The translations under genes and the position numbers were made by a program. Shown in pieces: positions 1-37,279 of a stretch of DNA of 37,279 bases (position 1 is the stretch's first letter; each line of letters starts with the position of its first letter). Origin of the DNA: Saprospiraceae bacterium (GTDB lineage: Bacteria > Bacteroidota > Bacteroidia > Chitinophagales > Saprospiraceae); the NCBI GenBank assembly GCA_016787285.1, contig JAEUUV010000042.1, positions 1 through 37,279 on the forward strand. The letters run 5' to 3'. The notes under the pieces are model-generated. The model was not told the DNA's origin. It ran no database searches and worked only from the letters and a program-made list of their open reading frames with translations.

Positions 1-2565
1 GGTTTTCACGGCATCAAGTTCCTGCAAGCGGACGGCTTCGGCTTTTGCCAACTGCCGCCTGAGGTCGTAGCGCCGGATGCCGAACAGCAAGACACCGATG
101 GCCAGCGCATACAACAGATACGCCCACCAGGTGCGGTACCAGGGTGGGCGTACCCGGAGCGTCAGGGATTTGCCCGTCCAGTCGTATCCATTTTCCGAGG
201 TTTCCACCTGCAGGCGATAAACGCCGGGGTCTAGATTGGTGAAGGTGATCTCCCGTTGGGAGCCGTTGTATTGCCAGTCGCGGCGAAAGGGGCTGAGCCG
301 GAAGCGATAAACCTGTTTTTCCGGGTGTACAAAGTTCAGGGCGGCAAACCGGAACGACAGCACGTTCTGGTCATAATCCACTTCGATCCGGTCGGTTTGA
401 TACACCGGCGCCCGCAAGGGCGTGTCGTCGCTGCCGATGGGTACGGCTTGATTCAACAGTTTGAAATCGGTGAAATAAAACGGATCTGCGGTTTTTCGCT
501 GCACCAGGCTGTCGGGATGAAAACCGACTAAGCCCGTGCGCCCGCCGAGCACGACAAATCCGTCGGCGCGGCACAAGCCGGCATTAGGGCGGAAGCGATC
601 CGTATGCAAACCGTCTTTCATGGTATATCGGTAAAAGCGGTTGTCGGCCCGATCGTATTGGGCAAGTCCTTTTTGGGGACTGCCGGCCCAGATGTCGCCG
701 TTGCGGTCTTCCACAAGGCTGACGATCTCATTTCCGGGCAGCCCATCTTTTTTTAAAAACAAATGCCATGCGCCGGTTTTCGGATCATAGCGGTTTAGAC
801 CGGCATCGGTGCCGGCCCAAAGTTGTCCTGCCGAGTCTTCCAACAGACACAAGACCACGTCGCTGCTGATCGAGTTGTTGTCTCCCGGCCGGTTCAGGAA
901 ATGTTCGAACTGTAAATCGGCGTGGTGGAAGGGTTTGGCCAGTTCTGTTTTGGGAAGTTTGCTCAGGCCTCCCATCGAGGCGATCCACAGGTTGCCCTGG
1001 CGGTCGAGAAGCACGTGCAGGTTCGTATTCGCCGAGGGATTTTGCAGTTTTTTCTGTTTGCCCTGAAATTTCCTGAACTGCCCGGTAACCGGATCGAAGC
1101 GATTCAGACAGCCGTCGGTGGCGATCCACAGGTAGCCCCGACCGTCCATGGCGAAGCTGTTCATCCGGTGCCCTTTTACGGTGTACGGGTCGGCATCCTG
1201 TTCGGTGGCCGTTTTCGGCACGTGTCGGAGCCGGTTCAACTGTCCGGCATCGAAAACATAATACCCGTCGCCGATGGTACCGACATAGATTTCATTTTTT
1301 GATATGTCCCAAAATAGCGTGCTAAAATCCCCGGGGTAAACCCGTTGTACCGGTTGGCCGTGTCGGTAGCGGTACACGCCGGTTTGTGTGGCCAGCCACA
1401 GTACGCCGTTCACGTCCATCACCGCGTTGATGCCTTCTGCTTTGGTTATGGTATCAAACGCCACCTGCAACGGGAGGAAGCGCTCGTGGTTCAGCGCTGC
1501 GCCGGCTTTGTCCAAAATACTGATACCGTTGTTCGTACCGATCCAGATGCTCCCGTCGCGGTCTTTCATCAAGGTATTCACGGTACCCTCCCGAATAGAA
1601 AAGGGGTTTTCGGGATCGTGCCGAAAAGGCGCGACCGTACCGTTGGCCGGGTCGAAATGCAGCAGTCCGGCGTTGGTGCCTATCCAGAGGCAGCCATCGT
1701 CGTCAACAAGGATGTCGTGGATGTAATCGTACGCCGTGTTTTTCCCGGGGAAATGCGGTGCAAAGTAGTATTTCACAAAAACACCTTTGGCGGCGTCCCA
1801 GCGGTTGAGGCCATAGGCGGTTCCCACCCAGATGGCGCCCCGGCGGTCTTCGGCGATGGCTGTGACGAACCAATCGCTCAGGCTCCGGTCGAGGCCCGGG
1901 ACGAAGGGGAAGTAATCAAACATTTCCCGACCGGGGTCGAAGCGGCAGATGCCCTTGTTGGTGCCTATCCAGAGCCGGCGGTTTCGGTCCCATTTCAGGC
2001 AACCGGTCATGCTGCTGTTCATCAACAGGTCGGGGTTTTTGCCGTCGGCATCCCAGACGCGAAAAGTTTGGCTGCTGGGGTCATAATAGTTGATGCCGCG
2101 TCCGGCGGTAGCGACCCATAAGCCTCCTTTGTCGTCGGGTTCGACGGCAAAAACTTTGTCCATGCTGAGCCGGCCGGGCAGGTCTTTTTCGGCCCTGTAG
2201 CGCGTGAAGCGCTCCTTGTCGCGGTGGAAATAATTGAGGCCACCCCGGTAGGTGGCTACCCAGAGGTTGCCGGCGGCATCTTCGGCGAACGCGTGCGGGC
2301 TGATGTGGCCGGAGCTCAGGCTGAAGGTGTCGCCCGGCTCGTGCTGGTATTGTACGCAGCCGTAACCGTCGAACCGATTCAGCCCGTGCGGTGTGCCGAT
2401 CCATACGAAGCCGTGTTTGTCCTGAAAGAGGTCGGTAACTTGTATGCTGGAAAGACCGCGTTCTTCGCCGATGTTGGTAAAAACGGGTTGACCTGCCAAG
2501 CCAGTCGCCATGACGAACAGGGCCAAGAAAAAAAAGGGAAGAGCGGTGTGGTGGTATGGGCGCAC
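1..2565 (-). CDS. HTCS-type two-component sensor (propeller + Y_Y_Y + TM), C-terminus beyond window
   Basis: This is an inner-membrane sensor of the hybrid two-component type; 855 codons lie in the window and the frame runs open to base 1, so the kinase and any receiver/AraC parts are outside. From the N-terminus I see a signal peptide (hydrophobic PFFFLALFVMATGLAG), then many two-component-regulator propeller blades with repeated VWIGT, LWVAT, LWIGTNKG and LWAGTDAGLNRYD motifs (about residues 30-730), a Y_Y_Y domain (about 735-805), one membrane helix (about 809-828, WAYLLYALAIGVLLFGI) and the start of a coiled coil leading to HisKA. In Bacteroidota such proteins sense glycans or other periplasmic ligands and control nearby uptake loci. 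I chose the GTG at 2565 because it gives a complete signal peptide; the first in-frame ATG (2511) would lose it, and a TTG at 2598 is also possible. It is divergent from the lipoprotein/TonB pair, a plausible but unproven target. The ligand is unknown. Confidence 0.88.
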   Translation of the reverse strand, partial: MRPYHHTALPFFFLALFVMATGLAGQPVFTNIGEERGLSSIQVTDLFQDKHGFVWIGTPHGLNRFDGYGCVQYQHEPGDTFSLSSGHISPHAFAEDAAGNLWVATYRGGLNYFHRDKERFTRYRAEKDLPGRLSMDKVFAVEPDDKGGLWVATAGRGINYYDPSSQTFRVWDADGKNPDLLMNSSMTGCLKWDRNRRLWIGTNKGICRFDPGREMFDYFPFVPGLDRSLSDWFVTAIAEDRRGAIWVGTAYGLNRWDAAKGVFVKYYFAPHFPGKNTAYDYIHDILVDDDGCLWIGTNAGLLHFDPANGTVAPFRHDPENPFSIREGTVNTLMKDRDGSIWIGTNNGISILDKAGAALNHERFLPLQVAFDTITKAEGINAVMDVNGVLWLATQTGVYRYRHGQPVQRVYPGDFSTLFWDISKNEIYVGTIGDGYYVFDAGQLNRLRHVPKTATEQDADPYTVKGHRMNSFAMDGRGYLWIATDGCLNRFDPVTGQFRKFQGKQKKLQNPSANTNLHVLLDRQGNLWIASMGGLSKLPKTELAKPFHHADLQFEHFLNRPGDNNSISSDVVLCLLEDSAGQLWAGTDAGLNRYDPKTGAWHLFLKKDGLPGNEIVSLVEDRNGDIWAGSPQKGLAQYDRADNRFYRYTMKDGLHTDRFRPNAGLCRADGFVVLGGRTGLVGFHPDSLVQRKTADPFYFTDFKLLNQAVPIGSDDTPLRAPVYQTDRIEVDYDQNVLSFRFAALNFVHPEKQVYRFRLSPFRRDWQYNGSQREITFTNLDPGVYRLQVETSENGYDWTGKSLTLRVRPPWYRTWWAYLLYALAIGVLLFGIRRYDLRRQLAKAEAVRLQELDAVKT

Positions 2566-2583
2566 TTTGATTTTTTTGCCCGA

Positions 2584-2613
2584 TAAAAGTAGGGACAAGT
2601 CACAATGCTCAAA
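2584..2613 (-). promoter_or_regulatory. Weak candidate promoter for the HTCS gene
   Basis: Read on the minus strand, TTTG (2613-2610) is followed after 18 bases by TACTTTTA (2591-2584). This is one base off the Bacteroidota -7 consensus TAnnTTTG and one base short of the usual 19-21 spacing. The predicted start of transcription, near 2577, lies just upstream of the GTG start and would exclude the TTG at 2598. Confidence 0.33.
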
Positions 2614-2719
2614 ACAAATCCCGGATAAAAGTTACCGGGCAGTTAGAGGCTGGAGTATGCTGTTTCGAGCACTCCGTGAATTTTGACACAACCGTGAAAT
2701 TCCCCGATTTCGATAGCCC

Positions 2720-2727
2720 TACGTTTG
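2720..2727 (+). promoter_or_regulatory. Candidate -7 element for the lipoprotein/TonB operon
   Basis: TACGTTTG matches the Bacteroidota -7 consensus TAnnTTTG exactly and lies about 65 bases before the lipoprotein start. No TTTG is present at the expected -33 distance; the nearest TTGACA (2683-2688) is too far upstream. A regulated, activator-dependent promoter would fit, but the match may be chance. Confidence 0.3.
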
Positions 2728-2791
2728 CGCCGGTTTTCGGGGTCAACCTCTTTCGGGTTGCCCGCGTCTACCGCCAAACAAACGTTTCACT

Positions 2792-3412
2792 ATGACTATC
2801 GCTAAAACAAAATCAGTTTTCTACGTACTGCCGGCACTCGCACTCGCAGTAACCATTTTTCTCAGTGCCTGCGACAAGGACGAAGCCAAAGCCACAAAAG
2901 TCCACGGTACGATCACCATCGAAAACGCCGCGGAATGGGCCACCTGGCAGGACAGCGGCGAGGTACAACTCACCGTGTTCCCGGAATTCAGCCTTGATCC
3001 GCTCGCCGGCTGGGGCGCCGTACCCGACAACTTTTTCGGTCCCGGCGTGCTGGGCGGCACCTATGCTGTAGGCGCACCGTACAATTCCCAAAACCCCTTG
3101 GTGCTGGACTATGTGCCCGGCAAAACCGAATACCACTATGAACTGGAACTGGAACCCGGCACCTATTCGGCCCTGGCCCTCGGCTTCCGGCACGATCTGG
3201 TCACCGATCCCAGCAAAAAAACGGCCACACTCGGCGTACACTGGGGACAGCCCGATTCGGTCAGCCACGGCATCGTCATCCGCATTAAAGCCGGCGGAGC
3301 AGTGATTCCAGTGTTCAACTACCCGGCGCCACTCACGTTCACCATTGCCGAAGGCGAACAAAAAGAGATCAACTTCAAAGCCGATTTTGATTTTGTAAAC
3401 CAATGGTATTGA
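2792..3412 (+). CDS. Small surface lipoprotein, partner of a TonB-dependent receptor
   Basis: This 206-residue protein has a lipoprotein signal: charged start MTIAKTK, a hydrophobic stretch, and a lipobox LSAC with the lipidated cysteine near residue 27. The following DKDE is acidic, as in lipoproteins carried to the outer membrane or surface of Bacteroidota. The mature part looks beta-rich (alternating polar/hydrophobic strands, YHYELELEPGTYSALALGFR) and resembles a single immunoglobulin-like sandwich. I do not recognise a named family. It is not SusD-like: it is far too short and lacks TPR helices. Its stop codon overlaps the start of the TonB receptor by 10 bases (translational coupling), so the two probably act together, for example with the lipoprotein capturing or capping the receptor's substrate. 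The substrate cannot be read from the sequence. Confidence 0.8.
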   Translation: MTIAKTKSVFYVLPALALAVTIFLSACDKDEAKATKVHGTITIENAAEWATWQDSGEVQLTVFPEFSLDPLAGWGAVPDNFFGPGVLGGTYAVGAPYNSQNPLVLDYVPGKTEYHYELELEPGTYSALALGFRHDLVTDPSKKTATLGVHWGQPDSVSHGIVIRIKAGGAVIPVFNYPAPLTFTIAEGEQKEINFKADFDFVNQWY

Positions 3413-5736
3413 TCTCTGCGACCGGTCAAATCCTGCTGCAGAAACTTCTTTTCGGTTTCAAACATCTTGCATGGACAGGGCTTGTGTGCCTTTTTTGCCT
3501 GACGGCAAATGGGCAGCAGGCCCTGTCTGCCGTTACGGGTATATCTGTTGAACACAGCGGCAGCCTCGGCGGACAGGTACGCGATGCCGAAAACGGTGAA
3601 CCGCTCCCACTGGCTTCCGTACGTTTGTCCGGCATGCCCTTCTCCGCCATGGCCGATGCCACAGGTAATTTTCATCTGACGAGCCTGCCTCCCGGGCAGT
3701 ACACACTGATTGTTTCCTACTTGGGTTTTCGGGAAAAAGTACTGGAAAACGTTTCGGTGCAGCCTGAAAAAAACACCTGGCTCGACGTATCTCTGGAGCC
3801 GGTCGCACTCCCGGTCGGCGAGGTGGTGGTGACGGCAAGCCTGCGCTCCCAGGCTATCAAAATGGCGCCGGCCAGCATCGGTGTGGTGACGGCCAAGCAA
3901 CTGCAGGAACGCCAGGTCACCACCTTCGATCAGGCGTTCGATGATATGCCCGGCGTGGTCGTTACCCGCTCCGGCGGCGCCAACGTGCAGGCATTTTCCA
4001 TCCGCGGCGCTTCGGAGGTAGCAGGCGGCGGCATCGGCAACCGCGTGTTGCTGTTGATTGACGGGCGTCCGGCGCTCAGTCCCGAATCGGGCGGGGCGCT
4101 CTGGAACCTCGTGCCGCTCGGTTCCATCGAGCGTATCGAGGTGCTGCGCGGGGCGTATTCGTCGCTGTACGGCTCCAGCGCGATGGGTGGCGTGGTCAAC
4201 GTCATCACCCGGAAACCGGATGCTACCCCGCAAACCCGCCTGCACCTCAACTACGGTGCTTACGGCGGAGCGCCGCGCTCGACGGGCTATTCCCGCTACA
4301 ACGATTTTCATACGGCGGAAATCAGCCACAGCCGTTCCTTAAGCAGGTTTTCCTACCTCGTGGATGCCGGCTGGAAATCGGACGACGGACACAAGGAAAA
4401 ATCCGGCTTCGAGTTGCTCAATTTGTACGCCAAAGCCAATTGGGACATCACGCCGAAACACAGCCTCTCGTTGTCGGCCAATGCCAACCGCATGTACAGC
4501 GACGCGCCGGCAACCTGGCTCAGCAACCGGCAGGCCTACAGCGTGGCGGATTTCAAAAAAGACGACTACCAGGATCGCCGGGAATACAACGCCGACCTGT
4601 TTTTCAAAGCCATGCCCAGCGACCGGCTGAACTACTCCTCCCGGCTTTACCACTACCGCAACGACTCCCGCTTTTCGTTCGACGGCGACCCCGGCAACGA
4701 CAGCACCAACGTGAACTTCGGCAAACAAATCGTGCGCGAGTACAGCGTGCGCACCTGGCGCCTCGGCAACGTTTCGCAGGTGGACATCCTGCTGGGCGAA
4801 AACCACCACCTCGTGGCCGGCACCGACCTGCGCTGGGACTACGTGCTGGGAACTCCGGACACCTTCCTGTACGGCGAACACCGGGCACTGGGCACGGGTA
4901 TTTTCGTGCAGGATGAAATGACCATCGGCACGCGCCTGACCCTCACGGCAGGCCTTCGGTACGACCACTACCGTATTTTCGGGCAAGTCCGGGAATCGAA
5001 TTTCAGCCCCAAACTGGCGCTGTTGTACCAGGTAAACCCCAATTTTTCGCTGCGGGCACTGCTCGCGCAAGCGTTCCGCGATCCGCCGATTGCCGAGCGG
5101 TTCATCAAATTTGAGCAGGGTGGGGGATTGCGCTTTTTGCCCAACCCCGCCCTCCGCCCCGAGCGGCTGACCCTCTCCGCAGAACTCGGCGCCAAAGCCG
5201 CGATCACGCCCGGCGGCACGCTGGATGTGGCGTTTTTTTACAACCGATACCAGGATTTGATTTCATTCCGGCAGTTGTCCAATCCGCTGGAGCCGCTGCT
5301 CTACCAGGTCGTCAACCTCAGGGAGGCGCTCATGCAGGGCGTGGAAGTAGCATACACCCACCAGTGGCAAAATCGCCTGTCGCTCAGCGTGTCCTATACC
5401 TTTCTGGATGCCCGCGACATCTCCGCCGGACGTGTCAACGACGCGCTGGCCTACAAAGTGCGGCATACCCTCGGTGCATCGGTGACTGCCCGCCAGGGGC
5501 GTTTCACCCTGAACCTGAACGCCCGCTACCGTAGCCGCATTGAGGAGGTGTTCATTTATCCCGGCAGTGAGCCGGATGCCGTGCTGGTGGCCAATGCCAA
5601 ACTGGCCTACGCCCTGGCCGGCCGCCACACCTGCTACCTTGCGGTGAACAATTTCAACGATGCACAATACGAGGAACTGGAGCGGTACCGCATGCCGGGT
5701 CGGAGTGTGACACTTGGGTTGGAATTGAGGTTTTGA
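3403..5736 (+). CDS. TonB-dependent outer-membrane receptor with carboxypeptidase-regulatory-like domain
   Basis: This 777-residue outer-membrane transporter has a signal peptide (hydrophobic LAWTGLVCLFCLTANG, about residues 22-37), a CarboxypepD_reg-like beta-sandwich (about 55-135, GGQVRDAENGEPLPLASVRL), a TonB-box-like VGEVVVTAS, a plug domain (about 150-270, with IRG and RIEVLRGAYSSLYGSSAMGG), and a 22-strand barrel ending in aromatic ELRF as outer-membrane barrels do. Length and order are typical for the BtuB/FecA-like class of Bacteroidota receptors rather than the approximately 1000-residue SusC class, and no SusD follows. The ATG lies inside the end of the lipoprotein gene. The family imports siderophores, haem, cobalamin, metals or peptides using TonB and the proton motive force; nothing visible decides the substrate. 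The first 20 residues are unusually polar for a signal peptide, so a start further downstream is possible. Confidence 0.93.
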   Translation: MVLISATGQILLQKLLFGFKHLAWTGLVCLFCLTANGQQALSAVTGISVEHSGSLGGQVRDAENGEPLPLASVRLSGMPFSAMADATGNFHLTSLPPGQYTLIVSYLGFREKVLENVSVQPEKNTWLDVSLEPVALPVGEVVVTASLRSQAIKMAPASIGVVTAKQLQERQVTTFDQAFDDMPGVVVTRSGGANVQAFSIRGASEVAGGGIGNRVLLLIDGRPALSPESGGALWNLVPLGSIERIEVLRGAYSSLYGSSAMGGVVNVITRKPDATPQTRLHLNYGAYGGAPRSTGYSRYNDFHTAEISHSRSLSRFSYLVDAGWKSDDGHKEKSGFELLNLYAKANWDITPKHSLSLSANANRMYSDAPATWLSNRQAYSVADFKKDDYQDRREYNADLFFKAMPSDRLNYSSRLYHYRNDSRFSFDGDPGNDSTNVNFGKQIVREYSVRTWRLGNVSQVDILLGENHHLVAGTDLRWDYVLGTPDTFLYGEHRALGTGIFVQDEMTIGTRLTLTAGLRYDHYRIFGQVRESNFSPKLALLYQVNPNFSLRALLAQAFRDPPIAERFIKFEQGGGLRFLPNPALRPERLTLSAELGAKAAITPGGTLDVAFFYNRYQDLISFRQLSNPLEPLLYQVVNLREALMQGVEVAYTHQWQNRLSLSVSYTFLDARDISAGRVNDALAYKVRHTLGASVTARQGRFTLNLNARYRSRIEEVFIYPGSEPDAVLVANAKLAYALAGRHTCYLAVNNFNDAQYEELERYRMPGRSVTLGLELRF

Positions 5737-5749
5737 ATAAAAAACAGCG

Positions 5750-5771
5750 CCGCCAACAACCGGTTTGGCGG
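5750..5771. terminator. Hairpin after the TonB receptor gene
   Basis: CCGCCAA (5750-5756) and TTGGCGG (5765-5771) form a perfect 7-bp stem with an 8-base loop, 13 bases after the receptor stop codon. On the plus strand no T-run follows; on the minus strand the stem is followed closely by a run of T. It could help end the receptor transcript or block antisense reading, but a canonical terminator is not supported. Confidence 0.3.
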
Positions 5772-5902
5772 AAAAGTGCAACGATTTGGCGCGTATGTGC
5801 AAATATCTGCCGGCAGGCTCCGGCACCTTGCACCTGCATTCCGGGGCAATTCTCCCGCCCCGCGCAGTGCCAAGTTTTTTCACACCAAACATTTGCTGTT
5901 TT

Positions 5903-8900
5903 ATGAAAACCGGTTCCTTTTTTCTGCTCTGTATGCTTGTTTGTGGACTCGTAACGGTCACACTAGCACAAAATCCCTATCTCAAATTCGATGAAATCCA
6001 ACGCGAACGCAGCGCCCGGTGGAATACCGTTGAGCCTGCAAAAGGCGACGGCTACAAGCCCTACAAACGCTGGGAACACTACTGGGAAAGCCGCCTGATG
6101 CCCGACGGTTCGTTCCCGCCGGCAGGCATCAATCGTACCAACTGGAATGCCTATTTGAAAAACCAAACGCCCCCCGAGAGCAGTCCGGCGCAAGCCAACT
6201 GGTCTGCCTTGGGCCCGAACAGTTCGCCGGGCGGCGAAGCAGGAATGGGGCGTGTCAACTGCATAGCCTTTGCGCCGAACGCTCCCAACACAATTTGGGT
6301 CGGCACACCGGCAGGCGGACTTTGGCGCTCTACCGACAACGGAAACACCTGGACGCCCATGACCGACCAGATGGAATTTTCCGGCGTGACGGCTATCGCA
6401 ATTGATCCGACCAACGCCGACCGGATGCTCATTGCTACAGGAGATGCGTTTGGGGAAAATGTACCCTCGTCGGGGGTTTGGCGCTCGACGGACGGCGGCG
6501 TCACCTGGGCGCCGACCGGCCTGGTTTTCAACAAAAACGCAACTGATTTCGTCCGGCAGTTGATGTTTCATCCCACCAATGCAAACATCCTGTTGGCCGC
6601 CACAAGTCAGGGTATTTCGCGCAGTACCGACGGTGGCCAGACCTGGCAGCAAGTCCTAGGCGGTAATTTTTGGGATTTGCGCTTTCATCCGACAAACCCC
6701 AACATCGTGTATGCCGCATCGGGCAATGCGCTGTTCCGCTCCAATACCGGCGGCCAGACTTGGGCTTTTGTCCAGGATGTGCTCAATTCCGGTCGTATCG
6801 CGCTGGCCGTGACGCCCGCAAATCCGAACCTGGTACTGGCATTGAGCAGCACAACCTGGCAGGCCGGCGGAAATTTCAACGGCCTGTTCGCTTCCACCAA
6901 TGCGGGCGCCACGTATGTGCAGCGTTCCAGCACACCGAATATTCTGAACAATACCCCAACCGGCGCTGCCGGCATCAACGGCCAGGGTATGTACGACCTG
7001 TGCATTGCCATTTCACCCACGAATGCCAACCTCGTGTTCGTCGGCGGCGTCAACCTGTGGCGCTCCGGCAACGGCGGTATCGGCTGGACGCTGATCAACT
7101 TCTGGAACAGCGCACAAGCGCCCGCAGGGGTAGCCGTCGTGCATGCCGACAAGCACTGCCTTGCCTGGAAACCCGGCACGGGTGAATTATACCAGAGCAA
7201 CGACGGCGGCATCTACGTTAGCACCAACAACGGGACGGCCTGGACCGACCGCAGCAACGGCCTCGCCATCGGACAACTGTACCACATCGCCAACTCCACC
7301 CTCGATGCCCGCGTGCTCGGAGGCTATCAGGACAACGGCACTCAACTCCGTCTGGCTACCGGCACCTGGGAGCGCGAACTGGGAGGCGACGGCATGGCTT
7401 GCCATTTTCATCCAACGGTTTCCACGACGTTTTACGGCTGCATTCAAAACGGAGAAATCCGGCGTACCCTCGACGACGGCGTTACCTGGACAGACATCCA
7501 GAACAATATTCCCGGCCGGCCGCAAGGGGCCTGGGTGACACCGTATGTCCTAAGCCCTGCCAACCCGAAAACCTTGTTCGCCGGGTACAACGAAGTGTTT
7601 CGCAGCGACAACCAGGGCAACACCTGGACGCAGATTTCGACCCTCAACCCGGGCGCCAACCTGACTGCCATGGCTGTGGCGCCCTCCAATCCGAACATCT
7701 TGTACGTGGCAACGCGCAACCAGATGTGGCGCGGCGAACTGGCCGGCGGCATCTGGTTCTGGGCAGGAGCGGGTGTGCTTCCGGTGCAGGGGGTGTTTAT
7801 CAGTTCCATCGCAGTAGACCCAACAAACGCCATGCGTGTAGCGGTGACCCTAGGCCGGTATGCCGCCAACAGCAAGGTGTTCGTTTCGGACAACGGCGGC
7901 TTCACCTGGACCAATATCTCGAACGGACTGCCCAACCTCCCGGCGTTCACCCTCGCCTTCAACCCCTGCAGCAACCAGGGCATGTACCTCGGCATGGACA
8001 TCGGCGTGTACTACCGCGACGCCTCCATGACGCAATGGGTGTTGTTCAATGCCAACCTGCCCATGACCCCCGTGTACGAACTGGAAGTACACGAGCCTTC
8101 GGGCACCTTGCGGGCGGCCACGTTCGGACGGGGCGTGTGGCAGTCGCCGCTCTGGACGGATGGGCAACTGACCGTTACGCCGCCGAGGACGACTGTGCCC
8201 GCGGGCAGTGGCACCGCCCTTTTTTCCGTTTCTTCCGACCAAAACTGGACGGTCGCCAGCAACTCGGCTTGGCTCTTTGTTTCGCCCGCAAGCGGCAGCA
8301 GCAACGGGACATTTACCGCATCGTGGTTGGACAATGCCGGTACGGCATCCCGCACGGCATTACTTACCGTGAGCGGAGGCGGCTTGACCAAAATGGTGAC
8401 CCTTACGCAGGCGGGCACGGCTGCCGCGTGCAGCAACGACGAGGAAATTCGAAACGGCGACCTGCGCAATCCGCCACCGCTCGAACCCGGCATTCCCCGG
8501 CAATCTGTGATCGCTTCCGCCACCGACCGCGACTACTGGCGTATTGATTTGACCGCCCGGGCCAACCTGACGGTGGCACTGACCAACCTGCCGGCCAATT
8601 ACCAGTTGGCGGTGCTCGACGGAGCAGGAGTGGTGCTCGGCAGTTCGGCAACTGCCGGCTTTGCCAACGAAACCGTGGCGTTGACCAACCAACCCGCCGG
8701 AACTTACTACGCCTTAGTGCAGAGCACGGCGGGTTCCTTCAATCCCACCCTTTGCTACACCCTGACGGCCACCGCCGTCGGAGCGGGATGCACCAATGAC
8801 AACGAACCGGCCAATGATACTCCAACTACTGCCGCGCCTGTGCTGGCGATGGGCGCGGCGGTTTCATCGCAAATCGCACCGGGCGGCGACGTGGACCACT

Positions 8901-11278
8901 GGCGGTTTTCGGTCGGTAGCGGTATTTCGATTGCGCAGCCGACGAATATCGTGCTCACCCTGTCCGGCTTGCCGGACGACTACGACCTGGAAATTCTGAG
9001 CGCCACCGGCAAGCCAATGTTTCGCTCGGCCATGAGCGGTACCGATAGCGAGCGCATCGAGGCGAGTTTGCCGACCGGTACCTACTACGCCCGTGTGTAC
9101 GGAAATCCCTGTGCGGCGCCGACGACAGGCTGCTATACCCTGCGTTTGATGCTGAATACGCCGACCATTGCCTTTTGCTCCGATCCCAACGAACCGGCCA
9201 ATAATGCGATCAACTCAGCCACTGTGATGCAGCCAGATCGTGAATACCCCGGGCAACTTGCCAATTCCAACGATCAGGATTTCTGGCGTTTTTCCATTTC
9301 GGCTACCTCCAACACGATGGTCATGCTGACCGATCTGCACGCCGATCTGGAGTTTTGGGTGTACAACAGCGCCTTCGCAGTGATCGGTGCGAGCAGCAAC
9401 ATGGTCATCGGCGACGAATCCGCCTATTTCCCCAACATGGCGCCGGGGACTTATTTCATCCTCGTACGTACGGGCGGCACCTACAACAATGCCCTTTGCT
9501 ATAACCTGAAAGTCGCGACCCGGCCTGCCGGCTGCACCAACGACAGCGAAACGCACAACAACAGCCTGACCGATGCGCCCATCCTGCCTATCGGCACGGT
9601 TCTTACGTCGCGCATCGAATCGGACATGGATTTCGACATCTGGGCATTCCCCGTGCCGGTGTCCATGACCAATGTGCGCGTTACGCTGACCAATCTGGGG
9701 GTACACATCAACCTCGTCATTCGCGATCAGCACGGGGTAGTTCGTGGTTCCTCATCGCAGGGAGGTACCGCCGACGAAGCGGTCGCTATGAGTTTGCCGG
9801 CCGGCTGGTATTTTGTCCACATCACCCGCCCGACCGGCGCGAGCACCTCGGGCTGCTATACCCTGTTGGTGGAAGCCGATGCGGGCGCCATTTGTGCGAA
9901 CGACCACGAATCGGCCAACAACAGCCCGGGCACGGCGCCTGTCCTGACCTTGGGCACGGACAAAACATCGCAGATCGGTTCCTCAACCGACCGGGATTGG
10001 TGGCGGTTTACGCTGACGACTCCGGCTACCGTATCGCTGTCGCTGACCAATTTGCCGGCCAACTATACCCTGATGTTGCGTTCCGCCACCTCGGTTTTGG
10101 CCACATCGGCCAATGCAGGTACCGCCGCCGAATTCATCACGGCCAACCTTGGGGCTGGCGTGTACTACGCGTATGTGGAAGGCGCCGGCGGGGCATGGAG
10201 CAGCGCCCATTGCTATACCCTGCACGTATCGGCGCGGAATCAGGGCGCTTGTGCCAATTCCAGTGAGCCGGCGAACAACACCCGGGCCGGCGCGCCGGTC
10301 ATCGGATTCAGTACCGATACCTACAATCAAATTGGTTCTGCTTCAGATCAGGATTATTGGCGTTTCAGCATAAGCGGGAATCAGGTGGCCGTGGTGGAAC
10401 TCGCCATGCCCCTGCTTTTCAATGTCAATTACGACCTGCAGCTCCAGAACGCGAACGGCGTGGTATTGGCTACATCTTCGCAAACGGGTTCTACTGCCGA
10501 ATACCTCAAAATGGCGCTGACTACAGGGACCTACTTCCTGCGGGTGTACAATGCCGGTGGCACATTTACGACCGCCGATTGTTACCGCTTGCGGGTGGCG
10601 ATTGCGCCATACGCCGCATGCTCGAACGGCTCCGAACCGGCCAACAACAGCGTGACGACTGCTCCGGCGGCGGCACTCAATGCATTCGTCAGCTCCCAGA
10701 TCGGCAGTGCCACGGATCAGGATTTCTGGAAATTCAATGTGTACCGGCATGGTGTCGTTCATTTGAACCTGTTCGGCATGAGCGCCGACTACGACGTGTA
10801 CCTGTTCAACCACTTTGGAATGCAGATCGGCTCCTCTGCCCAAACGGGCAACGGCGTAGCGGAAACCTTGTCTGCCAACCTCAGCCCCGGGTTGTACTAT
10901 GCCCTTGTGGCGGCAAAGGGGACGTTTTCTCCCTCGTGCTACATACTGGAGGTGTCGGACCGGCCCTGGGTGCGTTTGATGGACACGCCTCCTGTGGCTG
11001 CGCGCGACGAAGCGGCAGAAGATGCTGAAACGTCGGTGGACAACCACGAGCCGGCCCTTGTTTTTCCGAATCCATGTACCGTGCAATTCCGCGTTCGTAT
11101 TCCCGGCGACGAACCTTGCCTGCTCTTGCTGGTGGACCAAGTGGGGCGTACGCTCGAACAAAAAGAAGCCCACTATGCCGCAGATTTTGATCTGAGCGGG
11201 CGCCTGAGCGGGGTGTATTTCGTGCAAATCCGCTATCCGGACGGGCGTGTGGAGCAGAAGCCGGTATTCAAAAAATAG
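5903..11278 (+). CDS. Secreted T9SS cargo: Asp-box beta-propeller + BACON + seven PPC repeats
   Basis: This 1791-residue secreted or cell-surface protein starts with signal peptide MKTGSFFLLCMLVCG...LAQ. I chose ATG 5903 over the longer open frame from 5765, which would bury this signal. Residues about 60-750 hold a sortilin/BNR-type propeller with roughly ten Asp-box motifs (STDNGNTW, STDGGVTW, STDGGQTW, SDNGGFTW). About 753-840 is a BACON-like domain (VSSDQNWTVASNSAWLFVSP, VTLTQAG). About 843-1688 are seven bacterial pre-peptidase C-terminal (PPC) repeats. About 1720-1791 is a type A T9SS sorting domain (VFPNPCTVQF ... GVYFVQIRY). No protease, glycosidase or lipase active site is visible, so an adhesive or binding role is more likely than catalysis. 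It lies 166 bases upstream of a TPR-type hybrid sensor on the same strand. The exact ligand is unknown. Confidence 0.9.
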   Translation: MKTGSFFLLCMLVCGLVTVTLAQNPYLKFDEIQRERSARWNTVEPAKGDGYKPYKRWEHYWESRLMPDGSFPPAGINRTNWNAYLKNQTPPESSPAQANWSALGPNSSPGGEAGMGRVNCIAFAPNAPNTIWVGTPAGGLWRSTDNGNTWTPMTDQMEFSGVTAIAIDPTNADRMLIATGDAFGENVPSSGVWRSTDGGVTWAPTGLVFNKNATDFVRQLMFHPTNANILLAATSQGISRSTDGGQTWQQVLGGNFWDLRFHPTNPNIVYAASGNALFRSNTGGQTWAFVQDVLNSGRIALAVTPANPNLVLALSSTTWQAGGNFNGLFASTNAGATYVQRSSTPNILNNTPTGAAGINGQGMYDLCIAISPTNANLVFVGGVNLWRSGNGGIGWTLINFWNSAQAPAGVAVVHADKHCLAWKPGTGELYQSNDGGIYVSTNNGTAWTDRSNGLAIGQLYHIANSTLDARVLGGYQDNGTQLRLATGTWERELGGDGMACHFHPTVSTTFYGCIQNGEIRRTLDDGVTWTDIQNNIPGRPQGAWVTPYVLSPANPKTLFAGYNEVFRSDNQGNTWTQISTLNPGANLTAMAVAPSNPNILYVATRNQMWRGELAGGIWFWAGAGVLPVQGVFISSIAVDPTNAMRVAVTLGRYAANSKVFVSDNGGFTWTNISNGLPNLPAFTLAFNPCSNQGMYLGMDIGVYYRDASMTQWVLFNANLPMTPVYELEVHEPSGTLRAATFGRGVWQSPLWTDGQLTVTPPRTTVPAGSGTALFSVSSDQNWTVASNSAWLFVSPASGSSNGTFTASWLDNAGTASRTALLTVSGGGLTKMVTLTQAGTAAACSNDEEIRNGDLRNPPPLEPGIPRQSVIASATDRDYWRIDLTARANLTVALTNLPANYQLAVLDGAGVVLGSSATAGFANETVALTNQPAGTYYALVQSTAGSFNPTLCYTLTATAVGAGCTNDNEPANDTPTTAAPVLAMGAAVSSQIAPGGDVDHWRFSVGSGISIAQPTNIVLTLSGLPDDYDLEILSATGKPMFRSAMSGTDSERIEASLPTGTYYARVYGNPCAAPTTGCYTLRLMLNTPTIAFCSDPNEPANNAINSATVMQPDREYPGQLANSNDQDFWRFSISATSNTMVMLTDLHADLEFWVYNSAFAVIGASSNMVIGDESAYFPNMAPGTYFILVRTGGTYNNALCYNLKVATRPAGCTNDSETHNNSLTDAPILPIGTVLTSRIESDMDFDIWAFPVPVSMTNVRVTLTNLGVHINLVIRDQHGVVRGSSSQGGTADEAVAMSLPAGWYFVHITRPTGASTSGCYTLLVEADAGAICANDHESANNSPGTAPVLTLGTDKTSQIGSSTDRDWWRFTLTTPATVSLSLTNLPANYTLMLRSATSVLATSANAGTAAEFITANLGAGVYYAYVEGAGGAWSSAHCYTLHVSARNQGACANSSEPANNTRAGAPVIGFSTDTYNQIGSASDQDYWRFSISGNQVAVVELAMPLLFNVNYDLQLQNANGVVLATSSQTGSTAEYLKMALTTGTYFLRVYNAGGTFTTADCYRLRVAIAPYAACSNGSEPANNSVTTAPAAALNAFVSSQIGSATDQDFWKFNVYRHGVVHLNLFGMSADYDVYLFNHFGMQIGSSAQTGNGVAETLSANLSPGLYYALVAAKGTFSPSCYILEVSDRPWVRLMDTPPVAARDEAAEDAETSVDNHEPALVFPNPCTVQFRVRIPGDEPCLLLLVDQVGRTLEQKEAHYAADFDLSGRLSGVYFVQIRYPDGRVEQKPVFKK
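8429..10965 (+). repeat. Seven tandem PPC-domain repeats of about 120 codons
   Basis: The repeats begin at bases 8429, 8789, 9176, 9533, 9893, 10250 and 10619, giving periods of 357-387 bases, all multiples of three. Each starts with Cys-x-(N/D/S)-x-(E/S)-(P/A/T)-x-N, carries a D-x-D-(Y/F/W/H)-W-(R/K)-F motif about 25 residues later and ends with CYTL or a variant (CYNL, CYRL, CYIL). One cysteine near each end of every unit suggests one disulphide per module. The copies are diverged, so this is old domain duplication rather than recent DNA repetition. Confidence 0.88.
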
Positions 11279-11444
11279 CGAATCGGCCTTTTGGCTTTTG
11301 TGCCAATATTGCCCGCATCGGAACAGGACGTTTGGAAAAATTGGAATGCAACGCTACCTTGGCAGCCGCCCGCCAGGCGATACGAACTGCATTGCTGGAA
11401 AAAACGGCCTTGCAAACGATTGAACATTAACCGATCGAACTACC

Positions 11445-14261
11445 ATGCGGGCACTACCGATTTTACTTGTTCTGGTTTTCTCCTCAAACCTGCTTGCGCA
11501 AACAGGAGTAGCCGACAGCCTCAAGGCGCTGTTGGCTACTGCCGTTTCCGATACCCAGCGTGCGCGCCTGTGCATCCGAACCGCAGAAGCCTATCTGGAG
11601 GTCAATTTCGGCGATTCGGTTATTCACTACGCTACCCGGGCAATTCTGCTCGCAAAAGATACCCGGCGCAACGATTTGCATGCCTTGGGTACCCACATGG
11701 TTGCGCGCGGACACCACAACCGAGGCGAATACGCCGAAGCGATTGCCGGCTATGCACAGGCAGCTGGATTATACCGGAAGTACGGGCTGCCATACGACAC
11801 GTTCCGACTGCACATGAATACGGCTATTTGCAACAGTGCCATCGGTCGCGCAGATGCGGCCATTGCCCATCTGGATACGGCCGGCCGGCACCTGCCGCCG
11901 GACAATGTCCGGTTTCGGATGATGCATGCCTCGTTTATGGCCGTGGTGCTGGGCGACCAAAACCGACATCGTGAAGCGCTCAAGTATCAGCAGCGGGCAT
12001 TGGCGCTATCTGCCGCCGAGGCCAGACCGGAAGATCAAATGCTGATCCTGTTTCGTCTGGCACATTCGCACGGAATCCTGCGTGCTCCCGACAGCGCTCT
12101 TGTCTATTTGCAACGCGCATTGCCGTTGGCGCAACAAACCGGCGACCGCTACATGGAGTGGCATATCCGCGGCAACATCGGCATGAACCTGGTCAAAAAA
12201 GGCGACTTCGCAGCGGGGCTTGCCGCATTCCAGGCAGCCGAAGTGCTGGAAGACAAGGTTGGCAACAACATCTGCTGCGGCAATGGCGCGTATCAGGCAT
12301 TGGCCTTGCATAAACTTGGCCGGGGGAGCGAGGCTGCCCGCTACCTCGAACAGGCCGAATCGCTCCCGCCCCGAACGCCAGTGGAAAGTATTGCCACATT
12401 GCCCGCTTTGCTTGAGGTTTATGAGGCGAGGGGCGATTTCAGGAAGGCCCTTGAAACCCTGAAGATGCTCAAAATAGCCGAGGATTCGCTTGCCCGCAGC
12501 GAATATCAACAACATACCGCCGACCTCGAAGTGCGCTACCGTAGTCGTGAGCAGGAGGCTGCCTTAGCCGAGCAGGAGGCGCGCCTGAGGCGTCAGCGCG
12601 TGTTTATTTTGGTGGCGGTTGTTATTGCCGGACTCTTGGGCGCGCTGGCGTACCAGTACCGTCGCATTGGGCGCATTCGAAAGGAAGCAGTGGCCGTAAC
12701 CAAGCAGCAAAACCGGATGCTGACGGCGCTGGATGCGGCCAAATCCCGGTTTTTTGCCAATATCTCGCACGAATTTCGCACCCCGCTCACGCTTATTCTG
12801 GCGCCTTTGCAGACAGTTTCCAACTCCCTGAGAAATCCCGGCTTACGCCGGCAACTCGACATGGCTCGCCGCAGTGCCGAACAACTGTTACATCTGGTGG
12901 AGGAACTGCTCGACCTGTCGAAACTGGAAGCAGGTAAACTTGCCTTTCGGGAGCAGTCCTTCCGCCCGGCTTCGTGGTTGCGCCGGCACTTGTTTGCCTT
13001 CGAGTCACAAGCCGGCATAAGCCGCACAACCCTCCGGTTTGAAACGGACATTCCGGATACCCTTGTGGTGGCCGGTGATGCCGACAAACTGGAAAAAATT
13101 GTCAACAACCTGATCGGCAACGCGATCAAATACGGGAAGCGGGGCGGTGAGGTCTTTCTGGCATCGAAGTGGGTACCGGCATCCGAAGAGCAGGGAACCT
13201 TGCGCATCACCGTATCCGACGACGGCCCGGGCATTCGTCCGGAAGACTTGCCGCACATCTTCGAGCGGTATTACCAGGGCGGCAGCCCGGAGGCTGTGGC
13301 GGCGGGTGGCGTTGGTCTTGGTTTGGCATTGGCTCAGGAACTGACACAATTCCTTGGAGGCGTGCTCGGCGTGGAAAGCAGACAAGGAACGGGTACGGTT
13401 TTCACCCTGACACTTCCAGTGAGGATCGTGGGCGCAGAGGCTGAATTTGTACCTGAACCGGCAACAACGGCGCCCCCGGAGCCGGTTTCAGCCCCGTACA
13501 AACCTTCGCTGGATCGCGGCAAGGCTCGGGTGCTTCTGGTGGAAGACAATGCCGATATGCGGCTGTTTTTGGAGCAGGTATTGGCGCCGTACTTTGATAC
13601 GGAAAGCGCCGATGACGGCGCGGCGGCCTTGCGCTGTCTGGAACGGCGGCCACCATTCGACCTCGTCTTGTCCGACGTGATGATGCCTAACATGGACGGC
13701 TTTGAACTGCTGGAACATGTGCGCCGTCATCCCACGACGTTCCGGCACACGCCCTTTGTTTTCCTGACCGCACGCGCGCTGGACGACGACCAGTTGCTCG
13801 GCCTTAGGCTCGGCGTGGACGATTACCTGCTCAAACCATTTCAGCCTGATTTTCTCGTGGCGCGTCTGCAAAACCTGTTGCAGAACCACGTTTCCCGTCA
13901 AAAACAGCGGGGAAAAGTCGCAGAACCGGACAACGCCGAACTATCCCTGATGAAACAAGCCGAAAAAACCGTGCTCGACCAAATAGACGACCCCGACCTG
14001 AAAATCGAAATTCTGGCTAAGGCGCTCAACCAGAGTCCCCGGAACTTGGAACGCCTGCTCAAACGACTCAGCGGGTTCACCCCTGTTGAATTTATCCGTG
14101 AACTGCGTCTTCAGCGTGCGTTTCAGTTGCTTCAGCACAAGCGTTTCCGTTCGGTAAGCGAGGTGCGGCTCGCCGTTGGCATCGAAAATGGGGCGTACTT
14201 CAGCCGGATTTTTCAGAAGCGCTTTGGCGTGTCGCCGGGCGATGTGTTGCGGGGGGACTGA
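11445..14261 (+). CDS. Hybrid sensor kinase / response regulator / AraC protein with TPR sensor
   Basis: This complete 938-residue one-protein two-component system spans the inner membrane. In order: signal peptide (MRALPILLVLVFSSNLLAQ), a periplasmic TPR helical region (about 25-385), one membrane helix (about 387-405, VFILVAVVIAGLLGALAY), HisKA with phospho-acceptor H442 (FFANISHEFRTPL), HATPase (NLIGNAIKYG, SDDGPGI, GVGLGLALA), a linker, a receiver domain (VLLVEDN; phospho-acceptor D744 in LSDVMMPNMDGFE; conserved K797 in LLKPF), and a C-terminal AraC-type double helix-turn-helix (about 840-938). All catalytic residues are present. The usual propeller sensor of HTCS proteins is replaced by TPRs, which fit protein or peptide ligands better than sugars. 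It follows the propeller/PPC gene on the same strand and precedes a probable terminator, so that pair may be regulated together; this is inference. Confidence 0.93.
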   Translation: MRALPILLVLVFSSNLLAQTGVADSLKALLATAVSDTQRARLCIRTAEAYLEVNFGDSVIHYATRAILLAKDTRRNDLHALGTHMVARGHHNRGEYAEAIAGYAQAAGLYRKYGLPYDTFRLHMNTAICNSAIGRADAAIAHLDTAGRHLPPDNVRFRMMHASFMAVVLGDQNRHREALKYQQRALALSAAEARPEDQMLILFRLAHSHGILRAPDSALVYLQRALPLAQQTGDRYMEWHIRGNIGMNLVKKGDFAAGLAAFQAAEVLEDKVGNNICCGNGAYQALALHKLGRGSEAARYLEQAESLPPRTPVESIATLPALLEVYEARGDFRKALETLKMLKIAEDSLARSEYQQHTADLEVRYRSREQEAALAEQEARLRRQRVFILVAVVIAGLLGALAYQYRRIGRIRKEAVAVTKQQNRMLTALDAAKSRFFANISHEFRTPLTLILAPLQTVSNSLRNPGLRRQLDMARRSAEQLLHLVEELLDLSKLEAGKLAFREQSFRPASWLRRHLFAFESQAGISRTTLRFETDIPDTLVVAGDADKLEKIVNNLIGNAIKYGKRGGEVFLASKWVPASEEQGTLRITVSDDGPGIRPEDLPHIFERYYQGGSPEAVAAGGVGLGLALAQELTQFLGGVLGVESRQGTGTVFTLTLPVRIVGAEAEFVPEPATTAPPEPVSAPYKPSLDRGKARVLLVEDNADMRLFLEQVLAPYFDTESADDGAAALRCLERRPPFDLVLSDVMMPNMDGFELLEHVRRHPTTFRHTPFVFLTARALDDDQLLGLRLGVDDYLLKPFQPDFLVARLQNLLQNHVSRQKQRGKVAEPDNAELSLMKQAEKTVLDQIDDPDLKIEILAKALNQSPRNLERLLKRLSGFTPVEFIRELRLQRAFQLLQHKRFRSVSEVRLAVGIENGAYFSRIFQKRFGVSPGDVLRGD

Positions 14262-14312
14262 GGTTGTTGGCTGCCAACAGAGCGAGGCGGGACAGGTCAA
14301 AGCCTTGCCGCT

Positions 14313-14350
14313 TGGAAAAAAGAGCGCCGCCTCAAGCGCTTTTATTTCTT
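14313..14350 (+). terminator. Probable intrinsic terminator after the TPR-hybrid sensor gene
   Basis: AGCGC (14323-14327) pairs with GCGCT (14336-14340) around an 8-base loop. An A-run precedes the stem and TTTTATTTCTT follows, so the stem can extend by A-U pairs past a bulge. It lies about 60 bases beyond the sensor's stop and before the MuiA-like gene, separating the two transcripts. Confidence 0.5.
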
Positions 14351-14396
14351 CGTTTGGCGTTGTTTCCAGGTTGTCATTTCATCAAAACTAAATACC

Positions 14397-16025
14397 ATGC
14401 GGATTCTTGCCACTCTTTTTTGCTCAGTCTCCCTTTCTGCACTTTTTGCCGGCAACCCCGTTACCCCCACCATCACGGAGGTGACCGTTTACCGTACCGG
14501 CGCAAGGATTACATATTTTGCTGCTGCTAATGTACCTTCCGGTGTCTCCGAAGTAATTTTAGAAAACATATCCCCACACCTTGTCGAGAACAGTTTGCAG
14601 ATCAAAATTGACGGAAATGCCCGGATGAACCATGCGATTTTTCAGTATATACCAGATGTACACTCACCCTTGTTTCTACGTATGGGAGCTGTTGGAGATT
14701 CTCTTACATTGCTGGAGGACATGTTGGCTGCCTTGCAGGATGAAGATGATATTCTGGAGTCTGAAGCATCCATGTTGCGGGAAAATGCCAAAAGGGTTGG
14801 AACCTTTTCGTCAACCGGACAGAGCGGGACGCTTACCGTAGCTCAACTGCAGGAAACAGCGGACTTTTTTCGAAAACGTTTGTTGGAAATCCATACGCAT
14901 CAACAAAAATTAGCCAAGGCTATCCGGAAGATCAACTCCGATCTGGAACGATTGCAGCAGGAAATTCATCGCCTGCGAACGGGAAACAACTTCCAAACCG
15001 GCCAGTTGGTGTTGAAAGTTGATGCGAACGGCGCGCAGGAACTAAAAATTACCTGTACATACTTTGTTCGCACGGCTTCTTGGGTGCCCTTGTACGACAT
15101 CTTTTCGGATGGCCTGGACAAACCGCTGCAACTCACCTACAAAGCCAATGTAGTAAACAGTACCGGATTTGACTGGAAAAACGTGGTGTTGAAACTTTCT
15201 ACGGCCAATCCGTTACATAATAATAACCGGCCTGTTATGTCTTCGGAGTTCGTTGACTTTCAGCAGGATATTTCGGGCATCGCAGCACAATTCAATATTC
15301 CGGCCGGCGCCGAATCGAATATATATCAACGGGAAAAAGTATCCGCTCCAAACAAGGTACCGATCACTTACGACTCCTCGCCCGTGGACATACGTTCAAA
15401 CGGCGATGAACCTCTGATTGGTTTCGAACTTCCAGGCCACCAAAACATTCCTTCCGATGGAAAAATGCAAACTGTTATTCTGTTTGAAAAAAGTATTCCG
15501 GTGGACTATGAATACCATGCGGCTCCTAAAATAGAACCGGCAGTGTTTCTTCTCGCAAAAATTGGAGACTTTGGTCAATACAACCTCTTAAATGGCCATG
15601 CCAATATTTTCTTGCAGGAGACTTTTATCGGGAGAACGAATGTCAATCCGAAGATTACTGCCGATACTTTGCTGCTTTCACTGGGTCGGGATGAGCAGGT
15701 GACGATTGACAGAATACAACCCAAAGATTTCACCGAACGCCGGAAAATCTTCGGCTCCAAAATCCGGGAAACCTGCCAGTACGAGATTTCCATCAAAAAC
15801 AACAAGTCTAAGCCGGTCACAGTGGATCTGATTGACCAGTTTCCGATCTCTAAGCAAAAGGACATCGTGGTGGAACTGGGCGACCACAGCGGCGCCAAAG
15901 TCAGCCCCGAATTCGGAAAACTCGAATGGAATGTGGAAATACCGGCCGGGCAAACCAAAAAAATAAGGTTTTCCTACTCGGTGGAGTACCCGAAAGACAA
16001 GGGGGTCAGGTATTTCAAGGGCTAA
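14397..16025 (+). CDS. MuiA-like DUF4139 domain protein
   Basis: This 542-residue exported protein has a short signal peptide (MRILATLFCSVSLSALFAG). An N-terminal DUF4140-like beta domain (about 22-100) contains ITEVTVYRTGARITYFA, the hallmark start of the family. A long coiled coil follows (about 105-205, rich in E, L, Q, K), then the C-terminal DUF4139 beta region (about 215-540, beginning TYFVRTASWVPLYDIFSDG). This order matches the 'mucoidy inhibitor MuiA' family, whose biochemical role is not established; the name comes from effects on mucoid polysaccharide. A small membrane-protein gene starts 6 bases after its stop, so the two probably form one transcript. The gene appears more AT-rich by eye than its neighbours. 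The family call is confident; the function is not. Confidence 0.85.
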   Translation: MRILATLFCSVSLSALFAGNPVTPTITEVTVYRTGARITYFAAANVPSGVSEVILENISPHLVENSLQIKIDGNARMNHAIFQYIPDVHSPLFLRMGAVGDSLTLLEDMLAALQDEDDILESEASMLRENAKRVGTFSSTGQSGTLTVAQLQETADFFRKRLLEIHTHQQKLAKAIRKINSDLERLQQEIHRLRTGNNFQTGQLVLKVDANGAQELKITCTYFVRTASWVPLYDIFSDGLDKPLQLTYKANVVNSTGFDWKNVVLKLSTANPLHNNNRPVMSSEFVDFQQDISGIAAQFNIPAGAESNIYQREKVSAPNKVPITYDSSPVDIRSNGDEPLIGFELPGHQNIPSDGKMQTVILFEKSIPVDYEYHAAPKIEPAVFLLAKIGDFGQYNLLNGHANIFLQETFIGRTNVNPKITADTLLLSLGRDEQVTIDRIQPKDFTERRKIFGSKIRETCQYEISIKNNKSKPVTVDLIDQFPISKQKDIVVELGDHSGAKVSPEFGKLEWNVEIPAGQTKKIRFSYSVEYPKDKGVRYFKG

Positions 16026-16031
16026 TCTTCT

Positions 16032-16490
16032 ATGAAAATGCATAGCAACAGACCTGCTCCGTATACAGCTGCCGTGAAAATCTGGATCGCCGGATTAGTT
16101 TTAGGCCCTGTCTTCCTTTTTATAGGAACAGCGTTATTGTCACTTGACAACACAAACATGGATTTGGAAATATTCTTGATATGGGGATATATGGTGCTGT
16201 ACGGCGGGATATTTTCTCTTCCTTCGGCGGCGCTTTTGTGGCTGTCACTGACTCTGCAATGTCGTTTCCGACAAACACCTTCCGGTTTCTGGTACACAGT
16301 ATTAGGGATTACATTTGTACTGACCGCAGCGCCATTTTTGTTACTGATTTTTCTCTTTGGAGAACTACGTTTTACCGGCTTATTAGTCGCTTATCTCGCC
16401 GGAATTTGGCTCGGCGTTTATTGGGCTTACAGGGGAGCAAAATTTGAAAAGCAACCTACCGATGACGTGCCACTGGATGCAAACGTGTAG
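16032..16490 (+). CDS. Small four-helix membrane protein, unknown function
   Basis: This 152-residue integral membrane protein has four predicted helices: about 13-35 (VKIWIAGLVLGPVFLFIGTA), 47-68, 88-108 (VLGITFVLTAAPFLLLIFLF) and 112-132 (LLVAYLAGIWLGVYWAY), with a polar tail. I recognise no family or catalytic motif. It starts 6 bases after the MuiA-like gene and is probably translated from the same mRNA; an in-frame ATG two codons later is an equally good start. It may anchor or assist the MuiA-like protein in the inner membrane, but only the gene order suggests this. Confidence 0.72.
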   Translation: MKMHSNRPAPYTAAVKIWIAGLVLGPVFLFIGTALLSLDNTNMDLEIFLIWGYMVLYGGIFSLPSAALLWLSLTLQCRFRQTPSGFWYTVLGITFVLTAAPFLLLIFLFGELRFTGLLVAYLAGIWLGVYWAYRGAKFEKQPTDDVPLDANV

Positions 16491-16564
16491 CAAACGCAGT
16501 GGATTTGAAGGTTACTGATTTTCGCTTAACACAAGCCGGTAACAAACATGATCCTCTGATCAGA

Positions 16565-18055
16565 TCAATTGGATAACTCAAATAAATATCCTTCCGCTCC
16601 GACTGCTTCCACCGCCCGGACTTGTCGGGCATATTTTCGGGCCACTTCTAAATCGGCTCGAACCGTCGCCCGCGTTGCCTCCGACACGACGTGGCTGAAG
16701 ACCAGCCACACGCGCTTCGGTTTTTCACCTCCGGGGGAAACCGTCGGCAGATCGGGTTGCTGATTCCAGTTTCCATGCACCACATTTTTTCCCAAAAAAT
16801 ACTGCTCGCGACGCGTATGGCATTCCCGGTAGTAAGCCACCGCCGGCCAGGCTTCGTGGTGGACGTAGAGCACATCGCCGGGGCGAAAGTCCTGCGCGAT
16901 GGCATCCAGCACCGGGCGAATTTCTTCCAGAACATACGGTCGGATCAGGTACTGAACGCCCTTTTGCAGGCCCACCACGGCTATGAAAAGCAGTATCCAA
17001 AGCAGGCGCAGATGCTTATGTCCGGTATCCCACCAAACCTGCCAGCCCATGCCCTGCACGAGCAGCACCAGCGGAAAGGCCCAGGTCAGCATGCGCGGGA
17101 TGAGAGAATATTGCCCGAAACCGGAGGCGCCAATGCAAACCAAAACCGGCAAAACCAGCAAAAGGGCCGTGTCGAACCGGTTCCGAACAAGGAACCAAAG
17201 TCCCGTCAGGGTGCCTGCAATTCCGGTCAGTTTGGCCACCACGGTGTAGCCGGCAATGTAGTACGGGAAAGTGGTTAGTAAATCGGCGGCTTTGGCCCAG
17301 TCGGCGCTGTTTCGGGGAAAAAGCGGAAAAAACCACTGTGTGTGGTATTCCACCAAAGGACTAATCGCCATGCTTGGTCGCAGCAATAGCCAGTAGTAGA
17401 GCGCAAAATTCAGAAGCCAGAACAAGCCGGCGACCAGGACTGGAAGTGTTGCCCGCCACCCGCCGTTGGCGTGATTTTTTTTCAAAAAAAACAAACCGGC
17501 CCCAAACAGGACAAACGCCGAAGGCATGGACAACCATACCGCTACTGCGCCAATGCAGGCAGCCATAACCGGACGGAACGGCTGTTCGGCAAACCGAATG
17601 GCCAAGGCTACTACTCCCAGTGCCACCGCGAGATCGCAGCCATACTGTTTGCCCTCCGTGGCGTAGCGCAGGAACAGGTCGGAGTAACAAAAAATCCAGA
17701 GCACTGCCGACAGCACCCAGGGGTTGGCAATCACCCGTTTGGCGATGTAGAAAAACAGGAAAACCGAAGCGATTCCACAAAGGAACGGAAACAGGCGCAA
17801 CGCATATTCGTGTTGTCCCAAAAGCAAGACGCTGCATTTTTGAAAAAAGCAAAACAGCGGCGGTGCAAACTGATCGTGGTCGAGTGGCCGAAAAAAATCC
17901 CACAGCCCGCGTTCGCAGAAATTGCGCGCCAGATTGGCCTCGTCAATAAACAGGGAACGGTTTTGAACCCAGACGGCCACACGCACTGCCACGCCGAATA
18001 CCGGAAGCAAGTATATCAGCCGGGGAGCAGCAAGTATCTGAAAGGGAAATTTCAT
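16565..18055 (-). CDS. GT-C membrane glycosyltransferase-like protein (family 39 type)
   Basis: This roughly 496-residue polytopic inner-membrane protein has about ten hydrophobic helices in its first 380 residues and a soluble C-terminal part. The first loop carries the GT39/ArnT/PMT-type acidic pair in SLFIDEANLARN (D38-E39 with this start), followed by DHDQFAPPLF. This arrangement is expected of GT-C enzymes that move a sugar from a polyprenyl-phosphate carrier to a protein or lipid outside the membrane. The acceptor and sugar are unknown. I prefer ATG 18055 (MKFPFQILAAPRL) because the DE pair then lies near residue 38; an upstream ATG at 18100 adds 15 polar residues and is possible. The gene is divergent from the M16 protease and convergent with the small membrane-protein gene, with only 74 bases between the stops. 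Confidence 0.82.
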   Translation of the reverse strand: MKFPFQILAAPRLIYLLPVFGVAVRVAVWVQNRSLFIDEANLARNFCERGLWDFFRPLDHDQFAPPLFCFFQKCSVLLLGQHEYALRLFPFLCGIASVFLFFYIAKRVIANPWVLSAVLWIFCYSDLFLRYATEGKQYGCDLAVALGVVALAIRFAEQPFRPVMAACIGAVAVWLSMPSAFVLFGAGLFFLKKNHANGGWRATLPVLVAGLFWLLNFALYYWLLLRPSMAISPLVEYHTQWFFPLFPRNSADWAKAADLLTTFPYYIAGYTVVAKLTGIAGTLTGLWFLVRNRFDTALLLVLPVLVCIGASGFGQYSLIPRMLTWAFPLVLLVQGMGWQVWWDTGHKHLRLLWILLFIAVVGLQKGVQYLIRPYVLEEIRPVLDAIAQDFRPGDVLYVHHEAWPAVAYYRECHTRREQYFLGKNVVHGNWNQQPDLPTVSPGGEKPKRVWLVFSHVVSEATRATVRADLEVARKYARQVRAVEAVGAEGYLFELSN

Positions 18056-18220
18056 TTTGGCCCAAAAGTAGAGGATCGGAATTGTCGTTTGCTCCTTCAA
18101 AACCAGTCTTTATCCATTCATTTCTTCTCCACGACCAATAGTAGCAGAATTTCACCCGTTGCCGTGCAACAAAACCGGCTACTTATGCCTCCATTGGCAA
18201 GTTAATTTTTCACAAAAACT

Positions 18221-21001
18221 ATGCTTCACATGAAACGATTGCTCCTGCCGGCCGTATTGGCCATTTTTGTTCTGACCAACTCCACGCTGTTTGCTCAGGA
18301 CATTCCGCGTTACAACCCCGACGACATTAACATCCCGTACAAAAAGTACACGCTGCCTAATGGCTTGCGTCTGTTGGTACATGAAGACCACAAAGCGCCC
18401 ATTGTGGCTGTAAACGTATGGTACCATGTAGGCGCTAAAAACGAAAAACTTGGGAAAAGCGGTTTTGCCCACTTGTTTGAGCACCTCATGTTCAATGGCT
18501 CGGAAAACTTCAACACCGACTATTTCCAGGCGCTCGAGGCCATTGGATCTACCGACCTGAACGGCACCACCAACGAAGACCGAACCAACTATTTCCAGAA
18601 TATTCCGGTCGGCGCCCTTGATCAGGTGCTCTGGCTCGAAAGTGACCGCATGGGCCACCTGCTCGGCGCTATTGATCAGGCCAAACTTGATGAGCAGCGC
18701 GGGGTGGTACAAAATGAAAAACGCCAGGGCGAAAACCAGCCGTACAGTCGCGGGTACGATATCATGCAAAAGGAAATGTACCCGCCGCATCACCCCTACG
18801 GCCACACGGTCATCGGGGAAATGGAAGACCTCAACGCTGCCAGCCTAAGCGACGTACACGAGTGGTTCAAAGCCTACTACGGCGCCGCTAATGCCGTTTT
18901 GGTCGTAGCCGGCGATATCACGCCCGAGGCTGCCTATGAAAAAGTGATCAAGTATTTCGGCAATATCCCGGCCGGCCCCACCATCACCCGGCCCGGGGTA
19001 AACATTCCTGTCCGGGATTATGACACCCGTGCTTCCTACCAGGATCGCGTACCCGAAGAGCGGATCAATATGGTGTGGCATGCGCCGCAGTGGGGCACGC
19101 AGGAAGCCGTTTGGCTCGATCTGGCTACCGATGTATTGGCTGCAGGTAAAACCAGCCGACTTTACAAAAAACTCGTGTACGAAAAGCAACTTTGTTCCTC
19201 GGCGTTTGCTTACGTAAATCCGAGTGAAATTTCCGGGGAATTGGTCGTTCAGGCGAACGTAAAAAAAGGCAAATCGCTCGAAGAGGTGGAGGCGGCCATC
19301 AACGAAATTCTAAGCGAGTTCATCGCCAAAGGCCCCACAGAGGAAGAGACCGCCCGTGTGAAAGCCGCGTACTTTGCTAACTACATCAAGGGGCTGGAGC
19401 GCATTGGCGGCTTTGGCGGTAAAAGCGACGTGCTCGCCGAGCATGAGGTGTACGGCGGAAGTGCCGATTACTGCAAAAAGAAACTTCGCTGGTACGACCA
19501 GACAACGGCAAAAGACATCCATGCTGCCGTAAAGAAATGGATGACGCGTGGGCGTTTCACGCTCACCTGCCATCCGTTTCCTGAATATTCCGTCACCGGA
19601 ACCGAAGCCGATCGCAGCAAAGCGCCTGCCGTGGATACCAAAGTAAGCGCCCAATTCCCCGACATCCAGCGCGCTACCCTCAAAAACGGCATGAAGGTCG
19701 TGCTCACCCGCCGCACGGAAAGCCCGACTATGGTGATGAACATGCTTTTCGATGCCGGTTTTTGCACCGACAAAATGCCGGGAGGCAAACTTGGCCTGGC
19801 CAATCTGGCCATGAATATGCTGGACGAAGGCACCAAATCCATGAACAGCCTGCAAATCAGCGACCGGCTTCAGATACTGGGTGCTTCGCTCAATACCAGC
19901 AGCGACCTCGACTACGCCTACGTTGGACTCAACACCCTGCGCCAGTCCATTGACCCTAGCCTCGACCTCATGGCCGACGTGGTACTCAACCCTGCATTCC
20001 CGGAGCCTGATCTGCAGCGCCTTAAAAACCAGCAGGTAAGCAGTATCCAGAATGAAAAGAAAAACCCGACAGGTATGGTCATCCGGGTGATGCCCGAACT
20101 ACTCTACGGCAAAGACCACCCCTACGGCATGCCCATGAGCGGTACCGGTACGGAGGAAAGTGTGGCCAATCTTGGTCTTGAGGATGTGCGCGGTTTTTAC
20201 CAGCGCTGGATAAAGCCGAACAACGCCACCATAGTTGTGACCGGCGACATCACCCTGTCCGAATTAGTGGAAAAACTCGAAAAGCGCTTCGGCTCCTGGA
20301 GCAAAGGGGACGTGCCCAAAAAGGTCATCCCCGAGGTGGCAACCACGAACAAAAAGAAAATATTTCTGCTCGACCGTCCTGAAAGTCAGCAGAGTCTGAT
20401 TTTGGCAGGCCACCTGACCAAACCCTACGGTCAGTTAGATGAAACGGCTATCGAACAGATGAACAATGTGCTTGGAGGAGATTTTACCAGCCGAATCAAC
20501 ATGAATATTCGCGAGGACAAGCATTGGTCGTATGGCTCCCGCTCGATGATTATGAATACTGCCGGGCAGCGCCCATTCTTCGTGTTTGCACCCGTTCAAA
20601 CCGACAAAACAAAAGAGAGTATTCAGGAAGTTATCAAGGAAATCAATCAGTATGTGGGCGATAAACCCATGACCCAGGCGGAGTTTGACAAAACAAAACA
20701 AAATACCATGATGGCCATGTCAGGGATGTGGGAAACCAACGGCGCAGTAAATGGCAGCGCTATTGATGTGGTGAAATACGGGCTAAAAGACGATCACTGG
20801 AAAACATACAGCCAACGCGTACAAAACCTGACGCTGAAGGACGTGCAAGGGGTGGCAAAAGCAGTGGTGAAGCCTGGTGACATTGGCTGGTTTTTGGCCG
20901 GCGATGCCATGAAGGTAACACCTGGGCTGGAGCAACTCGGCATGGAAGTTATTCAGTTGGATGCAGAAGGCAAAGTAGTTTCGAAGAAAGCCAAGCCGTA
21001 A
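18221..21001 (+). CDS. M16 family (pitrilysin-like) zinc metalloprotease, double domain
   Basis: This 926-residue exported protease has a signal peptide (MLHMKRLLLPAVLAIFVLTNSTLFAQ). The N-terminal M16 half holds the inverted zinc motif HxxEH as H84-L-F-E87-H88, with the third zinc ligand E166 in VVQNEK, at the family's usual spacing. A second M16 half (about 480-920) has the fold-typical LKNGMKVVLTRR start, but the motif position reads ANLAMNML with no HxxEH, so it should be non-catalytic and form the other side of the clam-shell chamber. Such proteins degrade peptides and small unfolded proteins in the periplasm. It is followed by a long palindrome and then the metallophosphoesterase gene. 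An ATG three codons later is an alternative start with the same signal. Confidence 0.94.
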   Translation: MLHMKRLLLPAVLAIFVLTNSTLFAQDIPRYNPDDINIPYKKYTLPNGLRLLVHEDHKAPIVAVNVWYHVGAKNEKLGKSGFAHLFEHLMFNGSENFNTDYFQALEAIGSTDLNGTTNEDRTNYFQNIPVGALDQVLWLESDRMGHLLGAIDQAKLDEQRGVVQNEKRQGENQPYSRGYDIMQKEMYPPHHPYGHTVIGEMEDLNAASLSDVHEWFKAYYGAANAVLVVAGDITPEAAYEKVIKYFGNIPAGPTITRPGVNIPVRDYDTRASYQDRVPEERINMVWHAPQWGTQEAVWLDLATDVLAAGKTSRLYKKLVYEKQLCSSAFAYVNPSEISGELVVQANVKKGKSLEEVEAAINEILSEFIAKGPTEEETARVKAAYFANYIKGLERIGGFGGKSDVLAEHEVYGGSADYCKKKLRWYDQTTAKDIHAAVKKWMTRGRFTLTCHPFPEYSVTGTEADRSKAPAVDTKVSAQFPDIQRATLKNGMKVVLTRRTESPTMVMNMLFDAGFCTDKMPGGKLGLANLAMNMLDEGTKSMNSLQISDRLQILGASLNTSSDLDYAYVGLNTLRQSIDPSLDLMADVVLNPAFPEPDLQRLKNQQVSSIQNEKKNPTGMVIRVMPELLYGKDHPYGMPMSGTGTEESVANLGLEDVRGFYQRWIKPNNATIVVTGDITLSELVEKLEKRFGSWSKGDVPKKVIPEVATTNKKKIFLLDRPESQQSLILAGHLTKPYGQLDETAIEQMNNVLGGDFTSRINMNIREDKHWSYGSRSMIMNTAGQRPFFVFAPVQTDKTKESIQEVIKEINQYVGDKPMTQAEFDKTKQNTMMAMSGMWETNGAVNGSAIDVVKYGLKDDHWKTYSQRVQNLTLKDVQGVAKAVVKPGDIGWFLAGDAMKVTPGLEQLGMEVIQLDAEGKVVSKKAKP

Positions 21002-21025
21002 ACAAATATTGTTTCTGGTTGCGAC

Positions 21026-21128
21026 AAACGCCCGTCTTTTGTCTTTCCAAAATAATCCGTCCGACCAACGACGAGCCATCCCCGGCAGCGTAGACAGATT
21101 ATTTTGGAAGGACAAATGGCGAGCGTTT
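21026..21128. repeat. Imperfect palindrome, 36-bp arms with a 31-bp loop
   Basis: Arms 21026-21061 and 21093-21128 are inverted copies matching at 31 of 36 positions, with the core TTCCAAAATAATC/GATTATTTTGGAA perfect. The element fills most of the gap between the M16 protease and the metallophosphoesterase. As RNA two of the mismatches become G-U pairs, giving a strong long hairpin. No T-run follows, so a simple terminator is not shown; a small non-autonomous repeat or a processing hairpin are alternatives. Confidence 0.8.
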
Positions 21129-21162
21129 TCTTTTTCAACACCATGCTTACAAACTGAAACGT

Positions 21163-22083
21163 ATGAATTATTCCGTATTTGCTTTTCTGTGGGCATTCGT
21201 AAGTCTGACGGGTAGTGTATGGGCGCAAGAGGCCGATAGCGCCCGGGCGGAAATCGCTTTTATCAGCGATACGCAAGCGCCCATGTGCGTCGAGAAATTA
21301 TTTCTGAAATCCAATCAGAATACTCGGGCTACGCAGATTCTGTTCCATGAAATTACGGAATACAAACCACGCTGTTTGTTCATTTTGGGCGATGTCGTAT
21401 CAAAAGGCCCAAGGGAGAAAAAATGGCGGGAGATGGACCGGTACCTCGCCGCTGCCCGGGCAAATGGAATCCCGGTTTATGCCCTCCTCGGGAATCACGA
21501 TGTCATGGGCAACGCGCGAAAAGGCGAAGCAAAATTCAACAAGCGTTTCCCGGATCAGGTGAACACCGGTTTTGTTAAAATCGTGGACTCCATTGCAGTT
21601 GTGTTGCTCAATTCCAATTTCAAAACTCTGAGCGTAGAGCAGCAACGACAACAACAGGAATTCTACGCCAGCGCACTTGCGGCGCTGGAGGTTGATCCTG
21701 CCGTGCGGTGCATCATCGTTACCTGCCACCATGCACCGTACTCCAACAGTAAAATTGTAGGTTCGAACGAAACGGTGCAGGAACAATTCGTGCCCCTGTT
21801 CAAGGGTAGCGCGAAGGCCAAATTGTTTATGACAGGACACGCCCACGACTTCGAGTATTTTCGGTTCGACGGAAAATACTTCCTCACCATCGGCGGCGGC
21901 GGCGGACTGCATCAGCCCCTGAATACAGGCAAGGATCGTTTGCCTAATGAAGCGGGCGACTATAATCCGGAATATCAGTACGTCCTAATCCAACGAAACG
22001 GTGCTCAACTCACCATCACTTCCAACAGGTTAAAAGCCGACTTTTCGGGTGTAGAAACCGGCTACAGTTTTGTGATTGATTAG
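21163..22083 (+). CDS. Exported calcineurin-like metallophosphoesterase
   Basis: This 306-residue protein has a signal peptide (MNYSVFAFLWAFVSLTGSVWAQ) and the ordered metal-binding motifs of calcineurin-like phosphoesterases: ISDTQ (D36), LFILGDVV (D77), LLGNHDVMG (N111, H112, D113), VTCHHAPYSN and FMTGHAHDFEYF. The fold predicts hydrolysis of phosphomonoesters or diesters at a two-metal centre in the periplasm or at the surface. The first motif reads D-T-Q where many members have D-x-H; some subfamilies tolerate this. Length is normal. The substrate is not readable. Its stop overlaps the stop region of the convergent DinB-fold gene by 4 bases, so neither gene has room for its own terminator there. 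Confidence 0.92.
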   Translation: MNYSVFAFLWAFVSLTGSVWAQEADSARAEIAFISDTQAPMCVEKLFLKSNQNTRATQILFHEITEYKPRCLFILGDVVSKGPREKKWREMDRYLAAARANGIPVYALLGNHDVMGNARKGEAKFNKRFPDQVNTGFVKIVDSIAVVLLNSNFKTLSVEQQRQQQEFYASALAALEVDPAVRCIIVTCHHAPYSNSKIVGSNETVQEQFVPLFKGSAKAKLFMTGHAHDFEYFRFDGKYFLTIGGGGGLHQPLNTGKDRLPNEAGDYNPEYQYVLIQRNGAQLTITSNRLKADFSGVETGYSFVID

Positions 22084-22523
22084 GTCGTCAAAACTCCGGC
22101 CTGATGCAGGTGGTGCTCAAGGTGCCGCACATAATCTTCGGCGCAATACCGTAGTGTCACTTGCTCAACACCCATAACCAGCGTTTGCTTCAGATCGGCT
22201 TCCGACATTCCTGCAATCAGGTATGCGAGATGCCGGTTGTAGAGTTCCCACAAGCCAACCAGTTCGCGACTGTCGGCAGTTTGGTAGCGCTGGAGCGATA
22301 CCCAGTCGTCTTGCTCATACCGGATAACCGGCTGCTCGCCCCGCATGGCACGTACGAAGCGCTGGTGGTTGTTCGATGCCGAATCCACGAGGTGGCCGAT
22401 AATTTCTTTTTTCGACCATTTGTCTGGTGCAGGGCGTACCCGCAGGGTTTCTTCGGAAAACGCGAGCAGGGTAGGGGGCACTTGCGCACAATGGTTCAGG
22501 AGGCGTTGGGCCAGTTCGTTCAT
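22080..22523 (-). CDS. DinB-superfamily (four-helix bundle) protein
   Basis: This 147-residue cytoplasmic protein has the DinB_2/YfiT-like helical pattern: WSKKEIIGHLVDSASNNH in the first half and RHLEHHLHQ near the end. H44 with H134 and H138 form the expected metal-binding histidine triad of the superfamily, whose known members are metal-dependent thiol transferases or of unknown function. The family name comes from a DNA-damage-inducible Bacillus gene; nothing here shows damage control. It lies 71 bases downstream of the AntA-like gene on the same strand, so both may share the promoter at about 23.03 kb. It is convergent with the metallophosphoesterase, the stops overlapping by 4 bases. 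Confidence 0.85.
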   Translation of the reverse strand: MNELAQRLLNHCAQVPPTLLAFSEETLRVRPAPDKWSKKEIIGHLVDSASNNHQRFVRAMRGEQPVIRYEQDDWVSLQRYQTADSRELVGLWELYNRHLAYLIAGMSEADLKQTLVMGVEQVTLRYCAEDYVRHLEHHLHQAGVLTT

Positions 22524-22594
22524 AAAAAATGGCTTAGAGCGTGTTTAACCAGAGAACACTCAATTGACTTTTTTGTCCGGGTTCCTGACAGCAC

Positions 22595-22972
22595 TTAAAT
22601 CTGCCCGGCACGTACATTTGCCATAGGCGCTACCGGGGCCTGTTGAAACAGGTTCATCTGACCATTTTGCTCCACCACATCCAGCAGGCGGGCATATTTC
22701 AATTTGTACTTACTGTTCGTGCGCAGTGTAATTAGTTTGGCCAGTTCGAGCGTCAGGTAAAAATCCTCAACGGGTTCTCCCGGCCGCGGGCGTTTGGCAT
22801 AATCGCGCAGAGGCTGCGGCCGGCGGATTCCGTCGCGGAATTCGTACAAATCTTTCATCCATTTGCGCAACTGTACCCCATAGTTTTTACTCGGAAGTTG
22901 CAAGGCATGATACAAATTGGAAGCAGCCACCACCTTGGTGCCTTGTTTGCTGACGAGGACTTCCAGTTCCAT
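22595..22972 (-). CDS. Small AntA/AntB-like putative DNA-binding protein
   Basis: This protein of about 125 residues resembles the AntA/AntB antirepressor domain of phages: an early helical part (VVAASNLYHALQLPSKNYG), RKWMKDLYEFRDGI, and the telling DFYLTLELAKLITLRTNSKYK followed by a basic stretch and LL. Phage relatives act as antirepressors or DNA-binding regulators, but no phage gene lies nearby, so a chromosomal or domesticated role is likely. I start it at ATG 22972, not at the in-frame ATG 23029: a consensus promoter (23014-23044) overlaps the upstream codons, so a transcript from it would lack that start. The C-terminal 20 residues (NLFQQAPVAPMANVRAGQI) look disordered. The family call is from motif resemblance only. 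Confidence 0.6.
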   Translation of the reverse strand: MELEVLVSKQGTKVVAASNLYHALQLPSKNYGVQLRKWMKDLYEFRDGIRRPQPLRDYAKRPRPGEPVEDFYLTLELAKLITLRTNSKYKLKYARLLDVVEQNGQMNLFQQAPVAPMANVRAGQI

Positions 22973-22990
22973 AACTGATGCAGTTTGTTG

Positions 22991-23000
22991 ACAAATTTGT
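22991..23000. promoter_or_regulatory. Palindrome ACAAATTTGT, candidate operator
   Basis: This perfect 10-bp palindrome lies about 20 bases upstream of the AntA-like start codon and just downstream of the predicted transcription start (near 23007). A repressor bound here would block the promoter, and autoregulation by the AntA-like product is one possibility. AT-rich palindromes of this size also occur by chance. Confidence 0.35.
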
Positions 23001-23013
23001 TTCAAAAACAGGA

Positions 23014-23044
23014 CAAAACTAAACGACATGTTTTTAAAAACAAA
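23014..23044 (-). promoter_or_regulatory. Consensus Bacteroidota promoter for the AntA-like gene
   Basis: On the minus strand TTTG (23044-23041) is followed after exactly 19 bases by TAGTTTTG (23021-23014). Both elements match the Bacteroidota sigma-factor consensus (TTTG, 19-21 bases, TAnnTTTG) without mismatch. Transcription should start near 23007, leaving a leader of about 35 bases before ATG 22972. This is the best promoter match I found and it decides the start codon of that gene. Confidence 0.72.
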
Positions 23045-23057
23045 TTATTTTGTTTTT
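23036..23057. promoter_or_regulatory. Dyad AAAAACAAA-4-TTTGTTTTT over the -33 element
   Basis: A perfect 9-bp inverted repeat with a 4-base centre covers the -33 TTTG of the AntA-like gene's promoter. Its position suits an operator that competes with RNA polymerase. As RNA it would be a weak A-U hairpin, so a DNA-level role is more likely if it has any. Confidence 0.35.
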
Positions 23058-23487
23058 GTTTTTTGAAAATATTTTTTGTGTTTTCTCCAAATGGCAGATA
23101 TTCAATCATTTGCAGTCATAGTAAGTTTTTAAACTTATTCGTAAACATGTGGAAATCAAAGCCTGATTGCATAAAATCATTAAACTGCCGGCGTAAGAAA
23201 CAAGTCATCGTGGCAGCAGATGAACAAACAGATCGAGCAGGCCAAACTATTACCTGTATTTTCGTTTGGCTTCAGCAATTTGAAGTGTAATCCCTTTTGG
23301 GGAGGGTCTTGAATTTGTGCCAGATATTTGACAACACTTTTTGTACCCGATCGTAGACCATCCAGCATTGCAATGCCCTACTTGCCGTGCTGAGTCTGGA
23401 TTTATGCCGGTTCAGGTTGTTTTCACCTCAGAACAAGATATTGCAAGACACTTTTGTGCCGTCGTAATCATCACGTAAATACTCGGC

Positions 23488-24819
23488 ATGAAAACATCCT
23501 TACTGTTCTTATCTGTCTTTGTTCTGCACTCGGCATTTGGCCAAACCGATAACCCTCGAGCATTATTAGGCGAAGCACGTCGCCTGGCAGAGTCGGGCCG
23601 GCATGAAGCATCCGAAGCGTTGTATAAACGAGTTCTGGCGCAATCGCCGAACGACTCTGAAGCGCTTATTGGTTCTGCCTACAACTACTCATGGTGGAAG
23701 CAATATAACAAAGCACGGCTTAACTTTGAATCGGCATTGGCGATCAACCCGGATAATTCCGAAGCACTTGTCGGACAAGGCTACAACTACGCCTGGTCTG
23801 GGAATTTTGAAATGGCCAAGGCTGTTTTTGAACGCCTGAGCAAACAAGCCCCGGACAATGTGGAAGCTCTGAAAGGTATGGGCTATGTGCAGCTCTGGCG
23901 TGGTAACGGGTACGGAGCGGAGCCGTACTTTCGAAGCCTGGTTACAAAATACCCCAATGTGGCGGAGTACCGTATTGCACTTGCACAAGCCTATTTACTG
24001 CGGCACGAAGTAAAAAATGCCAGATTAGTACTTCAAAGTGTGTTGCAAATTGATTCAACAAACCGGACTGCCGCTGAACTGCTCAAAAATACATACGGAA
24101 TTGCCTCACCGCTCGAATTGGATGTGTGGGCCGGTTATTCATCAACCGGAGGTGAAAGTCGGTTTGCGTTGCGGAACGTACAACTCACGAGCCAGTTGAG
24201 TCGCAAACTGCGTATGTACCTGCGTTACGACAACTCCCTGACATCCGACCTCGCCGCTCTGGTGCGCACCAATCAGCAGGCTCAGGCCTTTTCATTGGGG
24301 GGGGGCATGGGCTGGAACAAATCGTTGACTACCCGCCTGGAGATAGGCGCCCGGTTTTTGCCCGATCATGCCACACAACAGCTCTGCAGTGGTGAACAGA
24401 TTGTCTTTTTTCCCAACGGCATGCTCGTCAAGGCAGGAGGTTTTTTGGGGCAAAGCGACGAAATTGCCGATGAATGGCTGGCTTACGCTGGTTTCCGTGT
24501 GCCTGTCAGACCATGGTATGCGTTTGAACCACACTACTTTTTGTCTAGGGTAGAAGCAGCGCCCCGTCCGGAGCACAGGTTCATGCTCAACAACCAACTC
24601 CGCTCGCGAAACGGCTATGAGTTGAATCTGGGGGTATTTTTCGGTAAGGCTGCAGTACCGGAAGGTGTTTCGGACGATCAAATCACAGGCAGTTATATCA
24701 CGGCTATTTTGCCAGTTTCGCAATCCATTTGGGGGCAACTCTCCTTCCGCTGGGAAGACCTGCCCTTCGACGATCTCACCGTACTTGCCGCAGGCATAAA
24801 ACTTCGCCTGGAAAAATAG
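23488..24819 (+). CDS. TPR + YaiO-like outer-membrane barrel protein, likely polysaccharide export
   Basis: This 443-residue protein has a signal peptide (MKTSLLFLSVFVLHSAFGQ), about four to five TPR units (about 22-200, for example EALVGQGYNYAWSGNFEMAKAVFERL) and a C-terminal part (about 210-443) of alternating amphipathic strands ending in LRLEK, which looks like a small outer-membrane barrel of the YaiO type. A periplasmic TPR scaffold joined to a barrel is the architecture of exopolysaccharide exporters such as PgaA, AlgK/AlgE and BcsC, here in short form. The next gene, 96 bases downstream, is a processive-type family 2 glycosyltransferase, supporting a synthesis and export pair. The terminal residue is not aromatic, which is unusual for barrels. 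The specific polymer is unknown. Confidence 0.8.
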   Translation: MKTSLLFLSVFVLHSAFGQTDNPRALLGEARRLAESGRHEASEALYKRVLAQSPNDSEALIGSAYNYSWWKQYNKARLNFESALAINPDNSEALVGQGYNYAWSGNFEMAKAVFERLSKQAPDNVEALKGMGYVQLWRGNGYGAEPYFRSLVTKYPNVAEYRIALAQAYLLRHEVKNARLVLQSVLQIDSTNRTAAELLKNTYGIASPLELDVWAGYSSTGGESRFALRNVQLTSQLSRKLRMYLRYDNSLTSDLAALVRTNQQAQAFSLGGGMGWNKSLTTRLEIGARFLPDHATQQLCSGEQIVFFPNGMLVKAGGFLGQSDEIADEWLAYAGFRVPVRPWYAFEPHYFLSRVEAAPRPEHRFMLNNQLRSRNGYELNLGVFFGKAAVPEGVSDDQITGSYITAILPVSQSIWGQLSFRWEDLPFDDLTVLAAGIKLRLEK

Positions 24820-24915
24820 TCCGGCTTTTCTCCAATTCTGATCCGGATACCGGAAAACGATACAGCATTCGACTGTGTCAATAGCCACCTTTTTCTAAAA
24901 ATCTAACCGTTTGTT

Positions 24916-26793
24916 ATGAAACCGGAACTCAACAAGATATATACCGATGCCGCTTCGCTCCCAATGAAGCAAGCCTTGAAGCCCTTTGCCGAAACACACC
25001 GGACAGCTGCCCGCCAAATGGCCGGTTCGCCGAAGCCGACACTTTACATCGCTGTTTTCTCCATCTGGATACTGGCGCTGGTCTGGTTTCAGCCCCGTCT
25101 GCTCATGCTACTCGACATGGCGTACAACTGGCCAAGCAGCCTTGCGCTTTGGCTTTTTATCGGGTTTATTGACTTCGCTTGGCTGTACGGAGTGTACAAT
25201 GTGGCCATTGTCGGATTCGCAGTCTTTTACCAGTTGCGGCGCAAATACGCGCCTGCACCTGTGGCAACGATACCCCATGATTCAGGCATATTTCCCCCGG
25301 TGGCCATTTTATACACCACCTGCAATGACTTTGTGGAAGAAAGTGTGCTCTCCTGCGTTCGGCAGGACTACCCCGATTTCAAGGTTTATCTGCTCGACGA
25401 CAGCAGCGATGCGCACTTCAAAAGCCTGGTGGACAATTTTGCGGCCCGGTATCCGGAACGCACGGTGGTGGTTCGCCGACCCGATCGCAAGGCCTTCAAA
25501 GCCGGCAATATGAATCATGCACTGGAATACTTGGCCACGCAAGAGCCGTATTTCGCCATTGCTGATGCCGACGAGATTTTGCCGCCCGATTTCCTGTCCA
25601 AGCTGGTGCCTGTCATGGAAAACGACCCGACTTGCGGCTTTGTGCAGGCCAACCATCGGGCTAATCCTCATAGTGCAAGTCCGCTCGCCAAATCGCTGGG
25701 CGTCGGCATTGACATTCACTGGAAATGGTACCAACCCCTGCGCAACGACTATGGTTTCGTCATGTTTCTGGGACACGGTGCCTTACTGCGCCGCAAATGC
25801 TGGGAAGAAATCGGCGGCTTTCCGGACATCGTGAGTGAAGACCTCGGTTTTGCCATTCACGTCCGGGAGAAAGGCTATCGTGGGCGCTTTGTCGAAGAAG
25901 TCGTATGTTACGAAGATTTCCCCGACACGGTACGCGCGTTCCGCATTCGCCACATGAAATGGACTCGCGGAACCAGCGAGTTCCTGCGCCGCAAAATGGG
26001 CTGGCTGCTTCGCGCCAAAAACATCTCCTGGACAGAAAAACTTGACGTGCTGTTTCCCACGCTCAACCTACCGCTCACGCTGCTGTATTTTCTGTTCATG
26101 CTGAATGCCAACCTGGCCTTGCCTCTGTTTTTCAGTTACGCCCAGGACTTGACCTTCGTCGTTGGCAGTCACGAATTCCTGATCCCTATTCTGGTGCTCA
26201 ATCCGGGCTTTGAGGTCATCTATGACTGGGATTTCTTTGCCATAACGTTGCTTACATTTTTTGCACCGGTACTCAGTTTTGTACTGGCCTTGGCCCACCG
26301 CCCGCTCAAACTTTTCCGTTTCCTGAGCCATAGTACCGCCCTGTATGCGGCATTGTCGCCCTTGTCGTCAATCGGTGTATTGGCCTACATGATCTCGGGC
26401 AAAGCATTTTTTCTGGTTACCGGCGACACCAACCAAAAGGAATACCGCGCGGAGAACACCGGCAAAAAATGGCCCGGCCTGAACGGTTTTCGGAATTCCT
26501 GGCAACAATTTTTGGCTAAAAGTCACCCCGATACCAAATTGGTGCAAGGTTTCGAAATCGGCGCCGGTTTGTTGTTCATGTGCTTGGCCATGCTCATGTT
26601 CCAGATTTCATTTTTCGGCCTATGCCTCGCTTTTTTATTGCTGCCCCTCATGCACCACCTGCCCTGGAACCACCGCTTTGTGAAGGTAGCGGTGTATGTA
26701 CCATTTGTGCTCATCATGTTCGGCGTATTGCTTTCCGGACTGAGTGTGTTCGGGATGAAAGCGGTGTTTTTCGGGTATGGTTTTCATTTTTGA
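24916..26793 (+). CDS. Processive family 2 glycosyltransferase (cellulose-synthase-like), inner membrane
   Basis: This 625-residue membrane enzyme has two or more N-terminal helices (about 43-60 and 75-106), a cytoplasmic GT-A domain (about 125-370) and about six C-terminal helices. GT2 motifs are present in order: the nucleotide-sugar aspartates D161-D162 (YLLDDSSDAHF), DxD at D217-A-D219 (FAIADADE), catalytic base D309 in VSEDLGFA, and RHMKW (345-349) at the place of the Q/RxxRW motif. Such enzymes extend a beta-linked polysaccharide from a nucleotide sugar and push it across the membrane. No PilZ domain is present, so direct c-di-GMP control is not shown. It follows the TPR/barrel gene on the same strand. 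The polymer (cellulose-like, poly-GlcNAc-like or other) cannot be decided. Confidence 0.9.
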   Translation: MKPELNKIYTDAASLPMKQALKPFAETHRTAARQMAGSPKPTLYIAVFSIWILALVWFQPRLLMLLDMAYNWPSSLALWLFIGFIDFAWLYGVYNVAIVGFAVFYQLRRKYAPAPVATIPHDSGIFPPVAILYTTCNDFVEESVLSCVRQDYPDFKVYLLDDSSDAHFKSLVDNFAARYPERTVVVRRPDRKAFKAGNMNHALEYLATQEPYFAIADADEILPPDFLSKLVPVMENDPTCGFVQANHRANPHSASPLAKSLGVGIDIHWKWYQPLRNDYGFVMFLGHGALLRRKCWEEIGGFPDIVSEDLGFAIHVREKGYRGRFVEEVVCYEDFPDTVRAFRIRHMKWTRGTSEFLRRKMGWLLRAKNISWTEKLDVLFPTLNLPLTLLYFLFMLNANLALPLFFSYAQDLTFVVGSHEFLIPILVLNPGFEVIYDWDFFAITLLTFFAPVLSFVLALAHRPLKLFRFLSHSTALYAALSPLSSIGVLAYMISGKAFFLVTGDTNQKEYRAENTGKKWPGLNGFRNSWQQFLAKSHPDTKLVQGFEIGAGLLFMCLAMLMFQISFFGLCLAFLLLPLMHHLPWNHRFVKVAVYVPFVLIMFGVLLSGLSVFGMKAVFFGYGFHF

Positions 26794-26870
26794 CCCGAGC
26801 CGTAACTTTGACCCAAAACTGGCTTGTTTTGAAAAACAGATTTTTGATAACTGTTTTCTCCTTAGTTTTT

Positions 26871-26962
26871 GAACGGGACACGGATACTACAGATGAGACA
26901 CGGATTTTTGGAGGAAAATCCATGTCAATCCGTGTCTCGACAATGGCATCCGTATCCCGTCC
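26871..26962. repeat. ACGGAT-type palindromic element overlapping a gene start
   Basis: Arms 26871-26906 and 26927-26962 are inverted copies matching at 28 of 36 positions, with a perfect 12-bp core GAGACACGGATT/AATCCGTGTCTC around a 20-base loop. Each arm holds two 9-base units of GACACGGAT type spaced 20 bases apart, giving four units in all (26877, 26897, 26928 and 26948). The right arm runs into the first seven codons of the dehydrogenase gene. The symmetry suggests a small mobile repeat or a four-site operator. Confidence 0.82.
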
Positions 26963-29900
26963 TGCCTCGTGGGTCGCAGCCACATTTCTCGTACTGCTCA
27001 CCGCACCAATATTTGCCACAGGGGTGCCACCCGGCTTCGCCGAAATCGCCATTGCTGAGGGCCTGAACCCTACAGCAATGGCGTTGGCGCCGGACGGCAG
27101 TATTTTTTTAGCACAAAAAGACGGGCGCGTCCTGCTGTTTCACGACGACGAACTGCACGCCGAGCCGTTCCTTACTTTGGCCGTGGATGATTTCAATGAA
27201 CGCGGCCTCGCGGGAATCGCCGTCCACCCCGATTTCAAACATGAACCCTGGGTATATCTTTACTACACCGTGCCGGAAGGCACACATAACCGGATCAGTC
27301 GGGTTTTGGCCAACGGCGACTTTGCGGTTCCTGGCAGTGAACAGGTGTTGCTCGAATTGGATCCGATGAACGGCGCCATTCACAACGGCGGCGCGCTGGT
27401 GTTCGGGCCAGACGGCTGCCTGTACATCGGAACGGGCGACGGCGCAGTTCCCACCCATGCACAAAACCTCAACTCCCTGCTTGGAAAAATCCTGCGCCTT
27501 AATCCCGATGGTACCGTACCGGACTCCAACCCGTTTGTTCAGCAGGTTTCGGGAAACAAACGCGCCATTTTTGCCCTGGGGGTACGCAATCCGTTTTCAA
27601 TGGCCTGCGACCCGGCAAGCGGAAAAATCTTTTTTTGCGATGTCGGCCTGGGTTCATGGGAAGAGGTGAACGAACTGCTGCCGGGGAAAAACTACGGCTG
27701 GAACCTGATTGAAGGCCCCTTAAGCGGGCAAACACCTCCTGAAAACTACAAAGACCCGATTTTTGCTTACCCGCACGGGCCCGGACTCGGGTGTGCCGTC
27801 GTCGGAGCGGCATTTGGTCTGGGCAACGCGCCCGAGATCCCGCAGGCGTATCAGGGCAAATTTTTTTTCGCAGACTACTGTGCCGGCTGGATTTGCACGC
27901 TCGATCCGGCTACCGGAATGCTGACCGATACCTTTGCTACAGGTATTGACCGGCCGGTCAGTCTGCTGGTTGGCCCGGCGGGAGCGTTGTACTATTTTGC
28001 CCGCGCCGGGTTGGGGGGAGGTTCGCCCAACGACAATACCGGCAGTACAGAGGGCACGCTCTGGAAAGTTTTTTGGGTCGGCGACGGCGCTCCGATAGTC
28101 ACAGGTCAGCCGCACGACGCGTTTGTGACGGCGGGCGAAAGCGCATTTTTCAGTGCAAAAGCCTTCGGCACACCGCCGCTTATGTACCGCTGGTTCGTCA
28201 ATGAATTGCCGGCCCCGGATTCATCCATTTTACTTTTACCAAACTGCTCTCAAGCCGACAGCGGCACCCGGGTGTTGTGCATTGTTTCCAATGCGTTCGG
28301 TGCCGATACCAGCGAACAGGCAGTTCTGCACGTACTGCCGGGGCAGCGCCCCCTGCCCGAAATCCTGCTGCCGCAGGCAAATGCCGTCTTCCGAGCCGGC
28401 GATACCCTGTTTTTCAAAGGCAGAGCCACCGACCCTGATGATGGCCCTTTACCGGAAAAACAACTGAGCTGGCGTGTAGATTTTCATCACGCCGACCATA
28501 CGCATCCGGCCATGGCGCCGGTATCGGGGATTTCAGAAGGGCGGTTTGTGGTGCCGGCGGTTGGAGAAACCGCAACCGATGTATTTTTTCGAATACATCT
28601 CAGTGCAACGGATTCTGTAGGCCTGAGTCGCAACGTTTCACTTGACATACAGCCTGTATTGACCACTTTTTCGCTTGACGGCCCTCCCGGAATACCCGTC
28701 AATGTGAACGGCCAGATTCGCCCCCTGCCTGCTGTGGTGCCAAGTGTGGTGGGTATGCAACACAGCATATTGGCTGGTTTGTTTTTTCAGCAACACGACA
28801 CTTTGTTTTATTTTCGGGAATGGGAAAACGGTTCGAATGATCCCTTGCGCACGTTGTCGGCTTCCGAGACACCTGGCGCCTACGCGCTCCACTATGACCG
28901 CTATGTGCTCGGCAGTGGAACCGGTTTGCAAGGGGGATATTTCTTCGATCCTTTAGGTGAAATGCCCGATATGTCGCCGGCACTGATTCGAACGGACACG
29001 ACGATCCAGTTCGATTGGGGTGAGGGAAGCCCGGATTCGAGCGCCCTGCCCGCCGACTTTTTTACCGTACGTTGGACGGGTTTTGTCGAGCCGGTTTTCA
29101 GCGAAACTTATCAGTTTCATGTGCGCAGCGACGACGGCGCACGGCTTTGGGTCGGCGATTCTCTGTTACTCGACTACTGGGTGCCACAGGTGGCTACCGA
29201 ACATTCGGGGAGTATATTTCTGCAAAACGGCATGCGTTACCCCATCCGGCTGGAGTATCTGGAAATTGGAGGCGGGGCACAGGTCGAGTTGCGTTGGAGC
29301 AGTACCCGGCAGGTAAAACAAATCGTCCCCCGGCGTCAACTTTACCTGCCGGATACCTTGCGTACGGGTGAGGTGAAAGGGACTGCCGGTATTGATGAAA
29401 ACCTGAACGGCTTTTGGGAAAATGGCGAAACTCCGTTGCCCAACGTCGAAGTATTTTTGTACCGGGCCGACGATGATATGCTACTGGCTGTGCAGAAAAC
29501 ACTGGGCAACGGCCGCTATCGCTTCGACCAGTTGCAGCCCGGGGAATACTACCTGCGCTTTTTGCCGGGCGCAACGGCAGGAGCGCTGGCGCCTATCGAA
29601 AATGTAGATGCAGACGGGTTCACGATGACTTTTACTCTCGCGGAACACGAGCACAAACTGATGAACGTTGCCTGGATCGTGGACAAAGCTGCACTGTATG
29701 GCTCAGTTTGGCTGGATGAAAACCGCAACGACCTCTGGGACAACAATGAATCCGGGCTTGACGAGGCAGGGGTGTTGTTGTACCGCAGCGATTCCATGTT
29801 TGTTTCAGCCACATCTACGAATGCGTCCGGTGGATTTCTTTTCCCCATGGTGGAGCCGGGCAATTATTTTCTGTGGTTTACCAACCATTGGTTTCCACAA

Positions 29901-30287
29901 CCAACAGAACCTGGTTTTGGGCTGAATCCGGACGGAAGTACACCGGGTTTTGAAATAAAAACGGGGGAAAGCAAAGCCCTGATGGCGGCTTTTCGCCTGA
30001 AAGAAACGCTATGGGCCGGCACGAACGTATCGTCGGTGCAAACGTTACGCATCTGGCCTAATCCGGTATCCACGCAACTGCAAGTCTCGCTGAATTCGGA
30101 AGAAAGACAGGAAGTTTCCTGCTGGATATCCGACCTGCTCGGGCGTATTGTATATCGCGAGAATCGCGTTTTGGAACGGGGAAAAAATACCTGGGTAATC
30201 CCGGCAGGCAACTTCCCGCCCGGTATGTATGGTTTTGCCGGCCAATCCCGAACCATGCGTTGGGCACAGCGGTGGCTGAAGGACTAA
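26943..30287 (+). CDS. PQQ-type sugar dehydrogenase fused to Ig-like, PA14, SdrD-like and T9SS domains
   Basis: This 1114-residue secreted or surface protein starts with a signal peptide (WVAATFLVLLTAPIFA); ATG 26943 is preferred, with an in-frame ATG at 26922 as alternative. Residues about 30-380 are a glucose/sorbosone dehydrogenase propeller. The HNGG motif (H147) and GVRNP (R215) correspond to the catalytic His and the PQQ-site Arg of soluble quinoprotein glucose dehydrogenase. Then follow an immunoglobulin-like domain (about 380-470), a second beta domain (about 470-570), a PA14 domain (about 660-800, with GGYFFDP and VRSDDGARLWVGD), two SdrD/CnaB-like repeats (about 805-1010, with GIDENLNGFWENGE and WLDENRNDLWDNNE) and a T9SS sorting domain (about 1034-1114, IWPNPVSTQLQVSL). 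It probably oxidises a sugar or polyol at the cell surface, with PA14 binding carbohydrate. The true substrate and cofactor need experiment. Confidence 0.88.
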   Translation: MASVSRPASWVAATFLVLLTAPIFATGVPPGFAEIAIAEGLNPTAMALAPDGSIFLAQKDGRVLLFHDDELHAEPFLTLAVDDFNERGLAGIAVHPDFKHEPWVYLYYTVPEGTHNRISRVLANGDFAVPGSEQVLLELDPMNGAIHNGGALVFGPDGCLYIGTGDGAVPTHAQNLNSLLGKILRLNPDGTVPDSNPFVQQVSGNKRAIFALGVRNPFSMACDPASGKIFFCDVGLGSWEEVNELLPGKNYGWNLIEGPLSGQTPPENYKDPIFAYPHGPGLGCAVVGAAFGLGNAPEIPQAYQGKFFFADYCAGWICTLDPATGMLTDTFATGIDRPVSLLVGPAGALYYFARAGLGGGSPNDNTGSTEGTLWKVFWVGDGAPIVTGQPHDAFVTAGESAFFSAKAFGTPPLMYRWFVNELPAPDSSILLLPNCSQADSGTRVLCIVSNAFGADTSEQAVLHVLPGQRPLPEILLPQANAVFRAGDTLFFKGRATDPDDGPLPEKQLSWRVDFHHADHTHPAMAPVSGISEGRFVVPAVGETATDVFFRIHLSATDSVGLSRNVSLDIQPVLTTFSLDGPPGIPVNVNGQIRPLPAVVPSVVGMQHSILAGLFFQQHDTLFYFREWENGSNDPLRTLSASETPGAYALHYDRYVLGSGTGLQGGYFFDPLGEMPDMSPALIRTDTTIQFDWGEGSPDSSALPADFFTVRWTGFVEPVFSETYQFHVRSDDGARLWVGDSLLLDYWVPQVATEHSGSIFLQNGMRYPIRLEYLEIGGGAQVELRWSSTRQVKQIVPRRQLYLPDTLRTGEVKGTAGIDENLNGFWENGETPLPNVEVFLYRADDDMLLAVQKTLGNGRYRFDQLQPGEYYLRFLPGATAGALAPIENVDADGFTMTFTLAEHEHKLMNVAWIVDKAALYGSVWLDENRNDLWDNNESGLDEAGVLLYRSDSMFVSATSTNASGGFLFPMVEPGNYFLWFTNHWFPQPTEPGFGLNPDGSTPGFEIKTGESKALMAAFRLKETLWAGTNVSSVQTLRIWPNPVSTQLQVSLNSEERQEVSCWISDLLGRIVYRENRVLERGKNTWVIPAGNFPPGMYGFAGQSRTMRWAQRWLKD

Positions 30288-30438
30288 AGAGTAAAAAATG
30301 ATCGCCGATTTGTCCTGAAAAATACGCCCCCTCCGCGCATTCACCTCACCGAACAATCCCTACCTTCGCGCTGTTTTCCAATCCCTCCTGACCAAGCATT
30401 GTTCCACCACATTTCGTGACCAATATCCTCTTTTTGCG

Positions 30439-33309
30439 ATGAGCCATTTCCCGCATCCCGACCGGTTCCAGAACCGGCACATCGGGCCAAACCCGCACGA
30501 CCTTCAGGCAATGCTCCAGTTCCTGAACGTGAACTCCCTCGATGAACTGATCCATCAGACGGTGCCGGATACCATCCGGCTGAAAAAGCCTCTGAACCTT
30601 CCTCCGGCCTTGTCCGAATTCGAGTACCTCGCCGAATTGAAAACTACGGCCCAATTGAACCGCGTGATGCGCAGCTACATCGGCATGGGCTACTACGGTA
30701 CCATCACGCCGTCGGTGGTGCTGCGCAATGTGTTCCAAAACCCGGGCTGGTACACCCAGTACACACCCTACCAGGCCGAGATTGCCCAAGGCCGTCTCGA
30801 GAGCCTTTTGAATTTCCAGACGATGGTCAGCGATCTGACGGGGCTGCCCATTGCCAACGCCAGTCTGCTTGATGAAGGCACTGCCGCCTCCGAAGCCATG
30901 CACATGTTTTATGCAGAGAAAAACAAACGTGCCGCCGCCGGCGAGGAAGCCAACGAGTTTTTCGTGGCCGATACTGTTTTTCCGCAAACGATTGACGTAC
31001 TGAAAACCCGCGCTTTACCCCAACACATTAAACTCGTGACGGGCGACTGGCGTACCTACAATTTTTCCGAAAAAACCTTCGGCGTGCTGCTCCAGTATCC
31101 GAATATGGCCGGCGAAGTGGAAGACTACCGGGCCTTCGTGGAAAAAGCCAAAGCGCATAACGTGTTCGTATGTGTGGCTGCCGATATTCTGGCCCTTGCC
31201 CTCCTGACGCCGCCGGGCGAATGGGGCGCCGACTGTGCCGTGGGCAACACCCAGCGTTTCGGCGTACCGATGGGTTTTGGTGGTCCGCATGCCGCATACT
31301 TCGCCACTACGGAAGATTTTAAACGCCAGATTCCGGGGCGGATCATCGGCGTGTCGGTAGACCGGCACGGCAACCGCGCCCTGCGTATGGCACTGCAAAC
31401 CCGCGAGCAGCATATCCGCCGCGAAAAAGCCACTTCGAACATTTGCACGGCCCAGGCGCTTTTGGCCAACATGGCCGCCATGTACGCCGTGTACCACGGC
31501 CCGGCAGGCATTCGCGGTATCGCGTCGCGTGCGCATGAAATGGCCAAGGCGCTGGTAACTGCGCTGGAAACTGCCGGACGGAAGGTTGCCGCCAAAAATT
31601 TCTTCGACACTATCCGGGTGGAAATGCCTGCCGATGAACTGGCCGGCCTGCGGCAAAAAGCAGAAAACGCCGGTATCAACTTTTTCTACGACAAAACCGG
31701 CGTCCAGATCAGCGTGGACGAAACAGTGACCGAACGCGACCTCGCGGAAATCGCCGGACTGTTCGGCGCTAAATCCGTGACACCCGCCGCTTCGTCGGCA
31801 CTTCCAGCCGCCCTGCAACGCGAAACCACGTACTTGTCGCACCCGATTTTCAATACCTACCACACGGAGAGCGACATGATGCGCTACATCAAGCGGCTCG
31901 AAAACCGCGACCTGTCGCTCATGCACTCCATGATTTCGCTGGGTTCCTGCACCATGAAACTCAACGCAGCCACGGAAATGATTCCGGTAAGTTGGGAAAT
32001 GTGGGCCAATATTCACCCCTTTGCACCGGCCTCCCAGACCGAAGGTTACCGGAAAATTATCCGCGAACTGGAGCAGTATCTGTGTGAGATTACCGGCTTT
32101 GAAGCCTGTTCGTTGCAGCCCAACTCCGGCGCCCAAGGCGAATATGCCGGACTGATGATTATCCGGGCCTATCACCTCGCCCGAAACGAGGGACACCGCA
32201 ACGTAGCGCTCATCCCTTCGTCGGCGCACGGCACGAACCCCGCCAGCGCCGTTATGGCCGGCATGGAAGTCGTAGTAGTGGCTTGCGACGAACGCGGCAA
32301 TATTGACGTGGCCGACTTGCGCGCCAAAGCCGGGCAGCATTCGAAAAACCTGTCCTGCCTGATGGTAACCTACCCCTCCACGCACGGGGTATTCGAAACG
32401 TCCATCAAGGAGGTTTGCGACATCATCCACCAGCACGGCGGGAAAGTGTACATGGACGGGGCCAACATGAATGCCCAGGTAGGCCTGACCAGTCCGGCCA
32501 CCATCGGCGCCGACGTGTGCCACCTGAATTTGCACAAAACATTCGCCATTCCGCACGGCGGCGGCGGCCCGGGTATGGGGCCCATTTGCTGTAACAGCAG
32601 CCTCGCCCCATACCTGCCCAACCACGTTTTTGCCGAAACCGGCGGCGCCCAGGGCACCAATGCCGTGAGCGCAGCGCCCTGGGGAAGCGCGAGTATCCTG
32701 CTTATTTCCTACGCCTACATCAAAATGCTGGGCGCTGAAGGTGTGACGGACGCCACCCGATACGCCATCCTGAACGCCAACTACATCAAGGCACGACTGG
32801 AAGGCGCATACCAGATTCTGTATTCCGGCGAAAATGGCCGCTCGGCACACGAGATGATTGTGGACTTGCGTCCGTTCAAATCGGTTGTCGGCGCCGAAGA
32901 TGTAGCCAAACGCCTGATGGACTACGGATTCCACGCACCCACACTGTCATTTCCGGTGGCCGGCACCATTATGATCGAACCCACGGAAAGCGAAAGCAAG
33001 GCCGAACTTGACCGCTTCTGCGATGCCCTGCTGGCTATCCGACAGGAAATTGATGAAATCGCCGCCGGCGTGTACGACCACGAAGACAACGTGTTGCACA
33101 ACGCGCCACACACCATTGACGTCATCAGTGCCGACGACTGGGAACGCCCGTACAGCCGCGAAAAGGCAGCCTTCCCGCTGCCGTACCTGCGGCAGGGCTG
33201 GAAATTCTGGCCTACTGTCGGACGTATTGACCAGGCTTACGGCGACCGGAATTTGGTATGCGTGTGCCCGCCGATCGAGGAATACATGACCACGAGCGTC
33301 AACGGGTAA
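30439..33309 (+). CDS. gcvP: Glycine dehydrogenase (decarboxylating), P-protein of the glycine cleavage system
   Basis: This 956-residue cytoplasmic PLP enzyme decarboxylates glycine and passes the aminomethyl group to lipoyl GcvH. The start [17 protein letters not shown] is the family's N-terminal signature. Both halves of the fused (single-chain) form are present: the GcvPA-like half (about 1-440) and the catalytic GcvPB-like half (about 460-956), with PLP lysine K700 in [19 protein letters not shown]. Length is that of the fused type. gcvT and gcvH are not adjacent, as is common in Bacteroidota. I see no glycine riboswitch in the 151 bases upstream, and no consensus promoter. A strong terminator follows. 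This is the clearest housekeeping gene of the window. Confidence 0.97.
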
Positions 33310-33342
33310 TTGTACCCCTGTGACCGGTAATACCGGAATTTG

Positions 33343-33382
33343 AAGGCCGGTCAGACACGCAGTTTGACCGGCTTTAAATTTT
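33343..33382 (+). terminator. Intrinsic terminator after gcvP
   Basis: AAGGCCGGTCA (33343-33353) pairs with TGACCGGCTTT (33365-33375), ten Watson-Crick pairs plus one G-U, around an 11-base loop; AAATTTTA follows. It lies 34 bases after the gcvP stop. The middle segment CCGGTCA can instead pair with TGACCGG at 33321-33327 (see findings). Confidence 0.75.
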
Positions 33383-33430
33383 ACTAAGTACCGATTCCAC
33401 TTCGTTCATTTGCTAAAAATCACCTTCGGC

Positions 33431-36400
33431 ATGAATATCCGCCTCACCCTGCTCATCTTTTTGTGGTTGGTTGCCACGTTTGCATTTGCCCAAAAAAAGC
33501 CCGCTCCGGTGTATATCGCTCCCGATGCCCCGGCCTGGATGCGCATGATGCATGCCGAAAATCCCGACGTGTTCGCCATTCAGAAAGCCTGGCGCGACTA
33601 CCATGCCGAACGCCCTTTTGAAAAAAATACCTACACCCAGTATTACAAGCGCTGGATGCACTGGGCAAGGATACGTACCGGAGCCGATGGCAGACTGGTT
33701 CAGTCATTGGACATTGAAAATTTAGAAAATGACCAATTTTCAATGCCCAATGACCAAGGCACAAGTGACAAGGCAGCCGGTTGGTCCTGGGTCGGCCCCA
33801 GCCAAACCTACCACACCGACGGCACCACCAAAGTCACCTGGCAAACCAATATCTACGCCCTTGACATTGCGCCATCCAATCCCAATGTGTTATACGCCGG
33901 CGGCGAAACGGGCGGCGTATGGAAAACCACCGACAAAGGCCAGAGCTGGACGCTGCTCACCCGCGATATCTTGCACGGCGCCTTCGGCGCGGTGAAAATT
34001 CACCCCGGCGACCCGAATACCGTCTTTGCTGCCACCGGCGGCAAAATCATTAAAACCACCGATGGCGGCAGTACCTGGGCCAACGCCTACACCGAAACCA
34101 ACCTTTGGGTGAACGAATTAGCCATCAGCCCTGCCAATCCGAACATCATCCTCGCCGCCGCCGATCAGGGCTTGCTTGTGAGTACCAACGGCGGCGCTTC
34201 CTGGTCCAAGAAATTCACCAACCAGACCTGGGCGGTCAAATTCAAGCCAGGCGACCCGACCACGGCGTTTGCCGTGCGCCAAAACGGCAGCGGCTCCAAT
34301 TTCATGAAAAGCACCGACAGCGGCGCCACCTGGTCGCCCGCCGGCGCCGGCTGGTGGACACCCGGCTCAGGCCAGTCCGTCACCGGCGCGCACATAGCCG
34401 TTTGCCCCTCCAAACCCGATAAACTGTACGCCTACCTCTGCGGCAGCGGTACAACGCTGTACGGCTACATCGGCGTTTTTGTCAGCAACGACAACGGCAG
34501 CACCTGGGCCAACACGCACCCGACTAACGCCGTCGGCGAGCCGTACAGCATACCGGCGCATACCAACCTCATGGCACACAACGGCACCACGGGTTTCGAT
34601 CAGGGTTTTTATGACATGGCCATCATCGTCAACCCCGCCAACGACCAGCAACTGATTGCAGGCGGCACTTCCTGGTTCAAAAGCACCGACGGCGGCGCCA
34701 CCTGGCAACCCCTCGGCGGCTACGTCGGCGGCCTGCCCTGGAGCCATCCCGACATTCAGGCCTTAGCCGCCCACGGCTCCGACCTCTGGATCGCCAGCGA
34801 CGGCGGGCTGAATTACTCCAATAATTTCGGCCAAACCCACGAAGCCCGCATGAACGGCATCAGTGGCTCGGACATGTGGGGATTCGACAGCGGCTGGAAC
34901 GACGACCTGCTCGTGGGTGGGCGTTACCACAACGGAAACATGGCCTGGCACGAGTCGTTTCCGCCTAATTCCTACTACCGTATGGGCGGCGCCGAAGCGC
35001 CCACCGGCTACGTCAGCCCCGGCCCCGGCCTGAAAACCTACCATTCCGACATCGGTGGCTACAGCCTGAACGGCGGCCTCGCCGGCGATGTCGCCTATTT
35101 CCCTGTCGGTCTTTTTCCTAACGAGAGTTACGCCTACTACGCCAACAGCGAGATGGTGTGGCACCCGCAATGCTGGGGCATCGTGTTTTTGGGAAAAGAT
35201 GAAAAAATATGGAAAAGCACCGACAGCGGCGCGTCGTTCACTGTGCTGCACACCTTTCCCGGCACGGCGGACAATGCCGTGTTTGACATCGAAATTGCCC
35301 GTTCCAATCCGCAGGTCATGTATTGCTCGCAGTGGGACGGTACCGACGACGCCGTCTGGCGCAGCACCGACGGCGGCCAAACCTGGTCGCTTTGCGCCCC
35401 GCTGCCGCTGCCCAACAACAACGACCGCGTGAAACTCGCCGTGAGCGCCGAAAATGCCGACGTGCTCTGGTGCGCCGTCACATACGGCTCCAATGGGCGC
35501 AAAATTTACAAAAGCACCGACGGCGGACAGTCGTGGGGTAATCTGACTACTGCTATTCTGAACGGCGTGCGCATCACCAACCTCATGGCGCAGTACGGCA
35601 CCGACGGGGGTATTTACCTCGGCACCGACCGCGGCGTATTTTACCGAAACAACAGCCACGCCGACTGGCAGCCCTATTCCGAAGGTCTGCCCTTGAGCGC
35701 TGAAACCAACCGACTCAAGCCGTTTTACCGCGACGGCAAAATCCGAAACGGCTGCTGGGGATTCGGCGTGTGGGAAGCGCCCCTGTTCGAGCCGTCTGCT
35801 GTGTTGCCGCAGGCTATGGCCGACAAACTCGACAGCGGCTGCGCGCGCGACACCTTTTTCTTCGACGACTACTCGGTGGTAAACCATGCAGGCGCCAGTT
35901 GGACGTGGGTGTTCCCCGGTGCGACATTTGTTTCCGGCGAAAACACGCGCACCCCCAAAGCCGTATTCGGAAAACCGGGGGAATACACCGCACAAATGAC
36001 CCTGGAAACGCCGCAAGGCATTTTTCGCGATACCCTGCTGCTCCGCGTGGGCAACGGTTGCGACCGCGATAGTTTCCCCGGTATGGCGCTCCAGTTCGAC
36101 GGCGCCGGCGATAACGCTGTAGCCGCCGAACCGCTGCGCCTGTATTCCGATACCGTCACCCTCACGGTCTGGATCAAACGCCTCGGTGCGCAGGACGGCC
36201 GGGCAGGCATCGTATTTTGCCGCAGTAGCAACACCACGGCGGGCATCGGCTTCGACGGCGACAGGCTGAGTTACCACTGGAACGACGCCGGCTGGTGGTG
36301 GAACAGTGGCCTGTCAGTACCGCAAAACGAATGGACGCACGTGGCCCTCGTGGTGGAACCCACCCGCGTCACGATGTACCTGAACGGCCGCCCGGCGGTG

Positions 36401-37279
36401 GACAATGCTGCCCGCGGGGCCGAGGAATTTGACGGGCCGCTTACCATCGGAGAAGACCCCAACGGCGGCGGGCGTTTTTTCAACGGACTTGTGGACGAGG
36501 TGTGTGTGTACCGCCGCGCGCTGAGTCAGGCGGAAATACGCGAGCAAATGCATTTGGTAAAACTTGACCCCAACGACGCGAGTCTGCGGGCGTACTACCA
36601 GTTCAATGAACCCGGCGGGCAGGTGCTCGATCGTAGCGGCACCCGACACCTCGGACTGAACGGCGGTGCAAAACGCACAGCCTCTACCCTCGCTGTCGGC
36701 CCGGGCTTCAGTGCGCGCCGCAACCTGACAGCTCCCGGTACTTATTATTTTGGTGAAAATGTGGGCTTTGAGTGCAGCACCGCCAACGCGGGTACACTAC
36801 CCGGCGGCGAGGTATGCGCCACGCGTATCAACTTGTCGCCCGATGCGGCGCCCGATGCCGATCCCTTGAGTCGTGGCTACTGGGTCGTGCGCAACTACGG
36901 CCCGAACGCGGTGTTTGCTCCGCTGCGCGAAATGCGTTTTTACCGGATCGGGCGGGTACCGCTGACCACCTCGGCAAGCGAGTACAAACTGTGGTCGCGC
37001 CCGGTCAACGGCGAGGGCAACACCTGGCAACAGGAAGACAGCGGAGAGCACCGGAAGTTCGGCTCAAACGGCTCCGTGATATTCAACGACGGCCTGCCGG
37101 TAAATGCGTTCGGGCAGTTCGTGGTGTCCAAGCCGGTGCCCAATTTCCAGCAGGCGCCGGTGGAAGACCGGGAAATCAATGCTAAGCAAGGGCTTAGGCA
37201 TCAGGTCTACCCGAACCCGGTTGTTGCCGACGGGGTGTTGCACGTGCAGTTCGACCAGCCTGGCACGGCAGTATTTCGC
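33431..37279 (+). CDS. Secreted T9SS Asp-box propeller protein with PKD-like and LamG domains, 3' end beyond window
   Basis: 1283 codons lie in the window with no stop; only the end of the sorting domain is missing. After a signal peptide (MNIRLTLLIFLWLVATFAFAQ) comes a charged helical segment with YYKRWMHWARIR, then a sortilin/BNR-like propeller (about 115-770) with about ten Asp boxes (TTDKGQSW, TTDGGSTW, STDSGATW, STDGGQTW). A PKD-like domain follows (about 810-874), a LamG/concanavalin-like domain (about 883-1040, with LTVWIKRLGAQDGRAGIVF, WTHVALVVE and FNGLVDEVCVYRRALS), a further beta domain, and the start of a T9SS sorting domain (from about 1257, QVYPNPVVADG). The role is probably adhesion or glycan binding at the surface. 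It shares its N-terminal pattern with the protein at 5903-11278. Residues about 91-108 are encoded by an AT-rich palindrome. Confidence 0.9.
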   Translation, partial: MNIRLTLLIFLWLVATFAFAQKKPAPVYIAPDAPAWMRMMHAENPDVFAIQKAWRDYHAERPFEKNTYTQYYKRWMHWARIRTGADGRLVQSLDIENLENDQFSMPNDQGTSDKAAGWSWVGPSQTYHTDGTTKVTWQTNIYALDIAPSNPNVLYAGGETGGVWKTTDKGQSWTLLTRDILHGAFGAVKIHPGDPNTVFAATGGKIIKTTDGGSTWANAYTETNLWVNELAISPANPNIILAAADQGLLVSTNGGASWSKKFTNQTWAVKFKPGDPTTAFAVRQNGSGSNFMKSTDSGATWSPAGAGWWTPGSGQSVTGAHIAVCPSKPDKLYAYLCGSGTTLYGYIGVFVSNDNGSTWANTHPTNAVGEPYSIPAHTNLMAHNGTTGFDQGFYDMAIIVNPANDQQLIAGGTSWFKSTDGGATWQPLGGYVGGLPWSHPDIQALAAHGSDLWIASDGGLNYSNNFGQTHEARMNGISGSDMWGFDSGWNDDLLVGGRYHNGNMAWHESFPPNSYYRMGGAEAPTGYVSPGPGLKTYHSDIGGYSLNGGLAGDVAYFPVGLFPNESYAYYANSEMVWHPQCWGIVFLGKDEKIWKSTDSGASFTVLHTFPGTADNAVFDIEIARSNPQVMYCSQWDGTDDAVWRSTDGGQTWSLCAPLPLPNNNDRVKLAVSAENADVLWCAVTYGSNGRKIYKSTDGGQSWGNLTTAILNGVRITNLMAQYGTDGGIYLGTDRGVFYRNNSHADWQPYSEGLPLSAETNRLKPFYRDGKIRNGCWGFGVWEAPLFEPSAVLPQAMADKLDSGCARDTFFFDDYSVVNHAGASWTWVFPGATFVSGENTRTPKAVFGKPGEYTAQMTLETPQGIFRDTLLLRVGNGCDRDSFPGMALQFDGAGDNAVAAEPLRLYSDTVTLTVWIKRLGAQDGRAGIVFCRSSNTTAGIGFDGDRLSYHWNDAGWWWNSGLSVPQNEWTHVALVVEPTRVTMYLNGRPAVDNAARGAEEFDGPLTIGEDPNGGGRFFNGLVDEVCVYRRALSQAEIREQMHLVKLDPNDASLRAYYQFNEPGGQVLDRSGTRHLGLNGGAKRTASTLAVGPGFSARRNLTAPGTYYFGENVGFECSTANAGTLPGGEVCATRINLSPDAAPDADPLSRGYWVVRNYGPNAVFAPLREMRFYRIGRVPLTTSASEYKLWSRPVNGEGNTWQQEDSGEHRKFGSNGSVIFNDGLPVNAFGQFVVSKPVPNFQQAPVEDREINAKQGLRHQVYPNPVVADGVLHVQFDQPGTAVFR
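33703..33754. repeat. AT-rich palindromic element in frame inside the T9SS propeller gene
   Basis: Arms 33703-33722 and 33735-33754 are inverted copies matching at 19 of 20 positions (core CATTGAAAATT/AATTTTCAATG) around a 12-base loop. By my count 17 of 52 bases are G or C, far below the surrounding gene. It encodes about residues 91-108 (DIENLENDQFSMPNDQ), a polar linker between the N-terminal helical segment and the propeller. The reading frame stays open, so the host protein tolerates it. Confidence 0.83.

Follow-up and report, generated by a model that had tools for sequence, protein, structure and literature searches.

Results

Host gene and palindrome

The window, that is, the whole 37,279-nt stretch of DNA analyzed here, ends within a gene that begins with the ATG at 33431 and meets no stop codon before the window end (ORF 33410-37279, 1,290 aa, open-ended). 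Its product starts with a hydrophobic segment that was judged signal-peptide-like by eye, and it matched the Pfam families Sortilin-Vps10 and Laminin_G_3, with BNR below the cut-off. Read from its 5′ end, the gene carries the YKRW motif, then a palindrome, and then the start of the propeller (WSWVGP, from 33782 on); the features are summarized in Table 1. The original prediction had placed the palindrome in frame in a T9SS gene, after the YKRW segment and before the propeller. Coordinates and frame agreed with this placement, and so did the propeller; a secretion tail was seen in the paralogue at 5765 (Por_Secre_tail) but not in the host gene, which is cut by the window end. A terminator-like hairpin (33337-33381; 20-nt arms, 80% complementary) was also observed in the window, directly after the glycine dehydrogenase gene at 30439-33309.

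Table 1. Coordinates of the host gene, the parts of the palindrome, and other genes with in-frame palindromic elements
Feature	Location	Strand	Description
Host gene	33431-37279	+	Hydrophobic N terminus, YKRW segment, Sortilin/BNR propeller, and LamG domain; cut by the window end
YKRW motif	33644-33655	+	Conserved end of the N-terminal segment
Left arm of palindrome	33703-33722	+	Degenerate heptads; 20 nt
Loop	33723-33734	+	12 nt, with a further heptad (AATGACC) as its 3′ part
Right arm of palindrome	33735-33754	+	20 nt
Heptad reading by eye	33700-33757	-	GGTCATT GGGCATT GAAAATT GGTCATT, loop remainder, AATGTCC AATGAC
Right flank of linker	33755-33781	+	Weak similarity to orthologues; edge of the replaced stretch not sharp
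L141	14251-17862, G000:C74	-	Fused isobutyryl-CoA mutase (IcmF-type) with two in-frame GC-rich elements
L195	10537-11868, G000:C200	+	Kdo transferase (KdtA/WaaA type) whose two halves are separated by a palindromic insert in frame
L169	4190-7060	-	Hybrid histidine kinase; palindrome with TCGTCGGACGA arms between HATPase and receiver domains
L094	8955-12008	-	Hybrid histidine kinase; AATGATG-heptad palindrome between HATPase and receiver domains

The arms of the palindrome pair at 19 of 20 positions (95% complementary), and its GC content is 33%, compared with 61% for 1.5 kb of the same gene 3′ of the linker, which bore out the prediction of a near-perfect 20-bp inverted repeat of one-third GC in a GC-richer ORF. 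The encoded peptide is QSLDIENLENDQFSMPND. Thus, a palindrome of foreign composition lies in frame within a variable interdomain linker, and an in-frame position within a gene is a property that it shares with the palindromic elements of Rickettsia (RPEs). The palindrome is 52 nt long, and since this length is not a multiple of three, inserting exactly those bases would have shifted the frame, and an exchanged stretch must have had limits other than the palindrome's own. Its ends (GTCATTGG...CCAATGAC) carry neither GTAG nor CGTC, the tags of REPs, and a target-site duplication, which the original prediction had suggested looking for, was not seen by eye in the sequence.

The palindrome scored 17 (match, +1; mismatch, -2), whereas one dinucleotide shuffle in 1-kb blocks over the 1.62 Mb of sampled genome gave no palindrome scoring at least 16, the top score being 15. 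Folded as RNA, it reached -23.1 kcal/mol (z = -4.73), a value equalled by none of 200 shuffles. A chance palindrome was ruled out by these genome and RNA-fold shuffles.

Linker length and sequence in homologues

Homologues were gathered in three overlapping sets. For the family set, a search with the first half of the protein found a homologue in 123 of 199 genomes (own included; E ≤ 1e-20), and 30 loci, counting that of the window, were extracted, leaving 29 others for comparison. The genome_contigs scan gave 25 loci, with titles naming Bacteroidetes/Bacteroidota, Saprospirales, Saprospiraceae, or Lewinellaceae and a best match of 72% identity (L231, MAG M3007); linkers were compared in 21 of them, and L249, L251, and L255 were left out since they begin 3′ of the linker. 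The same-genus genomes numbered 42 (own included); a match was present in 35, and 26 genomes other than the window's own had one at 62% identity or more. Linkers were extracted from 20 of these 26, and the orthologues are 63 to 73% identical to the window protein across the N-terminal half.

Counted from YKRW, the linker measures 44 aa in the window versus 36 to 49 aa in the 29 family homologues; in the other two comparisons the lengths were 39 versus 36 to 48 aa for the 21 genome_contigs loci and 33 versus 30 to 42 aa for the 20 same-genus orthologues. With the window's linker within the homologue range in all three sets, the net insertion of ~17 residues that had been predicted was rejected. 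Thus, the net gain absent from orthologues that would be expected of an RPE was not found, and sequence was replaced instead. The element itself was carried by no orthologue examined in the genome_contigs, same-genus, and family sets: linker inverted repeats scored at best 8 among the 29 family homologues, no higher than 9 among the 21 genome_contigs loci (with 6 in one further locu​s of that scan, L239, whose linker of 36 aa has no palindrome), and at best 9 among the 20 same-genus orthologues, none of them comparable to that of the window.

Identity was then measured on a codon alignment of the window to the 20 same-genus orthologues. The left flank reached 0.60 and the propeller start 0.71, whereas the left arm, the loop, and the right arm gave 0.30, 0.36, and 0.24, versus 0.25, 0.34, and 0.24, respectively, for a shuffled-base control. 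The right flank up to 33787 was intermediate (39% versus 28% shuffled). In the palindrome columns the orthologues showed 0.48 identity among themselves, and since the window is at chance level there, these results indicated that foreign-looking sequence took the place of the native linker. Neither arm measurably retains ancestral sequence, and a charged spacer of the EPTVxEMExxEKxLLALR type, which many of the 20 orthologues share, is lost in the window (judged by eye).

Heptad build of the palindrome and heptad hairpins in other genomes

Shifting the left arm against itself by 7 nt gave 10 matches in 13 positions, a periodicity equalled by a fraction of 0.000125 of shuffles at period 7 and of 0.0024 at any period from 5 to 12. 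Compared with (GGTCATT)n, the arm agrees at 16 of its 20 positions, as none of 100,000 shuffles did, with the unit having been picked after the relatives were seen. The palindrome is therefore a hairpin whose paired arms consist of degenerate 7-nt repeats.

When the heptad stretch was used as a DNA query, 24 of 199 genomes, the window's own among them, had matches at E ≤ 0.01. The heptad pattern was found 30+46 times in G063, 4+27 times in G195, and 9+5 times in G146, with 0 matches to the control pattern in all three. Across the 199 genomes, at least 10 matches were reached in 4 by the heptad pattern itself and in 8 by the reversed control pattern. The reversed pattern is highly repeated in G001 (97+50) and G110 (47+58), and other Saprospiraceae use other heptads. 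Given the number and variety of heptad repeats in Saprospiraceae, a common unit constitutes weak evidence of descent.

Twenty stretches were taken around hits of the heptad pattern, some of them chosen because the hits lay in inverted pairs. Hairpins of (GGTCATT)n with scores of 12 to 24 were present in 15 of the 20 (6 of 7 from G146, 9 of 12 from G063, and 0 of 1 from G195, which has direct arrays); an example is GTCATTGGTCATTGGTCATTGGTCACTAACAAATGACCAATGACTAATGACCAATGAC. None of the 15 hairpin stretches was covered by an ORF of at least 100 aa, which places these hairpins between genes in two other Saprospiraceae genomes.

Copy number and palindromes in the window's own genome

The original prediction had called for copies of the arm elsewhere in the genome. 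The heptad pattern gave 2+1 matches in the window's genome (G000) versus 3+4 for the reversed control, a looser pattern gave 17+14 versus 23+17, and a short one gave 4+6 versus 4+2, two of its matches lying in plain ATTCATC/AATGATG arrays. The arm search revealed one weak relative (C334:194-237; 80% over 44 nt; E = 4.5e-4), apparently located between coding sequences and with no inverted repeat scoring above 10 around it; the other matches inspected (L004 and L005) were ordinary sequence. With one weak relative, and with counts of the heptad pattern and the looser pattern not above control, the view that the arm is a repeat dispersed through G000 was rejected, and the multi-copy family expected of an RPE was not found, the arm being near single-copy. 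Nor was a nearby source copy seen in the genome of L231, the closest genome_contigs orthologue, its single match being at chance level (E = 1.2). The prediction had also named the finding that would speak against it, namely, the same DNA conserved in distant orthologues and absent elsewhere in the genome: such conservation was not seen in the three homologue sets, and the absence is nearly true.

Palindromes as such are frequent in G000. The sample of 1.62 Mb (29% of the genome) contained 189 scoring at least 14, 153 scoring at least 16, and 98 scoring at least 20. Among the 153, the period identity of the arm was at least 0.6 in 43, compared with 4.8% of shuffled arms, and in 38 of these 43 the period was 7, 8, or 9 nt; arms of this kind include (GGTTTAACG)n, (AGTTTTG)n, (TGATTCGAT)n, and (AATGATG)n. 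Palindromes of the GTGTCACAGAGGCTCACAGAG type recur at many places. In the window itself, the ORFs 18221-21001 and 21163-22083 are separated by a second palindrome, of another family, at 21026-21128 (score, 21; 36-nt arms).

Intergenic distribution was analyzed for the 98 palindromes scoring at least 20, minus 9 inside ORFs and 9 at contig edges, with genes taken as crude longest ORFs. They were underrepresented in divergent gaps (7/80 versus 95/365; Fisher p = 0.0006) and overrepresented in convergent gaps (22/80 versus 59/365; p = 0.024). A terminator reading was nevertheless rejected for the element at 33703-33754, as a gap preference cannot account for an in-gene copy.

Y1_Tnp matches in G000 numbered nine, eight of them above the cut-off. 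The palindromes listed around the eight loci scanned had sequences other than that of the 33703-33754 element, and no tie between it and the Y1_Tnp (RAYT-type) genes of G000 was apparent. One Y1_Tnp gene (L333, near 41224-41433 of G000:C200) is flanked on both sides by TCGTCCGACGA palindromes in a REPtron-like arrangement, and the same palindrome type also occurs in frame in the histidine kinase gene L169.

Other in-frame palindromes

Of 171 palindromes scoring at least 15 in G000, 43 lie in ORFs of at least 180 aa, many of which are doubtful. Sixteen of these ORFs were put to Pfam, and five were counted as genes (L141, L169, L094, L197, and L195). Not counted were L131, L163, L178, and L153, which are without a Pfam family; L186 and L203, with matches below the cut-off only; L133, L142, and L224, in which the palindrome precedes the domain and may be untranslated; L160, whose palindrome just before the GDSL domain is possibly ordinary; and L149, in which a 15-nt arm pair within the integrase domain is likewise possibly ordinary. 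One of these, L186 (17264-18934, minus strand), is a probable membrane protein gene that combines in-frame PT-rich repeats, the peptide of the GC-rich element, and a GTCGGACGA palindrome.

Besides the element at 33703-33754, G000 thus has six palindromic elements in frame in five Pfam-domain genes. The two elements of L141 encode like sequences (NPTP...GGEGG...GGGxGGGV); the one between residues 183 and 230 has an inverted-repeat score of 13 and an arm of 25, and the one between residues 750 and 800 has a score of 33 and an arm of 39. Net gain was evaluated for L141 and L195 against 14 relatives each, which were extracted from among 36 and 37 other matching genomes, respectively. Between fixed anchors, the two L141 regions measure 72 and 75 aa versus 37 to 42 and 29 to 53 aa in the relatives; the 53-aa relative at the second site (L313) looks like a related remnant, the others having 29 to 34 aa. 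The L195 insert region measures 74 aa versus 43 to 48 aa. By these lengths, the three elements in the two genes are net insertions when set against the relatives. They are GC-rich, longer, and of a different family from the 33703-33754 element, and so they show a habit of the genome and not the origin of that element. In L197, a glycosyltransferase, the palindrome lies between the two domains; a PDB comparison aligned essentially the C-terminal domain alone, and the insert was not covered.

Discussion

We propose that a heptad-built palindrome probably overwrote a stretch of the linker in this lineage, a reading to which we attach moderate confidence. A heptad hairpin sequence from another place would have been copied into the linker, which lost its native codons in the process; one possible route is the filling of a gap by copying during replication. 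Roughly 17 to 26 codons of the spacer that joins the N-terminal segment to the propeller would have been overwritten, a change that the protein could tolerate given a variable spacer and an unbroken frame. Beyond supplying a polar spacer, the element may do nothing specific for the protein.

The main rival is an origin in place, in which template switching during replication, at a weak inverted repeat, copies one linker strand onto the other and perfects the hairpin without any outside element, the heptads arising by slippage. This would fit a linker without net change in length and a heptad that is near single-copy in its own genome; the mechanism is described, in the portions of the sources drawn on here, for yeast coding DNA (PMC8604942) and RNA hairpins (PMC8794818), and GAAAAT is common to the window and its closest orthologue at the homologous place. 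However, template switching should leave one arm ancestral with the other as its copy, and instead both arms are at chance identity to the 20 orthologues, with 8/20 and 7/20 matches to the closest same-genus one (L335), although a relative closer than the 63 to 73% available could change this result. The heptad fit of the left arm, albeit to a unit picked post hoc, also argues against it. As neither arm looks ancestral, local template switching appears rather unlikely.

We regard as quite improbable that a transposase inserted the element as one of many copies of a mobile palindromic family like the Rickettsia RPEs or the RAYT-mobilized REPs. The genome does carry other palindromic elements in frame, some with net gain, as well as Y1_Tnp genes, including the one flanked by TCGTCCGACGA palindromes, and to this extent the predicted RPE-like invasion of coding genes holds for the genome. 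Membership of the 33703-33754 element in such a family did not stand, as the arm is not multi-copy in G000, neither end has the GTAG or CGTC described as tags in passages of PMC3733652, and there is no net insertion at the site. Lastly, selection at the site for a functional RNA hairpin or for a feature of the protein would agree with the stable fold but is highly improbable, since the orthologues examined have no comparable palindrome and the hairpin is known from one sequence alone.

Extending the overwriting reading, we tentatively suggest that Saprospiraceae may hold a large and fast-changing stock of hairpins, with arms made of genome-specific 7- to 9-mers, that repeatedly spread into or overwrite interdomain linkers. 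If so, new protein spacers would regularly arise from short-repeat DNA in these bacteria. As native codons were replaced without a change in length, a count of insertions would miss such events, and the site offers a tractable case for how hairpin repeats are copied and how linkers gain new sequence.

The best-known cases of palindromic DNA in frame within genes come from Rickettsia, and REPs provide examples in other bacteria (passages of PMC3733652); intragenic in-frame REPs and RPEs are described, for example, in R. conorii, O. terrae, Thauera, and Xanthomonas (parts of PMC3733652 and PMC10969869). In those accounts, as here, palindromic DNA lies in frame and encodes short stretches, and some genes were hit twice. 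RPEs and REPs are, however, multi-copy, and REPs are end-tagged, whereas the window element is near single-copy, untagged, and built of heptads, and it replaced codons. CGTC repeats are mentioned for Bacteroidetes in a passage of PMC3733652. New here is a Bacteroidota genome with in-frame palindromes of several unrelated types.

Our literature search, which covered titles, abstracts, and selected passages and is no proof of absence, found no heptad-built palindromes in Bacteroidota protein genes. Inverted repeats inside genes are described for two eukaryotic systems: those attributed to template switching in yeast have locally homogenized arms, unlike the window element (as set out in part of PMC8604942), and those of Nematomorpha mitochondrial coding sequences differ in that their arms encode conserved protein regions (excerpts of PMC6649704). 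The P6b stem of the Nostoc trnL intron resembles the window element in that a 7-nt motif (TDNGATT or NNTGAGT) recurs along it, but it belongs to a group I intron, with other motifs and outside protein-coding sequence (sections of PMC4476775). TAACTGA heptamer repeats occur in Beggiatoaceae, Cyanobacteria, and five Bacteroidetes and resemble the present case in their heptamer arrays and in having Bacteroidetes among the hosts; they differ in being direct repeats, with one indirect repeat in the main genome, and mostly intergenic (according to passages of PMC4679880).
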